A stretch of 64,000 nt of DNA from Candidatus Colenecus caballi (GTDB taxonomy: Bacteria; Bacteroidota; Bacteroidia; Bacteroidales; Bacteroidaceae): the NCBI GenBank assembly GCA_018065615.1, contig JAGHSY010000010.1, forward strand, positions 1-64,000, in the 5' to 3' direction. Made by a program: the position numbers and the translations under genes. Positions 1-64,000 of this stretch are shown here, piece after piece. The notes beneath the pieces were generated by a model. That model searched no databases. It saw nothing but the letters and a program-made list of their open reading frames with translations, and was not told the DNA's origin. The number at the start of each line of letters is the position of its first letter. The stretch's first letter is position 1.

Positions 1-41
1 CTCCAAAACCGTCAATGTGGGTTCGATTCCTGCCACCCCTG
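1..41 (+). tRNA. trpT: tRNA-Trp (CCA anticodon), 3' part only
   Basis: The window opens inside a tRNA. The first bases form an anticodon loop with CCA at 3-5, followed by the 3' half of the anticodon stem, a four-base variable loop, a T arm (GTGGG, TTCGATT, CCTGC at 17-33) and the 3' strand of the acceptor stem, ending at discriminator G41. No CCA tail is encoded. A tRNA-Trp directly before secE is a familiar arrangement in Bacteroidota. The 5' half lies outside the window. Confidence 0.85.
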
Positions 42-60
42 CAAAGAAAAAAACGACTAC

Positions 61-252
61 ATGTTCAAGAATTTCATTTCAAACTGTAAGGAATCTTACA
101 ACGAGCTTGTCCATAAGACAACATGGCCCTCTGGCAAGGAACTGACCAGCAGTGCAGTCATCGTATTAGTTGCTTCCCTGATGATTGCTGTTGTGGTTTA
201 CCTCATGGATACATGTTTCCAGGAGATAATGACAATTATCTACCCCAATTGA
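61..252 (+). CDS. secE: Preprotein translocase subunit SecE
   Basis: A 63-residue protein with the short single-span form of SecE. An amphipathic N-terminal segment contains the family signature around residues 12-27 (ELVHKTTWPSGKEL), followed by one membrane helix at about residues 31-50. SecE clamps the SecY channel of the Sec translocase in the inner membrane. It sits between tRNA-Trp and nusG, the standard bacterial order secE-nusG-rplKAJL-rpoBC. Start ATG at 61; nusG follows 8 bases after the stop. Confidence 0.95.
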   Translation: MFKNFISNCKESYNELVHKTTWPSGKELTSSAVIVLVASLMIAVVVYLMDTCFQEIMTIIYPN

Positions 253-260
253 TTTGAGAC

Positions 261-803
261 ATGGCTGAGTTGGTGAAGAAATGGTATGTCCTTAAGGCTA
301 TCAGCGGCAAGGAACTCAAGGTAAAGGAATACATTGAGGCCGATGCACGCAACAATGGTCTTGAGGAGGTGATTTCTCAAGTGCTTATTCCTACCGAAAA
401 GGTCGTTACCGTACGAAACGGCAAACGTGTCGTAAAGGAACGCAGCTATCTGCCCGGATACGTCCTGGTTGAGGCTGTACTTGACGGTGAGATCAAGCAG
501 CGACTTAGAAATTGTCCCAATGTGTTGGGTTTCCTTGGTGGCATGATAGATCCAACGCCTCTCCGCCCGTCTGAAGTAACCAGAATTCTGGGCTCAGCCG
601 GTGAAGTTGAAGAGACTCAGGAGGAAGTCCTTGTACCATTTACTGTAGGCGAAACAGTAAAGGTAACCTTCGGACCGTTCTCAGGCTTCAATGGTGTAAT
701 TGAAGAAGTTGATAACGCAAAGAAGAAGCTCAAGGTCATGGTCAAGATCTTCGGTCGCAAGACCCCTATAGATCTTGGTTTTATGCAAGTGGAGAAGATG
801 TAA
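261..803 (+). CDS. nusG: Transcription termination/antitermination factor NusG
   Basis: A 180-residue housekeeping NusG. The NGN domain begins with the typical KKWYVLKAISGKE and includes the LPGYVLVEA segment near residue 65. The C-terminal KOW domain (about residues 125-180) has GPFSGFNGVIEEVD. NusG binds RNA polymerase clamp helices and couples transcription to Rho and to ribosomal protein S10. It is distinct from the UpxY paralogue at 20532-21080. Cotranscribed with secE and rplK. Confidence 0.96.
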   Translation: MAELVKKWYVLKAISGKELKVKEYIEADARNNGLEEVISQVLIPTEKVVTVRNGKRVVKERSYLPGYVLVEAVLDGEIKQRLRNCPNVLGFLGGMIDPTPLRPSEVTRILGSAGEVEETQEEVLVPFTVGETVKVTFGPFSGFNGVIEEVDNAKKKLKVMVKIFGRKTPIDLGFMQVEKM

Positions 804-862
804 GCCGCCTGTTACCAGGCTTACGTATCTCCGTATAGTGTTCACATATAATTTTTTGGAAA

Positions 863-1287
863 ATGGCAAAAGAAGTTGCTGGATTAATCAAATTGCAGAT
901 TAAAGGAGGCGCTGCAAATCCATCACCTCCCGTAGGACCGGCTCTCGGTTCAAAGGGTTTGAACATAATGATTTCTGCAAACAGTTCAACGCCAGAACCC
1001 AGGACAAATCAGGTAAGACACTGCCGGTGATCATCACTTACTACAGTGACAAATCATTCGACTTTGTTGTTAAAACTCCTCCCGTAGCAATACAGTTGCT
1101 GGAAGCATCACGTGCAAAGTCAGGTTCAGCTGAACCTAACCGCAAGAAGGTCGCTTCAGTAACAAAGGAGCAGGTAGCTGCTATTGCACAGGACAAGATG
1201 CCCGACCTGAACTGTTTCACATTGGAATCAGCTATCTCTATGGTAGCAGGTACCGCCAGAAGTATGGGTATAACAGTTAAAGACTGA
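863..1287 (+). pseudogene. rplK: 50S ribosomal protein L11, interrupted by a one-base frameshift
   Basis: Translation from ATG 863 gives the normal L11 N-terminus ([16 protein letters not shown], then [17 protein letters not shown]). It then leaves frame and meets a stop at 1028-1030. The correct continuation ([16 protein letters not shown], then a complete C-terminal domain ending [11 protein letters not shown]) is in another frame from 970 to 1287. Restoring one G after 970 (ATGAT to ATGGAT) gives a full-length protein of about 141 residues. L11 forms part of the GTPase-associated centre of the ribosome. Every other gene of the operon is intact and no slippery heptamer is visible, so a sequence error is the likeliest explanation, though a real mutation is possible. 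Confidence 0.85.
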
Positions 1288-1322
1288 TATCCTGATATCT
1301 CTGAGAAAAAAAGTTTTAAGAA

Positions 1323-2021
1323 ATGGGTAAACTGACAAAAAACCAAAAGAGTGTCGCTTCTAAGATAGAAGCCGGCAAGGCATATTCCCTCAAGGAGGCA
1401 TCTCAGCTGGTCAAGGATATCACCACAACCAAGTTCGACGCATCAGTTGATATTGATGTCCGTCTTGGCGTTGATCCCCGTAAGGCCAACCAGATGGTCC
1501 GTGGCGTTGTTTCTCTTCCTAACGGTACAGGTAAGGTTACCAGAGTTCTTGCTCTGTGCACACCTGATCAGGAAGCAGCTGCTAAGGAAGCAGGTGCTGA
1601 CTACGTTGGCTTTGAAGAGTACATCGAGAAGATCAAGGGTGGATGGACTGACGTTGATGTCATCATCACCATGCCCGCACTGATGGGTAAACTTGGTCCT
1701 CTTGGTCGCATTCTGGGTCCCCGTGGACTCATGCCTAACCCCAAGAGCGGTACAGTAACAATGGATGTTGCCAAGGCTGTCAAGGAAGTCAAGCAGGGTA
1801 AGATTGACTTCAAGGTTGACAAGACCGGTATCGTCCACACTTCAATCGGCAAGGTTTCATTCTCTGCCGATGCTATCAGAGAGAATGCAAAGGAGTTCAT
1901 TGATACTATCATCAAACTGAAACCTTCTGCTGCTAAGGGTACATACATTAAGAGTCTTTACCTTTCAAGTACAATGAGCCGTGGTATCAAGATTGACACC
2001 AAGGCACTTGATGAGGCTTAA
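1323..2021 (+). CDS. rplA: 50S ribosomal protein L1
   Basis: A 232-residue L1, normal length. Recognisable segments are KKANQMVRG-like [19 protein letters not shown] near residue 55 and the highly conserved [19 protein letters not shown] near residue 128. L1 binds 23S rRNA in the mobile L1 stalk that helps move deacylated tRNA out of the E site, and in many bacteria represses its own operon by binding the mRNA. Start ATG 1323; rplJ follows 14 bases downstream. Confidence 0.97.
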
Positions 2022-2035
2022 TTTCGATTAAATCT

Positions 2036-2560
2036 ATGAAAAAGGAAGATAAAGCACTTATTATCGAGTCCCTGAAGCAGACAATTCAGAGTTACTCAGC
2101 TTTCTACCTTGTCAATGTTGAAGGTCTGAATTCTCAGGCTACAAGTGACCTGCGCAGAAAGTGCTTCAAGAATGAGGTCAAGATGGTCGTTGTCAAGAAC
2201 ACCCTTCTCCAGAAGGCACTTGAACAGTTGGACGGTGATTATTCACCCCTTTACGATTCACTTAAGGGTACAACAGCCCTTATGCTGACAAACGTAGCCA
2301 ACTCACCTGCCAAGCTTCTGAAGGATGCTACTGATAAGAAAACCGGTATTCCGGGTCTCAAGGCTGCTTATGCAGAGGAAAGCTTCTACATTGGAGCAAA
2401 CCAGCTCGAGGCTCTGGTCAACATCAAGAGCAAGAAGGAACTCATTGCCGACGTCATTGCACTTCTGCAGTCACCGGCCAAGAACGTCATTTCTGCTCTG
2501 CAGTCTGGTGCCAACACCATCCATGGAGTTCTCAAGACTCTTGGAGAAAGAGAGAATTAA
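2036..2560 (+). CDS. rplJ: 50S ribosomal protein L10
   Basis: A 174-residue L10. It has the N-terminal rRNA-binding domain (FYLVNVEGLNSQATSDLRRKC, VKMVVVKNTLLQKAL) and a C-terminal helix that in the family carries L7/L12 dimers. It anchors the L12 stalk that recruits translational GTPases. It lies between rplA and rplL in the usual order. The short gap after rplA leaves no room for a separate structured L10 leader upstream; any autoregulatory element would have to overlap coding sequence. Confidence 0.96.
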   Translation: MKKEDKALIIESLKQTIQSYSAFYLVNVEGLNSQATSDLRRKCFKNEVKMVVVKNTLLQKALEQLDGDYSPLYDSLKGTTALMLTNVANSPAKLLKDATDKKTGIPGLKAAYAEESFYIGANQLEALVNIKSKKELIADVIALLQSPAKNVISALQSGANTIHGVLKTLGEREN

Positions 2561-2602
2561 TTTTTCAAAACCAAGTAACAAACCTATTAAAATTATACAA
2601 CA

Positions 2603-2980
2603 ATGGCTGATTTGAAAGCATTAGCAGAAGAACTGGTTAACCTTACCGTTAAGGAGGTCAACGAACTCGCAAACATCCTGAAGGATGAATATGGAATTGA
2701 ACCCGCTGCCGCAGCTGTAGCTGTAGCTGCTGCTGGTCCTGCTGCCGCTGCTGAGGCTGCAGAAGAAAAGTCTTCATTTGACGTAGTACTGAAGAGCTTT
2801 GGTGCAAACAAGCTTGCTGTCGTTAAGGCAGTCAAGGAAGCTTGCGGCCTTGGCCTGAAGGAAGCAAAGGATCTTGTTGACGCTGCTCCCAGCACCGTTA
2901 AGGAAGGTGTAGCTAAGGACGAAGCCGAGGGTCTGAAGAAGGCTCTGGAAGAGGCTGGCGCTGAAGTAGAACTTAAGTAA
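2603..2980 (+). CDS. rplL: 50S ribosomal protein L7/L12
   Basis: A 125-residue L7/L12. It has an N-terminal dimerisation domain, an Ala-rich flexible hinge (about residues 34-54), and the C-terminal factor-binding domain with [34 protein letters not shown]. It is the multicopy stalk protein that stimulates GTP hydrolysis by EF-Tu and EF-G. The hinge makes this short region repetitive at DNA level. It is followed by an attenuator-like hairpin before rpoB. Confidence 0.97.
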
Positions 2981-3007
2981 TTTCACAGCCTGCCCAGCAG
3001 GTAAAAC

Positions 3008-3064
3008 GGTTAAGAAACCCCGACGGCAGCCTGCAAGGGCCTGCCTAGGGTTCTTAACCTTTTT
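3008..3064 (+). terminator. Hairpin with U tract between rplL and rpoB (attenuator)
   Basis: GGTTAAGAAACCC (3008-3020) pairs with GGGTTCTTAACC (3048-3059), with one unpaired A and an inner GGCAG/CTGCC stem (3025-3029, 3041-3045), and is followed by five T at 3060-3064. It lies inside the ribosomal protein/RNA polymerase operon, so it probably terminates only part of the transcripts. That would lower rpoBC expression relative to rplL, as the rplL-rpoB attenuator does in E. coli. Confidence 0.75.
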
Positions 3065-3104
3065 GTGCGTTAAAAATCAAGTTCTTTAAAATTACCTTCC
3101 CTAT

Positions 3105-6100
3105 ATGTCTTCTAACACTGATAATCAGAGAATAAATTTCGCTTCCGTAAGGAATCCGATGCCGTGTCCTGATTTCCTTGAAGTACAGCTGAAGTCATTC
3201 AAGGATTTCCTGCAGTTGGACACCCCGCCTGAGAAACGCAAGAACGAAGGACTCTATAAAGTTTTTTCAGAGAACTTCCCCATAGCCGACACCCGGAACA
3301 ATTTCGTCCTGGAATTTCTGGACTATTACATTGACCCGCCCCGCTACACCATTGAAGAGTGTCTGGAGCATGGTCTGACCTATAGTGTACCCTTGAAGGC
3401 CAAACTGAAACTTTACTGCACCGATCCCGATCATGAGGATTTCGATACAGTAATTCAGGACGTCTTCCTTGGCCCCATCCCTTATATGACGGCACAGGGT
3501 ACTTTCGTTATCAACGGTGCTGAACGCGTTGTCGTGTCTCAGCTTCACCGTTCTCCCGGTGTATTCTTCGGCCAGAGCATCCATTCAAACGGAACTCCAC
3601 TTTATTCTGCACGTATCATTCCTTTCAAGGGTTCATGGATCGAATTTGCTACAGACATAAACAATGTCATGTATGCATACATTGACCGCAAGAAGAAACT
3701 CCCGGTTACAACCCTGTTGCGTGCCATCGGTTTTGAGACCGATAAGGATATTGTGGACATTTTTGACCTTGCTGAAGAAGTGAAGGTCAACAAGACAACA
3801 CTCAAGAAGTGCATTGGCCGCAAGCTTGCAGCACGTGTCCTGAGAACACGTATTGAAGATTTCGTAGATTCCGATACCGGCGAAGTCGTTTCAATTGAAC
3901 GTCATGAGGTTGTCGTTGACCGTGAGGCCGAACTTACAGAAGACAATATCAATGATATACTTGATTCAGGCCTGGAAACCATTCTTCTCCACAAGGAGCA
4001 GGAGGGTCAGTCCGACTATTCGATTATCTTCAACACACTGCAGAAGGACCCGTGCAACTCTGAAAAGGAGGCAGTCCTGTACATCTACCGTCAGTTGCGT
4101 AATGCCGATCCTGCCGATGATTCAAGTGCACGTGAAGTGATCAACAACCTGTTCTTCTCAGACAAGCGTTATGATCTGGGTGAGGTCGGTCGTTACCGCG
4201 TGAACCGCAAGCTTGGTCTGACGACAGACATGAGCATTGGCGTTCTGACCAAGGAAGATATCATTGAGATTATCAAGTACCTTATAGAACTTGTCAATTC
4301 ACACGCAGTGGTCGATGATATCGATCATCTGTCAAACCGTCGTGTCCGCACTGTCGGTGAGCAGCTGTCCAACCAGTTTGCTATCGGACTTGCACGTATG
4401 GCCCGTACCATACGCGAGCGCATGAATGTACGTGACAATGAGGTGTTCACTCCGACTGACCTCATCAACGCAAAGACAGTTTCTGCTGTGATCAATTCGT
4501 TCTTCGGAACAAACGCACTGTCACAGTTCATGGACCAGACCAATCCTCTGGCAGAAATCACTCACAAGCGCCGTATGTCCGCTCTCGGACCTGGCGGTCT
4601 GTCACGTGAGCGTGCCGGATTCGAGGTCCGTGACGTACACTATACCCATTACGGTCGTCTTTGCCCGATTGAGACTCCTGAAGGTCCGAACATCGGACTT
4701 ATATCATCTCTGTGTATCTATGCCAAGATCAATGATCTCGGTTTCATAGAGACTCCGTACCGCAAGGTCAGCGACTGCCACGTCAATCTGAACAATGATG
4801 AGGTCAAGTATCTGACTGCCGAGGAAGAGGAAGGTGTAATCATAGGTCAGGGTAATGCACCGTATGATGAAAACGGCAAGTTCATCCGTACCCGTGTGAA
4901 GGCTCGCCGTGATGCCGATTTCCCTGTTGTTCCTCCAGAAGAGGTCGAACTCATGGACGTATCGCCCCAGCAGATTGCTTCAATTGCAGCTGCTCTGATT
5001 CCTTTCCTTGAGCATGATGATGCCAACCGTGCCCTGATGGGATCGAACATGATGCGCCAGGCCGTTCCTCTGATGCGTACCGAAGCACCTATCGTAGGTA
5101 CCGGTATTGAGAAGCAGCTTGCTGAAGATTCACGCACACAGATTACAGCTGAAGGTGACGGTACTGTCACATACGTTGACGCTGCCGTTATCCGCATACA
5201 GTATGACCGTACTGAAGAGGAAGAGTTTGTAAGCTTCGAACCAGCTGAGAAGGAATACAGACTGCCCAAGTTCCGCCGTACCAACCAGAATATGACCATC
5301 GACCTTCGTCCTACATGTGAAAAGGGTCAGCGTGTCAAGGCCGGCGATATCCTTACTGAAGGTTATTCGACACAGAACGGCGAACTTGCACTTGGCAAGA
5401 ACCTTCTGGTTGCATACATGCCTTGGAAGGGTTACAACTATGAGGATGCCATCGTGCTTAACGAGCGCGTAGTCCGTGAAGATATCCTGACTTCTGTTCA
5501 TGTTGAAGAGTTCATCCTTGAAGTCCGTGAAACGAAGCGCGGCATGGAGGAACTTACAAATGATATTCCTAATGTCAGTGAAGACGCCACCAAGGATCTT
5601 GATGAGAACGGTATTGTCCGCATAGGTGCCTATATCCAGCCGGGTGATATCCTTATAGGAAAGATCACTCCTAAGGGTGAAAGTGATCCTTCACCTGAAG
5701 AGAAGCTGTTGCGCGCCATTTTCGGTGACAAGGCAGGTGACGTGAAGGATGCTTCACTTAAGGCTTCTCCTTCACTCAAGGGTGTTGTAATTGACAAGAA
5801 ACTGTTCTCACGTGCAGTGAAGACCCGTTCTTCAAAGCAGGCTGACAAGGCAAGACTGCCTATGATTGATGCCGAGTTTGAGGACAAGGTTTCTGAACTG
5901 AAGGGCGTTCTTGTAAAGAAACTGCTTACTTTGACTGACAAGAAGACATCACAGGGCATTTTTGACCTGCTTGGTACTGAGGTCATTGCCAAGGGTGCAC
6001 GTTTCAAGAAGGAAACTCTTGAGGCTCTTGACTATTCATCAGTCCAGTCAGACCGTTGGACTGCTGACGAACATACAAACGAACTTGTTTCAAAACTGAT

Positions 6101-6917
6101 TGTAAACTACCTGCGCAAGTATAAGGAATTCGATGCCGAGAACAAGCGCAAGAAGTTTGCTCTTACCATTGGTGACGAACTGCCTTCAGGTATCATCCAG
6201 ATGGCAAAGGTTTACGTTGCCAAGAAGCGTAAGATCGGCGTAGGTGACAAGATGGCCGGCCGTCACGGTAACAAGGGTATCGTGTCACGCGTGGTCAAGC
6301 AGGAGGATATGCCGTTCCTGGCTGACGGAACTCCCGTTGATATCGTTCTCAACCCGCTGGGTGTGCCTTCACGTATGAACATCGGTCAGATATTTGAGAC
6401 CGTTCTCGGTCATGCCGGACGTGAACTTGGCGTCAAGTTCGCCACTCCTATCTTTGACGGTGCTACTATGGATGATCTTAACACCTGGACTGACAAGGCC
6501 GGTCTGCCTCGTTATGGCAAGACACAGCTCTATGACGGCGGCACAGGTGAACCGTTTGACCAGTGTGCAACAGTGGGTGTCACCTATATGCTGAAACTGG
6601 GTCACATGGTTGAAGACAAGATGCATGCCCGTTCAATCGGACCGTACTCTCTTATCACACAGCAGCCGCTTGGCGGTAAGGCACAGTTCGGTGGTCAGCG
6701 TTTCGGTGAAATGGAAGTCTGGGCTCTTGAAGCATTCGGTGCATCACACGTGCTTCAGGAAATCCTGACTATCAAGTCCGATGATGTTACAGGCCGTTCA
6801 AAGGCTTATGAGGCTATTGTGAAAGGTGATCCGATGCCAATACCTGGCATCCCCGAATCTCTCAACGTGCTGCTGCACGAACTGCGCGGTTTGGGTCTGA
6901 GCATCAATCTTGATTAA
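3105..6917 (+). CDS. rpoB: DNA-directed RNA polymerase subunit beta
   Basis: A 1270-residue beta subunit, full length for Bacteroidota. The rifampicin-binding region is at about residues 465-530, with [19 protein letters not shown] and [13 protein letters not shown]. The Asp, His and Ser positions linked to rifampicin resistance are wild type. Further on are the conserved YNYEDA and the C-terminal [10 protein letters not shown] and [19 protein letters not shown] segments. Together with RpoC it forms the catalytic core. Start ATG 3105, 41 bases past the attenuator; rpoC follows after 22 bases. Confidence 0.98.
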
Positions 6918-6939
6918 TCACCATTAAAGAAAAGAAGCC

Positions 6940-11274
<4,335 letters not shown>

Positions 11275-11293
11275 TTGATTAGACTTGATATTT

Positions 11294-11330
11294 GAAGAGG
11301 GGTGACGGTTTCCGCCACCCCTCTTCTTTA
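11294..11330. terminator. Bidirectional terminator between rpoC and dgt
   Basis: GAAGAGGGGTG (11294-11304) pairs perfectly with CACCCCTCTTC (11316-11326), with T-rich sequence on the rpoC side. It lies between the convergent stop codons of rpoC and dgt, so it can serve both strands. Confidence 0.85.
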
Positions 11331-11349
11331 TCCAAATCGGGCAGACATA

Positions 11350-12687
11350 TCAGACTGACGGCAGACTGTGGCCCAGAATATGTCTGTATGTGTCCAATGC
11401 AAAGACATCGGTCATGCCGCTTATGTAGTCCAGGATGGCCATGACGCGTACGTATGGTGAAGAATCGCTAATCTCATACTGGCTGGAGACGCGGCCCATA
11501 AGGAGCTTGGAATACTCCTTTTCCGGATGCAGGACGGCATCAACATTCAGTTCCAGGAGGGTGCTTATAATGCGGAAACCGGCCAGTTCCACGTCAAAAA
11601 CGTCCTTTGAGTGGTATATGCGTTCGACAGACATGTCATACAGGTAGTGATATGCCTTGCTTAAAGGTTCGCTTATGTGGTCAATGAGTGTGCCTTTGAA
11701 GGTTCCCTGAAGAATGTCCTTCTCACCGTCAATGAAAGCGCGTGTGCATTCGTCTATCAGCCTGCCAATGACTTTGGAACGCAGGTAGGCAATCTGTTCG
11801 TTGGCATCGTTGACTTCAAGGAATATGCTTTCTGCACGGGCTTTGCCATTATCGGTCAGGAATTCCATCAGGTAATGCTTTGTCTCTTCTGTGGACAGCA
11901 GCTTGAGTTTGTGGGCGTCTTCCATGTCCATTATCAGATAGCATATGTCATCAGCGGCCTCAACCAGGTAAACAAGCGGGTGACGGGCGTAGCGCAGAGG
12001 CTTGCCAGGTGCACTGAGCCTGATCATGCCCAGTTCATCGGCCACGGTCTGGAACGCTTTTGCATCGGACTCAAAGAAACCGAACTTGTGGTGTCCTTCT
12101 GCGTATATTGACGAATACGGGTACTTGGCGACTGTGGCCAAGGTTGAGTAGGTCATGGCAAATCCGCCGTCACGACGGCCCAGAAATTTGTGTGTGAGCA
12201 GGCGGAAGGCGTTGGCGTTGCCTTCAAAGTTGATGACGTCTGTCCACCATGCCGGGTTGTCTTCAAGCAGGTCTTTCACATACTGTCCCTTGCCTTCAGT
12301 GAAGAAGGCCGATATGGCTTTTTCTCCGGAATGGCCGAATGGGGGATTGCCCATGTCGTGAGCCAGACATGCGGCCGATACGATGTTCCCTATCTCACTG
12401 ATGTAGGTGTCATTGAGTTCGGGGTGCATGCGCATTAAATGACGCAGCACGTTGTTGCCCAGTGAACGGCCAACGCAGGCCACTTCAAGGCTGTGTGTCA
12501 GACGGTTATGAACGAACACGCTGCCTGGCAGAGGAAATACCTGCGTCTTGTTCTGGAGACGGCGGAATGGAGCTGAAAAAACCAGACGGTCATAGTCGCG
12601 CAGAAAGACCGAACGGTCATCATGTGAAGTCTGATACGGCCCTTCCATGCCGAAACGTTTACTTGACAGAAGCTTTTCCCATTCCAT
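11350..12687 (-). CDS. dgt: Deoxyguanosinetriphosphate triphosphohydrolase-like HD protein
   Basis: A 445-residue dNTP triphosphohydrolase. Dgt family features are visible: DYDRLVFSAPFRRLQNKTQVF, then the HD-domain metal ligands in NRLTHSLEV and ACLAHDMGNPPFGHSGE. The enzyme cleaves dGTP (or other dNTPs) to the nucleoside and tripolyphosphate. An upstream ATG at 12735 would add 16 residues, but a TACTTTTG promoter box lies at 12714-12721, downstream of it. The start at 12687 (MEWEKLLSSKRFG) is therefore preferred and also matches the family N-terminus. It diverges from dut, so two nucleotide-pool enzymes share one intergenic region. Confidence 0.93.
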   Translation of the reverse strand: MEWEKLLSSKRFGMEGPYQTSHDDRSVFLRDYDRLVFSAPFRRLQNKTQVFPLPGSVFVHNRLTHSLEVACVGRSLGNNVLRHLMRMHPELNDTYISEIGNIVSAACLAHDMGNPPFGHSGEKAISAFFTEGKGQYVKDLLEDNPAWWTDVINFEGNANAFRLLTHKFLGRRDGGFAMTYSTLATVAKYPYSSIYAEGHHKFGFFESDAKAFQTVADELGMIRLSAPGKPLRYARHPLVYLVEAADDICYLIMDMEDAHKLKLLSTEETKHYLMEFLTDNGKARAESIFLEVNDANEQIAYLRSKVIGRLIDECTRAFIDGEKDILQGTFKGTLIDHISEPLSKAYHYLYDMSVERIYHSKDVFDVELAGFRIISTLLELNVDAVLHPEKEYSKLLMGRVSSQYEISDSSPYVRVMAILDYISGMTDVFALDTYRHILGHSLPSV

Positions 12688-12713
12688 ATTGCCGGTGTGT
12701 TTTTTAATGAACC

Positions 12714-12721
12714 CAAAAGTA
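12714..12721 (-). promoter_or_regulatory. -7 box for dgt
   Basis: The minus strand reads TACTTTTG, an exact match to the Bacteroidota TAnnTTTG box, about 27 bases before the chosen dgt start. No clear -33 element is visible. The position rules out the longer dgt reading frame. Confidence 0.6.
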
Positions 12722-12744
12722 GCCTTTTTTTCCATTTTTCTTGT

Positions 12745-12752
12745 TATTTTCG
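12745..12752 (+). promoter_or_regulatory. Possible -7 box for dut operon
   Basis: TATTTTCG, one mismatch from TAnnTTTG, 24 bases before the dut ATG, with a T-rich stretch upstream. Weaker than the opposing dgt box. Confidence 0.35.
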
Positions 12753-12776
12753 CACATAACTTAATTCCCAGTCAGG

Positions 12777-13208
12777 ATGACAATCAGAATAATCAACCGC
12801 TCACACCATGCTCTTCCGGAGTATGCCACCAGCCAGTCGGCAGGTATGGACCTCAGGGCCAACCTGGACGAACCAATTGTTTTGAAACCTATGGAGCGCC
12901 GTCTTGTTCCCACAGGACTTTTCATGTCCCTTCCAGCTGGATTTGAGGCTCAGGTGCGTCCGCGCAGCGGTCTTGCCATAAAGAAAGGAATTACGGTTCT
13001 CAATTCACCAGGTACGATTGACGCCGATTACCGCGGTGAAATCGGAGTTATTCTGATAAATCTCTCACAGGATGATTTCGTTATCAATGACGGTGAACGC
13101 ATTGCACAGATGGTCATTGCCCGTCACGAACAGGCGCAGTGGGAACAGGTAGAAACTCTTGATGAAACCGAGCGCGGAGCTGGCGGATTCGGTCACAGCG
13201 GAATCTGA
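12777..13208 (+). CDS. dut: Deoxyuridine 5'-triphosphate nucleotidohydrolase
   Basis: A 143-residue trimeric-type dUTPase. All five family motifs are present in order: [41 protein letters not shown] and a C-terminal [10 protein letters not shown] arm. It hydrolyses dUTP to dUMP and pyrophosphate, which keeps uracil out of DNA and supplies thymidylate synthesis. It is the first gene of a tightly packed run; the downstream gene starts within its stop codon (TGATG). Confidence 0.97.
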
Positions 13209-14530
13209 TGAAGCGTACAGTGTTGTTCATTCTGCCGTATCTGGCATTGTGCATGTCTTGCCGTGCGTCAAAGCAGACTGATCTGACGGACATGCATGAT
13301 GGCTATGCCCATGACCATTTTTATATGGAGGCGGTTAAAATGAACAATGACGGCCGATATGATTCTGCAATGGACCTGATGTCCTTCAGTCTTGATCTGG
13401 ATACGGCATCGGCAGCTTCATGTTACACTCTGGCACAATATTATATGACTCTGGCCGGCCGTGAGGCACAGTCTGAGTACGCCGCAAAAGCTGAGAAACT
13501 GTTGTTAAGGGCTGTACGGCTTGAGCCTGACAACTACTGGTACTCACGTCTGCTGGCCATGAACTATCTGCGTCAGAAGAAGAATCCTGAGGCTCTGGCC
13601 CTTTATGAGGATATGATAAGCCGTTTTCCGGGGCGTACCGACATCCTGATGACTCTTGCCGGTCTGTATGACGATGCAGGAGAATATGAAAAGGAACTGC
13701 GTGCGCTTGAGCGTTTCGGAAAGATTGAGGATGTGGCCGACGAACTCAAGTTCCAGCGTTTTGCATGTTACCTCCAGATGGGTGAACTTGATTCTGCCTA
13801 TTATGAGTCCGATAATCCTGCCGATGTGATAGAACTGCTCATGAATACTACACGTGAAATGATTGAACATGCGGAAAGTAATCTGGACAAGATGAAATGC
13901 CGTTCCATGCTTGACCTTGTGTTCAGTTTCTGCGATGTGGTCATCAGACATGAGCCGCAACTGGCAAAAGCGTATTCACAGAAGTCCATAGCTTATTTCT
14001 GGATGGGTGAGAATGACAAGGCACTTGATGTTCTTGATCAGGGTATCAGGAATGCATCGGCCAAGGACAAACCGGAGCTGTTCAATCTGAGGGGCGATTT
14101 CCATCATACGTTAGGTGATATGGAAAAAATGTTTGCCGATTATGATTCCACCCTATTCTATGAACCGGACAATATAGCTGTCCTGAACAATTACGCCTAT
14201 TTCATGTCGCTTGAAGACCGTGAACTTGAGCGCGCTCTTGAAATGAGTGCTAGAACAATTTCTGCGGAGCCATATAATTCTACATTCCTTGATACTTATG
14301 CATGGATTCTGTTCCGTCTTAAAAGATATAAGGAGTCTTTGGAGTATATGGAAAAGGCTCTCAAGTACATGGAGACGGATAATGCAGACCTGTTTGAACA
14401 TTTTGGCGACGTGCTGTATAAATGCGGCAATGTGGAAAAGGCTGTGGAGAACTGGCACCGTGCAATGCAGCTGAACAGCAGTTCCAGAACTTTGGACATT
14501 AAAATCCGGGAAGGCAAATACGTGGAATGA
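13208..14530 (+). CDS. Tetratricopeptide-repeat lipoprotein
   Basis: A 440-residue protein with a lipoprotein signal (hydrophobic stretch then LCMSCRA, lipobox Cys near residue 18), followed by several TPR-like helical pairs. These include AEKLLLRAVRLEPDNYWY, KALDVLDQGIRNAS, ALEMSARTISAEPYN and AVENWHRAMQL. TPR lipoproteins act as scaffolds in envelope assembly. It overlaps dut by one base and the next gene by four bases (ATGA), so the four genes dut to the EnvC-like protein are probably cotranscribed and translationally coupled. The specific partner is not known. Confidence 0.85.
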   Translation: MKRTVLFILPYLALCMSCRASKQTDLTDMHDGYAHDHFYMEAVKMNNDGRYDSAMDLMSFSLDLDTASAASCYTLAQYYMTLAGREAQSEYAAKAEKLLLRAVRLEPDNYWYSRLLAMNYLRQKKNPEALALYEDMISRFPGRTDILMTLAGLYDDAGEYEKELRALERFGKIEDVADELKFQRFACYLQMGELDSAYYESDNPADVIELLMNTTREMIEHAESNLDKMKCRSMLDLVFSFCDVVIRHEPQLAKAYSQKSIAYFWMGENDKALDVLDQGIRNASAKDKPELFNLRGDFHHTLGDMEKMFADYDSTLFYEPDNIAVLNNYAYFMSLEDRELERALEMSARTISAEPYNSTFLDTYAWILFRLKRYKESLEYMEKALKYMETDNADLFEHFGDVLYKCGNVEKAVENWHRAMQLNSSSRTLDIKIREGKYVE

Positions 14531-15309
14531 GAAGGATAGTTTCATACATACTGGCCATTATTCTGCTTGCATCATGCGGTTCCGTAAACAGGACCCGCAA
14601 GTCCGATGAAGGCAAGGTTCAGAATGAAGAAATGATGATTCTGTCCCGTCTGGTAGAACCGGAACAGCCCGATGAACTTACAGCAAGCATGTCTGTCAGC
14701 ATATCCGGAATGAAAGTCAACGGACAGATCAGAATGCGCCGTGACCACAGCATCCAGTTCAGTGCAAGTCTGCTCGGACTGATGGAGGTGGCCCGCATAG
14801 AATTCCTTCCTGACCAGGTGATAATTGTGGACCGTATGAACGGACGCTATTGCGTGTGCCATTATGCTTTTCTTCCGTACAGGAATGAATTGGGGCTTGA
14901 TTTTCAGGTAGTCCAGTCCATTTTCTGGAACCGCGCCTTCTCTCCCGATGCCACCACTACGGACAGATACAGCCGTTTTGTGATACAGAACCATGATGCG
15001 GAATCGTTCATTTTCAAGGAGACTCAGTGCGGATATGTCTTTACATGCGACAAATCTGGCCGGCTGGTGCGAACGGACAAGGCGGGGGTGTGCAGTATTA
15101 GTTATTCGGACTTCGGGAAGGTGTCATCCGATTTTTCATTTCCTCAGACCATTACGCTTGACATACCGGCATCGGGCTTTTTAAAGAGCATATCGTTAAA
15201 GCTGTCATCAGTATCCACAGCAAAGCAGAAATGGCCAGACCGGACTCAGATACCAAGCAGGCTGAAGCGTGTTGAACTTGAAGACATTTTGGATGATTTT
15301 GATTTATGA
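14527..15309 (+). CDS. DUF4292-type lipoprotein
   Basis: A 260-residue protein with a lipoprotein signal (ILLASCGS, Cys near residue 17). The body looks like the DUF4292 family of Bacteroidota lipoproteins: an N-terminal LTASMSVSISGMKVNGQIRMRRDHSIQFS strand pattern and a long beta-rich region. This resembles the LolB-like barrel fold proposed for such proteins, but that link is an inference. It is placed between a TPR lipoprotein and an EnvC-like protein with four-base overlaps on both sides, which suggests a role in cell-envelope assembly. Confidence 0.75.
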   Translation: MRRIVSYILAIILLASCGSVNRTRKSDEGKVQNEEMMILSRLVEPEQPDELTASMSVSISGMKVNGQIRMRRDHSIQFSASLLGLMEVARIEFLPDQVIIVDRMNGRYCVCHYAFLPYRNELGLDFQVVQSIFWNRAFSPDATTTDRYSRFVIQNHDAESFIFKETQCGYVFTCDKSGRLVRTDKAGVCSISYSDFGKVSSDFSFPQTITLDIPASGFLKSISLKLSSVSTAKQKWPDRTQIPSRLKRVELEDILDDFDL

Positions 15310-16499
15310 AGCATGCATTTATATTGATTCTGGCTCTATTGTTTTCTCTGCTGGCGCAGGGACAGTCTAACGCTTCCATTGAGAAGATGCGCAGGGAACG
15401 CGCTCAGATGGAGGAGCAGATTGCCATGCAGGAAAAGATACTGACCGGCACCGAAAGCAGCATATCAAGTCAGGTGTCGAATCTCAACATTCTGACAGCC
15501 AGACTTAAGGAGCGTACCAGACTGTTGAATGAGACACGTTCACAGGTACGTCAGTTGGAACGTGAATCCCAGCGTCTGGATAATGAGATTGCCGCATTGG
15601 AAAGTGATTTGGAGAAATGCCGTCAGGCCTATGCGGACGCATGCCGTTTTTATCAGAATCAGAATGCCAGTTTCAATCCGCTGACTTTCATTGTGTCTGC
15701 AAAGACCTTTTCCCAAATGAACCGCAGGATACGTTATGTCAGCGAGTATTCGGTTTCGCTTAGGGAAATGGCCGATGAGATAACGCAAAAGAAGGATACA
15801 ATTGAGCACAGACGTTCTGAGGTTGAGGCTATGAGGCTTGAAAAGGTGGAACTGCAGAAAGTCCAGCAGGCAAATGAAGAGGCTGCAAAAAAGGAGGAAA
15901 AGCAACAGAAATCAATAGTCTCTCAGCTTAAGAACAAGCGTTCCAGCCTGAAGAAGGAGATCGCTGCCAAGCAGAAGCAGATGACGGCCCTTTCAAAGGA
16001 GATAGAACGTCAGATCCAACTGGCCATAAAGGAAGAGCAGGCTGAAAAGAAAAGCAGCAGACCTGCTCAGGAAGATATCAGACTTACAGGTTCTTTTGAA
16101 AGCAACAAGGGTAAACTGCCCATACCTGTCACTTCTGCGTATATTGTTGTCGGTGAATATGGCGTCCAGAATGTTGCAGGCATGAAGGACGTGAAACAGA
16201 ACAACCTGGGCATTGACATACAGGGTGAGAAGGGGGCTACCGCACGTGCGGTGTTTGACGGTACGGTTTCATCGATCTTCCAGCAGGGCAAGGGTCAGAT
16301 AGGTGTTCTGATAAGACACGGTTCCTATATTTCCGTCTATTGCAACTTGAGCGATACGCGTCTCAAGAAAGGAGATAAGGTTAAGACGGGCGATATTATA
16401 GGTAATATCCAGGTTTCTGAGAATGGAATGCCGGTGCTGCATTTCCAACTGCACAAGGAGAGCAGCCGTCTTAATCCGTCAGACTGGCTGCGCCGTTAG
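15306..16499 (+). CDS. EnvC-like murein hydrolase activator (coiled coil plus degenerate LytM domain)
   Basis: A 397-residue secreted protein with a signal peptide (residues 1-20), long coiled-coil segments (about residues 22-110 and 155-250) and a C-terminal M23/LytM domain (about residues 280-397). The zinc-binding positions of active M23 enzymes are replaced: NLGIDI in place of HxGxD, YCNL in place of YxHL, and VLHFQL in place of HxHFEL. As in E. coli EnvC, the domain is therefore likely to activate an amidase rather than cut peptidoglycan itself. It overlaps the DUF4292 gene by four bases. Confidence 0.87.
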   Translation: MKHAFILILALLFSLLAQGQSNASIEKMRRERAQMEEQIAMQEKILTGTESSISSQVSNLNILTARLKERTRLLNETRSQVRQLERESQRLDNEIAALESDLEKCRQAYADACRFYQNQNASFNPLTFIVSAKTFSQMNRRIRYVSEYSVSLREMADEITQKKDTIEHRRSEVEAMRLEKVELQKVQQANEEAAKKEEKQQKSIVSQLKNKRSSLKKEIAAKQKQMTALSKEIERQIQLAIKEEQAEKKSSRPAQEDIRLTGSFESNKGKLPIPVTSAYIVVGEYGVQNVAGMKDVKQNNLGIDIQGEKGATARAVFDGTVSSIFQQGKGQIGVLIRHGSYISVYCNLSDTRLKKGDKVKTGDIIGNIQVSENGMPVLHFQLHKESSRLNPSDWLRR

Positions 16500-16510
16500 G
16501 AAAAATTGAG

Positions 16511-16518
16511 TAACTTTG
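16511..16518 (+). promoter_or_regulatory. -7 box for prfB
   Basis: TAACTTTG, an exact TAnnTTTG match, 20 bases before the prfB ATG and just after the EnvC-like stop codon. It makes prfB the start of its own transcription unit. Confidence 0.6.
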
Positions 16519-16537
16519 CAGTCCAAAACTCACCTAT

Positions 16538-17668
16538 ATGATTACAGCAGAACAACTGAAAGATGTACTTGACCGCACTGAAGCGTTGAAACGTTACCTG
16601 AATATTGATTCCAAACTCATCCAGGTCGAAGAAGAACAGCTTCGGACACAGGCTCCCGGTTTCTGGGATGACCCCAAGAAAGCTGAGATTCAGATGAAGA
16701 AAGTCAAGGATCTGCAGGCATGGATTGACGGTTACAAACAGGTTCGCGCGCTGGCTGACGAACTGTCACTTGCCATGGATTTCTTCAAGGAGGAACTGGT
16801 GACCGAACAGGAAGTTGATGAGAATTATACCAAGGCATTGCAGGCTGTTGAATCACTTGAACTCAAGAACATGCTTCGTGAAGAGGCCGATGAAATGGAC
16901 TGTGTTCTCAAGATCAACTCCGGAGCAGGCGGAACAGAGAGTCAGGACTGGGCGCAGATGCTTATGCGTATGTACATGCGTTGGGGTGAGAACAATAACT
17001 ACAAAGTGACTGTGGCTAACCTGCAGGATGGTGATGAAGCCGGAATCAAGCAGGTGACTATGGAAATTGAAGGTCCGTTCGCTTACGGATACCTTAAAGG
17101 TGAAAACGGTGTACACCGTCTGGTGCGCGTTTCCCCGTATAACGCACAGGGCAAACGCATGACTTCATTTGCCAGTGTCTTTGTCACACCGCTTATTGAT
17201 GATTCCATTGAGGTAGAAATCAATCCGGCACTTATGAGCTGGGATACTTTCCGCAGCGGTGGCGCCGGCGGTCAGAATGTGAACAAGGTTGAATCAGGTG
17301 TACGTCTGCGTTACCAGTTCAAGGACCCATATACCGGTGCAGAAGAGGAGATTCTGATTGAAAATACCGAGACCCGTGACCAGCCCAAGAACAAGGAGCG
17401 TGCACTGCAGCACCTGCGTTCCATTCTTTATGACAAGGAACTGCAGCACCGCATGGCCGAACAGGACAAGATAGAGGCCGGAAAGAAGAAAATAGAGTGG
17501 GGTTCCCAGATACGTTCGTACGTTTTTGATGACCGTCGTGTAAAGGACCACCGCACTGGTTTCCAGACATCCGATGTGAACGGCGTCATGGACGGCGGTA
17601 TTGACGGATTCATAAAATCATACCTGATGTCCTTTGCCGAATCAAAGGAAAAAGAAAACATGCTTTAA
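16538..17668 (+). CDS. prfB: Peptide chain release factor 2
   Basis: A 376-residue class I release factor in one uninterrupted frame. The catalytic GGQ is at residues 244-246 (GGAGGQNVNK). The stop-codon recognition tripeptide is SPY at 199-201, where E. coli RF2 has SPF. RF2 reads UGA and UAA. The programmed +1 frameshift site found near codon 25 of many prfB genes is absent; the corresponding Leu-Asn codons (16598-16603) are read straight through. It has its own promoter; the CYTH gene follows after 25 bases. Confidence 0.95.
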   Translation: MITAEQLKDVLDRTEALKRYLNIDSKLIQVEEEQLRTQAPGFWDDPKKAEIQMKKVKDLQAWIDGYKQVRALADELSLAMDFFKEELVTEQEVDENYTKALQAVESLELKNMLREEADEMDCVLKINSGAGGTESQDWAQMLMRMYMRWGENNNYKVTVANLQDGDEAGIKQVTMEIEGPFAYGYLKGENGVHRLVRVSPYNAQGKRMTSFASVFVTPLIDDSIEVEINPALMSWDTFRSGGAGGQNVNKVESGVRLRYQFKDPYTGAEEEILIENTETRDQPKNKERALQHLRSILYDKELQHRMAEQDKIEAGKKKIEWGSQIRSYVFDDRRVKDHRTGFQTSDVNGVMDGGIDGFIKSYLMSFAESKEKENML

Positions 17669-17693
17669 AAAACAATACTATAATTCTAGTATC

Positions 17694-18179
17694 ATGTCAG
17701 TAGAAATTGAACGCAAGTTCCTTGTAAAGGGAACATCATATCGCAGTCAGGCATTCAGCCACTACGATATTCTTCAAGGTTACATTGCTCATGAGAACGG
17801 ACGTTCCGTACGTGTCCGCATTACTGACACAGAGGCTATCCTTACAATCAAGGGGCCCAGTGACAGTCGTGGCATGAGCCGTTATGAATGGAATCATCTG
17901 ATTCCTGTTGATGAAGCCCGTGAGCTTTTTGAACTCCACCAGAGCGGGAGCATTGAAAAACGCCGTTATCTTGTTCACAGCGGGCCTCATGTCTTTGAGG
18001 TCGATGAATTCCATGGTGACAACGAAGGTCTTGTAATGGCCGAAGTTGAACTGGGGTCAGAGGACGAACCCTTTGTAAAGCCTGATTTCATTGGAAAGGA
18101 AGTGACAGGAGACCACCGTTATTACAACGCTTATCTTGCCACCAATCCGTTCAGGACCTGGACTTCAGAACAGGTCTGA
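17694..18179 (+). CDS. CYTH-domain protein (triphosphate tunnel metalloenzyme)
   Basis: A 161-residue single CYTH domain. The N-terminal EIERKF (ExExK motif) and later LTIKG, FEVDEFHG, AEVEL and GKEVTGDHRYYNAYLA match small bacterial CYTH proteins, which in characterised cases hydrolyse tripolyphosphate or related triphosphates. The start at 17694 (MSVEIERKF) is chosen because the motif normally begins within a few residues of the N-terminus; an upstream in-frame start would overlap prfB. Its 3' end overlaps the convergent VanZ-like gene by 29 bases. Confidence 0.88.
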   Translation: MSVEIERKFLVKGTSYRSQAFSHYDILQGYIAHENGRSVRVRITDTEAILTIKGPSDSRGMSRYEWNHLIPVDEARELFELHQSGSIEKRRYLVHSGPHVFEVDEFHGDNEGLVMAEVELGSEDEPFVKPDFIGKEVTGDHRYYNAYLATNPFRTWTSEQV

Positions 18180-18537
18180 TAACCCAGTATCCTACAGCAT
18201 TTCCTGCCAGGACTCCAATTGTGTTAGCAACCAGATCGGCCCAATCACCGCTCCGGTAATCTGTAAGAAACAATTGGGCCAGTTCCATGGTGCCGGAGAA
18301 TGCTATGGGTGCAATGACGGCGAACCAGATGAGTCTGTTCTTGTCCAGTTCATTGTGGTGCTTGAGATACTCAAACCAGAGTACCAGTTCCAGACCTCCG
18401 TACATGCAGATGTGGGCAATCTTGTCAATGCCTTTTATAGATCCCAGATCAGATTCCGGCGGATTGAAAAGTGACAGGAACAGTATGGTGGCCAGCACCA
18501 GCAGTGTAAGAGGGTAAGTCCTGATAATCCGTTTCAT
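18151..18537 (-). CDS. VanZ-like membrane protein
   Basis: A 128-residue protein with four predicted membrane segments. It carries the VanZ-like core GIDKIAHICMYGGLEL, SGTMELAQLFLTDYRSGDWADLVANTIGVLAG. VanZ of enterococci affects teicoplanin resistance, but most family members, including those of Bacteroidota, have no known function. Its 3' end runs 29 bases into the convergent CYTH gene. The -7 box lies only a few bases before the ATG, so the mRNA may be nearly leaderless. Confidence 0.85.
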   Translation of the reverse strand: MKRIIRTYPLTLLVLATILFLSLFNPPESDLGSIKGIDKIAHICMYGGLELVLWFEYLKHHNELDKNRLIWFAVIAPIAFSGTMELAQLFLTDYRSGDWADLVANTIGVLAGNAVGYWVIRPVLKSRS

Positions 18538-18541
18538 ATTG

Positions 18542-18549
18542 CAAAATTA
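18542..18549 (-). promoter_or_regulatory. -7 box for the VanZ-like gene
   Basis: The minus strand reads TAATTTTG, an exact TAnnTTTG match, ending four bases before the ATG at 18537. With the usual 5-7 base distance to the transcription start, the 5' leader would be close to zero. Confidence 0.5.
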
Positions 18550-18567
18550 ACCATAATACCTGAACGC

Positions 18568-19248
18568 ATGTCCAAAGACATTTTCTATTTTTCAAAGTCA
18601 GACCGTGTTGCGGCTCTGATACTGTTGTGCATCATTGCGGTTCTTGTTTCAGTGCGATGCGGATTTGAACCGGAAAAGCCGGTTCTTTCTGCAGACCTTC
18701 AGGATTCGCTCAAATGGGAGCCTGCACCACGTGTGTACCGTTACCATGTGACTGATACGGTGGTCCATATTGTTCATAAGGTTGAATACGTCCATACTGC
18801 TGTGAAGAGATATGAACGCGTTGATTCATTGAAGCCAAAAACTAAGAAAATCCCCATTTCACCGATTGATTTAAACCGTGCCGATTCGTCGGATCTGGTG
18901 AAACTGCCTGGAATTGGAGCCTATTTCGCATCAAGGATTGTCCGATACAGGGAGCAGCTTGGCGGGTTCGTTTCAACCGCACAGTTGTTTGAGATTGATG
19001 GACTGGCTGATTCTGTGGCAGGATGGTTCTTTGTTTCAGACAGCCTGCATACTGTCCGTCTGGATGTGAATGCACTTTCATTGTCATCACTGCGCCGTCA
19101 TCCGTATCTGAATTTTTATCAGGCACGTGCCATTGTCGAATTCCGCAAAGACCGTGGCAAATTGAAAGGTCCTGAACAGCTTGCTCTTCTTGAAGAGTTC
19201 ACGCAGCAGGACCTTGAAAGACTGGAACCTTATCTGGATTTCAAATGA
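18568..19248 (+). CDS. Membrane-anchored helix-hairpin-helix protein (ComEA-like)
   Basis: A 226-residue protein with one N-terminal membrane segment (about residues 12-29) and two helix-hairpin-helix regions. The first is PIDLNRADSSDLVKLPGIG with SRIVRYRE following (about residues 95-130); the second is VNALSLSSLRRHPYLN with ARAIVEFRKDRG (about 170-210). This is the architecture of ComEA-like DNA-binding proteins, which capture DNA during uptake in competent species. No other competence gene is nearby, so a role in DNA uptake is only a family-level inference. Its stop codon abuts that of ugd on the other strand. Confidence 0.8.
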   Translation: MSKDIFYFSKSDRVAALILLCIIAVLVSVRCGFEPEKPVLSADLQDSLKWEPAPRVYRYHVTDTVVHIVHKVEYVHTAVKRYERVDSLKPKTKKIPISPIDLNRADSSDLVKLPGIGAYFASRIVRYREQLGGFVSTAQLFEIDGLADSVAGWFFVSDSLHTVRLDVNALSLSSLRRHPYLNFYQARAIVEFRKDRGKLKGPEQLALLEEFTQQDLERLEPYLDFK

Positions 19249-20520
19249 TCAGTCGCGGCTGAAAAGGTCACGTGTATAGACCTTCTCCTTGACATCATCA
19301 AGACTGGAGTCATATCTGTTCGCAATGATGGAATCACAGCGGTTCTTGAAAGTGTTCAGGTCATTGACAATCTCGCTGCCGAAGAATGTGTCTCCGTCAT
19401 TCAGAGTAGGCTCGAAAATGATGACATGAGCGCCTTTTGCCTTGACGCGTTTCATGACTCCCTGAATGGAACTCTGACGGAAATTGTCAGAATTGGACTT
19501 CATGGTCAGGCGGTAAACACCTACTGTTATCACTTTTTCCTTGTCCTGATTCCATGAACTGTTGGCGGTGTAGTATCCGGCTTTTTCAAGGACACGGTCA
19601 GCAATGAAATCCTTGCGGGTACGGTTGCTTTCAACAATTGCCTGAATAAGATTCTCGGGAACATCATTGTAATTGGCCAGAAGCTGTTTTGTGTCTTTGG
19701 GCAGGCAGTATCCGCCATATCCGAATGACGGATTGTTGTAGTGGCATCCGATACGCGGATCAAGTCCTACACCGTCAATGATGGCACGTGTGTCAAGTCC
19801 CTTCATTTCTGCGTAGGTGTCAAGTTCGTTGAAGAAGCTGACGCGTAGTGCCAGATAAGTGTTGGCAAACAGCTTGACGGCCTCTGCTTCAGTCGTTCCC
19901 ATATACAGAGTGTCAATGTTTTCCTTGATAGCACCTTCCTGCAGTATGCGTGCAAACTCATGGGCGGCCTTTTCAAGAGCCGGAACGTTCCTGTCGAATC
20001 CGACTATAATTCTGGAAGGATACAGGTTGTCATACAGGGCCTTGCTCTCGCGCAGGAATTCAGGAGCGAAAATGATGTTCGGAACCACCACCTTCATTGT
20101 TCCGTCTGCCTGACGTTCGCGGTATGAGAACTTTTCGCGGACATTTTCAGTATATCCGACAGGAATGGTTGACTTGATGACCATAATGGCATCGGGATTG
20201 ACTTTAAGTACAAGATCAATCACTTCTTCAACGTGTGATGTGTCAAAAAAGTTCTTCTTGCTGTCATAATTGGTAGGAGCGGCAATTACAACGAAATCTG
20301 CATCGGAATAGGCCTTTTCTCCGTCAAGTGTTGCGGTCAGATCAAGTTCCTTTTCAGCGAGATATTTTTCAATGTATTCGTCCTGAATGGGAGAACGGCG
20401 GTTATTGATAAGATCCACCTTTTCCCTGATGACATCCACTGCGGTTACCTGATTGTGCTGAGCAAGCAATGTTGCTATTGACAGACCGACATAACCGGTT
20501 CCTGCTACTGCAATTTTCAT
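19249..20520 (-). CDS. ugd: UDP-glucose 6-dehydrogenase
   Basis: A 423-residue nucleotide-sugar dehydrogenase. It has the Rossmann motif GTGYVGLS at the N-terminus, the NAD/substrate lid region PTNYD, and the catalytic Cys within [14 protein letters not shown] (about residue 260). It oxidises UDP-glucose twice to UDP-glucuronate, or a related UDP-hexose to its uronate, for surface polysaccharide synthesis. It follows upxY after 11 bases and the two form a short unit with no other glycan genes. Confidence 0.93.
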
Positions 20521-20531
20521 AACTCTATAAA

Positions 20532-21080
20532 TTATTTTATCAATTCAATCTGCGACAAAGGCATTTCCATTCTGGCTGCTCCAAGCATTCCCAAATTGAC
20601 TGCAATGCACTTGCGTCCGTTCACTTCAACAAGGTCACATTCGCTCCCGGCCAAGGGACCATGTATGACGCGAACGTGGTCACCTGGAGCAAAAAGGCCC
20701 GGTTCCACCGTTATTTCGCGGTCATCATATTCTACCATGCGCCGGAAAATATTCATGCTTTCTTCACGGACAGTCGCTGACTTGTGCGTGTCGCGGTCAA
20801 CAAGGAAATGGGTTATGTCAGGTACATTTTCAAGTATTTCCACTCTTTCAGAATATTTGCACCTGATGAATATATATCTTGGAATCAGCAATACTTCAAC
20901 ATTTTTCATGCGGTCACTCCAACGCCGGCGGACAATCTGAACGGGAAGGTAATGTTCAACATTCAGGTGTGAAAGCATATCTGCGGCTTTGTGCTCGTGA
21001 CAATACCTGACACAACCTACAAACCATTGCGGTTTGGCATACAAGGTTGGGATTTCAGTTCCGACTGGAAATAGCGGCAT
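20532..21080 (-). CDS. UpxY-family transcription antiterminator (NusG paralogue)
   Basis: A 182-residue NusG-like protein with the NGN domain ([45 protein letters not shown]) and a C-terminal KOW-like domain ([16 protein letters not shown]). UpxY proteins of Bacteroides bind the 5' leader of their own capsule operon and prevent early termination across the long glycan locus. Here the only gene behind it is ugd. It starts its own unit at the promoter at 21109, divergent from the cyclophilin gene. Confidence 0.87.
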
Positions 21081-21108
21081 ATAAACAGAATTGCGCTTAC
21101 TTTACATA

Positions 21109-21116
21109 CAAAGGTA
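21109..21116 (-). promoter_or_regulatory. -7 box for upxY-ugd
   Basis: The minus strand reads TACCTTTG (exact TAnnTTTG), 28 bases before the upxY ATG. Only 21 bases separate it from the opposing box at 21138, so the two promoters are back to back. Confidence 0.6.
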
Positions 21117-21137
21117 TGCCTTTTATTGGAAATTCTT

Positions 21138-21145
21138 TATCTTTG
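21138..21145 (+). promoter_or_regulatory. -7 box for the cyclophilin lipoprotein gene
   Basis: TATCTTTG, an exact match, 18 bases before ATG 21164. It supports that start over an upstream in-frame codon at 21047, which would lie in front of the promoter. Confidence 0.6.
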
Positions 21146-21163
21146 CGGGAAAGAAAGCATCAG

Positions 21164-21985
21164 ATGAAATACAAACTGTTAGCACTTCTGTTTATGGCAG
21201 TAACTGTATATTCTTGTAAGGCACAGTCTGTTGCAAATGAAACAATGGTTCTCATGAAGACCACTGCAGGTGACATTACAATCAAGCTCTACAATGAAAC
21301 GCCTTTTCACAGAGACAATTTCATTAAGCTGGTTCAGGATCATTATTATGACAGTCTGCTGTTCCACCGTGTGATTCGTGACTTCATGGTTCAGACCGGT
21401 GATCCGGATTCCAAAAACGCCCCAAAGCTCCAGCAGTTGGGAACAGGCGGTCCGGATTATACCATTCCTGCTGAATTCGTTTTTCCAAAATACTATCATA
21501 AACGTGGTGCTTTGTGTGCAGCCCGCAAGTCCGACCAGGTGAATCCGGAGCAGAGTTCATCGGGCTCACAGTTTTACATAGTGACAGGAAAGACCTATGG
21601 GGTAAGGGAACTGCGTGAAATGGCGGAGGAGATGAACAGTCAGATGGAAAAAAACATCTTTAACCGTTTATGTGCCCAATACCGTGACTCAATCATTGCA
21701 CTTCAGAATGCTGATGACCAGTATGGCATGTCCAAACTGCAGAATATGCTGTATGAGCAGACAAGAGCAAGACTGAAAGGACAGGAACCTTTCAAGTTCA
21801 CCCAGGAGCAGGAGGAAACATATATGAAGATTGGCGGTGCTCCCCATTTGGACGGTCAGTACACCGTGTTCGGTGAAGTGGTTGACGGGATGAAGGTAAT
21901 TGACAGGATTGGCCGTGTTTCAACCGATGTTTATGACCGTCCTTTGAAGGATGTCAGAATTATTACGATGGAAATTATTAAATAA
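21164..21985 (+). CDS. Cyclophilin-type peptidyl-prolyl isomerase lipoprotein
   Basis: A 273-residue protein with a lipoprotein signal (AVTVYSCKA, Cys near residue 18) and a cyclophilin domain. Conserved pieces are the N-terminal TTAGDITIKLYNETPFHRDNF, then LLFHRVIRDFMVQTGDPD, GSQFYIVTGKTYG, and the C-terminal GQYTVFGEVVDGMKVIDRI. A helical insertion of roughly 70 residues (about 155-225) interrupts the domain; insertions here are common in Bacteroidota cyclophilins. It assists protein folding in the periplasm. The start is fixed by the promoter at 21138. Alkaline phosphatase follows after 8 bases. Confidence 0.92.
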   Translation: MKYKLLALLFMAVTVYSCKAQSVANETMVLMKTTAGDITIKLYNETPFHRDNFIKLVQDHYYDSLLFHRVIRDFMVQTGDPDSKNAPKLQQLGTGGPDYTIPAEFVFPKYYHKRGALCAARKSDQVNPEQSSSGSQFYIVTGKTYGVRELREMAEEMNSQMEKNIFNRLCAQYRDSIIALQNADDQYGMSKLQNMLYEQTRARLKGQEPFKFTQEQEETYMKIGGAPHLDGQYTVFGEVVDGMKVIDRIGRVSTDVYDRPLKDVRIITMEIIK

Positions 21986-21993
21986 ATAATGAT

Positions 21994-23397
21994 ATGAAAA
22001 GAAAGTTATCACTCTTCTTGATGGTCATGCTGGTTGCAATGTCAGCATGTGCCAAGACCAAAGCACCCAAGTATGTGTTTTATTTCATTGGTGACGGTAT
22101 GGGTATCAATCAGGTAATGGCAACCCAATACTACAAGTCCGATGTGCAGGGTTCACTTGGATGGGACAGATTGTGCTTTACCGGTTTTCCTTATGGAGGT
22201 ATGGTCGTCACCCATTCTGCCAACAACTACGTTACCGACAGTGCTGCGGCCGGTACTGCGTTGGCATCGGGCCAGAAGACAAACAATAATGTCCTGGGTG
22301 TCCTGCCTGACCGTAAGACAAAGTGTGAATCAATTGCTGAAATGGCACATAAGAAGGGTTATCGCGTTGCAATAGGTACAACGGTTTGCATTGATCATGC
22401 TACGCCCGGCGTCTTTTATGCCCATCAGGCCAGCCGTGACAACTACCATCAGATTGGTACTGAACTTAGCCAGTCCGGTTTCGAGTTCTTTGGCGGAGAG
22501 GATTTCCACACCCCGTTTGACAGGAAGATAGAAGATGAAGGCAACTACGTTCAGGCTGAGAAGGCCGGTTATACCATAGTTCACGGATATGATGAGTATC
22601 TGGAAAAGGCAGGGTCATCGGACAAGATAATCCTGTTTGACAAGAACCCGAAGGAAGACCATTACTGCAAATTTGCAATTGACCGCGGTGAAGATGATCT
22701 TACTCTGTCCCAGATTACAACTGCAGCCATTGACTTTATGATGAAGGACCCTAAGAAAGGATTCTTCATGATGATGGAAGGAGGCAAGATAGATCAGGCC
22801 TGTCATGGCAATGATGCTGCTACGGTAATAAAGGAGACGCTTGATTTTGACGAGGCCATAAGGATTGCATATGATTTCTACCTGCAGCATAAGGATGAAA
22901 CGCTGATTGTTGTCACCGCTGACCATGAGACCGGTGCAATGGGACTTAGCAACGGCAACTACCGTCTGAATTCCAAGGTTCTTCAGTATCAGAACATGAG
23001 TGAAGGTGAATTCAGCGCTCACCTTGAGAAGATGGGCCGTGAGATTGGAGACATCCTGACTTGGGAAGAGGTGGAGCAGGAACTCAAGGACCACTATGGT
23101 TTCTGGGACAAGATCCGTCTGTCACAGAAGCAGACCGATCTGCTGCGTACCACTTATGTCGAGACATTCGGCATGGGGCCGGGAGAACTCAAAGCCGAGG
23201 AATACTATAAGGTTGACAAGATGTCCGATGAAGCTACCCGTATAATATCTGAGATTGCGCAGATAAGTTGGGGAACAGGCAGCCATTCCGGCGGTATGGT
23301 TCCTGTGTTTGCCATTGGTGCAGGTGCTGAAGTGTTCTGCGGTCAGCTGGACAATACGGAGATTCCGATGCTTATAAAGAAGATTGCCAAGTATTGA
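21994..23397 (+). CDS. phoA: Alkaline phosphatase, secreted
   Basis: A 467-residue alkaline phosphatase with an N-terminal signal, possibly a lipoprotein (AMSACAKT). Metal and active-site signatures are FYFIGDGMG (zinc/magnesium Asp), VTDSAAAGTALASG with the phosphorylated Ser near residue 83, MEGGKIDQACH, and VTADHETG. It releases phosphate from organic esters outside the inner membrane. It is only 8 bases behind the cyclophilin gene and so likely cotranscribed. A strong shared terminator follows. Confidence 0.93.
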   Translation: MKRKLSLFLMVMLVAMSACAKTKAPKYVFYFIGDGMGINQVMATQYYKSDVQGSLGWDRLCFTGFPYGGMVVTHSANNYVTDSAAAGTALASGQKTNNNVLGVLPDRKTKCESIAEMAHKKGYRVAIGTTVCIDHATPGVFYAHQASRDNYHQIGTELSQSGFEFFGGEDFHTPFDRKIEDEGNYVQAEKAGYTIVHGYDEYLEKAGSSDKIILFDKNPKEDHYCKFAIDRGEDDLTLSQITTAAIDFMMKDPKKGFFMMMEGGKIDQACHGNDAATVIKETLDFDEAIRIAYDFYLQHKDETLIVVTADHETGAMGLSNGNYRLNSKVLQYQNMSEGEFSAHLEKMGREIGDILTWEEVEQELKDHYGFWDKIRLSQKQTDLLRTTYVETFGMGPGELKAEEYYKVDKMSDEATRIISEIAQISWGTGSHSGGMVPVFAIGAGAEVFCGQLDNTEIPMLIKKIAKY

Positions 23398-23412
23398 TTG
23401 GCGGTAAACATG

Positions 23413-23441
23413 AAAAAGGCGGTCAAAATGACCGCCTTTTT
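23413..23441. terminator. Bidirectional terminator between phoA and the aminotransferase
   Basis: AAAAAGGCGGTCA (23413-23425) pairs with TGACCGCCTTTTT (23429-23441) around a three-base loop, giving U tracts on both strands. The convergent stop codons lie on each side. Confidence 0.9.
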
Positions 23442-24767
23442 TCATTTGTGGGCTTCATTGAACATTTTCAACCTTTCTTCCAGCAGAGGGAACTGGTCTT
23501 CACGTATGTTCGAAGAACAGCCGCGTATTCCCTGTCTGGTACTGCCCGTAGATTTCAGGGTAATTCCGCTGATTCCGTAGTACAGCAGTTCGTGCAGCAG
23601 CTGGCCGCCTTCCATGGGTGTGCCGTCAGGAAGGTTGTAGCTGAAAGTGAAGAAGAATCCGTTGCTCACGTCCTCATCAAGATCCTTGTCATAAGTGATG
23701 TTGAATCCGTTACGCAGCAGTGCAGCCTTGATCTTTTCAGTGCGGCGCGCATATTCGCGTATGTCCTCACGGAACTTGTAATCACCGTCACATGCGGCTT
23801 TGAGCATGGCAGCCATGGCAAATTGTACAGAATGGGTTACGCCCGATGACATTGCGTACAGCATGTCGTAAGCATAGACGGCACCGAAACGTGAAATGCT
23901 GTAGCGTTTCTGCAGTGTTTCATAACTGCGTACGAATAGTTTGTCCGATATGCATGCGACAGCAATGCGTTCACCGGCATAGCTGAAAATCTTGCTGCCT
24001 GAAAGCATCATGATGTAATTGTCCGTATAATGTGACACGCTGACCTGATAGGGCGCCTTGAAAGGTTCACCCAGTCCTTCACGGCGGAAGTCCATGGTCA
24101 TGTATGCAAGGTCCTCAAGTATGACGGTGTCGTATTTTGTGGCCAATTCACCGATGGTTTTTATCTCACTTTCAGTCAGACACATCCAGCTGGGGTTGTT
24201 CGGATTCGAATAGACTATGCAGCAGATGTTGCCGTTCTTAAGGTAACTTTCCAGTTTTGGAGCCAGTTTTTCGGCACGGAAGTCAGCAACATCGAATGAT
24301 GCTGTCTTTACGCCCATGACATTTGCCTGCATTTTCTGTACAGGGAAACCGGGATCGATGTAAAGGATTGTATCTTTCTTGGGGTCCAGTTGCGAGCACA
24401 GCAGGAATGCTGCGAATGTGCCCTGCATGGCTCCGCGGGTGGGTGTACAGTGGGCGGCCTCAATGTCCGTGTTGATGAAGGCCTTGACAAAACGGGCAGC
24501 CTGTTCCTTTAGTTCGGGTATGCCTTCAATGTTGGGGTATTTTGATGCGACTCCGCGGTCCAGAGCCTCTTTCTGGGCCTTGATACCGACAGCCGATGGC
24601 GGTATGCCGGGCACACCCATTTCAAAATGTATGAACTCCTGACCGGTCACCTTTTCGGCATTCATTTCACAGGCAAGTACCTGACGGATTGAAGCCTTGT
24701 TCAGGTCAGTAATTTCAATCTGCTTGAAGAAATCGTCAATGACGTTTGTAGGAATTAGCGTTTTCAT
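23442..24767 (-). CDS. Pyridoxal-phosphate aminotransferase, class I/II, of the aromatic cluster
   Basis: A 441-residue fold-type I aminotransferase. NPNNPSWMCL (near residue 190) and the PLP lysine in LSGSKIFSYAGERIA (near residue 257) are clear, as is a C-terminal RQGIRGCSS with a candidate carboxylate-binding Arg. It lies 6 bases behind iorB, so its natural partner is the 2-oxo acid handled by IorAB. Transamination of aryl-pyruvate to Phe, Tyr or Trp (or the reverse) is the likely role, inferred from context. It is the last gene of the iorA-iorB unit. Confidence 0.87.
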   Translation of the reverse strand: MKTLIPTNVIDDFFKQIEITDLNKASIRQVLACEMNAEKVTGQEFIHFEMGVPGIPPSAVGIKAQKEALDRGVASKYPNIEGIPELKEQAARFVKAFINTDIEAAHCTPTRGAMQGTFAAFLLCSQLDPKKDTILYIDPGFPVQKMQANVMGVKTASFDVADFRAEKLAPKLESYLKNGNICCIVYSNPNNPSWMCLTESEIKTIGELATKYDTVILEDLAYMTMDFRREGLGEPFKAPYQVSVSHYTDNYIMMLSGSKIFSYAGERIAVACISDKLFVRSYETLQKRYSISRFGAVYAYDMLYAMSSGVTHSVQFAMAAMLKAACDGDYKFREDIREYARRTEKIKAALLRNGFNITYDKDLDEDVSNGFFFTFSYNLPDGTPMEGGQLLHELLYYGISGITLKSTGSTRQGIRGCSSNIREDQFPLLEERLKMFNEAHK

Positions 24768-24773
24768 CGGGAC

Positions 24774-25346
24774 TTATTCGCAGTTGCGGCCAATTTCAAG
24801 GGCCTTGATGTTCATGTCAACTATTGCATCGCCCTTGGCTGAGAAAATGGTACGGACGCTGTCGCACAGCTTTTCAAAACTGATGCTCTTAAGAGCCTTT
24901 GATGCGGCACCAAGCAGTATCATGTTTACAGCCTTTGGCATTTTGTTCTCCTTGCCCAGATTGTCAGTGTCAATGAGGATGACATTCTTCATTTCCTTCA
25001 GTTCACTGATTATGGCGTCAATTTCAGGATAGTTTCCAATATTGACGAACGGGTTCGACGAAGTGATTATCCAGCCGTCAGTTGAAAGGTACTGCTTGTA
25101 GCGCAGGGCTTCCATGGGCTCCATGGCAATGATGATATCGGCCTGACCAAGTGCAATAAGGTCACTGGCAATGGGCTTGTCCGAGATGCGCAGGTTGGAC
25201 TGTACGTCACCTCCGCGCTGGCTCATTCCGTGGACTTCGGCCTGCTTGATGTAAAGGTCTTCAGTAAGTGCGGCCTGACCTATTACTGTAGCGATTGAGA
25301 GGATTCCCTGTCCTCCAACGCCTGCAAGAATTATATCTGTCTTCAT
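24774..25346 (-). CDS. iorB: Indolepyruvate oxidoreductase, beta (gamma-domain) subunit IorB
   Basis: A 190-residue subunit of the 2-oxoacid:acceptor oxidoreductase gamma family. The N-terminal GVGGQGILSIATVIGQAAL and later EVHGMSQRGGDVQSNLRI are diagnostic. With IorA it interconverts aryl-pyruvates and arylacetyl-CoA plus CO2, using a low-potential electron carrier. The start at 25346 gives a four-base ATGA overlap with the iorA stop, the expected coupling; a longer frame reaching 25394 would lie inside iorA. Confidence 0.93.
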   Translation of the reverse strand: MKTDIILAGVGGQGILSIATVIGQAALTEDLYIKQAEVHGMSQRGGDVQSNLRISDKPIASDLIALGQADIIIAMEPMEALRYKQYLSTDGWIITSSNPFVNIGNYPEIDAIISELKEMKNVILIDTDNLGKENKMPKAVNMILLGAASKALKSISFEKLCDSVRTIFSAKGDAIVDMNIKALEIGRNCE

Positions 25347-26950
25347 TTCTGTGCTGCTTTTGCTTTTGCCTTTCGGGCAAGTGTCTGTATGCATTCGCGG
25401 CGCGGTATGATTACTGACAGTCCGCGATATTCAATCTCTTCACGAAGGGTACGTGTTATCTCTTCCATGTTCTGTGGCAGAGGAACGACTACCTTCAAGT
25501 GTTCCGGATCAACTCCGATGCCACGGCAGATGGCTTCGAACTTGTTTGTTCCGGCTGAATCCTGACCGCCGGTCATGCCTGTAGTCAGGTTGTCGCTTAT
25601 GATGACGGTGATGGGAGCGTTTGCGTTCACGGCATCAAGCAGTCCGGTCATGCCTGAATGGGTGAAAGTGCTGTCACCTATTATTGCAACGGCCGGGAAT
25701 ACGCCTGCGTCACTGGCGCCTTTTGCCATAGTGATGCTTGCGCCCATGTCAACGGTGCTGTCAAGAGCCTGGAATGGAGGCAGTGCGCCAAGGGTGTAGC
25801 AGCCAATGTCACCGAACACCTTTGCATCCTTGTAATCCTTGAGGACCAGGTTGATGGCTTCATATACGCTGCGGTGACCGCAACCCTGACACAGGGCAGG
25901 CGGACGTGCTACGATGTTCTTTGCAACTTCAGGATGCGGCAGGACTGAGATGCCCAGAGCTGCCTTGACAATGTCAGGATTGAGCTCGCCCTGACGGGGA
26001 AGTTCGCCTGAAAGGCGTCCGATGATTTCGCAGTCAGAAGGCAGGATACCTTTGATCTGTTCCTCAACGAAAGGCTGGCCGTCTTCGATGACAAGAATCC
26101 TGTCACACTGTTCGGCCATTGTGCGTACGGTCTCAGCGGGAATTGGGTATTGTGACAGTTTCAGCACAGGGAATGGAATGCCATCCGGATAGCATTCTGA
26201 CAGGTAGTTGTATGCGTTTCCGCACGCAATGGCACCCATCTTGAACTTCTTGGCATCGGCCTTGAAACTGTTGAAGGGTGATTCAACGGCCAGACGCATT
26301 ATTTCGGGCTGACGCTCCAGCATTGAAGCGTAGCGGCGTTTTGCTATTGCTGGCAGAAGCACCCAGTCACGGCTGCCGCTTACCGGGTTTAAAGCGTTCT
26401 GTTCACGCTTTTCACCAAGAGTTACCACTGCACGTGAGTGGGCCAGACGGGTGACGGTACGCATCAGAACCGGAAGTTTCAGTGTCTCGGACATGTCATA
26501 GGCGTAAGCCATCATGTTGTAGGCTTCCTGCTGTGATGAAGGTTCCAATATTGGGAGCAGAGCAAACTTTCCGTAGTAGCGGGTGTCCTGTTCATCCTGT
26601 GACGAATGCATTGACGGGTCATCGGCCACCAGAACGACAATACCGCCGTTTACACCGGTGATTGATGAGTTTACGAACGGGTCAGCGGCCACGTTCATGC
26701 CTACGTGCTTCATGCAGACAAGAGCGCGCTTGCCTGCAAATGACATACCAAGAGCAGCTTCCATGGCGGTCTTTTCGTTGACGCACCAGCGGTTGTGGAT
26801 CTTTTCATCAGGGTTCTTGCTGCAGTATCCCTGAATGTATTCCGTGATTTCAGTCGAGGGTGTCCCGGGATAGGCGTAAACTCCGCTAAGTCCGGCATCA
26901 ATAGCACCCTGCGCAATGGCTTCATCGCCAAGTAACAGTTTCTTTGCCAT
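25343..26950 (-). CDS. iorA: Indolepyruvate oxidoreductase, alpha subunit IorA (short form)
   Basis: A 535-residue thiamine-diphosphate subunit. N-terminal region: GDEAIAQGAIDAG, YPGTPSTEIT, NEKTAMEAALG. C-terminal TPP domain: LCQGCGHRSV, FGDIGCYTLG and GDSTFTHSGMTGLLDAV with ISDN. The protein ends soon after RRECIQTLARK. The C-terminal double [4Fe-4S] ferredoxin domain present in archaeal IorA (about 600 or more residues) is absent, so electrons must come from another protein. It has its own promoter at 26976 behind the symporter terminator. Confidence 0.93.
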   Translation of the reverse strand: MAKKLLLGDEAIAQGAIDAGLSGVYAYPGTPSTEITEYIQGYCSKNPDEKIHNRWCVNEKTAMEAALGMSFAGKRALVCMKHVGMNVAADPFVNSSITGVNGGIVVLVADDPSMHSSQDEQDTRYYGKFALLPILEPSSQQEAYNMMAYAYDMSETLKLPVLMRTVTRLAHSRAVVTLGEKREQNALNPVSGSRDWVLLPAIAKRRYASMLERQPEIMRLAVESPFNSFKADAKKFKMGAIACGNAYNYLSECYPDGIPFPVLKLSQYPIPAETVRTMAEQCDRILVIEDGQPFVEEQIKGILPSDCEIIGRLSGELPRQGELNPDIVKAALGISVLPHPEVAKNIVARPPALCQGCGHRSVYEAINLVLKDYKDAKVFGDIGCYTLGALPPFQALDSTVDMGASITMAKGASDAGVFPAVAIIGDSTFTHSGMTGLLDAVNANAPITVIISDNLTTGMTGGQDSAGTNKFEAICRGIGVDPEHLKVVVPLPQNMEEITRTLREEIEYRGLSVIIPRRECIQTLARKAKAKAAQK

Positions 26951-26975
26951 TTTATAGGTTTGATATCTTGGGTTG

Positions 26976-27008
26976 CAAATTTCCTAAATTTTCTTTTAAA
27001 GTCAAAAA
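26976..27008 (-). promoter_or_regulatory. Promoter for iorA-iorB-aminotransferase
   Basis: The minus strand has a -33-like TTTTTG (27003-27008), 19 bases, then GAAATTTG (26976-26983), one mismatch from TAnnTTTG, 25 bases before the iorA ATG. The -33 T-run is also the U tract of the terminator that ends the symporter transcript. Confidence 0.5.
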
Positions 27009-27035
27009 GGGAAACCGGCTATCAGGCCGGTCCCC
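27004..27035 (-). terminator. Terminator behind the symporter gene
   Basis: On the minus strand, a GC-rich stem ACCGGC/GCCGGT (27014-27019 with 27026-27031), extended by a GGG/CCC pairing across a small mismatch, precedes a T run at 27004-27008. It separates the paaK-ACT-symporter transcript from iorAB. Confidence 0.75.
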
Positions 27036-27065
27036 TTGAAATGACTATTGTGTTTTGACGGTAAG

Positions 27066-28649
27066 TCAGTCTTTCTTTTCCTCTTCCATGAGTGATGTCA
27101 TTGCTCTTACTGTTACTGTCTTTTCGTAGCAGCCGAACATCTTTTCGACATTCTCCTTGTCATGAACACGGGTGAATGCACTTACTATCGGTACAATTAC
27201 AAGACCCAGAAGCATTGCCAGAACACCGGCGTTGATGGGTGATGTGAAGTACGGGCTGATGAAGGTCTTATGTGTGAAGGTGCAGTACATGCAGCCGCAC
27301 ATTATGAGAATGCCGCAGATAAAGCTAGCCCAAACTGAAGCTTTAGTGGTTTTCTTCCAGTACAGCCCCCATAGGAAGGGTGCCAGGAATGCACCTGCCA
27401 GTGCGCCCCATGAAATACCCATGAGCTGAGCAATGAAGGTCACGGAACTCTTGGCCTGGATGATGGCCAGGACAGACGATACTGCAATGAAGAACAGGAC
27501 CAGCAGTCTGATTGACAGCAGCTGTGACTTTTCGGACATTTCCTTTCCTGATTTGCTCATGGCAGGTTTGATGATGTCAAGTGTCGGGGTTGAGCCCGAT
27601 GTCAGAACCAGCGATGAAAGCGTTGACATTGATGCGGAAAGCACCAGAATGATTACGACTCCGATCATCAGGTCAGGCAGTGTCTGGAGCATTGAGGGAA
27701 CAATGCTGTCGAAGATGGGCTTGCCGTTTGCTCCGTATTCTATCACGTCGCCGTACAGACGTCCGAATCCGCCAAGGAAGTAGCAGCCGCCGGCGACTAT
27801 GATTGCAAAGAATGTTGAGATGAATGTGCCTTTCTTGATGGCGTTTTCATCGCGTATGGCGTAGAATTTGCCAACCATCTGAGGAAGTCCCCATGTGCCA
27901 AGTGAAGTCAGAAGGACAACGCCAAGCAGGTATATGGGTTCCGGTCCGAAGAATGATGTGAAGGCGCCGTGAAGAGCGGGAGCTGTCTCGGCCGGTATGG
28001 CTGAAAGCTTCTCAATTGATGCGGTGAAACCGCCGTTTCCGTTAAGTACGGCAATGATGACGGCTACTATGCCGACCAGCATGATCATACCCTGAATGAA
28101 GTCGTTGATGGCAGTGGCCATGTATCCGCCTACCAGCACATATATGCCGGTCAGTACGGCCATACCCAGTACGCACCATGTGTAGTCAATGTTGAATGAC
28201 ATGCCGAACAGTCGTGACAGACCGTTGTACAGGGATGCGGTATATGGAACCAGGAATACGAATACTATGACCGATGCTGCAACCTTGAGTGCGCTTGAAT
28301 TGAATCGGGCTCCGAAGAAGTCGGGCATGGTAGCGCTCTTAAGGTACTGTGTCATAAGGCGTGTGCGGCGGCCAAGCAGTCTCCATGCCAAAAGTGAACC
28401 TATAACAGCGTTGCCTATACCTATCCATGTCGATGCAATGCCGTACTTCCAGCCGAACTGTCCGGCGTAGCCTACAAAAATGACGGCCGAAAAATAACTT
28501 GTGCCGAAAGCGAAAGCTGTCAGCCAGGAGCCCACGTTACGGTCTCCCAATACAAAGCCCTGCACATTGCTTGTGCTTTTGTGGCAGTAAATGCCTACGC
28601 CGATCATTACGGCGAAGAAGAGTACTAGAATGAAGATTTTCAGAAACAT
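27066..28649 (-). CDS. Sodium:solute symporter (SSS family) of the aromatic cluster
   Basis: A 527-residue multi-spanning transporter with about 13 membrane helices. SSS family segments include YCHKSTSNVQGFVLGDRNVGSW-type start, AFAFGTSYFSAVIFVGYAGQFGW, GGYMATAINDFIQGMIM and LSASMSTLSSLVLTSGS. It uses the sodium gradient to import an organic solute. It sits between the ACT regulator and iorA, within the Tyr-attenuated transcript, so an arylacetate or another aromatic carboxylate is a reasonable candidate substrate, but the sequence does not show this. Confidence 0.88.
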   Translation of the reverse strand: MFLKIFILVLFFAVMIGVGIYCHKSTSNVQGFVLGDRNVGSWLTAFAFGTSYFSAVIFVGYAGQFGWKYGIASTWIGIGNAVIGSLLAWRLLGRRTRLMTQYLKSATMPDFFGARFNSSALKVAASVIVFVFLVPYTASLYNGLSRLFGMSFNIDYTWCVLGMAVLTGIYVLVGGYMATAINDFIQGMIMLVGIVAVIIAVLNGNGGFTASIEKLSAIPAETAPALHGAFTSFFGPEPIYLLGVVLLTSLGTWGLPQMVGKFYAIRDENAIKKGTFISTFFAIIVAGGCYFLGGFGRLYGDVIEYGANGKPIFDSIVPSMLQTLPDLMIGVVIILVLSASMSTLSSLVLTSGSTPTLDIIKPAMSKSGKEMSEKSQLLSIRLLVLFFIAVSSVLAIIQAKSSVTFIAQLMGISWGALAGAFLAPFLWGLYWKKTTKASVWASFICGILIMCGCMYCTFTHKTFISPYFTSPINAGVLAMLLGLVIVPIVSAFTRVHDKENVEKMFGCYEKTVTVRAMTSLMEEEKKD

Positions 28650-28671
28650 GACTGTATGTTTTTAATGTTTG

Positions 28672-29088
28672 TTATTCCCAACCCTGAATAAGTGTAAGAC
28701 CAGCTTTGACGGCCACCTGTTCAGCTTTCTCAAGACTTGCAGGACGGATAATGAGCACCAGCTTGCCGTCCTTGTGGAATGTGTACAGGTAACTGATTGT
28801 AACTCCGCCTTCAGTCAGGGTGTCAATTGCGTCTGCAAAAGCGCTGGTATTGGACTCGACCTGAATGGCCATGACCTCATTGATGTTGACAAGATTGCCC
28901 TTTTCTGAGAGCAGGCGTGCAGCCTTTGTCTGGTCCGATGTTATCAGACGCAGAATGCCGAATTCTGTAGTGTCGGCAACCGATGCTGCCTGAATTTCTA
29001 TGTTCTCGTTCTTGAGTGCTGTGAGGATGTCACCCAGCTTGCCGTGCTGGTTCTCAAGGAATATTGAAATCTGCTTGATGGTTTTCAT
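28672..29088 (-). CDS. Tandem ACT-domain protein
   Basis: A 138-residue protein made of two ACT-like units (about residues 3-68 and 70-136). The first begins IKQISIFLENQHGKLGDILTALKNENIEIQAASV; the second contains TSAFADAIDTLTEGGVTISYLYTF. ACT domains bind small molecules, mostly amino acids. Stand-alone double-ACT proteins beside phenylacetate-CoA ligase genes recur in anaerobes, and amino-acid sensing is inferred rather than shown. It is 12 bases behind paaK and 22 before the symporter, hence cotranscribed. Confidence 0.87.
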   Translation of the reverse strand: MKTIKQISIFLENQHGKLGDILTALKNENIEIQAASVADTTEFGILRLITSDQTKAARLLSEKGNLVNINEVMAIQVESNTSAFADAIDTLTEGGVTISYLYTFHKDGKLVLIIRPASLEKAEQVAVKAGLTLIQGWE

Positions 29089-29100
29089 AATGCTTTTTTA

Positions 29101-30402
29101 TTAATGGTTCTGACGCAAATCTACTACTCTCTTGGCTTTTCCATCGGACTGGGGAATGACGCCTTTGCCGACCAGCTTGACCTTTGGTGTGAGCAGGATC
29201 TCATCCTTCAGGCGGCGTGTTATCTCCTTAGTCAGGTTCTGCAGCATTGCAAAATCATCTGTAGCCTCCTTGAGTTCGGCTTCAACGGTCATCTCATCGT
29301 TGTCACCAATGGTTTCTATTGTAATAAGGTAGTCGCTTGCAAGTTCGGGGAACTGCATGAGAATCTTTTCGATCTGTATTGGGTATGTGTTCACGCCCTT
29401 GATGATCATCATGTCATCACTGCGGCCCTGGAAGCGGTCCAGACGCTTGTGTGTACGTCCGCATGGGCAGTCTCCCGGAATGATGCGGGTAAGGTCACGT
29501 GTGCGGTAACGGAACAGCGGCATGGCTTCACGGTTCAGTGTGGTCAGTACCAGTTCTCCGATTTCTCCTTCCGGAACAGGTTCCAGAGTTTCCGGATCGA
29601 GAATTTCAACAATGTAGTTGTCTTCCCAGATGTGCATGCCGTTCTGCTCCTGACATTCAATGGCCACGCCCGGTCCGCACATTTCACTCATTCCGAAATT
29701 GTTGTATGCCTTTGCTCCCCATATTTCCTCAATACGTTTGCGCTGTGCTTCAGAATGGGGCTCTGCGCCTATAATCAGTGTCTTCACTGTGGTTTCACGC
29801 GGGTTGATGCCCTCTTCTTCAAAGGCGGCTGCCAGTCGGGTGGCGTATGAAGGGATGCAGTGCAGTGCGGTTGTTCCAAAGTCTGTGATGAACTTGACGT
29901 GACGCTTAGAGTTGCCGGCTCCAGCAGGAACTGTCAGTGCTCCAAGACGTTCTGCGGCATACTGGATGCCAAGACCGCCCGTGAACATTCCGTAGCCCGA
30001 TGTGTTCTGTATGATGTCAGTCGAACGCAGTCCGATGCAGTACATTGAGCGTGCCATGGCATCGGCCCATTCGTCAAGGTCCTTCTTTGTATGAAGGATT
30101 ACGGTAGGATTGCCTGTTGTGCCGCTTGATGAGTGCAGACGGACCACTTTGTCCAGTGAGCATGATGCAATGCCGAACGGATATGTGGCGCGCAGGTCAT
30201 TCTTGGTTGTAAAGGGGAACTTACGGATGTCCTCCACTGACTTGATGCTCTCTGGGGTAATGCCCAGTTCCTTGAATTTGGGAGCGTAGAACTTGCTGCC
30301 CATTGCAATTTCAACCGTCTTCTTGAGACGCTCTACCTGCAACTGTTCAAGCTGCTTGCGCGGCATTGTTTCAATCTCCTCATTCCAGAATTTGCTTTCC
30401 AT
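29101..30402 (-). CDS. paaK: Phenylacetate (arylacetate)-CoA ligase
   Basis: A 433-residue adenylate-forming enzyme. The ATP motif HSSSGTTGNPTVILHTK (near residue 90), FGMSEMCGPG, FRYRTRDLTRI and the C-terminal RSDDMMIIKGVNTYPIQIEK match the PaaK/coenzyme F390 synthetase family. It converts phenylacetate or a related aryl acid, ATP and CoA to the aryl-CoA. The start at 30402 (MESKFWNEE) is chosen because the longer frame to 30507 runs through the attenuator hairpin. It is the first structural gene behind the Tyr leader. Neighbouring iorAB suggests its product feeds reductive carboxylation. Confidence 0.92.
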   Translation of the reverse strand: MESKFWNEEIETMPRKQLEQLQVERLKKTVEIAMGSKFYAPKFKELGITPESIKSVEDIRKFPFTTKNDLRATYPFGIASCSLDKVVRLHSSSGTTGNPTVILHTKKDLDEWADAMARSMYCIGLRSTDIIQNTSGYGMFTGGLGIQYAAERLGALTVPAGAGNSKRHVKFITDFGTTALHCIPSYATRLAAAFEEEGINPRETTVKTLIIGAEPHSEAQRKRIEEIWGAKAYNNFGMSEMCGPGVAIECQEQNGMHIWEDNYIVEILDPETLEPVPEGEIGELVLTTLNREAMPLFRYRTRDLTRIIPGDCPCGRTHKRLDRFQGRSDDMMIIKGVNTYPIQIEKILMQFPELASDYLITIETIGDNDEMTVEAELKEATDDFAMLQNLTKEITRRLKDEILLTPKVKLVGKGVIPQSDGKAKRVVDLRQNH

Positions 30403-30436
30403 TTTGTTTATTTTTTTGTTGTTCGTTATCTGTTGT

Positions 30437-30470
30437 AAAAAAAAGACCTGCCTCAATGTGGGGCAGGTCT
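30437..30470 (-). terminator. Attenuator terminator before paaK
   Basis: On the minus strand AGACCTGCC (30470-30462) pairs with all nine bases of GGCAGGTCT (30452-30444) around a nine-base loop, followed by an eight-base T run (30444-30437). It lies between the Tyr-rich leader peptide and paaK, so it must act inside the transcript as an attenuator. Confidence 0.9.
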
Positions 30471-30555
30471 GTATGATGTTTGTCATGATGTTCTTTGAAA
30501 CATACACCTCCTGGCCCCACGGTTACGTGCGGTAATAATAGTAATAATAGGAGGT
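30458..30555 (-). promoter_or_regulatory. Alternative pairings of the Tyr attenuator (pause hairpin and antiterminator)
   Basis: Minus strand. ACCTCCT (30555-30549), immediately before the first Tyr codon, can pair with AGGAGGT (30512-30506). The overlapping GTGGGGCCAGG (30520-30510) can instead pair with CCTGCCCCAC (30467-30458) over ten pairs with one bulged C. The second pairing consumes the left arm of the terminator and so prevents it. A ribosome stalled on Tyr codons would cover the first segment and favour the antiterminator. A ribosome reaching the stop codon at 30525-30523 would cover the antiterminator arm, which begins two bases further on. Confidence 0.82.
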
Positions 30556-30570
30556 AACGTTGAACTTCAT
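30523..30570 (-). CDS. Tyrosine-rich leader peptide
   Basis: A 15-codon reading frame, MKFNVTSYYYYYYRT and stop, with six consecutive Tyr codons (TAT TAT TAC TAT TAT TAC) and one Phe codon. It starts about 22 bases downstream of the predicted transcription start and ends just before the antiterminator. This is the classic form of an amino-acid-sensing leader peptide, comparable in logic to pheL or trpL of enterobacteria. It implies that the downstream genes respond to charged tRNA-Tyr. Confidence 0.88.
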   Translation of the reverse strand: MKFNVTSYYYYYYRT

Positions 30571-30598
30571 CTCTTTGTTCCGTTTTTATTTTCGAGTG

Positions 30599-30628
30599 CA
30601 AATATATGCAAAATTTGTGTTCGCCAAA
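30599..30628 (-). promoter_or_regulatory. Promoter of the Tyr leader and paaK operon
   Basis: Minus strand TTTG (30628-30625), 18 bases, then TATATTTG (30606-30599): a full Bacteroidota -33/-7 promoter. Transcription would begin near 30593, giving an attenuated leader RNA of about 150 bases. Confidence 0.75.
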
Positions 30629-30674
30629 TTAATGATGGAATATTTTTGTACTTTTTGGAATATCTGTTGTATTA

Positions 30675-31289
30675 CTATTCATTATTAGCAAAAAATACTT
30701 TGTAATGAACGGGTTCATTGCGGAAAACTTCCTTGTCAATGACAATCTGGTCCGGCAATGGCCTGACAGATAGACAGTCCTCCATGACCACCTTTATGGA
30801 CAAGCCGTCATAGCTGGCTGCAACTGTATCTCGGCCGCATATGCAGCCCGATGGTACGGCTGCAGCTATATGCAGTTTGTCAAATTCTCCGTAATAATAG
30901 TCAAATACTTCCAGAAAACAGCTGTCAGCGTAAAGAGTCAGCTGGCGGTCTATCCTGACCTTGTTGTCATAAATCAGCCATGAAGGAAATGTTTCATGAA
31001 GGATTATACGTTCCGAATTCCAATCGACAATTTCAATGCCGGCTCTGTTCTCGGGCAGATAAAATCCTGACGTGCCTATGGGGGCGGTGCCGCCCAGTCC
31101 GGTTACGCTGCTGTTAGCCTTGCCATTGACCATAACCGCACCGGGAATGCTGTCAAGCTGGAACTGGAGTTTCAGATTCCTGTTCCAGATTGTGAATGCG
31201 CTCTCCGTTCGCTCAAATCCTACAGGCCGGTTCTGAGTACATGCTGTCAGCATTAAGGCCGATATGGCCGCAAGAATCTTTATTTTCAT
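30675..31289 (-). CDS. Lipoprotein of unknown function
   Basis: A 204-residue protein with a lipoprotein signal (LMLTACTQ, Cys near residue 17). The rest is beta-rich, with QLTLYADSCFLEVFDYYYGEFDKLHIAAAVPSG in the middle. That stretch is loosely reminiscent of DUF4861-type proteins, but the match is too weak to name a family. The start codon overlaps the sufE stop by four bases, so it is the last gene of the long minus-strand run from the nucleoside kinase. No function is proposed. Confidence 0.7.
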   Translation of the reverse strand: MKIKILAAISALMLTACTQNRPVGFERTESAFTIWNRNLKLQFQLDSIPGAVMVNGKANSSVTGLGGTAPIGTSGFYLPENRAGIEIVDWNSERIILHETFPSWLIYDNKVRIDRQLTLYADSCFLEVFDYYYGEFDKLHIAAAVPSGCICGRDTVAASYDGLSIKVVMEDCLSVRPLPDQIVIDKEVFRNEPVHYKVFFANNE

Positions 31290-31699
31290 TTTGAGTATGC
31301 CAGTGCGTAGGTTCTGATCTGTTTCAGCATTGACAGAAGACCGTTGCTGCGTGTTGGAGACAGGTGCTGTGTCAGTCCGATGCTGTTTATGAAGTACACA
31401 TCGGACTCAAGAATGTCTTTTGGAGTCTGATGTGAAAGGACGCGTATGAGCAGGGCTATCAGACCTTTTGTAATAATAGCATCGCTGTCGGCCTGGAATT
31501 CGAGCAGGCCGTCATTCATGTATGCGTGCAGCCATACCCGGCTCTGACAGCCGTCTATCAGGTTGTCATCGGTCTTGTATTGTTCATCAAGTGCGGGTTG
31601 GCCGTTTCCAAGGTCAATGATCATCTGATATTTGTCCATCCAGTCGTCAAATGCGCTGAACTCTTCAATGATTTCGTCCTGCAATTCGTTGATAGTCAT
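31286..31699 (-). CDS. sufE: SufE-type cysteine desulfurase activator
   Basis: A 137-residue SufE. The conserved Cys that accepts sulfane sulfur lies in NLIDGCQSRVWL (near residue 51), and the family pattern GLIALLIRVLSHQTPKDI and LSPTRSNGLLSM follows. SufE takes sulfur from SufS and passes it to the SufBCD scaffold for Fe-S cluster assembly. No sufS or sufBCD is present in this window. It overlaps the M28 gene upstream and the lipoprotein downstream by four bases each. Confidence 0.93.
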   Translation of the reverse strand: MTINELQDEIIEEFSAFDDWMDKYQMIIDLGNGQPALDEQYKTDDNLIDGCQSRVWLHAYMNDGLLEFQADSDAIITKGLIALLIRVLSHQTPKDILESDVYFINSIGLTQHLSPTRSNGLLSMLKQIRTYALAYSK

Positions 31700-32673
31700 C
31701 TTCTTTCTTTATATATGACGGACAGAAGCGTTTTGCCTACAGCTTCAAGTGTCGCCTTGTCTATATTTTCAATGTTGTCCTGTGCTGTGTGCCAGGTGGG
31801 TCCGAACGAACTGCCTGTGGAGTTTGGCATATAAGGAACAATGTCAATGGCAGGTATTTTGGCAATTGTATTGATGAAGTAATGGTCATCAGTCACATAG
31901 AGACCATCGGCAGGTGAGAATAGAGAAGTGTATCCCAGTCTGGCAGCTTCAGACCATACCTTGTCCTGCACGTTTTTTGCAAAGTAGCTTGAGTAGGCCT
32001 CCCGGCAGAACTGTGCTTTGCGGCCACCTACCATGTCAAGAAGCACAGCATAGCGTGCCTTGTAGCCGGCACTTCGGCTTTGTCTTGCCCAATATTGTGT
32101 GCCAAGTCCCCAATAGGTTTCCAGATGCTGGCCTTTAAAGTCATCGCCGGGTCCCCAGTCTTCTGCGTCAAAGAATATGCAGTCAACGCCAATTTCCGGT
32201 GATTCAGACTGGAACTGGCGTGCCATTTCCAGGATGACACCTACACCGCTTGCGCCGTCATTGGCTCCGTCAACGGGCTTTTTGCGGTTTGCCGGGTCAT
32301 CGTCATTGTCCGCCCACGGACGGCTGTCCCAGTGAGAACAGACAATTACGCGTATCGGACTTTCAGGATTGATCCGTCCGATGATATTGAAGCATTCCAG
32401 TCTTGTTCCGTCAAAGGCTGTTGTTGTGAATTCCTGCACTTTGGTGTCAGCTCCGAATGATGACATTTTTGCTGCCAGCCATTTTGCACAAGACTTGTGA
32501 GCCTTCGTATTGGGAACTCTCGGTCCGAAGTCTGTCTGTGCCTTGACATAGCTGAATGCGCTGTCCGCACAGAATGCCGGAGCATCATTTTTTGCAGGCA
32601 GGGGTGCCTTTGCCTGACGGCTGCCGCATGCGGTCAGAGCCAGAATACACAATATGAGTGCACTTTTCTTCAT
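31696..32673 (-). CDS. M28-family lipoprotein, glutaminyl-peptide cyclotransferase-like
   Basis: A 325-residue protein with a lipoprotein signal (LALTACGS). The M28 domain carries CSHWDSRPWAD, VDGANDGASGVGV, FFDAEDWG and TWHTAQDNIENID, which hold the zinc ligands and general base. The single-zinc arrangement and the SHWDSRP and DGANDGASG wording match animal-type glutaminyl cyclases, which Bacteroidota use to form N-terminal pyroglutamate on secreted proteins. An aminopeptidase role remains possible. The start at 32673 overlaps the cysS stop (TGATG) and is preferred over a longer frame inside cysS because it restores the signal peptide. Confidence 0.85.
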   Translation of the reverse strand: MKKSALILCILALTACGSRQAKAPLPAKNDAPAFCADSAFSYVKAQTDFGPRVPNTKAHKSCAKWLAAKMSSFGADTKVQEFTTTAFDGTRLECFNIIGRINPESPIRVIVCSHWDSRPWADNDDDPANRKKPVDGANDGASGVGVILEMARQFQSESPEIGVDCIFFDAEDWGPGDDFKGQHLETYWGLGTQYWARQSRSAGYKARYAVLLDMVGGRKAQFCREAYSSYFAKNVQDKVWSEAARLGYTSLFSPADGLYVTDDHYFINTIAKIPAIDIVPYMPNSTGSSFGPTWHTAQDNIENIDKATLEAVGKTLLSVIYKERR

Positions 32674-34145
32674 CAGCGGTTCAGTTTCCAGGTTGCACCG
32701 TCCTTTGAATCCTTTATTTCGAATCCCAAAGCGGTAAGTTCGTTGCGAATCCTGTCGCTTGTTGCCCAATCCTTGTTGGCCTTCGCAATGGCGCGCTGTT
32801 CCAGAAGCATGTCAACAACCTTGCTGAAAGCCTCTTCACGGCCGCTTCCGCCGCCCTGCTGTTCCTTTATTCCCATTATTTCAAACAGGAAGGTGTCGAA
32901 CAGTGATTTCAGGCTGTCCTTCTGTGCCTGGTCAAGTTGAATCTTGCCGTCTGCTGCCTGATTTATGTACTTGCATGCATCGAACAGGTGGCTGATTACG
33001 ATTGGAGTGTTCAGGTCGTCGTCCATGGCTTCATAGCAAAGTGCCTTGAAGTCCGGCAGTTCCGTATCTGATGTGGCGGGACTTATGCGGTCTATTGTTC
33101 CGTATGCGTCCATGAGTCGTGTCATTGCCTTTTCTGCAGCCTGAAGTGCTTCGTTGCTGAAGTCAACGGTGCCGCGGTAGTGGGCCATGAGAATGAAGAA
33201 CCTGATGGTCATTGGGCTGTATGGCTGTTCAAGCTTTTCGTGGTCACCGGTAAAGAACTGGTTCAGGGTAATGAAGTTGCCAAGTGACTTGCCCATCTTC
33301 TGGCCGTTTATGGTTATCATGTTGTTGTGCATCCAGTAATGGACCATGTCGCTGCCCTGACTGGCAACAGCCTGTGCAATTTCACATTCGTGGTGCGGGA
33401 AGATCAGATCCATGCCGCCTCCATGTATGTCAAAGTGCTCTCCAAGGTACTTGCGGCCCATTGCGGTGCATTCGCAGTGCCATCCGGGGAATCCGTCGCT
33501 CCATGGCGAAGGCCACCTCATGATGTGCTCGGGCTGGGCCTTCTTCCATAATGCAAAGTCTGCGGGGTTGTGCTTTTCCTCCTGACCGTCAAGTTCACGG
33601 GTAGTGTTCAGCACGTCATCCAGATTGCGTCCTGAAAGTTTTCCGTAGTTGTATTTGCTGTTGTACTTGTTGACATCGAAGTATATTGACCCCTGACTTT
33701 CGTATGCGAATCCGTTTGCAAGTATTTCCTTTACAAGCTGGATCTGTTCAATGATATGGCCCGATGCATGAGGTTCGATGCTTGGAGGCAGAACGTTCAG
33801 GGCTTCCATAGCCTTGTGGTAGCGCAGGGTGTAGTACTGCACCACTTCCATTGGCTCAAGCTGCTCAAGGCGTGCCTTCTTTGCAATCTTGTCCTCTCCT
33901 TCATCGGCATCATGTTCCAGATGGCCTACATCTGTGATGTTGCGTACATAGCGTACCTTGTAACCCAGATGGGTAAGGTATCGGAACAGAATGTCAAAGG
34001 TAATGGCCGGACGGGCATGGCCCAGATGCGGGTCACCATAAACGGTCGGACCGCATACGTACATGCCGACGTGGGGTGCGGCAAGCGGTTTGAATATCTC
34101 TTTTCTTCTGGTCAGAGTATTGTAAACAGTCAGTTTGTGTTCCAT
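32673..34145 (-). CDS. cysS: Cysteinyl-tRNA synthetase
   Basis: A 490-residue class I synthetase. It has the zinc Cys in [16 protein letters not shown], whose HLGH is the HIGH motif, and the [23 protein letters not shown] and [11 protein letters not shown] (KMSKS) motifs. It charges tRNA-Cys. The length and domain order are normal. It belongs to the long minus-strand run and follows ispG after one base. Confidence 0.97.
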
Positions 34146-34146
34146 A

Positions 34147-35526
34147 TCAGTTGTTTAATGTATTTTCAATTAACTGAAGAAGACGCTCTACGGCATTTTC
34201 TTCCAGTATGTTCTTTTCAATGCATTCCTTGCCGCGGTACAGGCTTATCTTGCCACGACCTGCGCCCACATATCCGAAATCGGCGTCCGCCATCTCACCC
34301 GGGCCGTTGACAATGCAGCCCATAATGGCAATCTTCACTCCTTTCAAATGTCCTGTGGCGGCTTTTATGCGCGCAATTGTATCTTCGAGATTGTAAAGTG
34401 TGCGTCCGCAGCCCGGACATGAAATGTATTCGGGCTTGCTGAAACGTATCCGTGCAGCCTGCAGAATTGCATCTTCGGTGTCATGAATCTGCTTTTCAGT
34501 CAGGGAGCCGCTGTTTGCAAGCTTGAGGTCCTTTGCTTTGCCGTCAATGAGCAGTGCACCGGCATCCATGGCCGCCTTGAGTTGGAAATCTTCAAGATTA
34601 TTTTCACTGTAAGCCAGTTTGAGCACACCGTCTTCAATCAGGGCCGATGCACGCACGTCAGCACTTAACTGTGCATAGTCCACCAGCTTGCGTGCTACGG
34701 GAATCTCACGTTCAGGGGCTTCGGACAGGGATACGCGTATGGTGTCACCAATTCCTTCCGCCAGCAGTGCGCCAATGCCGACGGCGCTCTTTATGCGTCC
34801 GTCCTCACCTTCACCGGCTTCTGTAACGCCAAGGTGGATTGGGAAAGCCATATTTTCAGCGTCCATCCGCTGGACCAGAAGACGTACCGTTTCAATCATG
34901 ACTACAGTATTGCTGGCCTTGATTGAAATGACCACGTTCATGAACTTTTCCTGTATGCATATGCGCAGGAATTCCATGCAGCTTTCCACCATTCCGGCAG
35001 GTGTGTTGCCGTAGCGGCTCATGATTCGGTCCGATAATGAACCGTGGTTCACGCCGATGCGGATTGCGGTGCCATGTTCTCTGCAGATGTTCAGGAAGGG
35101 AATGAAGCGGTCGCGTATGCGCTGTATTTCTGCGGCGTATTCTTCATCGGAATATTCCAGATGTCTGAATGTGCGCGCCGGATCAACGTAGTTTCCGGGG
35201 TTGATGCGCACCTTTTCAACGTACTGTGCGGCGACATCGGCCACAGCAGGGTTGAAATGCACGTCCGCAACCAGCGGCGTCATGTAGCCGCGGGCTTTCA
35301 GCGCGTCACTGATATTCTTCATGTTCAGCGCTTCACGTGTGCCCTGCGTGGTAAGACGCACCAGTTCACCGCCCGCCTGTATTATACGTATGGCCTGTTC
35401 CACGCAACCAGTGGTGTCCATGGTTGACGTGGTTGTCATGGACTGCAGCCGTATGGGGTTGTCACCGCCTATTGCGGTATTTCCTACCCGCACCGGGATT
35501 GTTTTCCGCCGTTTGTAGACGCCCAT
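34147..35526 (-). CDS. ispG: 4-hydroxy-3-methylbut-2-enyl-diphosphate synthase, insert of reduced size
   Basis: A 459-residue IspG. The TIM-barrel part begins [22 protein letters not shown]. The iron-sulfur domain has CPGCGRTL and [20 protein letters not shown], which provide three cluster cysteines. It makes HMBPP in the MEP isoprenoid pathway. Relative to the E. coli enzyme (372 residues), there are about 85 extra residues between the barrel and the Fe-S domain (about residues 280-370). From general knowledge, many Bacteroides forms are over 600 residues, so this insert appears contracted. It overlaps purE by one base. Confidence 0.93.
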
Positions 35527-36032
35527 CAGTTGGTCTTGTAGCTGTATTTCACTTCACTGAGTTCGGCATTGGCCTTCTCGATTTTCCCCTTCAGACCTTC
35601 CTTGTAGTCTGCAAGACGCTTTGCAAGATCCCTGTCTGCAACCGCCAGAATCTGTGCTGCAAGAATGGCGGCGTTCTGTGCACCGTTCACGCCTACAGTG
35701 GCCACAGGTATTCCTGGGGGCATCTGAATGATTGAAAGCATGGCGTCCAGTCCGTCCAGCATGCCCTTGATGGGAACGCCGATAACCGGAACGCAGGTAT
35801 TGGCGGCAATGACACCGGGCAGTGCTGCTGCCATGCCGGCTGCTGCAATGATGACCTTTATGCCGCGGCCTTCAGCATTCTTTGCAAATTCTTCAACTGC
35901 CGCCGGCGTGCGGTGGGCGGACAGGGCGTTCATTTCAAACGGCACCTGAATGCTGTCCAGAAAGGCGGCTGCCTTTTCCATTACAGGCAGGTCCGATGTA
36001 CTGCCCATGATAATGCTTACTGTTGGTTTCAT
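35526..36032 (-). CDS. purE: N5-carboxyaminoimidazole ribonucleotide mutase
   Basis: A 168-residue PurE. Diagnostic segments are IIMGSTSDLPVMEKA, LSAHRTP, IIAAAGMAAALPGVIAANT and PVIGVPIKG. It moves the carboxylate of N5-CAIR to give CAIR in purine synthesis. It lies 11 bases behind rpoN and overlaps ispG by one base. No other purine gene is nearby. Confidence 0.96.
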   Translation of the reverse strand: MKPTVSIIMGSTSDLPVMEKAAAFLDSIQVPFEMNALSAHRTPAAVEEFAKNAEGRGIKVIIAAAGMAAALPGVIAANTCVPVIGVPIKGMLDGLDAMLSIIQMPPGIPVATVGVNGAQNAAILAAQILAVADRDLAKRLADYKEGLKGKIEKANAELSEVKYSYKTN

Positions 36033-36043
36033 ATAGTAGAGTA

Positions 36044-37495
36044 TTAATTCTTTCTCATTCTTGCTACGGGTATTCCAATCTGTTCGCGGTACTTTGCCAC
36101 AGTCCGTCTTGCCACTTTGTAGCCTTTGGCTGCCAGCATGTCTGCCAGCTGTTCATCAGTGAGCGGATCAGTGTGGTCTTCTGCGTTGACCGCATCGCGA
36201 AGAATGCGGTGTATTTCTCTGACAGACACTTCTTCGCCTGTATCGGACATGATCCCGTCCGTAAAGAATGACTTCAGGGAAAGGGTTCCGAAACAGGTCT
36301 GAACGTACTTGCCGCTTGTGACCCGTGATATGGTTGATATGTCATAACCGGTCTTTTCGGCAATATCCTTCAGTATCATCGGTTTCAGCAGGGATTCATC
36401 GCCTTGGGCAAAGAACGGTCCCTGAAAATCAATTATGGCCTGCATGGTGCGCGTCATGGTCTGTTCGCGCTGCTTGAGGGCCTGGATGAATCCACGTGCG
36501 CTGTCAAGTTTGCTTTTTATGTAAACGGCCGCATCGCGCTGTGAACTGTTACCGTTACTTATCTGATTGTCCAGCATGTCTGCAAATTCCCTGCTGACAT
36601 GGAACTGCGGAATGTTGCTGTTGTTCAGTGTGAAACTTATGTTCCCGTCCGTGTTGTCCAGAATGAAGTCAGGTACAATGTGCTGGCGGCTGTGACCTGC
36701 GGTTTCGCCAAGCGAACTTCCCGGACGCGGGTTAAGTCTGATGATTTCAGCTATGATTTCATCTGTCTGCTCCCTGCTCAGGTTCAACCGCGACGAAATC
36801 TTGTCCCAGCGCTTGTGGGTGAATTCGTCAAACATGTCGCGGATGACACGTTCCTCAAGTTCCTTCAGCGGTGAATTCTCTTTTCGGCGTATCTGTATCA
36901 GAAGGCATTCCTGAAGGTTGCGTGCGCCTATTCCTGCCGGGTCGAATTCCTGAATGATGTCGAGCACTCCAGCAATTTCCTCCACGCTCACTTCGGTGTA
37001 CTGATAGAAGGCAAGGTCATCGGATATGGCCTGCAGGTCCTTGTCCAGGAAACCGTCATTGTCTATTGATCCGATGATGTAACGTGCAACCTTCATCTGG
37101 ACAGGACTCAGATCCTGTTCACGCAGCTGTTCTTCAAGAATGTCATAGAAAGATCTGACATCCGCCAGGGGAATTTCAGGACCGGCATCGTGGCTTGAAG
37201 CTCCGTCATGATCATACCAGTCATCATCTTCATCGTCATTGGTCGCGGTGTCACTCTCATTGGAGTACTGGTCCTCGGGTTCAGCAATGCTGTCACCATC
37301 ATCAGTCATGGATGGTTCAGCAAGTCCGTCCTCAAGGGCGGGGTTGTCTGCCAGTTCGGCCCGTACATGCTCTTCCAGTTCGACGGTTGACAGCGCAAGC
37401 AGACGCGCCTCAAGCACCTGCTGCGGTGAAAGAGTCTGTACCTGAACCTGTGACTGGGTCTGGATCTGGGTCTGAGAACTGCTGAACTGTGGCAT
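36044..37495 (-). CDS. rpoN: RNA polymerase sigma-54 factor
   Basis: A 483-residue sigma-54. The N-terminal region I is Gln-rich (TQIQTQSQVQVQTLSPQQVLEARLL), followed by an acidic region II (about residues 60-110), core-binding region and the C-terminal RpoN box ARRTVAKYREQIG that reads the -24 element. The start at 37495 (MPQFSSSQTQIQ) leaves 13 bases after the nucleoside kinase stop; a longer frame to 37534 would overlap that gene. No sigma-54 activator is encoded in the window. Confidence 0.94.
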   Translation of the reverse strand: MPQFSSSQTQIQTQSQVQVQTLSPQQVLEARLLALSTVELEEHVRAELADNPALEDGLAEPSMTDDGDSIAEPEDQYSNESDTATNDDEDDDWYDHDGASSHDAGPEIPLADVRSFYDILEEQLREQDLSPVQMKVARYIIGSIDNDGFLDKDLQAISDDLAFYQYTEVSVEEIAGVLDIIQEFDPAGIGARNLQECLLIQIRRKENSPLKELEERVIRDMFDEFTHKRWDKISSRLNLSREQTDEIIAEIIRLNPRPGSSLGETAGHSRQHIVPDFILDNTDGNISFTLNNSNIPQFHVSREFADMLDNQISNGNSSQRDAAVYIKSKLDSARGFIQALKQREQTMTRTMQAIIDFQGPFFAQGDESLLKPMILKDIAEKTGYDISTISRVTSGKYVQTCFGTLSLKSFFTDGIMSDTGEEVSVREIHRILRDAVNAEDHTDPLTDEQLADMLAAKGYKVARRTVAKYREQIGIPVARMRKN

Positions 37496-37508
37496 CGGAT
37501 CTGAAAAA

Positions 37509-39170
37509 TCAGTAATGGAAACTGCTGCCGCCAATGAATTCGCGGACCAGTGATGTTGGGGGCAGGTTCTGGCTTGGTATGGTCTTGAACAGTTTCAGGA
37601 ACAGCCTGAGCTGGCGTGCCTTGACATATTCCGGACTGTTTTCAGGGACTTCTTCAAGCAGCGGGGCCACCATGTCCTTGATGACGGCTATTTCAAACAT
37701 CATGGCCGAATTGAACATGGCATCGGCATTTTCCTGATACGGGAAAATCCATTTTTCCTCACCGGAACGGACCGATGCCCATCGGCCTATTGTGTTCTGG
37801 GCCGAGTAGCTGCGGTATTTGTTGTCACGCGTAATGCGGCGCAGCAGACGGTTGTCAGTGGTTGGAATGTAGTTGTGGTCGTCAAGCCTGATGCTTGTCA
37901 GAGCAGAAACGTATATCAGGAAACGTGCATTCTCAGGAATGTCAGGAATAAGGTCCGGATTCAGGGCATGTATGCCTTCAATGAGCAGGATGTCATGTTC
38001 TTCCAGTTTCATTTCCGGTGCCGTGAATTCCCTTACGCCGCCTTTTTTGAAGTTGAACGTGGGCGGCTGGATGCTTTCTCCGGCAAGCAGCTGTTTGAGC
38101 TGGATGTTGAAGAAATCCAGGTCGATGGCGTAAAGAGATTCGAAATCGTATTCGCCGTTTTCATCGATAGGAGTGTGCTCCCTGTCAAGGAAATAGTCAT
38201 CCAGAGACAGAACTTTCGGTTTAAGACCGTGGGCCAGAAGCTGCACCTGCAGACGTTTGCTGAATGTGGTTTTGCCCGATGATGACGGTCCTGACACAAG
38301 AACCAGCTTCAGAGCAGGGTCAGTGGAACGGCGTTCCACAATCTGGTCTGCAATGTGGACAATCTTTTTGGACTGGAGCGCTTCTGCAACGTTTATTATC
38401 ATGTTGGTTTCATGACGTTCAATGGCCTGGTTCAGTTCGCCAAGGGTAGAGAACCCCAGAATGCCCATCCAGTCATGGTGTTCCTTGAATATTTCAAACA
38501 TCTTGTCCTGGCGCACCATTGGTTCCAGCTGGTCTGGAGCGTCCTTTCTGGGGACACGTACCAGAACACCGCCCTTCATGGGTTCCAGACCGAAGACCTT
38601 GAGACAGCCTGTGTCAGACGGCAGTGCACCGAAGAACCAGTCAGGCATGTCTTCAAGCGTGTAATATGTGCTGTACAGGGTGCCTGCCGTTTCGAGCAGC
38701 CGTGCGGTATCCTCACGACCGGCCTGACGCATTATTTCTGCAACCTGAGAAGTGTGGGCCGTGTGTCTGACGAACGGAATGCCACGGCCTATTATGCTTC
38801 CCATGCGTTCGCTGATTCTGGTAATGTCATCATCGGTCAGGTCCTTTCCTATCTCCACAGGACAGAAGAAGCCTTTTGAAATGGCATTTGACACACGGAT
38901 TTTTCCGTCATACAGTTCCTTTACGGCTTTTGCCAGCACAAAAACCAGGCCGAGGGAATAAACCCGTGCACCGATAGAACTGGTGACATCAAGGAATTCT
39001 ACGTCACAGTCTTCGTAGATTTTTGAACTCATATCGGATATGATTCCGTTGGCGTAAACACATAACGGACAGGCCTGAAGCCTGATATCTGCCATTGAAT
39101 ACAGGTCCGAAAAAGTAATCCCGGGATTGCAGGTTACTGACTTTTTGATATTTTTGCAGAAGATTTCCAT
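37509..39170 (-). CDS. Nucleoside (uridine-like) kinase with ThrRS-like N-terminal region
   Basis: A 553-residue protein. The N-terminal half (about residues 1-260) resembles the TGS and SAD domains of threonyl-tRNA synthetase, including FVRHTAHTSQVAEIMRQ. The C-terminal half is a P-loop kinase with VSGPSSSGKTTFSKRL and a phosphoribulokinase/uridine-kinase fold (SLDDYFLDREHTPIDENGEYDFES). Such fusions are annotated as nucleoside kinases; the substrate is not proven. The start at 39170 (MEIFCKNI) fits the promoter at 39201. It heads the long minus-strand run to 30675. Confidence 0.86.
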   Translation of the reverse strand: MEIFCKNIKKSVTCNPGITFSDLYSMADIRLQACPLCVYANGIISDMSSKIYEDCDVEFLDVTSSIGARVYSLGLVFVLAKAVKELYDGKIRVSNAISKGFFCPVEIGKDLTDDDITRISERMGSIIGRGIPFVRHTAHTSQVAEIMRQAGREDTARLLETAGTLYSTYYTLEDMPDWFFGALPSDTGCLKVFGLEPMKGGVLVRVPRKDAPDQLEPMVRQDKMFEIFKEHHDWMGILGFSTLGELNQAIERHETNMIINVAEALQSKKIVHIADQIVERRSTDPALKLVLVSGPSSSGKTTFSKRLQVQLLAHGLKPKVLSLDDYFLDREHTPIDENGEYDFESLYAIDLDFFNIQLKQLLAGESIQPPTFNFKKGGVREFTAPEMKLEEHDILLIEGIHALNPDLIPDIPENARFLIYVSALTSIRLDDHNYIPTTDNRLLRRITRDNKYRSYSAQNTIGRWASVRSGEEKWIFPYQENADAMFNSAMMFEIAVIKDMVAPLLEEVPENSPEYVKARQLRLFLKLFKTIPSQNLPPTSLVREFIGGSSFHY

Positions 39171-39200
39171 GTCTGATGAGAGTCTGGTTGTTTTAGGACT

Positions 39201-39208
39201 CAAAATTA
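39201..39208 (-). promoter_or_regulatory. -7 box for the nucleoside kinase-rpoN run
   Basis: The minus strand reads TAATTTTG, an exact match, 30 bases before the ATG at 39170. A longer reading frame starting at 39203 would begin inside this box, so the shorter start is used. Confidence 0.6.
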
Positions 39209-39259
39209 CTGTTTTTTTCGGTATTGGAAACCTTCACTGTGTAACCAAATACACTATAG

Positions 39260-40966
39260 ATGACTTTTTTTGATGTTGTAATGGTGCTGGGATGTCTGGC
39301 ACTTCTGATGTTCGGCATGAAGACTATGAGCGAGGGTCTTCAGAAATTTGCCGGAGGCACGCTCAGAAAGGCGTTGGGGGCAATGACCACCAACAGGTTT
39401 GCAGGGGTTGCAACAGGTGCGGCAGTTACGGCCGCCATCCAGTCATCGACCGCAACCACACTGATGACGGTCAGTTTTGTAAACGCCGGTCTGCTTACTC
39501 TCATTCAGGCCATATCGGTCATAATGGGTGCGAACATAGGCACCACTTTCACTGCATGGATAATGGCGGTGTTCGGCTTCTCAGTTGACCTGTCAAAGGT
39601 CTCCTGGATCCTTTTTGCCTGCTCAATCCCATTCTTCTTCTCAAAGTCCGGAACCAGAAAGTCATTCGGCGAATTCCTGTTCGGTTTTGCCTTCATGTTC
39701 CTTGGTCTGATGACTCTCAGGACACATGCCCAGGACATGAACCTGCAGGACAACATTGCCGTGGTGAATTTTTTCCGCGTTACAGGTGACTGGGGCTTCC
39801 TGTCCATCCTGCTCTATGTGGTCATTGGCGGTCTGCTCACTCTGTGTGTCCAGTCATCGGCCGCAATAATGGCCATTACCATGATTCTGTGCTCTACAGG
39901 TGTGCTGCCCATCTATCAGGGCATTGCGCTGGTTATGGGCGAGAACATTGGAACAACTCTTACATCGAACATTGCGGCCATGTCAGCCAACACGTCGGCA
40001 CGCCGCGCCGCGCTGGCCCACCTGACGTTCAACACGTTCGGCGTAATTTGGGTGCTGTGCGTCTTCAAACCGTTCGTACGCCTTATCTGCAGCCTGTGGG
40101 GTGTTGATGCCGATGCCACTGACATGACACCGGATATGAATCTGAAACTTACTTACATTCTGGCAACTTTCCATACGGCTTTCAATGTGATGAACACCGG
40201 CATTCTCATCGGATTCATAAAAAGGATTGAAAAGTTCGTATGCCGCATGATTCCCAACAGGGACGATGAGGAGGATTTCCGCCTCAAGTACATACCGCAG
40301 GGACTTATGTCCACTTCAGAGATGTCATTGTATGAGGCCCGTAAGGAGACGGCACATTTCGGCGAACGTGCTGTACGCATGTACGGATTCATTGATGACC
40401 TGCTCAAGCTGAAGGAGGGTGAGGAATTCATCAGACTGTTCACCCGCACTGAGAAATATGAGAACATCAGTGACAACATGGAGGTTGAAATTGCCGGTTA
40501 CCTGACAAAGGTGTCTGAAGGCCGCTTGAGTCCTGAAGGCAAGTTGAATGTCCAGTGCATCATGCGTGAGGCATCGGAACTGGAGAGCATCTGCGACAGC
40601 GTATATAATCTGGCGCGTACTCTGAACCGTAAGCAGAAACACAATGAAGATTTTACACAGGAACAGTATGAGCATATTGGCCACATGATGGAACTGGTAC
40701 GTAAAGATTTGAATCTGATGATTGAATTTCTGACCAGAAGTTCAAAGGATCTTGACATCTCCGTCATTGTGAACCAGGAACATGAAATAAACAACTACCG
40801 TTCAATGTTGCGTGACCAGAACATACGGGACATAAATGACCGCAAATATGCTTATCAGACAGGCGTTTACTATATGGATCTGATAAATGAGCTTGAAAAG
40901 ATAGGTGACTACGTGGTCAATGTCGTCGAGGCTAGAATGGGTGGTCAGAAAATAGTCACCGATTAA
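39260..40966 (+). CDS. Na+/phosphate cotransporter family protein with PhoU-like tail
   Basis: A 568-residue membrane protein with two inverted NptA/PNaS repeats. Each repeat carries a QSS motif: AAIQSSTATTLMTVSFVNAG near residue 60 and CVQSSAAIMAITMIL near residue 197, both followed by a GANIGTT or GENIGTT loop. The C-terminal 220 or so residues are helical and PhoU-like. The family exchanges or exports phosphate with sodium; YjbB of E. coli, which has the same layout, is a phosphate exporter. The gene stands alone, divergent from the nucleoside kinase. No clear -7 box was found. Confidence 0.9.
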   Translation: MTFFDVVMVLGCLALLMFGMKTMSEGLQKFAGGTLRKALGAMTTNRFAGVATGAAVTAAIQSSTATTLMTVSFVNAGLLTLIQAISVIMGANIGTTFTAWIMAVFGFSVDLSKVSWILFACSIPFFFSKSGTRKSFGEFLFGFAFMFLGLMTLRTHAQDMNLQDNIAVVNFFRVTGDWGFLSILLYVVIGGLLTLCVQSSAAIMAITMILCSTGVLPIYQGIALVMGENIGTTLTSNIAAMSANTSARRAALAHLTFNTFGVIWVLCVFKPFVRLICSLWGVDADATDMTPDMNLKLTYILATFHTAFNVMNTGILIGFIKRIEKFVCRMIPNRDDEEDFRLKYIPQGLMSTSEMSLYEARKETAHFGERAVRMYGFIDDLLKLKEGEEFIRLFTRTEKYENISDNMEVEIAGYLTKVSEGRLSPEGKLNVQCIMREASELESICDSVYNLARTLNRKQKHNEDFTQEQYEHIGHMMELVRKDLNLMIEFLTRSSKDLDISVIVNQEHEINNYRSMLRDQNIRDINDRKYAYQTGVYYMDLINELEKIGDYVVNVVEARMGGQKIVTD

Positions 40967-40976
40967 AATAAATCAC

Positions 40977-40984
40977 TACATTTG
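40977..40984 (+). promoter_or_regulatory. -7 box for the FKBP gene
   Basis: TACATTTG, an exact TAnnTTTG match, 40 bases before ATG 41025 and just past the cotransporter stop codon. Confidence 0.6.
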
Positions 40985-41024
40985 CGACACGAAAAGGAAT
41001 CAGATTAAATATTTACAGACAATT

Positions 41025-42305
41025 ATGAAAAAACTAGGTGTAATTGCAGCATGTGTGGCTGTTGCCATCATGTCTTCCTGCGGTGGCTCAGGATTGAAGA
41101 AGGTCACTATGAATGACGTTAAGGACACTATCTCATACTCAATCGGTATGGGCCGTGCAATCCGCGTCTATAAGAACCAGCTTCCTGAAGAGATGATTGA
41201 TTCTCTGAATATCAAATCATTCATGAAGGGTTTCCTTGAGGCTGCTGCAAAACCTGAAAACAACTCCAAACTCAGCTATGCTCTTGGTTTTGAGATAGGT
41301 CAGCAGGAAATGTCACAGGCATTTGTAGGCCTTGGCGAACAGCTTTTCGGTGAGGGCAATTCCTTTAACCGCAGCAATTATCTGAACGGCTTCCAGGATG
41401 GTATGCTTGATAATTTCAGCATCATGTCATATGAAGAGGCCGATGAGATTTCAGGCCGCCTTTATGAACAGCTGTCATCTCTTGAAAAGGATTCTACTGT
41501 TGACGAAAGTGCACAGAGCGGCAAAATGGGCAAGGTTGTTCTGAACTCAGTAAAGGACACTGTATCCTATTCAATAGGAATGGGTCGCGCAATCCGCGTA
41601 TATAAGGAGCAGCTTCCTGAAGACATTGTCAACCAGAGCACAATGAAGTCATTCATGAACGGCTTCATGGATGCAGCTGATAATCTTGAGAACATGTCAA
41701 AACTTGCCTATGCCATCGGTTATGAAGTTGGTTGTCAGGAAATGACCCAGGCTTTCAAGTCTCTTGGTGAGCAGCTGTTCGGTGAAGGTGAGTCATTCAA
41801 CCGCAACAACTATCTGAACGGTTTTGCTGACGGTATGTGTGACAACTTCAAGATCATGTCTTTTGAAGAAGCCGATGAGACATCAAACCGTCTCTATCAG
41901 GAACTGAGTGAGCATGTATATGACAAGATCCGTCTTGAAGGTGAGGCATTCCTTGAGAAGAAGGCAAAGGAAGAGAATGTCGTAAAGACAGAAAGCGGTC
42001 TTCTTTATGAGGTCCTCCAGTATGGTGACGGCGGTCCCAAACCCACTGCAACAAGTGACGTGGAAGTGCGCTATCATGGCGAACTCATTGACGGAACAAT
42101 GTTTGATGAATCACAGACTCCTGTCACACTGAATCTTGGAGGTGTAATAGAAGGATGGACAGAAGGTCTCCAGCTTATGAGCGTAGGTGACAAGTACAGA
42201 TTCTACATTCCCTACTATCTTGGTTATGGTGAGCGTGGAGCCGGTGGTACAATCAAGCCTTATTCAACTCTGGTATTTGATGTTGAACTGGTAACCATCA
42301 AGTGA
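41025..42305 (+). CDS. FKBP-type peptidyl-prolyl isomerase lipoprotein with duplicated N-terminal domain
   Basis: A 426-residue protein. It has a lipoprotein signal (IMSSCGGS, Cys 19), two copies of the FkpA/Mip-type N-terminal helical domain (about residues 26-152 and 170-296), then a long helix and a C-terminal FKBP domain (about residues 320-426) with SGLLYEVLQYGDG, VEVRYHGELIDGTMFDES, VIEGWTEGLQLM and PYYLGYGERGAGG. It acts as an outer-membrane-attached folding helper. Relatives usually have one N-terminal domain, which mediates dimerisation. Own promoter at 40977; strong terminator after the stop. Confidence 0.93.
   Translation: MKKLGVIAACVAVAIMSSCGGSGLKKVTMNDVKDTISYSIGMGRAIRVYKNQLPEEMIDSLNIKSFMKGFLEAAAKPENNSKLSYALGFEIGQQEMSQAFVGLGEQLFGEGNSFNRSNYLNGFQDGMLDNFSIMSYEEADEISGRLYEQLSSLEKDSTVDESAQSGKMGKVVLNSVKDTVSYSIGMGRAIRVYKEQLPEDIVNQSTMKSFMNGFMDAADNLENMSKLAYAIGYEVGCQEMTQAFKSLGEQLFGEGESFNRNNYLNGFADGMCDNFKIMSFEEADETSNRLYQELSEHVYDKIRLEGEAFLEKKAKEENVVKTESGLLYEVLQYGDGGPKPTATSDVEVRYHGELIDGTMFDESQTPVTLNLGGVIEGWTEGLQLMSVGDKYRFYIPYYLGYGERGAGGTIKPYSTLVFDVELVTIK
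41100..41912 (+). repeat. In-gene tandem duplication, unit about 432 bp
   Basis: Two copies of about 380 bp (41100-41480 and 41532-41912), offset by 144 codons. Protein blocks such as VKDTISYSIGMGRAIRVYK and GLGEQLFGEGNSFNRSNYLNGF recur with few changes. The DNA is also clearly similar, with mostly third-position differences, so the duplication is not ancient or is kept similar by recombination. Confidence 0.9.
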
Positions 42306-42318
42306 CACATTCAACACA

Positions 42319-42360
42319 TAAAGAAGAAGGGGAGCGGTTTGCCGTTCCCCTTCTTCTTTA
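42319..42360. terminator. Bidirectional terminator between the FKBP and C26-M19 genes
   Basis: TAAAGAAGAAGGGGAGCGG (42319-42337) pairs with CCGTTCCCCTTCTTCTTTA (42342-42360) with one G:T pair, giving A/U-flanked stems on both strands between convergent stop codons. Confidence 0.9.
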
Positions 42361-42362
42361 TG

Positions 42363-44183
42363 TCATTCCAGAACTTTCTTCCAGACATTCAGGAAATTGC
42401 CACCCCAAACCTTGGCAAGATCATTATCGCTCATGCCCTGTGAAACAAGCCTTTGTGTCAGCGTAATCATCCATGAAGCATCTTCAAGTCCTGGCAGTCC
42501 GCCACCCCCGTCAAAGTCTGAACCTATTCCGACGTGGTCAATGCCCATAATGTCAATCATGTGCATAATGTGGTTAACCGCATCTGTGACGGTGGCACCG
42601 CCGCCCCGTTTCAAGAATCCGCTGTACAGACATACCTGTGCAACGCCATCGGACTGTGCCAGTGCACGCATCTGGTCATCGGTAAGATTTCTGGCGTGGT
42701 CGCAAAGGGCACGGCTTGAAGAATGTGAACATATAATGGGCTTTGAACTGCATTCCAGGGCATCATAAAATGACTTTTCAGCTGCATGTGACAGGTCAAC
42801 CATCATGCCTGTACGGTTCATTTCCGCTACCACCTGACGTCCGAAACCTGACAGCCCGTTATGTTCGCAGTTGCCTTTGGCGGAATCACAAATGTCATTG
42901 TCGCCGTTGTGGCACAGGGTCATATAAGCTACGCCGCGTTTCCTGAAACGTTCCACATTGCTTAAGTCAAGTCCGATGGCGTATCCGTTCTCAATGCCCG
43001 GCACTACCGATTTTATGCCCATAGACTTGTTCTCTAGCAGCTGTTCGGGACTGTATGCCAGACTTGCGTAAGGGGCGCATTCCCCAATCCGTTCTTCAAT
43101 CAGTGTCAGCAGACGGTCTGCTTTGGCGGTTGCAGCCTTCAAAGAATCTGCATCACGTTCATACTGGTGCAGGTATGCAACCATGAATGTGGAATCCAGG
43201 TGTCCGTAAGTCATCTTATGAAGGTCAACAAGCGGATTGTATCTGAATGTGGGGCTGCCGTCGGGTGACGGGTCTCCAACGTATTCCCATTCAACTGTCA
43301 CCCCCGGATTGCAGTCCTGGAAATGTGCGCCTTTGTCAAAGAACATAGGACTGTCACAATGGCTGTCAAGTGTGAGAATATGCTCATGAAGCCGTTTTGC
43401 ATGTCCGAATTCTGCGGCCTGTCCGCTCAGCCATTCGAAAATCGGCATCATGCTGCGGTCGTTCTCAAGAAGGAAACATTCCGGATGCCATTGCACTCCA
43501 AGTATCTGGCGGAATTCCGTCGATTCCATAGCTTCGATGATTCCGTCCGGGGCAACGGCTGTGACGCGGAAACCGTCAGGCACCTGTCTGACAGCCTGGT
43601 GGTGAAATGAATTGACTGCCAGTGTCTCCTTGCCAAGAAGTCTGTACAGCAATGAATCTTTTTCAATGTTTACTTCATGTGAAGGAAGGCCGCGTGCAAT
43701 GGCCTGGCTGTGCTCTATGCACTTGCCATCATGTTGGGAAACTATGTCCTGATACAACTTGCCTCCCAGTGCCGCTGCAATAGTCTGAATGCCGCGACAT
43801 ATTCCCAGAATTGGAATGTGTCTGTCCATAGCAAGATGTACCAGCATCAGTTCCTGGGCGTCACGGCGCGGGTTGACTGAAATGCAGTCAAGCGGTTCCT
43901 CGCCAAGGTATTCGGGGTCGATGTCGGCACCACCGGAAAGGACCAGACCGTCAAGGCGGTCAACCAGTGAAGCCAGAGCGCATTCGTCATCATAAGATGG
44001 AATTACAACAGGGGTTGCGCCTGATTCCAGAACAGACATGTAGTATGCTTGGGCCAAGGTGCAGTCTCCATCACGGAAATTGCCGCTGATACCGATCAGT
44101 GGCGCATGGAATTCTAAAGATTCTGTGCCGGAATACAGTTTGTGCAGTCCGGCTTCAAGTTGTCCTTTCCTGTCCATTGTCAT
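42363..44183 (-). CDS. Fusion of C26 gamma-glutamyl hydrolase-like and M19 dipeptidase domains
   Basis: A 606-residue protein. Residues about 25-255 form a class I amidotransferase-like C26 domain: LVLSGGADIDPEYL, the nucleophile Cys in ILGICRGIQTIAAALGG, and His/Glu in GVQWHPE. Residues about 262-606 form a renal-dipeptidase (M19) domain with LDSHCDSPM, LCHNGDNDICDS, MMVDLSHA, ICSHSSSRALC and GIGSDFDGG. No signal peptide is visible, so it is probably cytoplasmic. The first domain family cuts gamma-glutamyl amides and the second cuts dipeptides, which suggests stepwise breakdown of a gamma-glutamyl peptide. It overlaps the Lrp gene by four bases. Confidence 0.88.
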   Translation of the reverse strand: MTMDRKGQLEAGLHKLYSGTESLEFHAPLIGISGNFRDGDCTLAQAYYMSVLESGATPVVIPSYDDECALASLVDRLDGLVLSGGADIDPEYLGEEPLDCISVNPRRDAQELMLVHLAMDRHIPILGICRGIQTIAAALGGKLYQDIVSQHDGKCIEHSQAIARGLPSHEVNIEKDSLLYRLLGKETLAVNSFHHQAVRQVPDGFRVTAVAPDGIIEAMESTEFRQILGVQWHPECFLLENDRSMMPIFEWLSGQAAEFGHAKRLHEHILTLDSHCDSPMFFDKGAHFQDCNPGVTVEWEYVGDPSPDGSPTFRYNPLVDLHKMTYGHLDSTFMVAYLHQYERDADSLKAATAKADRLLTLIEERIGECAPYASLAYSPEQLLENKSMGIKSVVPGIENGYAIGLDLSNVERFRKRGVAYMTLCHNGDNDICDSAKGNCEHNGLSGFGRQVVAEMNRTGMMVDLSHAAEKSFYDALECSSKPIICSHSSSRALCDHARNLTDDQMRALAQSDGVAQVCLYSGFLKRGGGATVTDAVNHIMHMIDIMGIDHVGIGSDFDGGGGLPGLEDASWMITLTQRLVSQGMSDNDLAKVWGGNFLNVWKKVLE

Positions 44184-44692
44184 TCCATGATTGGAATTTC
44201 CTTCTTTATGCTTTCATCAAGGGAAATCAGGGTCTCAGTGGCAGTTACGCCTTTGATTTCCTGAATGTGCCCGTTGATAAGTTCCATGAGATGTGAATTG
44301 TCACGAGCATAGAGCTTGATCATCATGGTGTATCGTCCGGTGGTGAAATGGCTTTCAACCACTTCAGGAATCTGGTCAAGTTCTGCAACCACCTGATGGT
44401 ACATGGAGCCTTTTTCCAGAGTCAGACCGACATAGGTGCATGTGTTGTAGCCAATGCTGCGCGGGTTTACGTGGTATCCGGAACCGGTAATCACGTTGTC
44501 ATCGAACATTCTCTGGACGCGCTGGTGAATGGCGGCCCTTGATACGCCGCACTGTTGGGCAACGTCACGGAATGGGATACGTGCGTTTTGTGAAATGATG
44601 CTCAGGATCTTTCTGTCTAGAGAATCCATCCTGTCTGTTCCCGGAATAGGCTTTTTGACATTCATATTGGAAGAGTTTGTGCTTGTTTTCAT
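44180..44692 (-). CDS. Lrp/AsnC-family transcriptional regulator
   Basis: A 170-residue protein. It has an N-terminal winged helix (MDSLDRKILSIISQNARIPFRDVAQQCGVSRAAIHQRVQRM) and a C-terminal RAM ligand-binding domain (TCTYVGLTLEKGSMYHQVVAELDQIPEVVESHFTTGRYTMMIKLYA). It senses amino acids and binds DNA as an oligomer. The family core begins at residue 22; the ATG at 44692 suits the promoter at 44703, but starts at residues 10 or 22 are possible. It is coupled (ATGA) to the C26-M19 peptidase, its likely target. Confidence 0.92.
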   Translation of the reverse strand: MKTSTNSSNMNVKKPIPGTDRMDSLDRKILSIISQNARIPFRDVAQQCGVSRAAIHQRVQRMFDDNVITGSGYHVNPRSIGYNTCTYVGLTLEKGSMYHQVVAELDQIPEVVESHFTTGRYTMMIKLYARDNSHLMELINGHIQEIKGVTATETLISLDESIKKEIPIME

Positions 44693-44702
44693 ATAATATG
44701 CC

Positions 44703-44710
44703 CAAAAATA
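44703..44710 (-). promoter_or_regulatory. -7 box for the Lrp-peptidase operon
   Basis: The minus strand reads TATTTTTG (exact TAnnTTTG), ending 10 bases before the Lrp ATG at 44692. A start this close leaves a very short 5' leader unless one of the internal ATG codons is used. Confidence 0.5.
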
Positions 44711-44755
44711 GTGACATTTTCATTTGAATAGAGCATAAACTGCTTACAAAAAGAC

Positions 44756-44787
44756 AAAAAAGAAGGAGAACATCAATTCTCCTTCTT
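44756..44787 (-). terminator. Terminator overlapping the end of the Ig-like lipoprotein gene
   Basis: On the minus strand AAGAAGGAGAA (44787-44777) pairs with TTCTCCTTCTT (44770-44760), followed by a T run. The left arm encodes the last Lys-Lys-Glu-Asn codons and the TGA stop lies in the loop. Confidence 0.85.
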
Positions 44788-46836
44788 TGAATATTTTTCT
44801 TTATTCTTCTGCCGGCGTTCAATGCGTTCCCTCTTTTTCCGCTCCTTCTTATCCTTTTCGGCCTGAATCTGCTGGGCTTTCTTTTCAAGCCTTTCAACAT
44901 TTTTCTTGTGGACATCGACCTTTTTCTTGTCGTTCTTGGCCTTGAGAATACCTGCGGGCTTCTGCTCCGTCAGTTTTGTGTCCCTGATGTCCCATGAATC
45001 GGTCTCATGGAACCAGTCCTGCTTCAGATTGAATTCTTTGTTTATATACCAGATTTCTTCAGCCTGGCGCTTTTCGTCATATTCTCCGGTGTCCCATCGG
45101 CCGTTTCCGTTTATGTCATTGAGCATGGAGACATAGTATTTGCCCGGGTTGAGAAGATAGAATGTGACAGCCCCGTCTTCCAGGGTGCCGGTCCTTGTGA
45201 CAGAGCCCTTTGAGTCAAGAAGTCTTACGACATAGCTTGGCTTGGGATTGGCGACATTGACTGTCAGCGTACTGAATTTATTGAGTTCAGCAAATGTGAT
45301 TTTCTGTGACAGAGGTTCGTTGTACAGGCCGTACATGTTTCGGATACTGGCAGAATCAACCGTTATCATGAACGTCTGTCCCGGTTTCCATTCGGCATAG
45401 ATGGTGTAGCCAAGCAGCATCAGACTGTCCTGTTCCACCTCAAAAGGAACCTTCTGAAAAACAGTGTCAACTTTCTGGAACACATGAATGGCGGTATCGG
45501 AAAGGAATGTGACAGGTTCTTCGAATATCAGTCTGATATCCTTATATACGCTTACGGAACTTCCACCGTCCAACCTGTATTGCAGGAATTTCTCTTTGGG
45601 CTTGAGAAGCGCCATTATGCCTAATGTGTCACCTTTCTTTTCCAGTTTTTTCAATTCCTTGTCCCTGGCCTTGCTTTCCTCTTCCTCCTTTCTTGCCAGT
45701 TCATTGAGAATTCGCTGGCGGCTTTTCTTGGGAACCAGGTTGAGGGAATCAGTCGTTTCAACCATCTGTCCTGTTGAGTCCGATGCCATATAGGTTACGC
45801 TCAGGCTCAATGTGTCCATGTAGTACACATTTGAATCTTTAAGCCAGAAAATCAGAGAGTCATATCTTTCCGAATGCTGGATGTAATATGCATCGGAATC
45901 ATTGAAATTCAGCCCCCTGATCATTGGCATTGAATCCAGCGGAAGGGCAAAAGACAATGAGAACTTTTCATGATTGGTGCGGTCTGCACGCTTCATGTAC
46001 TGTATGTTGGGCTGGGGAGTGAATGCCAGCAAGGTAATGTCGTTTGGAGTAAACAGCGTGTATTGCACGCTTACGGTAGTGTCAACCCGTCCGTCCTCGG
46101 TGTAGATGGTGTCTTCACGGAAACGCTGTTCGCTTGACGGAACAATGACGGAATCCATCCAGGCTATTATTTCATTACGCTGTGAATAGGAGAATGTCTG
46201 GTCCATATCCTTAACGGCGTAAATGCGGTATTTGCCCGGGGCTATCCCCCTGACGGTGAAATGCCCTGAGGCGTCAGTACGTGATACACGCTCAAATGGT
46301 TTTGTGTAGAAGGCTGAATCGGACAGGTCACTGTGAAGACCTACTGTCATGCCTTTCAATGGTTCCAGATTTGCTGCGTTGAGAACATATCCGGACACTT
46401 CAAGTGTGTCAAGATTGTCACCTGTGCTGAAACGGAAGCAGAAATCACCAAGGGGATTTCCTTCGTTGTTGTCAACAATGCCGTCGGCAAAGTCAATGGA
46501 ATAGGTGGTGTTTGGAATAAGTGTATCAAACAGTTCCACCTGGATTCTCTTGCCAAGAGTCTTGATTTCCGGCTGTTCGTTCTGAGGTGGGGAAATCACC
46601 ACTTTTTCACTGGCGTTTTCCAGTTTTATGAATTCGTTGAAGTCAATGGTGACCTTGTGGCCTTTGAAACCGGTTGACTCCATTTTCGGGCTGGTGCCAG
46701 TTATTCTTGGAGGCTGTTCGTCAAAGGCACCTCCGTCCGGGTTGCCTATTGCGGCACAACCCGACAATGCGGCAAAGGTCAGAATGGCCGATGCCGCATT
46801 GCGGAATTTGTTCAATATGTCACTTTGACGGTTCAA
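44773..46836 (-). CDS. Large Ig-like-domain lipoprotein
   Basis: A 687-residue protein. Lipoprotein signal (FAALSGCAAIG), then an Ig-like Big_5 domain (PPRITGTSPKMES, with FNEFIKLENASEKVVISPP), a carboxypeptidase-regulatory-like beta domain (VSGYVLNAANLEPLKGMTVGL, SGHFTVRGIAPGKYRIYAVKD) and further beta modules. It ends in a very basic Lys/Glu/Arg-rich tail (about residues 625-687). This architecture is common among conserved Bacteroidota envelope lipoproteins of unknown role. No ATG is available; the start is TTG at 46836 or TTG at 46815. Gene order fabF, then this gene, with one base between frames. Confidence 0.82.
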   Translation of the reverse strand: MNRQSDILNKFRNAASAILTFAALSGCAAIGNPDGGAFDEQPPRITGTSPKMESTGFKGHKVTIDFNEFIKLENASEKVVISPPQNEQPEIKTLGKRIQVELFDTLIPNTTYSIDFADGIVDNNEGNPLGDFCFRFSTGDNLDTLEVSGYVLNAANLEPLKGMTVGLHSDLSDSAFYTKPFERVSRTDASGHFTVRGIAPGKYRIYAVKDMDQTFSYSQRNEIIAWMDSVIVPSSEQRFREDTIYTEDGRVDTTVSVQYTLFTPNDITLLAFTPQPNIQYMKRADRTNHEKFSLSFALPLDSMPMIRGLNFNDSDAYYIQHSERYDSLIFWLKDSNVYYMDTLSLSVTYMASDSTGQMVETTDSLNLVPKKSRQRILNELARKEEEESKARDKELKKLEKKGDTLGIMALLKPKEKFLQYRLDGGSSVSVYKDIRLIFEEPVTFLSDTAIHVFQKVDTVFQKVPFEVEQDSLMLLGYTIYAEWKPGQTFMITVDSASIRNMYGLYNEPLSQKITFAELNKFSTLTVNVANPKPSYVVRLLDSKGSVTRTGTLEDGAVTFYLLNPGKYYVSMLNDINGNGRWDTGEYDEKRQAEEIWYINKEFNLKQDWFHETDSWDIRDTKLTEQKPAGILKAKNDKKKVDVHKKNVERLEKKAQQIQAEKDKKERKKRERIERRQKNKEKYSKKEN

Positions 46837-46837
46837 G

Positions 46838-48112
46838 TCAGTCGGTGAACTTCTTGAAAATTATGCAGGAGTTGTGTCCGCCAAATCCGAATGTATTTGA
46901 CAGAGCCGCACGTATCTCCCTTTTCTGAGCCTTGTTGAATGTGAAGTTCAGATTGTAGTCAATGTTTTCATCATTGTCACCATCTTCATGGTTGATGGTG
47001 GGCGGAACAATGTTTTCCTTTACCGCCAGGACAGAAGCTACGGCTTCAATAGCACCGGCACCGCCAAGCAGATGACCGGTCATTGACTTTGTTGAACTCA
47101 GATTCATCTTATAGGCATAATCACCAAATACGGTCTTTATGGCCTTGCACTCAGCTATGTCACCGAGTGGGGTTGAAGTGCCGTGCATGTTGATATAGTC
47201 CACATCAGACGGTTCCATACCTGCATCCTGCAACGCTTCACGCATGACGCGGGCCGCACCTGTACCTTCAGGTTCGGGAGCTGTCATGTGGTATGCATCG
47301 GCGGTAGCGCCCCATCCGGCCACTTCGGCATAGATTCTGGCACCGCGGGCCTTGGCATGTTCATATTCTTCAAGAATAAGACATCCGCCACCTTCACCCA
47401 GTACGAATCCGTCACGGCTGCCGCTCATAGGACGTGATGCCGTTTCAGGTGAATCATTCCTGGTGGAAAGGGCATGCATGACGCTGAATCCGCAAACGCC
47501 ACTGTCAGTCAGAGCGGCTTCAGAACCGCCGGTGACAATGACATTGGCCTTACCAAGACGTATCAGGTTGACTGCGTCAATTATTGCATGGGTACTTGAT
47601 GCACAGGCCGATGAGGTGCAGTAGTTCGGGCCTCTGAGCTTGAACATTATGGATATGAGTCCGGATGCAATAGAACCGATAATTCTAGGTACGAAAAATG
47701 GTGTGACTTTCAGTTCCTGTCCAAGTTTCTTCAGTTCGTTAAGGGAGGTGATTCCTTCTTCAAAAGATTCGATGCCGCCCATTCCGAAGCCCATGATTAC
47801 GCCAATGTGGTCAAGGTCCTCATTCTCCAGGTCAAGACCGGAATCACGTATAGCCTGTACAGCCGATGCTATTGCAAAATGGCCGTATTTGTCAACCTTT
47901 CGTGATTCCTTGCGGTCCATGTACTGGGCAATGTCAAAGCCCTTGACTTCACAACCGAAAGTAACCTTGGTCAGAATTGTGCTTGTGTCATAATTGGTGA
48001 TGGGGCCAGCACCGCTCACACCTGCAATGGCATTGTTCCAGAAATCCTGGACATTATTGCCGATGGGCGTTACGGCACCAAGGCCTGTTACGACAACTCT
48101 CTTCAATTCCAT
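46838..48112 (-). CDS. fabF: 3-oxoacyl-ACP synthase II
   Basis: A 424-residue condensing enzyme. The N-terminal VVVTGLGAVTPIGN, the catalytic Cys in YCTSSACASSTHAI, the two active-site His in NMHGTSTPLGD and KSMTGHLLGGAGA, and the C-terminal NTFGFGGHNSC are present. It elongates acyl-ACP with malonyl-ACP in fatty acid synthesis. It lies 20 bases behind acpP; acpP-fabF is a widespread pair. Confidence 0.97.
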   Translation of the reverse strand: MELKRVVVTGLGAVTPIGNNVQDFWNNAIAGVSGAGPITNYDTSTILTKVTFGCEVKGFDIAQYMDRKESRKVDKYGHFAIASAVQAIRDSGLDLENEDLDHIGVIMGFGMGGIESFEEGITSLNELKKLGQELKVTPFFVPRIIGSIASGLISIMFKLRGPNYCTSSACASSTHAIIDAVNLIRLGKANVIVTGGSEAALTDSGVCGFSVMHALSTRNDSPETASRPMSGSRDGFVLGEGGGCLILEEYEHAKARGARIYAEVAGWGATADAYHMTAPEPEGTGAARVMREALQDAGMEPSDVDYINMHGTSTPLGDIAECKAIKTVFGDYAYKMNLSSTKSMTGHLLGGAGAIEAVASVLAVKENIVPPTINHEDGDNDENIDYNLNFTFNKAQKREIRAALSNTFGFGGHNSCIIFKKFTD

Positions 48113-48132
48113 TTTCCGGGAGATGTATTTAT

Positions 48133-48375
48133 TTACTTGGCTGCGCTTTCAATCATTTCAATTGCTTCACCTACAGTAGTGATCTTTTCAGCCTGATCAT
48201 CAGGAATTGAAATGCCGAATTCCTTTTCAAACTCCATAATCAGTTCTACGGTGTCCAGTGAATCTGCACCAAGATCTGCTGCGAAACTTGCGGCGGGGGT
48301 TACTTCTGATGCCTCAACACCCAGTTTGTCAACGATGATAGCCTGAACTCTCTCTGCAATCTGTGAATCTGCCAT
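48133..48375 (-). CDS. acpP: Acyl carrier protein
   Basis: An 80-residue acyl carrier protein. The phosphopantetheine Ser lies in [20 protein letters not shown]. It is acidic and helical and carries growing fatty acids for FabF and partners. The start at 48375 ([19 protein letters not shown]) gives the normal length; an upstream start at 48417 would precede the promoter box. Confidence 0.97.
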
Positions 48376-48414
48376 AGTCTTTAATTTTAAATGGTTATTG
48401 TTGTAAAACTGCTG

Positions 48415-48422
48415 CAAAGAAA
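48415..48422 (-). promoter_or_regulatory. Probable -7 box for acpP-fabF
   Basis: The minus strand reads TTTCTTTG, one mismatch from TAnnTTTG, 39 bases before the ATG, with a TTTG (in GTTTGTG) about 20 bases further upstream as a possible -33 element. Confidence 0.45.
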
Positions 48423-48543
48423 CCCATTTTCAGTGGCAGACACAAACTTTACAAATGTCAATGCATCGGATTTTGCACAAATAGTACAAAAATGTGTAAT
48501 GCGGATTTGCGGAACAATGATTTGATGTTAAGATAATTTGCGC

Positions 48544-48551
48544 TACTTTTG
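48544..48551 (+). promoter_or_regulatory. -7 box for DUF4254-GT9
   Basis: TACTTTTG, an exact match, 27 bases before ATG 48579. A TTG at 48549 in frame with the gene lies within this box and cannot be the start. The roughly 200 bases between acpP and this gene hold only the two divergent promoters. Confidence 0.6.
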
Positions 48552-48578
48552 CACCGTTATCAGAACAAACAGCAAATC

Positions 48579-49190
48579 ATGTCATTCAGTAATGAGAGCC
48601 TGACGGTTTTTGACCGTGCAATTAACGATTATCACAAGAAGGACAACGTTGACGCTCCAATTGCCAATCCGTATCCTGAAAAGAGCATAGAGTCCTATCT
48701 TTATCTGAAGAATTGGATTGACACAGTCCAGTGGCATCTTGAAGACATTATCCGTGATCCGCAGATCGATCCTCTCAGAGCCCTTTCAATAAAGCGCCGT
48801 ATAGACAAGTCCAACCAGGACCGCACTGACCTTGTTGAACTGATTGACAGTTATTTCCTGGACAAGTTCAGCGGTGTGACGGTCAAGTCCGATGCCACCA
48901 TAAATACAGAAAGTCCCGCGTGGGCCGTTGACCGTCTGTCAATCCTTGCACTCAAGATATTCCACATGAGCATTGAAGCTGCCCGTAAGGATACCCCTGC
49001 AGACCAGCAGAAACGCTGTCAGGACAAGTTGGCCGTGCTTCTTGAGCAGAAGAAGGACCTTTCCAGCGCCATTGACATGCTGCTCGACGACATGGCGGCC
49101 GGCCGCAAGTACATGAAGGTTTACAGACAGATGAAAATGTACAACGATCCTTCACTGAACCCCGTACTGTACGCTCAGAATGGCAAATGA
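48579..49190 (+). CDS. DUF4254-family protein
   Basis: A 203-residue mostly helical protein of the DUF4254 family: IESYLYLKNWIDTVQWHLEDIIRDP and IKRRIDKSNQDRTDLVELIDSYF are typical. No catalytic motif, signal or membrane segment is visible. In Bacteroidota these genes are often beside glycosyltransferase family 9 genes, as here with an 11-base overlap, so a part in lipopolysaccharide core synthesis is suspected but unproven. Confidence 0.83.
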   Translation: MSFSNESLTVFDRAINDYHKKDNVDAPIANPYPEKSIESYLYLKNWIDTVQWHLEDIIRDPQIDPLRALSIKRRIDKSNQDRTDLVELIDSYFLDKFSGVTVKSDATINTESPAWAVDRLSILALKIFHMSIEAARKDTPADQQKRCQDKLAVLLEQKKDLSSAIDMLLDDMAAGRKYMKVYRQMKMYNDPSLNPVLYAQNGK

Positions 49191-50202
49191 TGGCAAAGCG
49201 CTGAAAATTCTTGCCATTCGCTTTTCTGCAATAGGTGATGTGGCCATGACTGTCCCGGTAGTGGACAGTTTTCTCAGGCAGTATCCGCAACACCATATCA
49301 CATTCCTGAGCAACCCCCGTTTTGAGGCATTCTTTTCAGGTATGCCCGGCAATTTCACCTTCCTTGGGGCCGATGTCAAGAAGGAGTATCACGGAAATGC
49401 CGGATTGCGCCGTCTTATAAGGGAACTTGCCGCCATGGACTTTGACCTTGTCCTTGACCTGCATGGCGTACTGCGCAGCGAACGCATCGGACTTGGACTG
49501 CTGACGCGTGGGGTCAGGGTCAAACGCATACGCAAGGACAGACTGGGACGCAAGGCTGTGACACGCCGTCATTTCAAAAGTCACAAACCTTTGAAAACGT
49601 CTTTTGAGCGCTATTGCAATGTGTTTGAACGTGCCGGACTGCCTGTCAGGACAGACTTCAAGTCCATATCTGCGGGGAAACCCCAGTTCGCTGAATTCGG
49701 AGAAAAACAGGGACGTTGGGTGGGAATAGCCCCGTTTGCGGCACATCAGGGCAAGATATACCCTCTGTCGTTAATGGAGAAGGTTATTGAAATGCTTGAG
49801 TCTGATGAGCGCTGCAGCCGTATGTTCGTGTTTGCCTATGGGAAGGAGAAGGAGCAGATTAGCCGTTGGGCCAGGTTTTCCAAGGTCACATTCATTTCCG
49901 GTCAGTTCACAATGGCGCAGGAACTGGAACTGATGTGCAGTCTTGACGTGATGCTGTCCATGGATTCATCGAACATGCATCTGGCTTCACTTGTCGGGAC
50001 ACGTGTGGTGTCCGTGTGGGGGGCCACTCATCCCGTTGCCGGTTTCCTTGGTTACGGTCAGAAGGCATCGGACTGCGTGCAGCTTGACATGCCGTGCCGT
50101 CCGTGCTCAATATACGGAAAGAAAGCCTGCCGCTATGGCGACTGCCGCTGCATGACCGGCATTTCACCGGAACAGATATTCAATAAGGTAATAGCGGACT
50201 GA
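49180..50202 (+). CDS. Glycosyltransferase family 9 (heptosyltransferase-like)
   Basis: A 340-residue GT9 enzyme. It has the N-terminal ILAIRFSAIGDVAMTVPVV and the C-terminal nucleotide-sugar site with SMDSSNMHLASLVGTRVVSVWGATHP. A Cys-rich tail (CRPCSIYGKKACRYGDCRCM) follows, which is common in Bacteroidota members. It probably transfers heptose or another sugar to the lipid A core on the cytoplasmic side. It overlaps DUF4254 by 11 bases; its stop codon directly abuts that of wbqC on the other strand. Confidence 0.9.
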   Translation: MANDGKALKILAIRFSAIGDVAMTVPVVDSFLRQYPQHHITFLSNPRFEAFFSGMPGNFTFLGADVKKEYHGNAGLRRLIRELAAMDFDLVLDLHGVLRSERIGLGLLTRGVRVKRIRKDRLGRKAVTRRHFKSHKPLKTSFERYCNVFERAGLPVRTDFKSISAGKPQFAEFGEKQGRWVGIAPFAAHQGKIYPLSLMEKVIEMLESDERCSRMFVFAYGKEKEQISRWARFSKVTFISGQFTMAQELELMCSLDVMLSMDSSNMHLASLVGTRVVSVWGATHPVAGFLGYGQKASDCVQLDMPCRPCSIYGKKACRYGDCRCMTGISPEQIFNKVIAD

Positions 50203-50798
50203 TCAGATGATTGTGCCGAATTCCGGCCCCATGTTGAACAGCAGGTCAACTGCGCTCAGGTTGGACAGGAAGCCGTGTCTCTGTCGGAATACCTGCCAGT
50301 AAGGTCTGAATGGGTCCGATGATTCCTGCGGCTCAATGAGTCCGCGAAGGTCGGTCATGTCTTGAGTGTTCCTGCAGTAGGAATCTGTCAGTTCCAAGTT
50401 TGCTTTCATGTGCGCCAGATCAAGTATGACCTGGGTCAGTTCCATATTGAAGTCCAGCAGGAATTCATATTTCTTTTCATAGAAGGGGCGGAAGTCATCC
50501 TGGTAGTACATGAAGAAAGGTGAGTTCATGTAGGCCGATTCCAACGCGTTCCAATGCTGCCGCCGCCAGTCACCGTATCGCTTATGCGCACGTCCTTCAT
50601 GAGCTGTTTGGGCGCATCGGACTTGACAACGGGTATGGTCAGGGCCTGCACACCATTTGCTGTGGCAATGATGCAGCGGTTGCGGTATGTCTGTTTTCTG
50701 TAGTTGTCAAACTGCTCTATCAGCACATTTCCGCCTTTCATCGCGGAAAAGAACTGCACAGGCGGCAGGTATGCCGAAGATAACAGTACCTGTGGCAT
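50203..50798 (-). pseudogene. WbqC-family protein, interrupted by a one-base frameshift
   Basis: The N-terminal part from 50798 (MPQVLLSSAYLPPVQFF, IEQFDNYRKQTYRNRCIIA, LTIPVVKSD) and the C-terminal part (YGDWRRQHWNALESAYMNSPFFMYYQDD to the stop at 50203) together make a complete WbqC protein of about 198 residues in two frames. The break is near 50577: minus strand GATAC where GATTAC would restore the frame (I-S-D-Y-G-D-W). WbqC proteins are linked to O-antigen and surface glycan synthesis. It follows lepB with overlapping start and stop. The rest is well conserved, so a sequence error or a very recent mutation is likely. Confidence 0.8.
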
Positions 50799-52243
50799 CA
50801 GAAATATTTCTTGACCGGGCGGAACTGGCGGTCCCAGCGGATCTTTCCCTTCTGCCCCCATTTTTTGTCCTTGTCAAGTGACAGCCAGATGAACACGGGG
50901 CGACCTACAATGTGGTCTTCAGGAACGTATCCCCAGAAACGGGAGTCAGCGCTGTTCTGGCGGTTGTCTCCCATCATCCAGTAGTAGTCCATCTTGAAGG
51001 TGTAACTGTCAGCCTTTTCACCGTTAATGAATATTGTACCGTCCTTTCCAACCTTCAGGTCATTGCCTTCATATACGCCGATAATGCGTTCGTAGAATGG
51101 CAGGTTGTCAAGATCCAGGCGTACAGAACTTCCCTTGGCAGGAATCCATATCGGACCATAATTGTCAACTGACCAGTGGGTGTTCTTGTTGAGCGGGAAC
51201 AGCCACTCATTGCCTTCATATATAAAAGGTTGTACGTCCGATGCTATTTCGCTGTGTGATGCCAGCAGTGCTGCGGCCTTTACGGTCATGGGGAAAATGT
51301 ATGTTCCGGGGCGGTTGTCCTTTGCCGGCAGATCCTCAAGGCTGAGACGCAGTTCCTTGCGCAGAGTCTCAGGAATAGCGTGGACCAGTGTGACCTGATA
51401 GTTTGTCTGTGCATCTTCCGGCTGTCTGTTTGCTGTGCCGTCAATATAGATGATGCCGTCTTTTATTTCAAGTGTCTGACCGGGCAGTCCTACACAACGT
51501 TTCACGTAATTTTCACGACGGTCAACAGGACGGGTAGCTGTTTTTCCGAATATTTTCTCGTTCTGTGCAACAGCCTGGCGGCCTATTTTGTAGTAGAAAT
51601 CATAAATCTGCCGCTGCTGCAGTGTTGAAAGTGTGTCAAGATCAATGTCTTTGCAGCGGCTCTGTCCGTATGGGTACACAATCATGCCATAGTAGTCACG
51701 GCTGCTCCAGTTGGGGTCAGTGACTATGGTGTCTCCTGCGGGATAGTTGAACACTACAATGTCATTGAGTTCGATTTTTCCAAAGCCCTTAATGCGTTCA
51801 TAAGGCCACTGCGGCTTTTCAATATAGCTTTTCTTTCCATTTGGAAAAACGTTCTGTGTCAGCGGCATTGTGAGCGGAGTCATGGGCTTGCGCGGCCCGT
51901 ATGCAACTTTGCTCACGTACAGATGGTCACCTACCAGAAGTGACTTTTCAAGTGAAGATGAAGGTATTGCGTAGTTCTGGAACAGGAACAGGTTCACAAA
52001 ATACACGGCAACAAGGGCAAAGACCAGTGCATCAATCCAACCCATTATGGAGTAGAGTGTCCTGTTCTTGAGCTGTTTCCACCAGTCCCATCTGATTATG
52101 CGTGTTATGCATGCGTCAAAGATGAAAGGGATGACAATTATGCCAAGCCAGCTCCTTACCCAGATAAGGAACAGGATATAGAGAACCATATAGACGGCCA
52201 GCTTTATCCAGTCCTTTTTTGTTGCTTCACTTATCTTCTTCAT
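50798..52243 (-). CDS. lepB: Signal peptidase I, long Bacteroidota form
   Basis: A 481-residue type I signal peptidase with membrane segments near residues 15-45 and 67-90. The catalytic Ser is in AIPSSSLEKSLLVGDHLYVSKVAYG (near residue 97) and the catalytic Lys in RRENYVKRCVGLPGQTLEIKDG. The box E pattern MGDNRQNSADSRFWG is near the C-terminus. It removes signal peptides from exported proteins at the inner membrane. The roughly 480-residue length, with a large insert between the Lys and the C-terminal box, is usual for Bacteroidota. It lies 7 bases behind dapB. Confidence 0.94.
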   Translation of the reverse strand: MKKISEATKKDWIKLAVYMVLYILFLIWVRSWLGIIVIPFIFDACITRIIRWDWWKQLKNRTLYSIMGWIDALVFALVAVYFVNLFLFQNYAIPSSSLEKSLLVGDHLYVSKVAYGPRKPMTPLTMPLTQNVFPNGKKSYIEKPQWPYERIKGFGKIELNDIVVFNYPAGDTIVTDPNWSSRDYYGMIVYPYGQSRCKDIDLDTLSTLQQRQIYDFYYKIGRQAVAQNEKIFGKTATRPVDRRENYVKRCVGLPGQTLEIKDGIIYIDGTANRQPEDAQTNYQVTLVHAIPETLRKELRLSLEDLPAKDNRPGTYIFPMTVKAAALLASHSEIASDVQPFIYEGNEWLFPLNKNTHWSVDNYGPIWIPAKGSSVRLDLDNLPFYERIIGVYEGNDLKVGKDGTIFINGEKADSYTFKMDYYWMMGDNRQNSADSRFWGYVPEDHIVGRPVFIWLSLDKDKKWGQKGKIRWDRQFRPVKKYF

Positions 52244-52250
52244 ATCTGTC

Positions 52251-53012
52251 TTATGAGAGTGAGTCCATAAGGTCGTTCATAGTCAGGAATCCATTGCGGG
52301 AGACTGTGTATTCAGCTGCCAGAACGGCTCCGAGAGCCAGTCCGCTGCGGTCTTTGGCATAATGTAGAATCTTTATGAAGTCTGCGCTCGAGTCATAGGT
52401 GATTTCATGAATGCCGGCAATCTCGCCTTCGCGAATAGAGTCAACGCGAATACAGTCAGCAGGACATTCTGATGTTCCGGAAACGGTACCGTCAGCATTC
52501 AGCACAGTTCCCTTTGACCAGCCTGTCTTGCGGTCCAGGTTTTCAATGATTCCCTGTGCCAGAGTAATGGCAGTGCCGCTGGGGGCGTCCAACTTGTGAA
52601 TATGGTGTGTCTCGGACATGGTCACATCATACATGGGATAGCCGTTCATAAGTTTTGCCAGGTAGTTGTTGACCTTTGAGAACAGGGCGACTCCGATGCT
52701 GAAGTTGCTGGACCAGAACAGAGTGTTCTCTTTGTCACGGCACAGATCCTTCATTTCCTGGCTGTGCTGTTCCATCCAGCCGGTGCTGCCGCTGACAACT
52801 TTCATACCCCTGTCAAAGCACTTCAAGATGTTGCTGTAGGCCTGTGTGGGGGCTGTAAACTCAATGGCGACATCGGCACCGGCAAAAGCAGGGCTGTCAA
52901 AGTCCTGCATGTTGTCAATGTCTATTGTGCAAACTATCTGGTGGCCGCGTGACAGGGCAATGCGTTCAATCTCATGTCCCATCTTGCCGTAACCTATAAG
53001 GGCTATCTTCAT
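52251..53012 (-). CDS. dapB: 4-hydroxy-tetrahydrodipicolinate reductase
   Basis: A 253-residue DapB. It has the Rossmann motif IALIGYGKMGHEIE, IEFTAP, VVSGSTGW, ETHHIHKLDAPSGTA and the C-terminal GLALGAVLAAEYTV. It reduces the cyclic intermediate of the diaminopimelate/lysine pathway. The start at 53012 places the nucleotide motif at the N-terminus as in the family; a longer frame to 53135 would run into the next gene. The dapB-lepB-wbqC order is common in Bacteroidota. Confidence 0.95.
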   Translation of the reverse strand: MKIALIGYGKMGHEIERIALSRGHQIVCTIDIDNMQDFDSPAFAGADVAIEFTAPTQAYSNILKCFDRGMKVVSGSTGWMEQHSQEMKDLCRDKENTLFWSSNFSIGVALFSKVNNYLAKLMNGYPMYDVTMSETHHIHKLDAPSGTAITLAQGIIENLDRKTGWSKGTVLNADGTVSGTSECPADCIRVDSIREGEIAGIHEITYDSSADFIKILHYAKDRSGLALGAVLAAEYTVSRNGFLTMNDLMDSLS

Positions 53013-53025
53013 GATGTGCGTTATT

Positions 53026-53571
53026 TTAGAATAAACTTTGTGTATTGTCCTGCACGTGCTGCAGAATGCTGCTGAACTTGTTGTCAAGTGTCGTGCCGGA
53101 AAGTGTCTTCCATATTTCGTACTGATCTGCCTCAAGTGCCTTTTTGTAGCGCTTGTCGTATTTTTTTATGATTTCGTCATAAGTCTTTCTTGCAGTTTCA
53201 GTATCAAGTCTGGCGGGAGTCTGAATCTGCTGCATGCCGCCCATGCCACGACCACCAAAGCCGCCGTTGGCGCGCATCTGGTATTCCATGACTGTCATCT
53301 GCAGATTCCGGCATATGTCTTCAAATTCCTTTGCATACAGTTTGACCATCTTGTCATATTGCTTTTCAGACAGATCAAGACGACCTGCAACGTCAACTAT
53401 GCGTGCGTCTGCAATTGAATCGGATTCCAGTTCATAGAACGGTTTTGCCATTCCGCCCCCCATCATGCCCATTGGAGGTCTGCCACCTCCCATCGGTCTT
53501 CCACCCATAGGCTGTGCCTGTGCAATAACTGCCAGAAAGCATGCGGCCAAAGTAAACAGTATTTTTTTCAT
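53026..53571 (-). CDS. Secreted Gly/Met-rich helical protein
   Basis: A 181-residue protein with a signal peptide (residues 1-19, ending AQAQ), a Gly/Met/Pro-rich linker (about residues 20-42), and a helical body (LDLSEKQYDKMVKLYAKEFEDICRNL, then TARKTYDEIIKKYDKRYKKALEADQYEIWKTL) interrupted by another Gly/Met patch. The helical pattern resembles DUF4890 or Spy-like periplasmic proteins, which bind unfolded proteins or metals, but this is only a resemblance. It is 13 bases upstream of dapB and has its own promoter at 53597. Confidence 0.75.
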   Translation of the reverse strand: MKKILFTLAACFLAVIAQAQPMGGRPMGGGRPPMGMMGGGMAKPFYELESDSIADARIVDVAGRLDLSEKQYDKMVKLYAKEFEDICRNLQMTVMEYQMRANGGFGGRGMGGMQQIQTPARLDTETARKTYDEIIKKYDKRYKKALEADQYEIWKTLSGTTLDNKFSSILQHVQDNTQSLF

Positions 53572-53593
53572 AGTCTTTTTTATGTGTGTTGGA

Positions 53594-53636
53594 AAACAAA
53601 GATACTCTTTCCGGCCAATAAACCGGAAAGAGCATC
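53594..53636 (-). terminator. pckA terminator overlapping the next promoter
   Basis: On the minus strand GATGCTCTTTCCGG (53636-53623) pairs with CCGGAAAGAGTATC (53614-53601) with one G:T pair, followed by TTTGTTTT. The end of the stem is also the -7 box of the downstream gene. Confidence 0.8.
53597..53604 (-). promoter_or_regulatory. -7 box for the Gly/Met-rich protein gene
   Basis: The minus strand reads TATCTTTG (exact TAnnTTTG), 25 bases before the ATG at 53571. Its first four bases lie in the right arm of the pckA terminator. Confidence 0.55.
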
Positions 53637-53661
53637 TTGAATGAAGTTCAGTATAATGTCA

Positions 53662-55266
53662 TCAGAGCTTCGGACCGGCTGCAACCAGAGCCTTGCCGGC
53701 TTCGTTGCCTTCGTACTTCTTGAAGTTCTTGATGAATCGGCCTGCAAGGTCCTTGGCCTTCTCTTCCCATTCAGCTGCGTTCTTGTAAGTGTCGCGAGGA
53801 TCAAGGATCTCTGTAGCTACACCTTCAAGCTTGGTGGGAACCTGGAAATCAAAGTAAGGAATCTGCTTTGTAGGAGCATTGTCAATTGAACCGTTCAGGA
53901 TAGAGTCAATGATGACGCGGGTGTCGCGGATAGAGATACGCTTGCCGGTACCGTTCCAACCGGTGTTGACCAGATAAGCCTTTGCACCGCTCTTTTCCAT
54001 CTTCTTTACCAGTTCTTCAGCATACTTTGTAGGATGCAGTTCCAGGAATGCCTGGCCGAAGCAGGCTGAGAAAGTGGGAGTAGGTTCGGTGATACCACGT
54101 TCAGTACCGGCCAGCTTGGCTGTGAAACCGCTCAGGAAGTAGTACTTTGTCTGTTCCGGAGTCAGGATTGATACTGGAGGCAGAACGCCGAATGCGTCAG
54201 CTGACAGGAAGATAACCTGCTTTGCAGCGGGACCTTCTGATGCGGGACGTACAATCTTGTTGATATGATAGATAGGATAGCTTACGCGGGTGTTCTCGGT
54301 TACGCTCTTGTCTGCGAAATCAATCTTGCCCTCAGCGTCAACGGTAACGTTCTCAAGGAGAGCGTCGCGACGGATTGCGTTGTAGATATCGGGCTCTGAT
54401 TCCTTGTCAAGGTTGATGACCTTTGCATAGCAGCCGCCTTCCAGGTTGAATACGCCTTCGTCGTCCCAGCCGTGTTCGTCATCACCGATGAGCAGACGCT
54501 TGGGGTCAGGTGAAAGGGTGGTCTTGCCTGTACCTGACAGACCGAAGAAGATAGCGGTGTTCTGGCCCTGCATGTCAGTGTTGGCTGAGCAGTGCATTGA
54601 AGCGATGCCCTGCAGCGGGAGGAAGTAGTTCATCATTGAGAACAGACCCTTCTTCATTTCACCGCCGTACCATGTGTTCAGGATAACCTGTTCCTTGCTG
54701 GTTACGTTGAAGGCAACTGCAGTCTCTGAGCGAAGGCCCATAGCCTGATAGTTGTCAACCTTTGCCTTGGCGGCGCAATATACTACGAAATCGGGCTCCA
54801 GATCAAATTCAGCCTGGTTCTGGGGACGGATGAACATGTTGGTAACGAAATGTGCCTGCCATGCAACCTCCATGATGAAGCGGACCTTCATGCGGGTGTC
54901 CTTGTGGGTGCCGCAGAAACCGTCAACAACGAACAGACGCTTGCCTGAGAGCTGCTTGAGAGCAAGTTCCTTCAGAGTCTTCCAGTTCTCCTCTGAGAGA
55001 GCGTGGTTGTCATTGTGATACTCTTCAGAATCCCACCATACGGTGTTCTTTGACTTTTCATCCATTACGATGTACTTGTCCTTAGGTGAACGTCCGGTGT
55101 AGATACCGGTCATAACGTTGATTGCACCAAGTTCAGTAACCTGACCCTTGTCAAAACCTTCAAGACCGGGCTTGGTTTCCTCATTGTAAAGAACTTCGTA
55201 AGAAGGGTTGTAAAGAATCTCGGTAGCGCCGTTGATTCCGTACTTGCTTAAATCGATTTTTGCCAT
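53662..55266 (-). CDS. pckA: Phosphoenolpyruvate carboxykinase (ATP)
   Basis: A 534-residue ATP-type PEP carboxykinase. The kinase-1a motif [18 protein letters not shown] and kinase-2 [24 protein letters not shown] are intact, as are the N-terminal [10 protein letters not shown] and the [11 protein letters not shown] segment with metal-binding Lys. In Bacteroidota that ferment to succinate and propionate it usually runs from PEP and CO2 to oxaloacetate, making ATP. The start at 55266 ([10 protein letters not shown]) is chosen because a longer frame to 55386 would begin upstream of the promoter at 55330. Confidence 0.97.
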
Positions 55267-55329
55267 TTTTTTATTTGGGTTAAGTGTTAATTTGCCTTTG
55301 TTTTTAAGGTGGTCCTTGTAAACCGGATA

Positions 55330-55337
55330 CAAAATTA
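55330..55337 (-). promoter_or_regulatory. -7 box for pckA
   Basis: The minus strand reads TAATTTTG (exact TAnnTTTG), giving a 5' leader of about 57 bases before the ATG at 55266. No structured element was seen in that leader. Confidence 0.55.
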
Positions 55338-55463
55338 GTCCGTTTTCATCGAACCGGAAACAACGGCACCTGTTTTTATTTTTCACGGCACATTATTTAA
55401 TAAATAATAACAAAACTGATTACCCGACTTTGCATATTGACTTTCCGTATTGCATTATTTGCG

Positions 55464-55471
55464 TATATTTG
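55464..55471 (+). promoter_or_regulatory. -7 box for the lipoprotein gene at 55493
   Basis: TATATTTG, an exact match, 21 bases before the ATG, with a TTG about 25 bases upstream as a weak -33 candidate. Confidence 0.55.
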
Positions 55472-55492
55472 CGCAGTTTATAATGAATTCCG

Positions 55493-56020
55493 ATGAAAAA
55501 GCTTTCAGTTCTTGCCTGTATGGCAATCATGTTCATGTCCTGCCAGCAGCAGGCGGTCATTACTCCCGATGATTTTTCAGGGAAGGCTCCCGGTCTTGTG
55601 GACCAGACGGTTGTCCTTAAGGGTACAGCATCACATATCTGTTCAAAAAGTGGCAGGAAAGTGTTTCTTAAGGGTGAGGGCGATGCCACTGTAACTGTAT
55701 TTGCCGGTGAGAACATGGGCAAGTATGACCCCGAAACAATTGGAAAGGTGTATGTGGTAAAGGGCAAGGTCATTGAGACCGCACGCATTGACAACGCCTA
55801 TCTGGACGAATGGCAGAAGGAGGTTGAGGAAGGCGCCCTTGCTCAAGGTCACGACTGCGAAAATGAGCAGGCTGCCATGGGACTGGATTCTGAAGCCATA
55901 GCTCAGGCTGAAAATCCACAGCTTGCCGAAATACGCCAGTACCGCGAAAGGATTGCAGCAAACGGAGGTAACGACCTGGTGTTCTACGGCCTTGAGGCCG
56001 AAAGTTTTACGGTAAAGTGA
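55493..56020 (+). CDS. Lipoprotein with possible OB-fold-like region
   Basis: A 175-residue protein with a lipoprotein signal (IMFMSCQQQ, Cys 17). Residues about 38-105 (VVLKGTASHICSKSGRKVFLKGEGDATVTVFAGENMG, then KVYVVKGKVIETARID) have the strand pattern of a small OB-like barrel with one Cys. The C-terminal part is acidic and helical. No family could be assigned with confidence. The gene is transcribed alone and ends directly before a REP-like repeat and a terminator. Confidence 0.72.
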   Translation: MKKLSVLACMAIMFMSCQQQAVITPDDFSGKAPGLVDQTVVLKGTASHICSKSGRKVFLKGEGDATVTVFAGENMGKYDPETIGKVYVVKGKVIETARIDNAYLDEWQKEVEEGALAQGHDCENEQAAMGLDSEAIAQAENPQLAEIRQYRERIAANGGNDLVFYGLEAESFTVK

Positions 56021-56021
56021 G

Positions 56022-56066
56022 CAACAGGGACTGTCCCTGTTGTGCAGGGACTGTCCCCGTTGTGCA
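56022..56066. repeat. REP-like palindromic repeat, copy 1
   Basis: Two direct 20-base units, CAGGGACTGTCCCTGTTGTG (56025-56044) and the same with one change (56045-56064). Each is centred on the palindromic GGGACTGTCCC; the first is flanked by CAA/TTG to give a perfect 9-base inverted repeat (56022-56042). It lies immediately after a stop codon. The same core is found at 62778. Confidence 0.85.
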
Positions 56067-56073
56067 AATACAG

Positions 56074-56104
56074 GAAAGGCGCCTTTTGGGCGCCTTTCTC
56101 TTTT
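56074..56104. terminator. Bidirectional terminator between the lipoprotein and GH3 genes
   Basis: GAAAGGCGCC (56074-56083) pairs with GGCGCCTTTC (56089-56098) around a five-base loop, followed by T-rich sequence on the plus strand. Confidence 0.85.
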
Positions 56105-58421
56105 ATTTCACTACCAGTTCCTCAATGGGTGATTCCGGAAGCATGAGCCGTTTGACCGGCCAGGATTTTGCCTTGCCCTTGAAGGTGGAGGTGGTGCGGA
56201 CATCGGTTGCGCTTGCGGCAAACTTGACGGTGTAGGTGCCGGCGGCAGTCTGCCACTGAGATGCCTCTTCATTGAATGATGCAAGCGTGTATGCATCGGC
56301 CTGGAAGGTCAGGGTCTGGCTTTCACCGGGTTGGAGCAGGCGGGTCTTGGCGAATGCCTTGAGCTCCGATTCGGGCTTGATGAGTCCGCCCTCAGGTGCT
56401 GAAACGTACAGTTCGACCGTTTCCTTGCCGGCTGTCCTGCCTGTGTTGGTGACAACTATGCTTGCTGTGAAGCCGCCGTTCTTTGCGCTGACCTTGGGCT
56501 TGCTGTATTCGAATGTGGTGTAGCTCAGTCCGTAGCCGAACGGGTATGACACGTCCTTCTTTGCGGTGTTGAAATAACGGTAGCCCACCCAGATGCCTTC
56601 TTCGTATATGGTGTAGTCAATGTCCTTGACGGCCTGGCGCTGGGCACCGCGCTGGCGTGCCGGCTGGCCGTTGTACGGGAAGTTGGCCGATGACGGGATG
56701 TCCAGATAGCTGACAGGGAAAGTCATGGACAGTTTGCCGGACGGGTTGGACTTGCCGGTAATGATGTCAGCGACAGAATGGCCCACCTCCTGACCGGGTG
56801 TCCAGGCCAGCAGTATGGCATCGGGCTGGTCTTTCCATGATGCCGTCTCAATTACACCGCCAATGTTCAGCACAACAATGACCTTCTTGCCGGCTGCGTG
56901 GTAAGCGGCACATACGTCACTGAGCAGCTGGGTCTCAATGGCGGTCAGGTTGAAGTCATCGGCCAGGCGGCGGTCATCACCTTCACCGGCATTGCGTCCG
57001 ATGACAACAATGGCGGCGGCGTTGCGCTGTGCGGTGGCGCGGACGGCCTGGGCGTTGACTGCTATCTCAGGCAGGACGGCCTCGCCAAGAAGGACGTTGC
57101 GGCCCTGTCCGGCACCGAGTGCGCGCTCGCTGGCGACAAAGTCGCGGTACTTGGCGTAGAAGTCTGTCAGACGCTGGTCAAGGGTAAATCCTGCAGCTTC
57201 AAGCCCTTCACTTATGTTGCGTACGTATGCCTTGTTGACATTGCCTGATCCTGTTCCGCCGGCAATTGACTTGTAGGCGTTCAGTCCGAATAGCGCAATG
57301 TTTCCGCCCGCTTCCATAGGCAGGGCATCGGACTCATTCTTTAGAAGTACCATGCCTTCAGCGGCGGCTTCACGGACCAGCTTGCCGTGGCCTTCCAGAT
57401 CAGGCTTGTTGGAATAGGCGTAACCTTTGAAACGCGGGGTCTTTACAATGTACTGCAGTATTCGCTTCACGTTGCGGTCCAGGTCTGCAATGTCAAGAGT
57501 GCCGTCATTCACTGCCGCAATTACGCGCTGTGATTCTGTTGCAGCACCCGGTTCCATAAGGTCATTGCCGGCCTTTACGGCGTCCACGGTTCCGGCCTTG
57601 TTACCCCAGTCTGTCATGACAATGCCGTCAAAGCCCCATTCGTCACGCAGAATGCCGGTCAGAAGATCAGGGTTCTGCTGGGTGTATTTGCCGTTGATTC
57701 TGTTGTATGATGACATGACCGTCCATGGCTTTGCCTCACGGACGGCAATCTCAAAGTTCTTGAGATAGAGTTCACGCAAGGCGCGTACGCTGACGCGGGC
57801 ATCGTCCTCCATGCGGTTTATTTCCTGATTGTTGCCTGCAAAGTGCTTGATTGAAACGCCTACGCCCTGGCTTTGCACGCCGCGTACGTATGCGGCGCCA
57901 ATCTTGCCGCTAAGGAGCGGGTCCTCACTGAAATATTCAAAGTTGCGTCCGCACAGCGGATTGCGGTGCAGGTTCATGCCGGGCGCCAGCAGCACGTCAA
58001 CGCCGTATTCATGAATCTCCTGGCCCATGGTGGCAAGAAGCTCTTCAACCAGAGGAACGTTCCATGTGCATGCAAGGACGGTCCCAACAGGGTAACCGGT
58101 GCAGTAGTATGTCTGGCTGTCACCCTGACGTACAGGTTCGATGCGAAGTCCCGCGGGACCGTCGGACAGGACGGTTCTTGGTATTCCCAGACGGTCGATG
58201 CCCTGAGTGGTACCGGCGGCACCGGGAACAAGAACGGTGCTTGATGCGGTCAGGCTGCCGGCGTTCATGCTGCCCCAGCCGCCGCCTGCAATAAGGGTAG
58301 CTTTTTCTTCAAGGGTCATTTCACTGACAATGCGGTCAATGTTGTCTTCAGTAAGTTTCAGTTGGGCCGATGCGGAAATGGCGCAAGCCAGCGCCAGTAA
58401 GGTTACAAAGGATTTTTTCAT
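56103..58421 (-). CDS. Glycoside hydrolase family 3 beta-glucosidase-like enzyme, secreted
   Basis: A 772-residue protein. Signal peptide (residues 1-19), GH3 N-terminal barrel with LSDGPAGLRIEP, SIKHFAGNNQE and the nucleophile Asp271 in IVMTDWGNK, then the C-terminal GH3 domain with VVLNIGGVIE and AWTPGQEVGHSVADII, and a fibronectin III-like end domain (about residues 655-745). It releases beta-linked glucose or a related sugar from oligosaccharides in the periplasm. It is a single-gene unit with its own promoter at 58457, not part of a SusCD locus here. Confidence 0.93.
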   Translation of the reverse strand: MKKSFVTLLALACAISASAQLKLTEDNIDRIVSEMTLEEKATLIAGGGWGSMNAGSLTASSTVLVPGAAGTTQGIDRLGIPRTVLSDGPAGLRIEPVRQGDSQTYYCTGYPVGTVLACTWNVPLVEELLATMGQEIHEYGVDVLLAPGMNLHRNPLCGRNFEYFSEDPLLSGKIGAAYVRGVQSQGVGVSIKHFAGNNQEINRMEDDARVSVRALRELYLKNFEIAVREAKPWTVMSSYNRINGKYTQQNPDLLTGILRDEWGFDGIVMTDWGNKAGTVDAVKAGNDLMEPGAATESQRVIAAVNDGTLDIADLDRNVKRILQYIVKTPRFKGYAYSNKPDLEGHGKLVREAAAEGMVLLKNESDALPMEAGGNIALFGLNAYKSIAGGTGSGNVNKAYVRNISEGLEAAGFTLDQRLTDFYAKYRDFVASERALGAGQGRNVLLGEAVLPEIAVNAQAVRATAQRNAAAIVVIGRNAGEGDDRRLADDFNLTAIETQLLSDVCAAYHAAGKKVIVVLNIGGVIETASWKDQPDAILLAWTPGQEVGHSVADIITGKSNPSGKLSMTFPVSYLDIPSSANFPYNGQPARQRGAQRQAVKDIDYTIYEEGIWVGYRYFNTAKKDVSYPFGYGLSYTTFEYSKPKVSAKNGGFTASIVVTNTGRTAGKETVELYVSAPEGGLIKPESELKAFAKTRLLQPGESQTLTFQADAYTLASFNEEASQWQTAAGTYTVKFAASATDVRTTSTFKGKAKSWPVKRLMLPESPIEELVVK

Positions 58422-58456
58422 ATTTGTCTGGTTATGTTGTCAGTTTTCAGCGGTTA

Positions 58457-58485
58457 CAAAAATAGCCAAAATCGTTTTCCGCAAA
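58457..58485 (-). promoter_or_regulatory. Promoter for the GH3 gene
   Basis: Minus strand TTTG (58485-58482), 17 bases, then TATTTTTG (58464-58457), 36 bases before the ATG. The T-rich -33 region directly continues the U tract of the terminator that ends the upstream lipoprotein transcript. Confidence 0.65.
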
Positions 58486-58486
58486 C

Positions 58487-58517
58487 AAAAACGGTCCGTA
58501 TTTTTGGAACGGACCGT
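58487..58517 (-). terminator. Terminator behind the lipoprotein pair
   Basis: On the minus strand ACGGTCCGT (58517-58509) pairs with ACGGACCGT (58499-58491), followed by a T run. Confidence 0.85.
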
Positions 58518-58538
58518 CTGGGATACTGTCTTTGCGGA

Positions 58539-59102
58539 TTAATTGTCCGTTACAGTTGTGGCTCCAACGCTTACCGAGTTCCCGGAGCCTGCAATTGTAA
58601 AACGGATAGTCTTGTCAAAGGTCCTGCGCTCAAAGAACGCTGTATTATTGATAAGTTTCTTCCCTGATAAGGTCGATGACGATGTGCCTGTGGTATATTC
58701 GAATGACTGCATTGATGAAAAGGCCTCCTTGTCCTTGACTTTGGCTCTGATGCTGCCGTTCAAACCGCTGGAGAATGTATAGGTTCTGGCGGTGTCAATC
58801 TCTGGCATCGGATTCTTCAGGTATGAATAGGCGTGGATGGCCGTTTCACCTGCTGTCAAGTCAGTCTCCATTTTGTAGGTTCCGTTGCCTGTGACTGCCA
58901 GGTTGATGTCATCACCGTCAAATGTCTTTCCTTCAATCCTTACTTCAAAGAACTGGAGATAGTCTTCTGAAAAGTTGCTTGTAAAGGACAGGATAGTCTT
59001 TTCGTAATCGGACTGTGCCGGTTTGTTCTCATTGTCACCGGTTTTGTCACATGAAGCCAGGATAAGTGCCATAGCGGCAATTGCAAATGTGAATTTTTTC
59101 AT
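58539..59102 (-). CDS. Lipoprotein, member 1 of a paralogous pair
   Basis: A 187-residue protein with a lipoprotein signal (ILASCDKT, Cys 18). The body shares an ordered pattern with the gene just upstream: SDYEKTILSFTSNFSEDYLQ, a GKTFDGDDI block, YLKNPMPEIDTARTYTF and GSIRAKVKDKEAFSS. It is predicted beta-rich. No known family was recognised. It lies 54 bases behind its paralogue and ends in a strong terminator. Confidence 0.72.
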   Translation of the reverse strand: MKKFTFAIAAMALILASCDKTGDNENKPAQSDYEKTILSFTSNFSEDYLQFFEVRIEGKTFDGDDINLAVTGNGTYKMETDLTAGETAIHAYSYLKNPMPEIDTARTYTFSSGLNGSIRAKVKDKEAFSSMQSFEYTTGTSSSTLSGKKLINNTAFFERRTFDKTIRFTIAGSGNSVSVGATTVTDN

Positions 59103-59156
59103 AATTGATAATTATTGGATTAGGATTGTGTACGATGTGTGTGTGGGGGCTGGAGA

Positions 59157-59696
59157 TTACGGAATCTCTTCCGCTCCGACTATTATGGATTTCCAGTGTC
59201 TGCTGATTGAATATTGGAAAGCCCTGTCAAATGTCCTGCCGGCAAGATAACCGGTGGTGTCGGCCAGCAGTTGCTTTCCCGTAATCTTTGATGACTTCTT
59301 GCCGTCTGTGAAGTCAAAGGATTCAAATGACATGTATGCTTCACCGTCCTTGACTTTGGCGCGTATGTTGCCTTTTACGCTGTAAGTCAGATCGTAAGTC
59401 GCGGCAGTGTCAATGTCCGGCAGCGGATTCTTCAGCCTGGAAAATATGCGGACACAGGTTTCGCCTTCAGTGGCATCGGACTCGAAAACGCAGGTGTTGT
59501 CACCTGACGCTATTGGCATTATCAGTTCGGAACCGTCAAAGTTCCTGCCTTCAACCGTCACGTCATACAGACTCAGGTACTTTTCAGAGAAGGTAGTACT
59601 GAAAGTCAGCTGCGTCTTTTCGTAGTTGCCGTCTTTTGTGCAGCCGGCAAGTGTCAGCAGGGCTGATACGGCCAAAGGCAGGAATACTTTTTTCAT
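59157..59696 (-). CDS. Lipoprotein, member 2 of a paralogous pair
   Basis: A 179-residue protein with a lipoprotein signal (LTLAGCTKDG, Cys near 19). It matches its downstream neighbour block for block (NYEKTQLTFSTTFSEKYLS, GRNFDGSEL, RLKNPLPDIDTAATYDL, GNIRAKVKDGEAYMS), so the two arose by tandem duplication and have diverged. The start at 59696 is chosen because it begins the signal peptide; it lies 4 bases after the upp stop, so it is probably cotranscribed with upp. Function unknown. Confidence 0.72.
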   Translation of the reverse strand: MKKVFLPLAVSALLTLAGCTKDGNYEKTQLTFSTTFSEKYLSLYDVTVEGRNFDGSELIMPIASGDNTCVFESDATEGETCVRIFSRLKNPLPDIDTAATYDLTYSVKGNIRAKVKDGEAYMSFESFDFTDGKKSSKITGKQLLADTTGYLAGRTFDRAFQYSISRHWKSIIVGAEEIP

Positions 59697-59700
59697 GTCC

Positions 59701-60351
59701 TTACTTTTCACCGAAGCACAGGTCACCGGCGTCACCCAGACCAGGAATGATGTAGGCGTGGCTGTTCAGTTCGGGGTCGATGGCGGCGCACCAAAGGGTG
59801 GTAATGTCCTGCGGGAACATCTTGGTCACATAGTCAACGCCGGTCTGGGCTGCAATGACTGAACACAGATGGATGCGTGCGGGCGTGCCTTTGAGCAGCA
59901 GTGCACGGTATGCCAGATACATGCTGTTGCCTGTTGCAAGCATGGGGTCAACCAGAATCAGGGTCTTGCCGTCCAGCTTGGGAGATGCCATGTATTCAAT
60001 GTGGACATCGAAGTTCACTTCATCAAGATACTTTCTGTAGGCCGATACGAACGCGTTCTCGCAGTGGTCAAAATAGTTGTGGAAACCCTGATGCAGGGGA
60101 AGGCCGGCACGGAATACGGTGCCAAGTACGATGTCCTCTTCAGGAACGTTGATGGTGGCTATTCCAAGAGGTGTCTGAACATCTTTGGTGATATAGTTCA
60201 GCTTCTTGCTGACCTCAAGGGCCATTATTTCACCTATTCTTTCCAGGTTGCGGCGGAAACGCAGCTGGTCCTTCTGAACGTTAACGTCACGAATTTCTGC
60301 AATGAACTGGTTCAGGATACTGTTCTGTTTGTTAAAGTCAATTACTTCCAT
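59701..60351 (-). CDS. upp: Uracil phosphoribosyltransferase
   Basis: A 216-residue UPRTase. The PRPP-binding loop ILVDPMLATGNSMYLAYRAL and the uracil-binding C-terminal AYIIPGLGDAGDLCFGEK are intact. It salvages uracil to UMP. It is the first gene of a minus-strand unit with the two lipoproteins behind it and its own promoter at 60389. Confidence 0.96.
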   Translation of the reverse strand: MEVIDFNKQNSILNQFIAEIRDVNVQKDQLRFRRNLERIGEIMALEVSKKLNYITKDVQTPLGIATINVPEEDIVLGTVFRAGLPLHQGFHNYFDHCENAFVSAYRKYLDEVNFDVHIEYMASPKLDGKTLILVDPMLATGNSMYLAYRALLLKGTPARIHLCSVIAAQTGVDYVTKMFPQDITTLWCAAIDPELNSHAYIIPGLGDAGDLCFGEK

Positions 60352-60388
60352 TGTTATAGCGTTTTTTGCATTAATCCTTTTTACTTTA

Positions 60389-60396
60389 CAAAAGTA
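60389..60396 (-). promoter_or_regulatory. -7 box for upp
   Basis: The minus strand reads TACTTTTG (exact TAnnTTTG), 38 bases before the upp ATG at 60351. It is 13 bases from the opposing box at 60410. Confidence 0.6.
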
Positions 60397-60409
60397 CGCT
60401 TTTTTTGGA

Positions 60410-60417
60410 TACCTTTG
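60410..60417 (+). promoter_or_regulatory. -7 box for the double esterase gene
   Basis: TACCTTTG, an exact match, 40 bases before ATG 60458. The -35 region of this promoter overlaps the upp promoter, so the two may compete or be coregulated. Confidence 0.6.
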
Positions 60418-60457
60418 AACCCTGTCCTGACAGCAAAACCAATTAATTTTTTCAAAT

Positions 60458-62776
60458 ATGAATTCATTTAGCAGGAAATGTGCCGCCGCAATGTTTGCAA
60501 TGGGAATTGCCGTTGCAGCACAGGCTCAGCCCGGAATGGGACAGCAGGCACCTTCAACCGTTGTCAACGCTGACAACACAGTGACTTTCAACTATTCTAA
60601 CCGCAACGCCAAGGATGTCAAGATCTGGACCCAGTTCTCAGGTGACGTTCCAATGACAAAAGGTGCAAACGGAATGTGGACAGTGACGGTGGGTCCAGCC
60701 GCTCCTGACATCTATCCTTATCATTTCACCGTTGACGGAATAAGTGTCATGGACCCCCAGTGTGCCGAATGGTTCCCCAATGAGACCTTCAAGAACAGCC
60801 TGCTTGACATGCGCGCTGACGGCAGTCTTGCCGAACTTAAAGATGTTCCCCATGGCAGTGTGGACTATCTGAACTACTGGTCAGAAGGACTGGGCATGTA
60901 CATTCCCGTAATTGTCTATACGCCTCCTTTCTATGATGAGAACAAGGACAAATCGTATCCTGTAATGTACCTGATAAGCGGTACGACCGATACTGAAGAG
61001 GTGTATTTCAAGGTGGGCAAGATGAACCTTATTCTTGACAACCTTATTGCCGAGGGCAAGGCCAAGGAGATGATACTCGTCCTTCCCTACGGCAATGCCA
61101 CACTGCTCAAGACCGAGCGTCAGGCCTCACAGTCAGGCGGCGGCATGGGAATGGGCATGGGCGGCTTCGGCATGGGAGGAGGCTACAATTTCAACAAGGA
61201 TTTCACCGACGTTCTGATGCCTTTCATTGAAAGCAACTACCGTACCATCAATGACGCCGACCACCGCGGCATAGGCGGATTTTCACGCGGCGGCAACCAG
61301 GGTCTGAGCATCGGACTTGCAAATCTTGACAAGTTCTCATATCTGTGCTCATACAGTTCGTTCACGCAGACCAGCGCCCGCATGTTTGAGAATGCCGATG
61401 ACGTGAATTCAAAGATTCATCTGTTCTGGTCAGGCATAGGTACCGATGATTTCCTGTACGGCAATTCAAAGGATCTGATGACCCAGCTTGACAAGTACGG
61501 GATCAAGAACATCAAGGAATTCACATATGACAAGTACGGCCACACATGGATGAACGCCCGTTACTGGCTTGAGAAGTCATTCCCGCTGCTGTTCCAGGAC
61601 CAGGAAGTCATTGACGCCGTCAAGGGCATGGATCTGGCCGAGGCCGAGAAGGTCCGCCAGGCATCGGCCGCCGGCGGTGAGGAGTCACGTCTGACACCCG
61701 CCCTGATGACCAGCCTGTTCCCCGCAGGCGTCAAGTCACCCGAATACAACGCTGACGGCAGTGTCACTTTCCGCTGCCAGGCTCCCGATGCACAGAAGGT
61801 ACTTCTTGAATGCCAGATGTTCAGCGGCACAAAGCCCATGGAGAAGGACAGCAAGGGTGTCTGGACCATTACCGTAACTCCCGATGTTCCGGACATCTAT
61901 CCGTATGCATTCCAGATTGACGGCACTCAGGTAGCTGACCCCAACAACATGCACATGTTCCCCAATGAGGGCTTCAAGTACAGCCTTGTTGACGTACGCG
62001 GTGCCGTTCCTTCAGTTCAGGACATCCGGCAGGACGTACCTCACGGCAAGGTTTCATACCGTTACTATTTCTCAAAGGCCTGCGGCATTGAAAGGCCGAT
62101 GTGTGTCTACACCCCTGCCGGCTATGATCCCAAGGGCAAGGAGAAACTTCCGGTCCTGTACCTTATTCACGGTATGACCGATACATACGAGACCTGGTTC
62201 AAGGTAGGTCAGATGAACAACATCATGGACAACATGATTGCCAAGGGTGAAGCCCAGCGCATGATTGTTGTCATGCCGTATGCCAACCCGTATCCTGAAA
62301 TGATTGCGCAGGGTAAGGCATCGGCCTATGATGCAATGGATACCAAACTTACTACCAGGGAATTCATTGAAGAGGTAATGCCTTTCATTGAGTCCAACTA
62401 CAATGTATATAAGGATGCAAAGCACCGCGCCATTGCCGGTTTCTCTCTTGGAGGCCGTCAGACTCTTGCTGCCGGATTCGGCAATCCTGACAAGTTCAGC
62501 TACGTGGCCGCATTTGCTCCGGCAATCTTCGGCAACGAATATGAGACCAACTTTACAGACGGCACATACAAGCCCATCAGGAAACTGCAGAAGAAGCTCA
62601 AGTTCATGTTCATTGGCACAGGCAAGGAGGATTTCCTGCTGCAGGCATCTCAGGGACTTGACAAGTATCTGACCGAAAAGGGCCTGAAGCACACCTTCTA
62701 CAACCCCGGCGGCGGACACACATGGATGAACTGCCGTGACTATCTGGAACTGACAGTGAAGGAACTGTTCAAGTGA
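60458..62776 (+). CDS. Secreted double-module CE1-like esterase
   Basis: A 772-residue protein. Signal peptide (residues 1-23), then two copies of an early-set beta domain (CBM48-like; about 33-110 and 435-510) plus an alpha/beta-hydrolase esterase domain (about 125-385 and 520-770). Module 1 has GFSRGG with Ser276 and His362 in GHTWM; module 2 has GFSLGG with Ser663 and His754 in GHTWM. Both modules keep a DF acid-region motif (GTDDF, GKEDF), so both look active. Relatives include feruloyl and acetyl xylan esterases of CE1. Module 1 carries a Gly/Met-rich insert (about residues 230-245). The substrate, probably acylated plant xylan, is inferred. Confidence 0.88.
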   Translation: MNSFSRKCAAAMFAMGIAVAAQAQPGMGQQAPSTVVNADNTVTFNYSNRNAKDVKIWTQFSGDVPMTKGANGMWTVTVGPAAPDIYPYHFTVDGISVMDPQCAEWFPNETFKNSLLDMRADGSLAELKDVPHGSVDYLNYWSEGLGMYIPVIVYTPPFYDENKDKSYPVMYLISGTTDTEEVYFKVGKMNLILDNLIAEGKAKEMILVLPYGNATLLKTERQASQSGGGMGMGMGGFGMGGGYNFNKDFTDVLMPFIESNYRTINDADHRGIGGFSRGGNQGLSIGLANLDKFSYLCSYSSFTQTSARMFENADDVNSKIHLFWSGIGTDDFLYGNSKDLMTQLDKYGIKNIKEFTYDKYGHTWMNARYWLEKSFPLLFQDQEVIDAVKGMDLAEAEKVRQASAAGGEESRLTPALMTSLFPAGVKSPEYNADGSVTFRCQAPDAQKVLLECQMFSGTKPMEKDSKGVWTITVTPDVPDIYPYAFQIDGTQVADPNNMHMFPNEGFKYSLVDVRGAVPSVQDIRQDVPHGKVSYRYYFSKACGIERPMCVYTPAGYDPKGKEKLPVLYLIHGMTDTYETWFKVGQMNNIMDNMIAKGEAQRMIVVMPYANPYPEMIAQGKASAYDAMDTKLTTREFIEEVMPFIESNYNVYKDAKHRAIAGFSLGGRQTLAAGFGNPDKFSYVAAFAPAIFGNEYETNFTDGTYKPIRKLQKKLKFMFIGTGKEDFLLQASQGLDKYLTEKGLKHTFYNPGGGHTWMNCRDYLELTVKELFK

Positions 62777-62777
62777 T

Positions 62778-62818
62778 CAATAGGGACTGTCCCCGTTGTG
62801 CAGGGACAGTCCCTATTG
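62778..62818. repeat. REP-like palindromic repeat, copy 2 (likely doubles as terminator)
   Basis: CAATAGGGACTGTCCC (62778-62793) and GGGACAGTCCCTATTG (62803-62818) form a perfect 16-base inverted repeat around CGTTGTGCA. The left half shares GGGACTGTCCCCGTTGTG with copy 1. It fills almost the whole gap between the convergent stop codons of the esterase and YccF genes, where no other terminator is present. Confidence 0.88.
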
Positions 62819-62819
62819 T

Positions 62820-63194
62820 TCACTTTGTCCCGCTGCGGTGTGAGCCGAACGGCAGCAGGCTCATCTTCATGAGCCGCCAGTGGGCTTTGGCAAACGGTAT
62901 GCCAACAATGGTTATGGCGCACAGGCAGGCCAGGACCAGATGGACTACGGCTATTTCCCACCAGCCGAACAGTAGCCAGAGAATGTTGAATACAGTGTTG
63001 AGGCAGCTGTCTTCCGTATAAACGTCAACATCGCGGCCGAATGGCATCAGTGCCACCAGCCCTATTTTGTACAGCTGCACGCCGAAAGGTATGCCTATGA
63101 TGGTTATGCACATCAGAGTGCCGGCAATCATATACCATGCAAACACCAGTATGCCGCCAAACAGCAGCCAGAGAACATTTCCTAAAAAGCTCAT
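62820..63194 (-). CDS. YccF-domain inner membrane protein
   Basis: A 124-residue protein with two matching YccF halves: LGNVLWLLFGGILVFAWYMIAGTLMCITIIGIPFGVQ, and NILWLLFGWWEIAVVHLVLACLCAITIVGIPFAKAHW, each with two membrane stretches ending in a GIPF motif. The family is widespread in bacteria without a defined biochemical role. It starts one base after the GH127 stop, so it is cotranscribed with it. Confidence 0.88.
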   Translation of the reverse strand: MSFLGNVLWLLFGGILVFAWYMIAGTLMCITIIGIPFGVQLYKIGLVALMPFGRDVDVYTEDSCLNTVFNILWLLFGWWEIAVVHLVLACLCAITIVGIPFAKAHWRLMKMSLLPFGSHRSGTK

Positions 63195-63195
63195 A

Positions 63196-64000
63196 TCATT
63201 TCCTGTTTATCCATACTTCCATGTTGCCGTTGCCTCGGTGAGCCCATGCATAATAAGGTATAAGGCGCAGGGTCACCGGGCGGGCCTTCTGCACATTGCC
63301 CGTGTAGTTGTCCCAGGCATCGGTCTCAAGTGCGGTCATCTCATAGTCACGGCCTTCAACGTTCATTTTTGTTGCTATTTCCCTGAACTTTGAGTCCGAT
63401 GCCAGCGCGGTGCCCAGTACGTTGAAGTCATTGTCGGCCCATTCGGCGCAATACACCAGCGGACCGCGCTCGACGGCAATCTTGCCGCGGTCCTCCCTGA
63501 CTTCACGGTGGGCTGTCACAATGCGCGCCTGCATATCGAAATGCACGCTTATCCTGTCGCCCTTCTTCCATTTGCGGTCAATGCAGAAATATCCGTTCTC
63601 CAGGTCCGATGCCACCGGTTCGCCGTTCACCATGACGGTGTATCCGGGTGTCCTGCCATCGGAATAGCGGTAAAGGTCTGTGGGAACGACCTGGTTCCTT
63701 ACCCAGCCGGGTATGCGTATGTTCAGGCAGAACTGGCCAGGAGTCCTGTCAACGGTCATCTCAATGTCACCGTTCCATGGGTATGATGTGGACTGTGTCA
63801 GCTGCAGGTCCTTTTTCCCGACTTTTGTGGTCAGTGTGTTGGACATGTAAAGGTTAACAAAGACATTGTTATCCTTAACAGCGTACACGTATCCGGGTAC
63901 GGACGGGATGAAGCGGCAAATGTTGCTGGGGCAGCATGCACACCCGAACCATGCCTGACGCTGGTGCTGACCGTGGCTTTCCAGCGGGTTGGGGTAGAAG
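63196..64000 (-). CDS. GH127-family glycosidase (beta-L-arabinofuranosidase-like), C-terminal part
   Basis: The last 267 residues of a protein that continues beyond the window. The visible part opens with FYPNPLESHGQHQRQAWFG and the CACCPSN motif, which in GH127 holds zinc-binding and nucleophilic Cys residues. A beta-sandwich end domain follows (LNIRIPGWVRNQ, GYFCIDRKWKKGD, VERGPLVYCAEWADN). GH127 enzymes remove beta-L-arabinofuranose from plant glycans. Together with the double esterase and GH3 enzyme it points to plant-polysaccharide use. Confidence 0.88.
   Translation of the reverse strand, partial: FYPNPLESHGQHQRQAWFGCACCPSNICRFIPSVPGYVYAVKDNNVFVNLYMSNTLTTKVGKKDLQLTQSTSYPWNGDIEMTVDRTPGQFCLNIRIPGWVRNQVVPTDLYRYSDGRTPGYTVMVNGEPVASDLENGYFCIDRKWKKGDRISVHFDMQARIVTAHREVREDRGKIAVERGPLVYCAEWADNDFNVLGTALASDSKFREIATKMNVEGRDYEMTALETDAWDNYTGNVQKARPVTLRLIPYYAWAHRGNGNMEVWINRK

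Follow-up and report, generated by a model that had tools for sequence, protein, structure and literature searches.

A leader on the minus strand of the window, the 64,000-nucleotide stretch of Candidatus Colenecus caballi DNA analyzed here, very likely senses the availability of charged tRNA-Tyr through ribosome-mediated transcription attenuation. The operon behind it probably converts arylacetates to tyrosine (and phenylalanine). Sequence comparison and folding models agree that the leader is real and conserved, and most likely a Tyr attenuator of the ribosome-mediated type. The hallmarks of this class appear together in the leader, with an open reading frame carrying a codon run for a single amino acid, a terminator, alternating pairings and a spacing predicted to suit them.

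Leader anatomy and predicted switching

The leader is preceded by a Bacteroidota-type promoter (30599..30628, minus strand), in which TTTG (30628-30625) is followed by an 18-base spacer and TATATTTG (30606-30599). TAnnTTTG-like boxes also occur upstream of the leaders of relatives. The leader peptide ORF (30523..30570, minus strand; ATG at 30570, TAA at 30525-30523) encodes the 15 residues MKFNVTSYYYYYYRT and has homologues in relatives. Its regulatory codons are six consecutive Tyr codons, TAT TAT TAC TAT TAT TAC (30532..30549). The pattern (TAY)6 occurs only once in the 2.25 Mb genome, at the leader, and the reversed control pattern is absent. Just upstream of the leader promoter, an ORF (30675-31289) of 204 aa without a matching Pfam or NCBIfam family has a lipoprotein-like start.

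Folding and covariation define the segments of the leader RNA. The outer arm of segment 1, ACCTCCT (30549..30555), pairs with AGGAGGT, and both sides change together in relatives. Nested within this stem is an inner stem, CCGCACG/CGTGGGG, in which the antiterminator arm is the partner of the inner arm of segment 1 (30526..30532), formed by the end of the last Tyr codon and the Arg-Thr codons. Segment 2, CGTGGGGCCAGGAGGT (30506..30521), provides both the inner and the outer partner of segment 1 and contains the 5' antiterminator arm GTGGGGCCAGG (30520-30510). Segment 3, AGACCTGCCCCAC (30458..30470), contains CCTGCCCCAC (30467-30458), which pairs with segment 2, and AGACCTGCC (30470-30462), which pairs with segment 4. 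The GTGGGGCCAGG/CCTGCCCCAC helix has ten pairs and one bulge. Segment 4, GGCAGGTCT with the U run (30437..30452), supplies the 3' arm and tail of an intrinsic terminator. The 3:4 stem with its T8 is located about 35 bases upstream of paaK, between the leader ORF and the first structural gene.

The initial annotation had described the TTTG-18-TATATTTG promoter, the 15-codon peptide with six successive Tyr codons, the ACCTCCT/AGGAGGT pairing and the ten-pair antiterminator just as they are found here. It had also read eight U after the AGACCTGCC/GGCAGGTCT stem; the stem and the T8 are present, but the first T closes the stem and seven follow. The three pairings that it called mutually exclusive all exist, though it overlooked the inner stem on which their exclusivity depends. 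Because of the inner stem, the antiterminator arm itself lies within the 1:2 structure, and the pairings are therefore truly exclusive. An H-type pseudoknot combining the outer stem and the antiterminator was set aside, since the inner stem makes ordinary exclusion sufficient.

Beyond the anatomy, conservation, covariation and folding behavior documented here, we infer a response to Tyr-tRNA. Transcription would start just past TATATTTG, and a ribosome would translate MKFNVTSYYYYYYRT. With plentiful Tyr-tRNA, the ribosome would reach the stop codon and cover GTGGGGC, leaving segment 3 free for segment 4, and the 3:4 pairing would halt RNA polymerase on the U run, some 35 bases short of paaK. 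With scarce Tyr-tRNA, a ribosome stalled on the Tyr run would cover segment 1, segments 2 and 3 would pair as the antiterminator and the operon would be read through. If the leader is not translated, segment 1 (outer and inner stem) would keep segment 2 and the terminator would form.

Ribosome-masked folding reproduces both ribosome states. The mask covered 28 bases, the footprint generally assumed for a ribosome, with the A site on a given codon, and the RNA was folded up to segment 3. With the ribosome on any of Tyr1-6, the antiterminator forms at -22.4 kcal/mol before segment 4. When the ribosome sits on the stop codon instead, the antiterminator does not form, leaving the terminator free, in line with the spacing originally proposed for the two states. 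Among 16 distinct leaders before paaK, 15 form the antiterminator at every Tyr position and one fails at two. In the stop-codon state, zero 2:3 pairs are left in 13 of these leaders, and 3, 7 and 8 in the others. For leader L149 of genus g7, zero 2:3 pairs are counted, the antiterminator arm being inside a longer ORF and outside the counted region. Shuffling only the segment-2 spacer yields equally good switching by chance in 25 of 1000 sequences (2.5%). The folding test alone is thus only suggestive, and its weight comes from repetition in relatives.

Conservation and covariation among relatives

A homologous leader is found directly upstream of paaK in 16 of 37 same-genus genomes, the present one included; the covariance model recovers the 15 others at E-values of 1e-13 to 1e-27. 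The remaining 21 carry the operon with no leader at paaK, so leader control is dispensable. The Tyr run and the stems had been expected to persist in relatives. The outcome is mostly favorable to the proposal: sixteen of the 37 congeners keep both, and in the other 21 the element is missing in its entirety. In the PaaK protein tree, leaders occur in every deep branch of the genus, and five changes are required, at least three of them on well-supported branches. The distribution fits an ancestral leader that would have been lost several times. Short ATG ORFs with Y5R in 399 genomes of the family all lie upstream of paaK or of an SSS transporter. Across 21 leaders, the Tyr codons show mostly TAT/TAC swaps, with rare Phe, Cys or His. 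Outside the family, the (TAY)6 loci inspected in the sampled order include only two short ATG ORFs, neither with a following gene in the stretch read. A second, weak hit of the covariance model in the own genome (G000:C108) was discarded, its surrounding genes being unrelated.

The proposed check for covariation favors the 1:2 and 3:4 stems, which score above all 500 shuffles. Together with the unique (TAY)6 run, the homologues before paaK and the placement of the Y5R ORFs, this speaks against a chance occurrence. In the model-fitted alignment, which leans towards its own structure, 18 of 22 pairs show changes on both sides. Two-sided changes affect 48 cells versus 18.3 in shuffles, and none of the 500 shuffles reaches 48. 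A MAFFT-only alignment leads to the same verdict (14/22 two-sided pairs, 0/500 shuffles). The inner stem (helix 2) is paired in 91% of cells. The terminator stem (helix 3) is the best conserved part, with 96% of cells paired and two-sided changes in 9/9 pairs. For the 2:3 stem, absent from the model, 92.5% of cells are paired versus 35-80% when slid. Two of its pairs changed on both sides, and covariation alone is modest, with 32 of 500 shuffles reaching the score (alignment A2).

The conservation of the leader bears on two readings without regulation by tyrosine. That conservation peaks at the terminator would suit a plain intrinsic terminator accompanied by a non-regulatory Tyr-rich sORF. 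We consider this highly improbable, as codon identity, segment 1, the inner stem and the antiterminator are all conserved as well, and the codons of sister leaders match their own pathways. Alternatively, PaaK might have an N-terminal extension starting from GTG at 30507, or AGGAGGT might be a ribosome-binding site, the pairings being fortuitous in both cases. The frame is indeed open from 30507 through the PaaK stop, and AGGAGGT resembles a Shine-Dalgarno sequence. However, 97%-identical relatives have no such extension (open frames of 435-437 versus 473 aa), which rules it out, and the covariation of AGGAGGT with its partner in relatives rules out the Shine-Dalgarno reading, so that a fortuitous origin of the pairings is barely credible.

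Sister leaders and known attenuators

The same covariance model detects leaders with Phe/Tyr runs (FYFYYF type) in several genera of the Bacteroidaceae, where they precede prephenate dehydratase (pheA), as well as AYFYYFWFTRQ leaders upstream of a DAHP synthase in congeners (both among L154-L160 and L135-L148). Codon content tracks the pathway across these sister leaders, a correspondence that lends amino acid sensing strong, though indirect, support. The leaders point to classical attenuation with pathway-matched codon choice in Bacteroidota, where the catalogue of such systems seems small.

Among Rfam families, none attains its cut-off in the window. Leu_leader (RF00512) comes closest, matching over its full length with 25.9 bits versus a gathering threshold of 50 (E 0.0019). 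T-box riboswitch models match neither the window at gathering score nor the leader region at E-values up to 1. As in the enterobacterial trp, his, leu and pheA leaders, a short ORF with a regulatory codon run is combined with 1:2, 2:3 and 3:4 pairings and a terminator before the first gene. Unlike these, the present leader belongs to another phylum with another promoter, contains regulatory codons for Tyr only and precedes an arylacetate route instead of the chorismate pathway.

Within the same phylum, structured 5' regions before amino acid operons of Flavobacterium psychrophilum give clues of leader-peptide attenuation, though neither a Tyr leader nor an arylacetate operon is named in the main-text passages in question (passages of PMC9723704). 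Bacteroides thetaiotaomicron has sORFs reminiscent of leader-peptide attenuation (PMC7366714). Given both reports, leader-peptide attenuation is not new in the phylum. Methanococcus maripaludis builds aromatic amino acids from aryl acids (work cited in a passage of PMC4162585). That route is likewise a second path to these amino acids and involves indolepyruvate oxidoreductase (IorAB), but it is archaeal, and the passage makes no mention of an attenuator. The open literature searched, outside which most subscription journals lie, yielded neither a Tyr-specific leader on an arylacetate operon nor a paper joining leader peptide, tyrosine codons and attenuation. The mechanism is classical; new with respect to the literature searched is its unusual place, a Tyr-specific leader on an arylacetate operon.

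The operon and the target of control

The operon comprises six genes on the minus strand. The first encodes a PaaK-like arylacetate-CoA ligase of 433 aa (29101..30402; Pfam AMP-binding; TIGR02155 with 461 bits, cut-off 646), followed by an ACT domain pair protein (28672..29088; Pfam ACT_8) and an SSS-family sodium:solute symporter (27066..28649). Further downstream are IorA, the alpha subunit of indolepyruvate:ferredoxin oxidoreductase (25343..26950; TIGR03336 with 523 bits, cut-off 651), IorB, the beta subunit (24774..25394; NF005324 with 293 bits, cut-off 222), and, as the last gene, a PLP-dependent class I/II aminotransferase (23442..24767; PF00155). The CoA ligase, both IOR subunits and the aminotransferase thus share one operon. 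By established biochemistry, this is the gene set required for arylacetate uptake, activation, reductive carboxylation to arylpyruvate and transamination. The operon probably serves salvage from arylacetates to aromatic amino acids; we infer pathway direction and substrate. Arylacetate would be taken up, activated to arylacetyl-CoA, reductively carboxylated by IorAB and transaminated to tyrosine (and phenylalanine). Read as tyrosine/phenylalanine salvage, the operon loses the apparent oddity of having a Tyr leader.

Tyr leaders are also detected by the covariance model in two other genera (g7 and g22), upstream of an orthologous SSS gene of about 80% identity. No other operon gene is present in these neighborhoods, and PaaK is encoded elsewhere in the g7 and g22 genomes, without a leader. 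In the genus of the window, PaaK and ACT are placed in front of the SSS transporter, with PaaK first after the leader. Since the g7 and g22 leaders precede the SSS gene alone, the transporter is the shared target of all Tyr leaders found. The initial annotation had proposed a Tyr attenuator in front of a phenylacetate-CoA ligase operon; the attenuator is supported, whereas the gene common to all Tyr leaders is the transporter and not the ligase. As judged from gene neighborhoods, transport, not ligation alone, is the shared target, and the Tyr leader offers a handle on the candidate substrate of the SSS transporter.

The genome, a metagenome-assembled genome of 91% completeness, encodes chorismate synthase and DAHP synthase; prephenate dehydratase (PDT) and prephenate dehydrogenase (PDH) were not detected in it. 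The leader-bearing relatives G016 (98% complete), G017 and G019 likewise have no detectable PDT or PDH. Loss of PDT is tied to the leader (7/16 genomes with versus 1/21 without it; Fisher p 0.012, uncorrected for ancestry), and loss of PDH shows no significant tie (4/16 versus 3/21). In a cell without PDT and PDH, arylacetate salvage would be the obvious tyrosine route short of uptake, and a switch at Tyr starvation the expected control. Conversion of phenylacetate to Phe is possible in rumen cultures (PMC7356843). It seems an even call whether salvage of 4-hydroxyphenylacetate is the main or only tyrosine route after loss of pheA and tyrA, with a Tyr-only, ribosome-sensing attenuator, itself a member of a family of aromatic leaders in Bacteroidaceae, turning on uptake and activation at Tyr starvation.

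Falling slightly short of an even chance is a reading in which the attenuator is real but physiologically serves uptake, with the SSS protein importing tyrosine or an aryl acid. The ligase and carboxylation genes would have joined the regulated unit in this genus. The homologous leaders of g7 and g22, with their lone SSS gene and a leaderless PaaK elsewhere, argue for such a role. However, the genus of the window has PaaK first behind the leader, with no ligase-free unit seen, and the nearest solved structures of the SSS protein are sugar symporters. The operon might even be degradative and convert aromatic amino acids to arylacetates, leaving the Tyr run a curiosity or perhaps a sign of inverse control. 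IOR-type enzymes are reversible, and in some gut bacteria they serve to oxidize aromatic amino acids (PMC13290082; general knowledge). Degradation is nevertheless unlikely, as attenuators of such geometry switch on at starvation and would have the wrong sign, the ligase family uses ATP and the own genome has no detectable PDT or PDH. PaaK-IorAB could either make or consume arylacetates, and the Tyr-starvation switch would provide a regulatory readout of direction in this gut module. Such a switch would favor the biosynthetic direction.

Gene arrangement varies among close relatives. In one 97%-identical relative (L002 9405-12959), the genes for the aminotransferase, IorB and IorA face paaK-ACT-SSS in convergent orientation, which leaves only paaK-ACT-SSS under leader control there. 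A second PaaK of the genus, 45% identical, has no leader upstream, either in the own genome (G000:C79) or in two relatives (L117, L118); the sequence ahead of it appears to be a divergent neighboring gene. At 535 aa, IorA follows the IOR_alpha profile no further than position 540 of 595, its C-terminal ferredoxin-like part seemingly being absent, and the electron carrier may differ.
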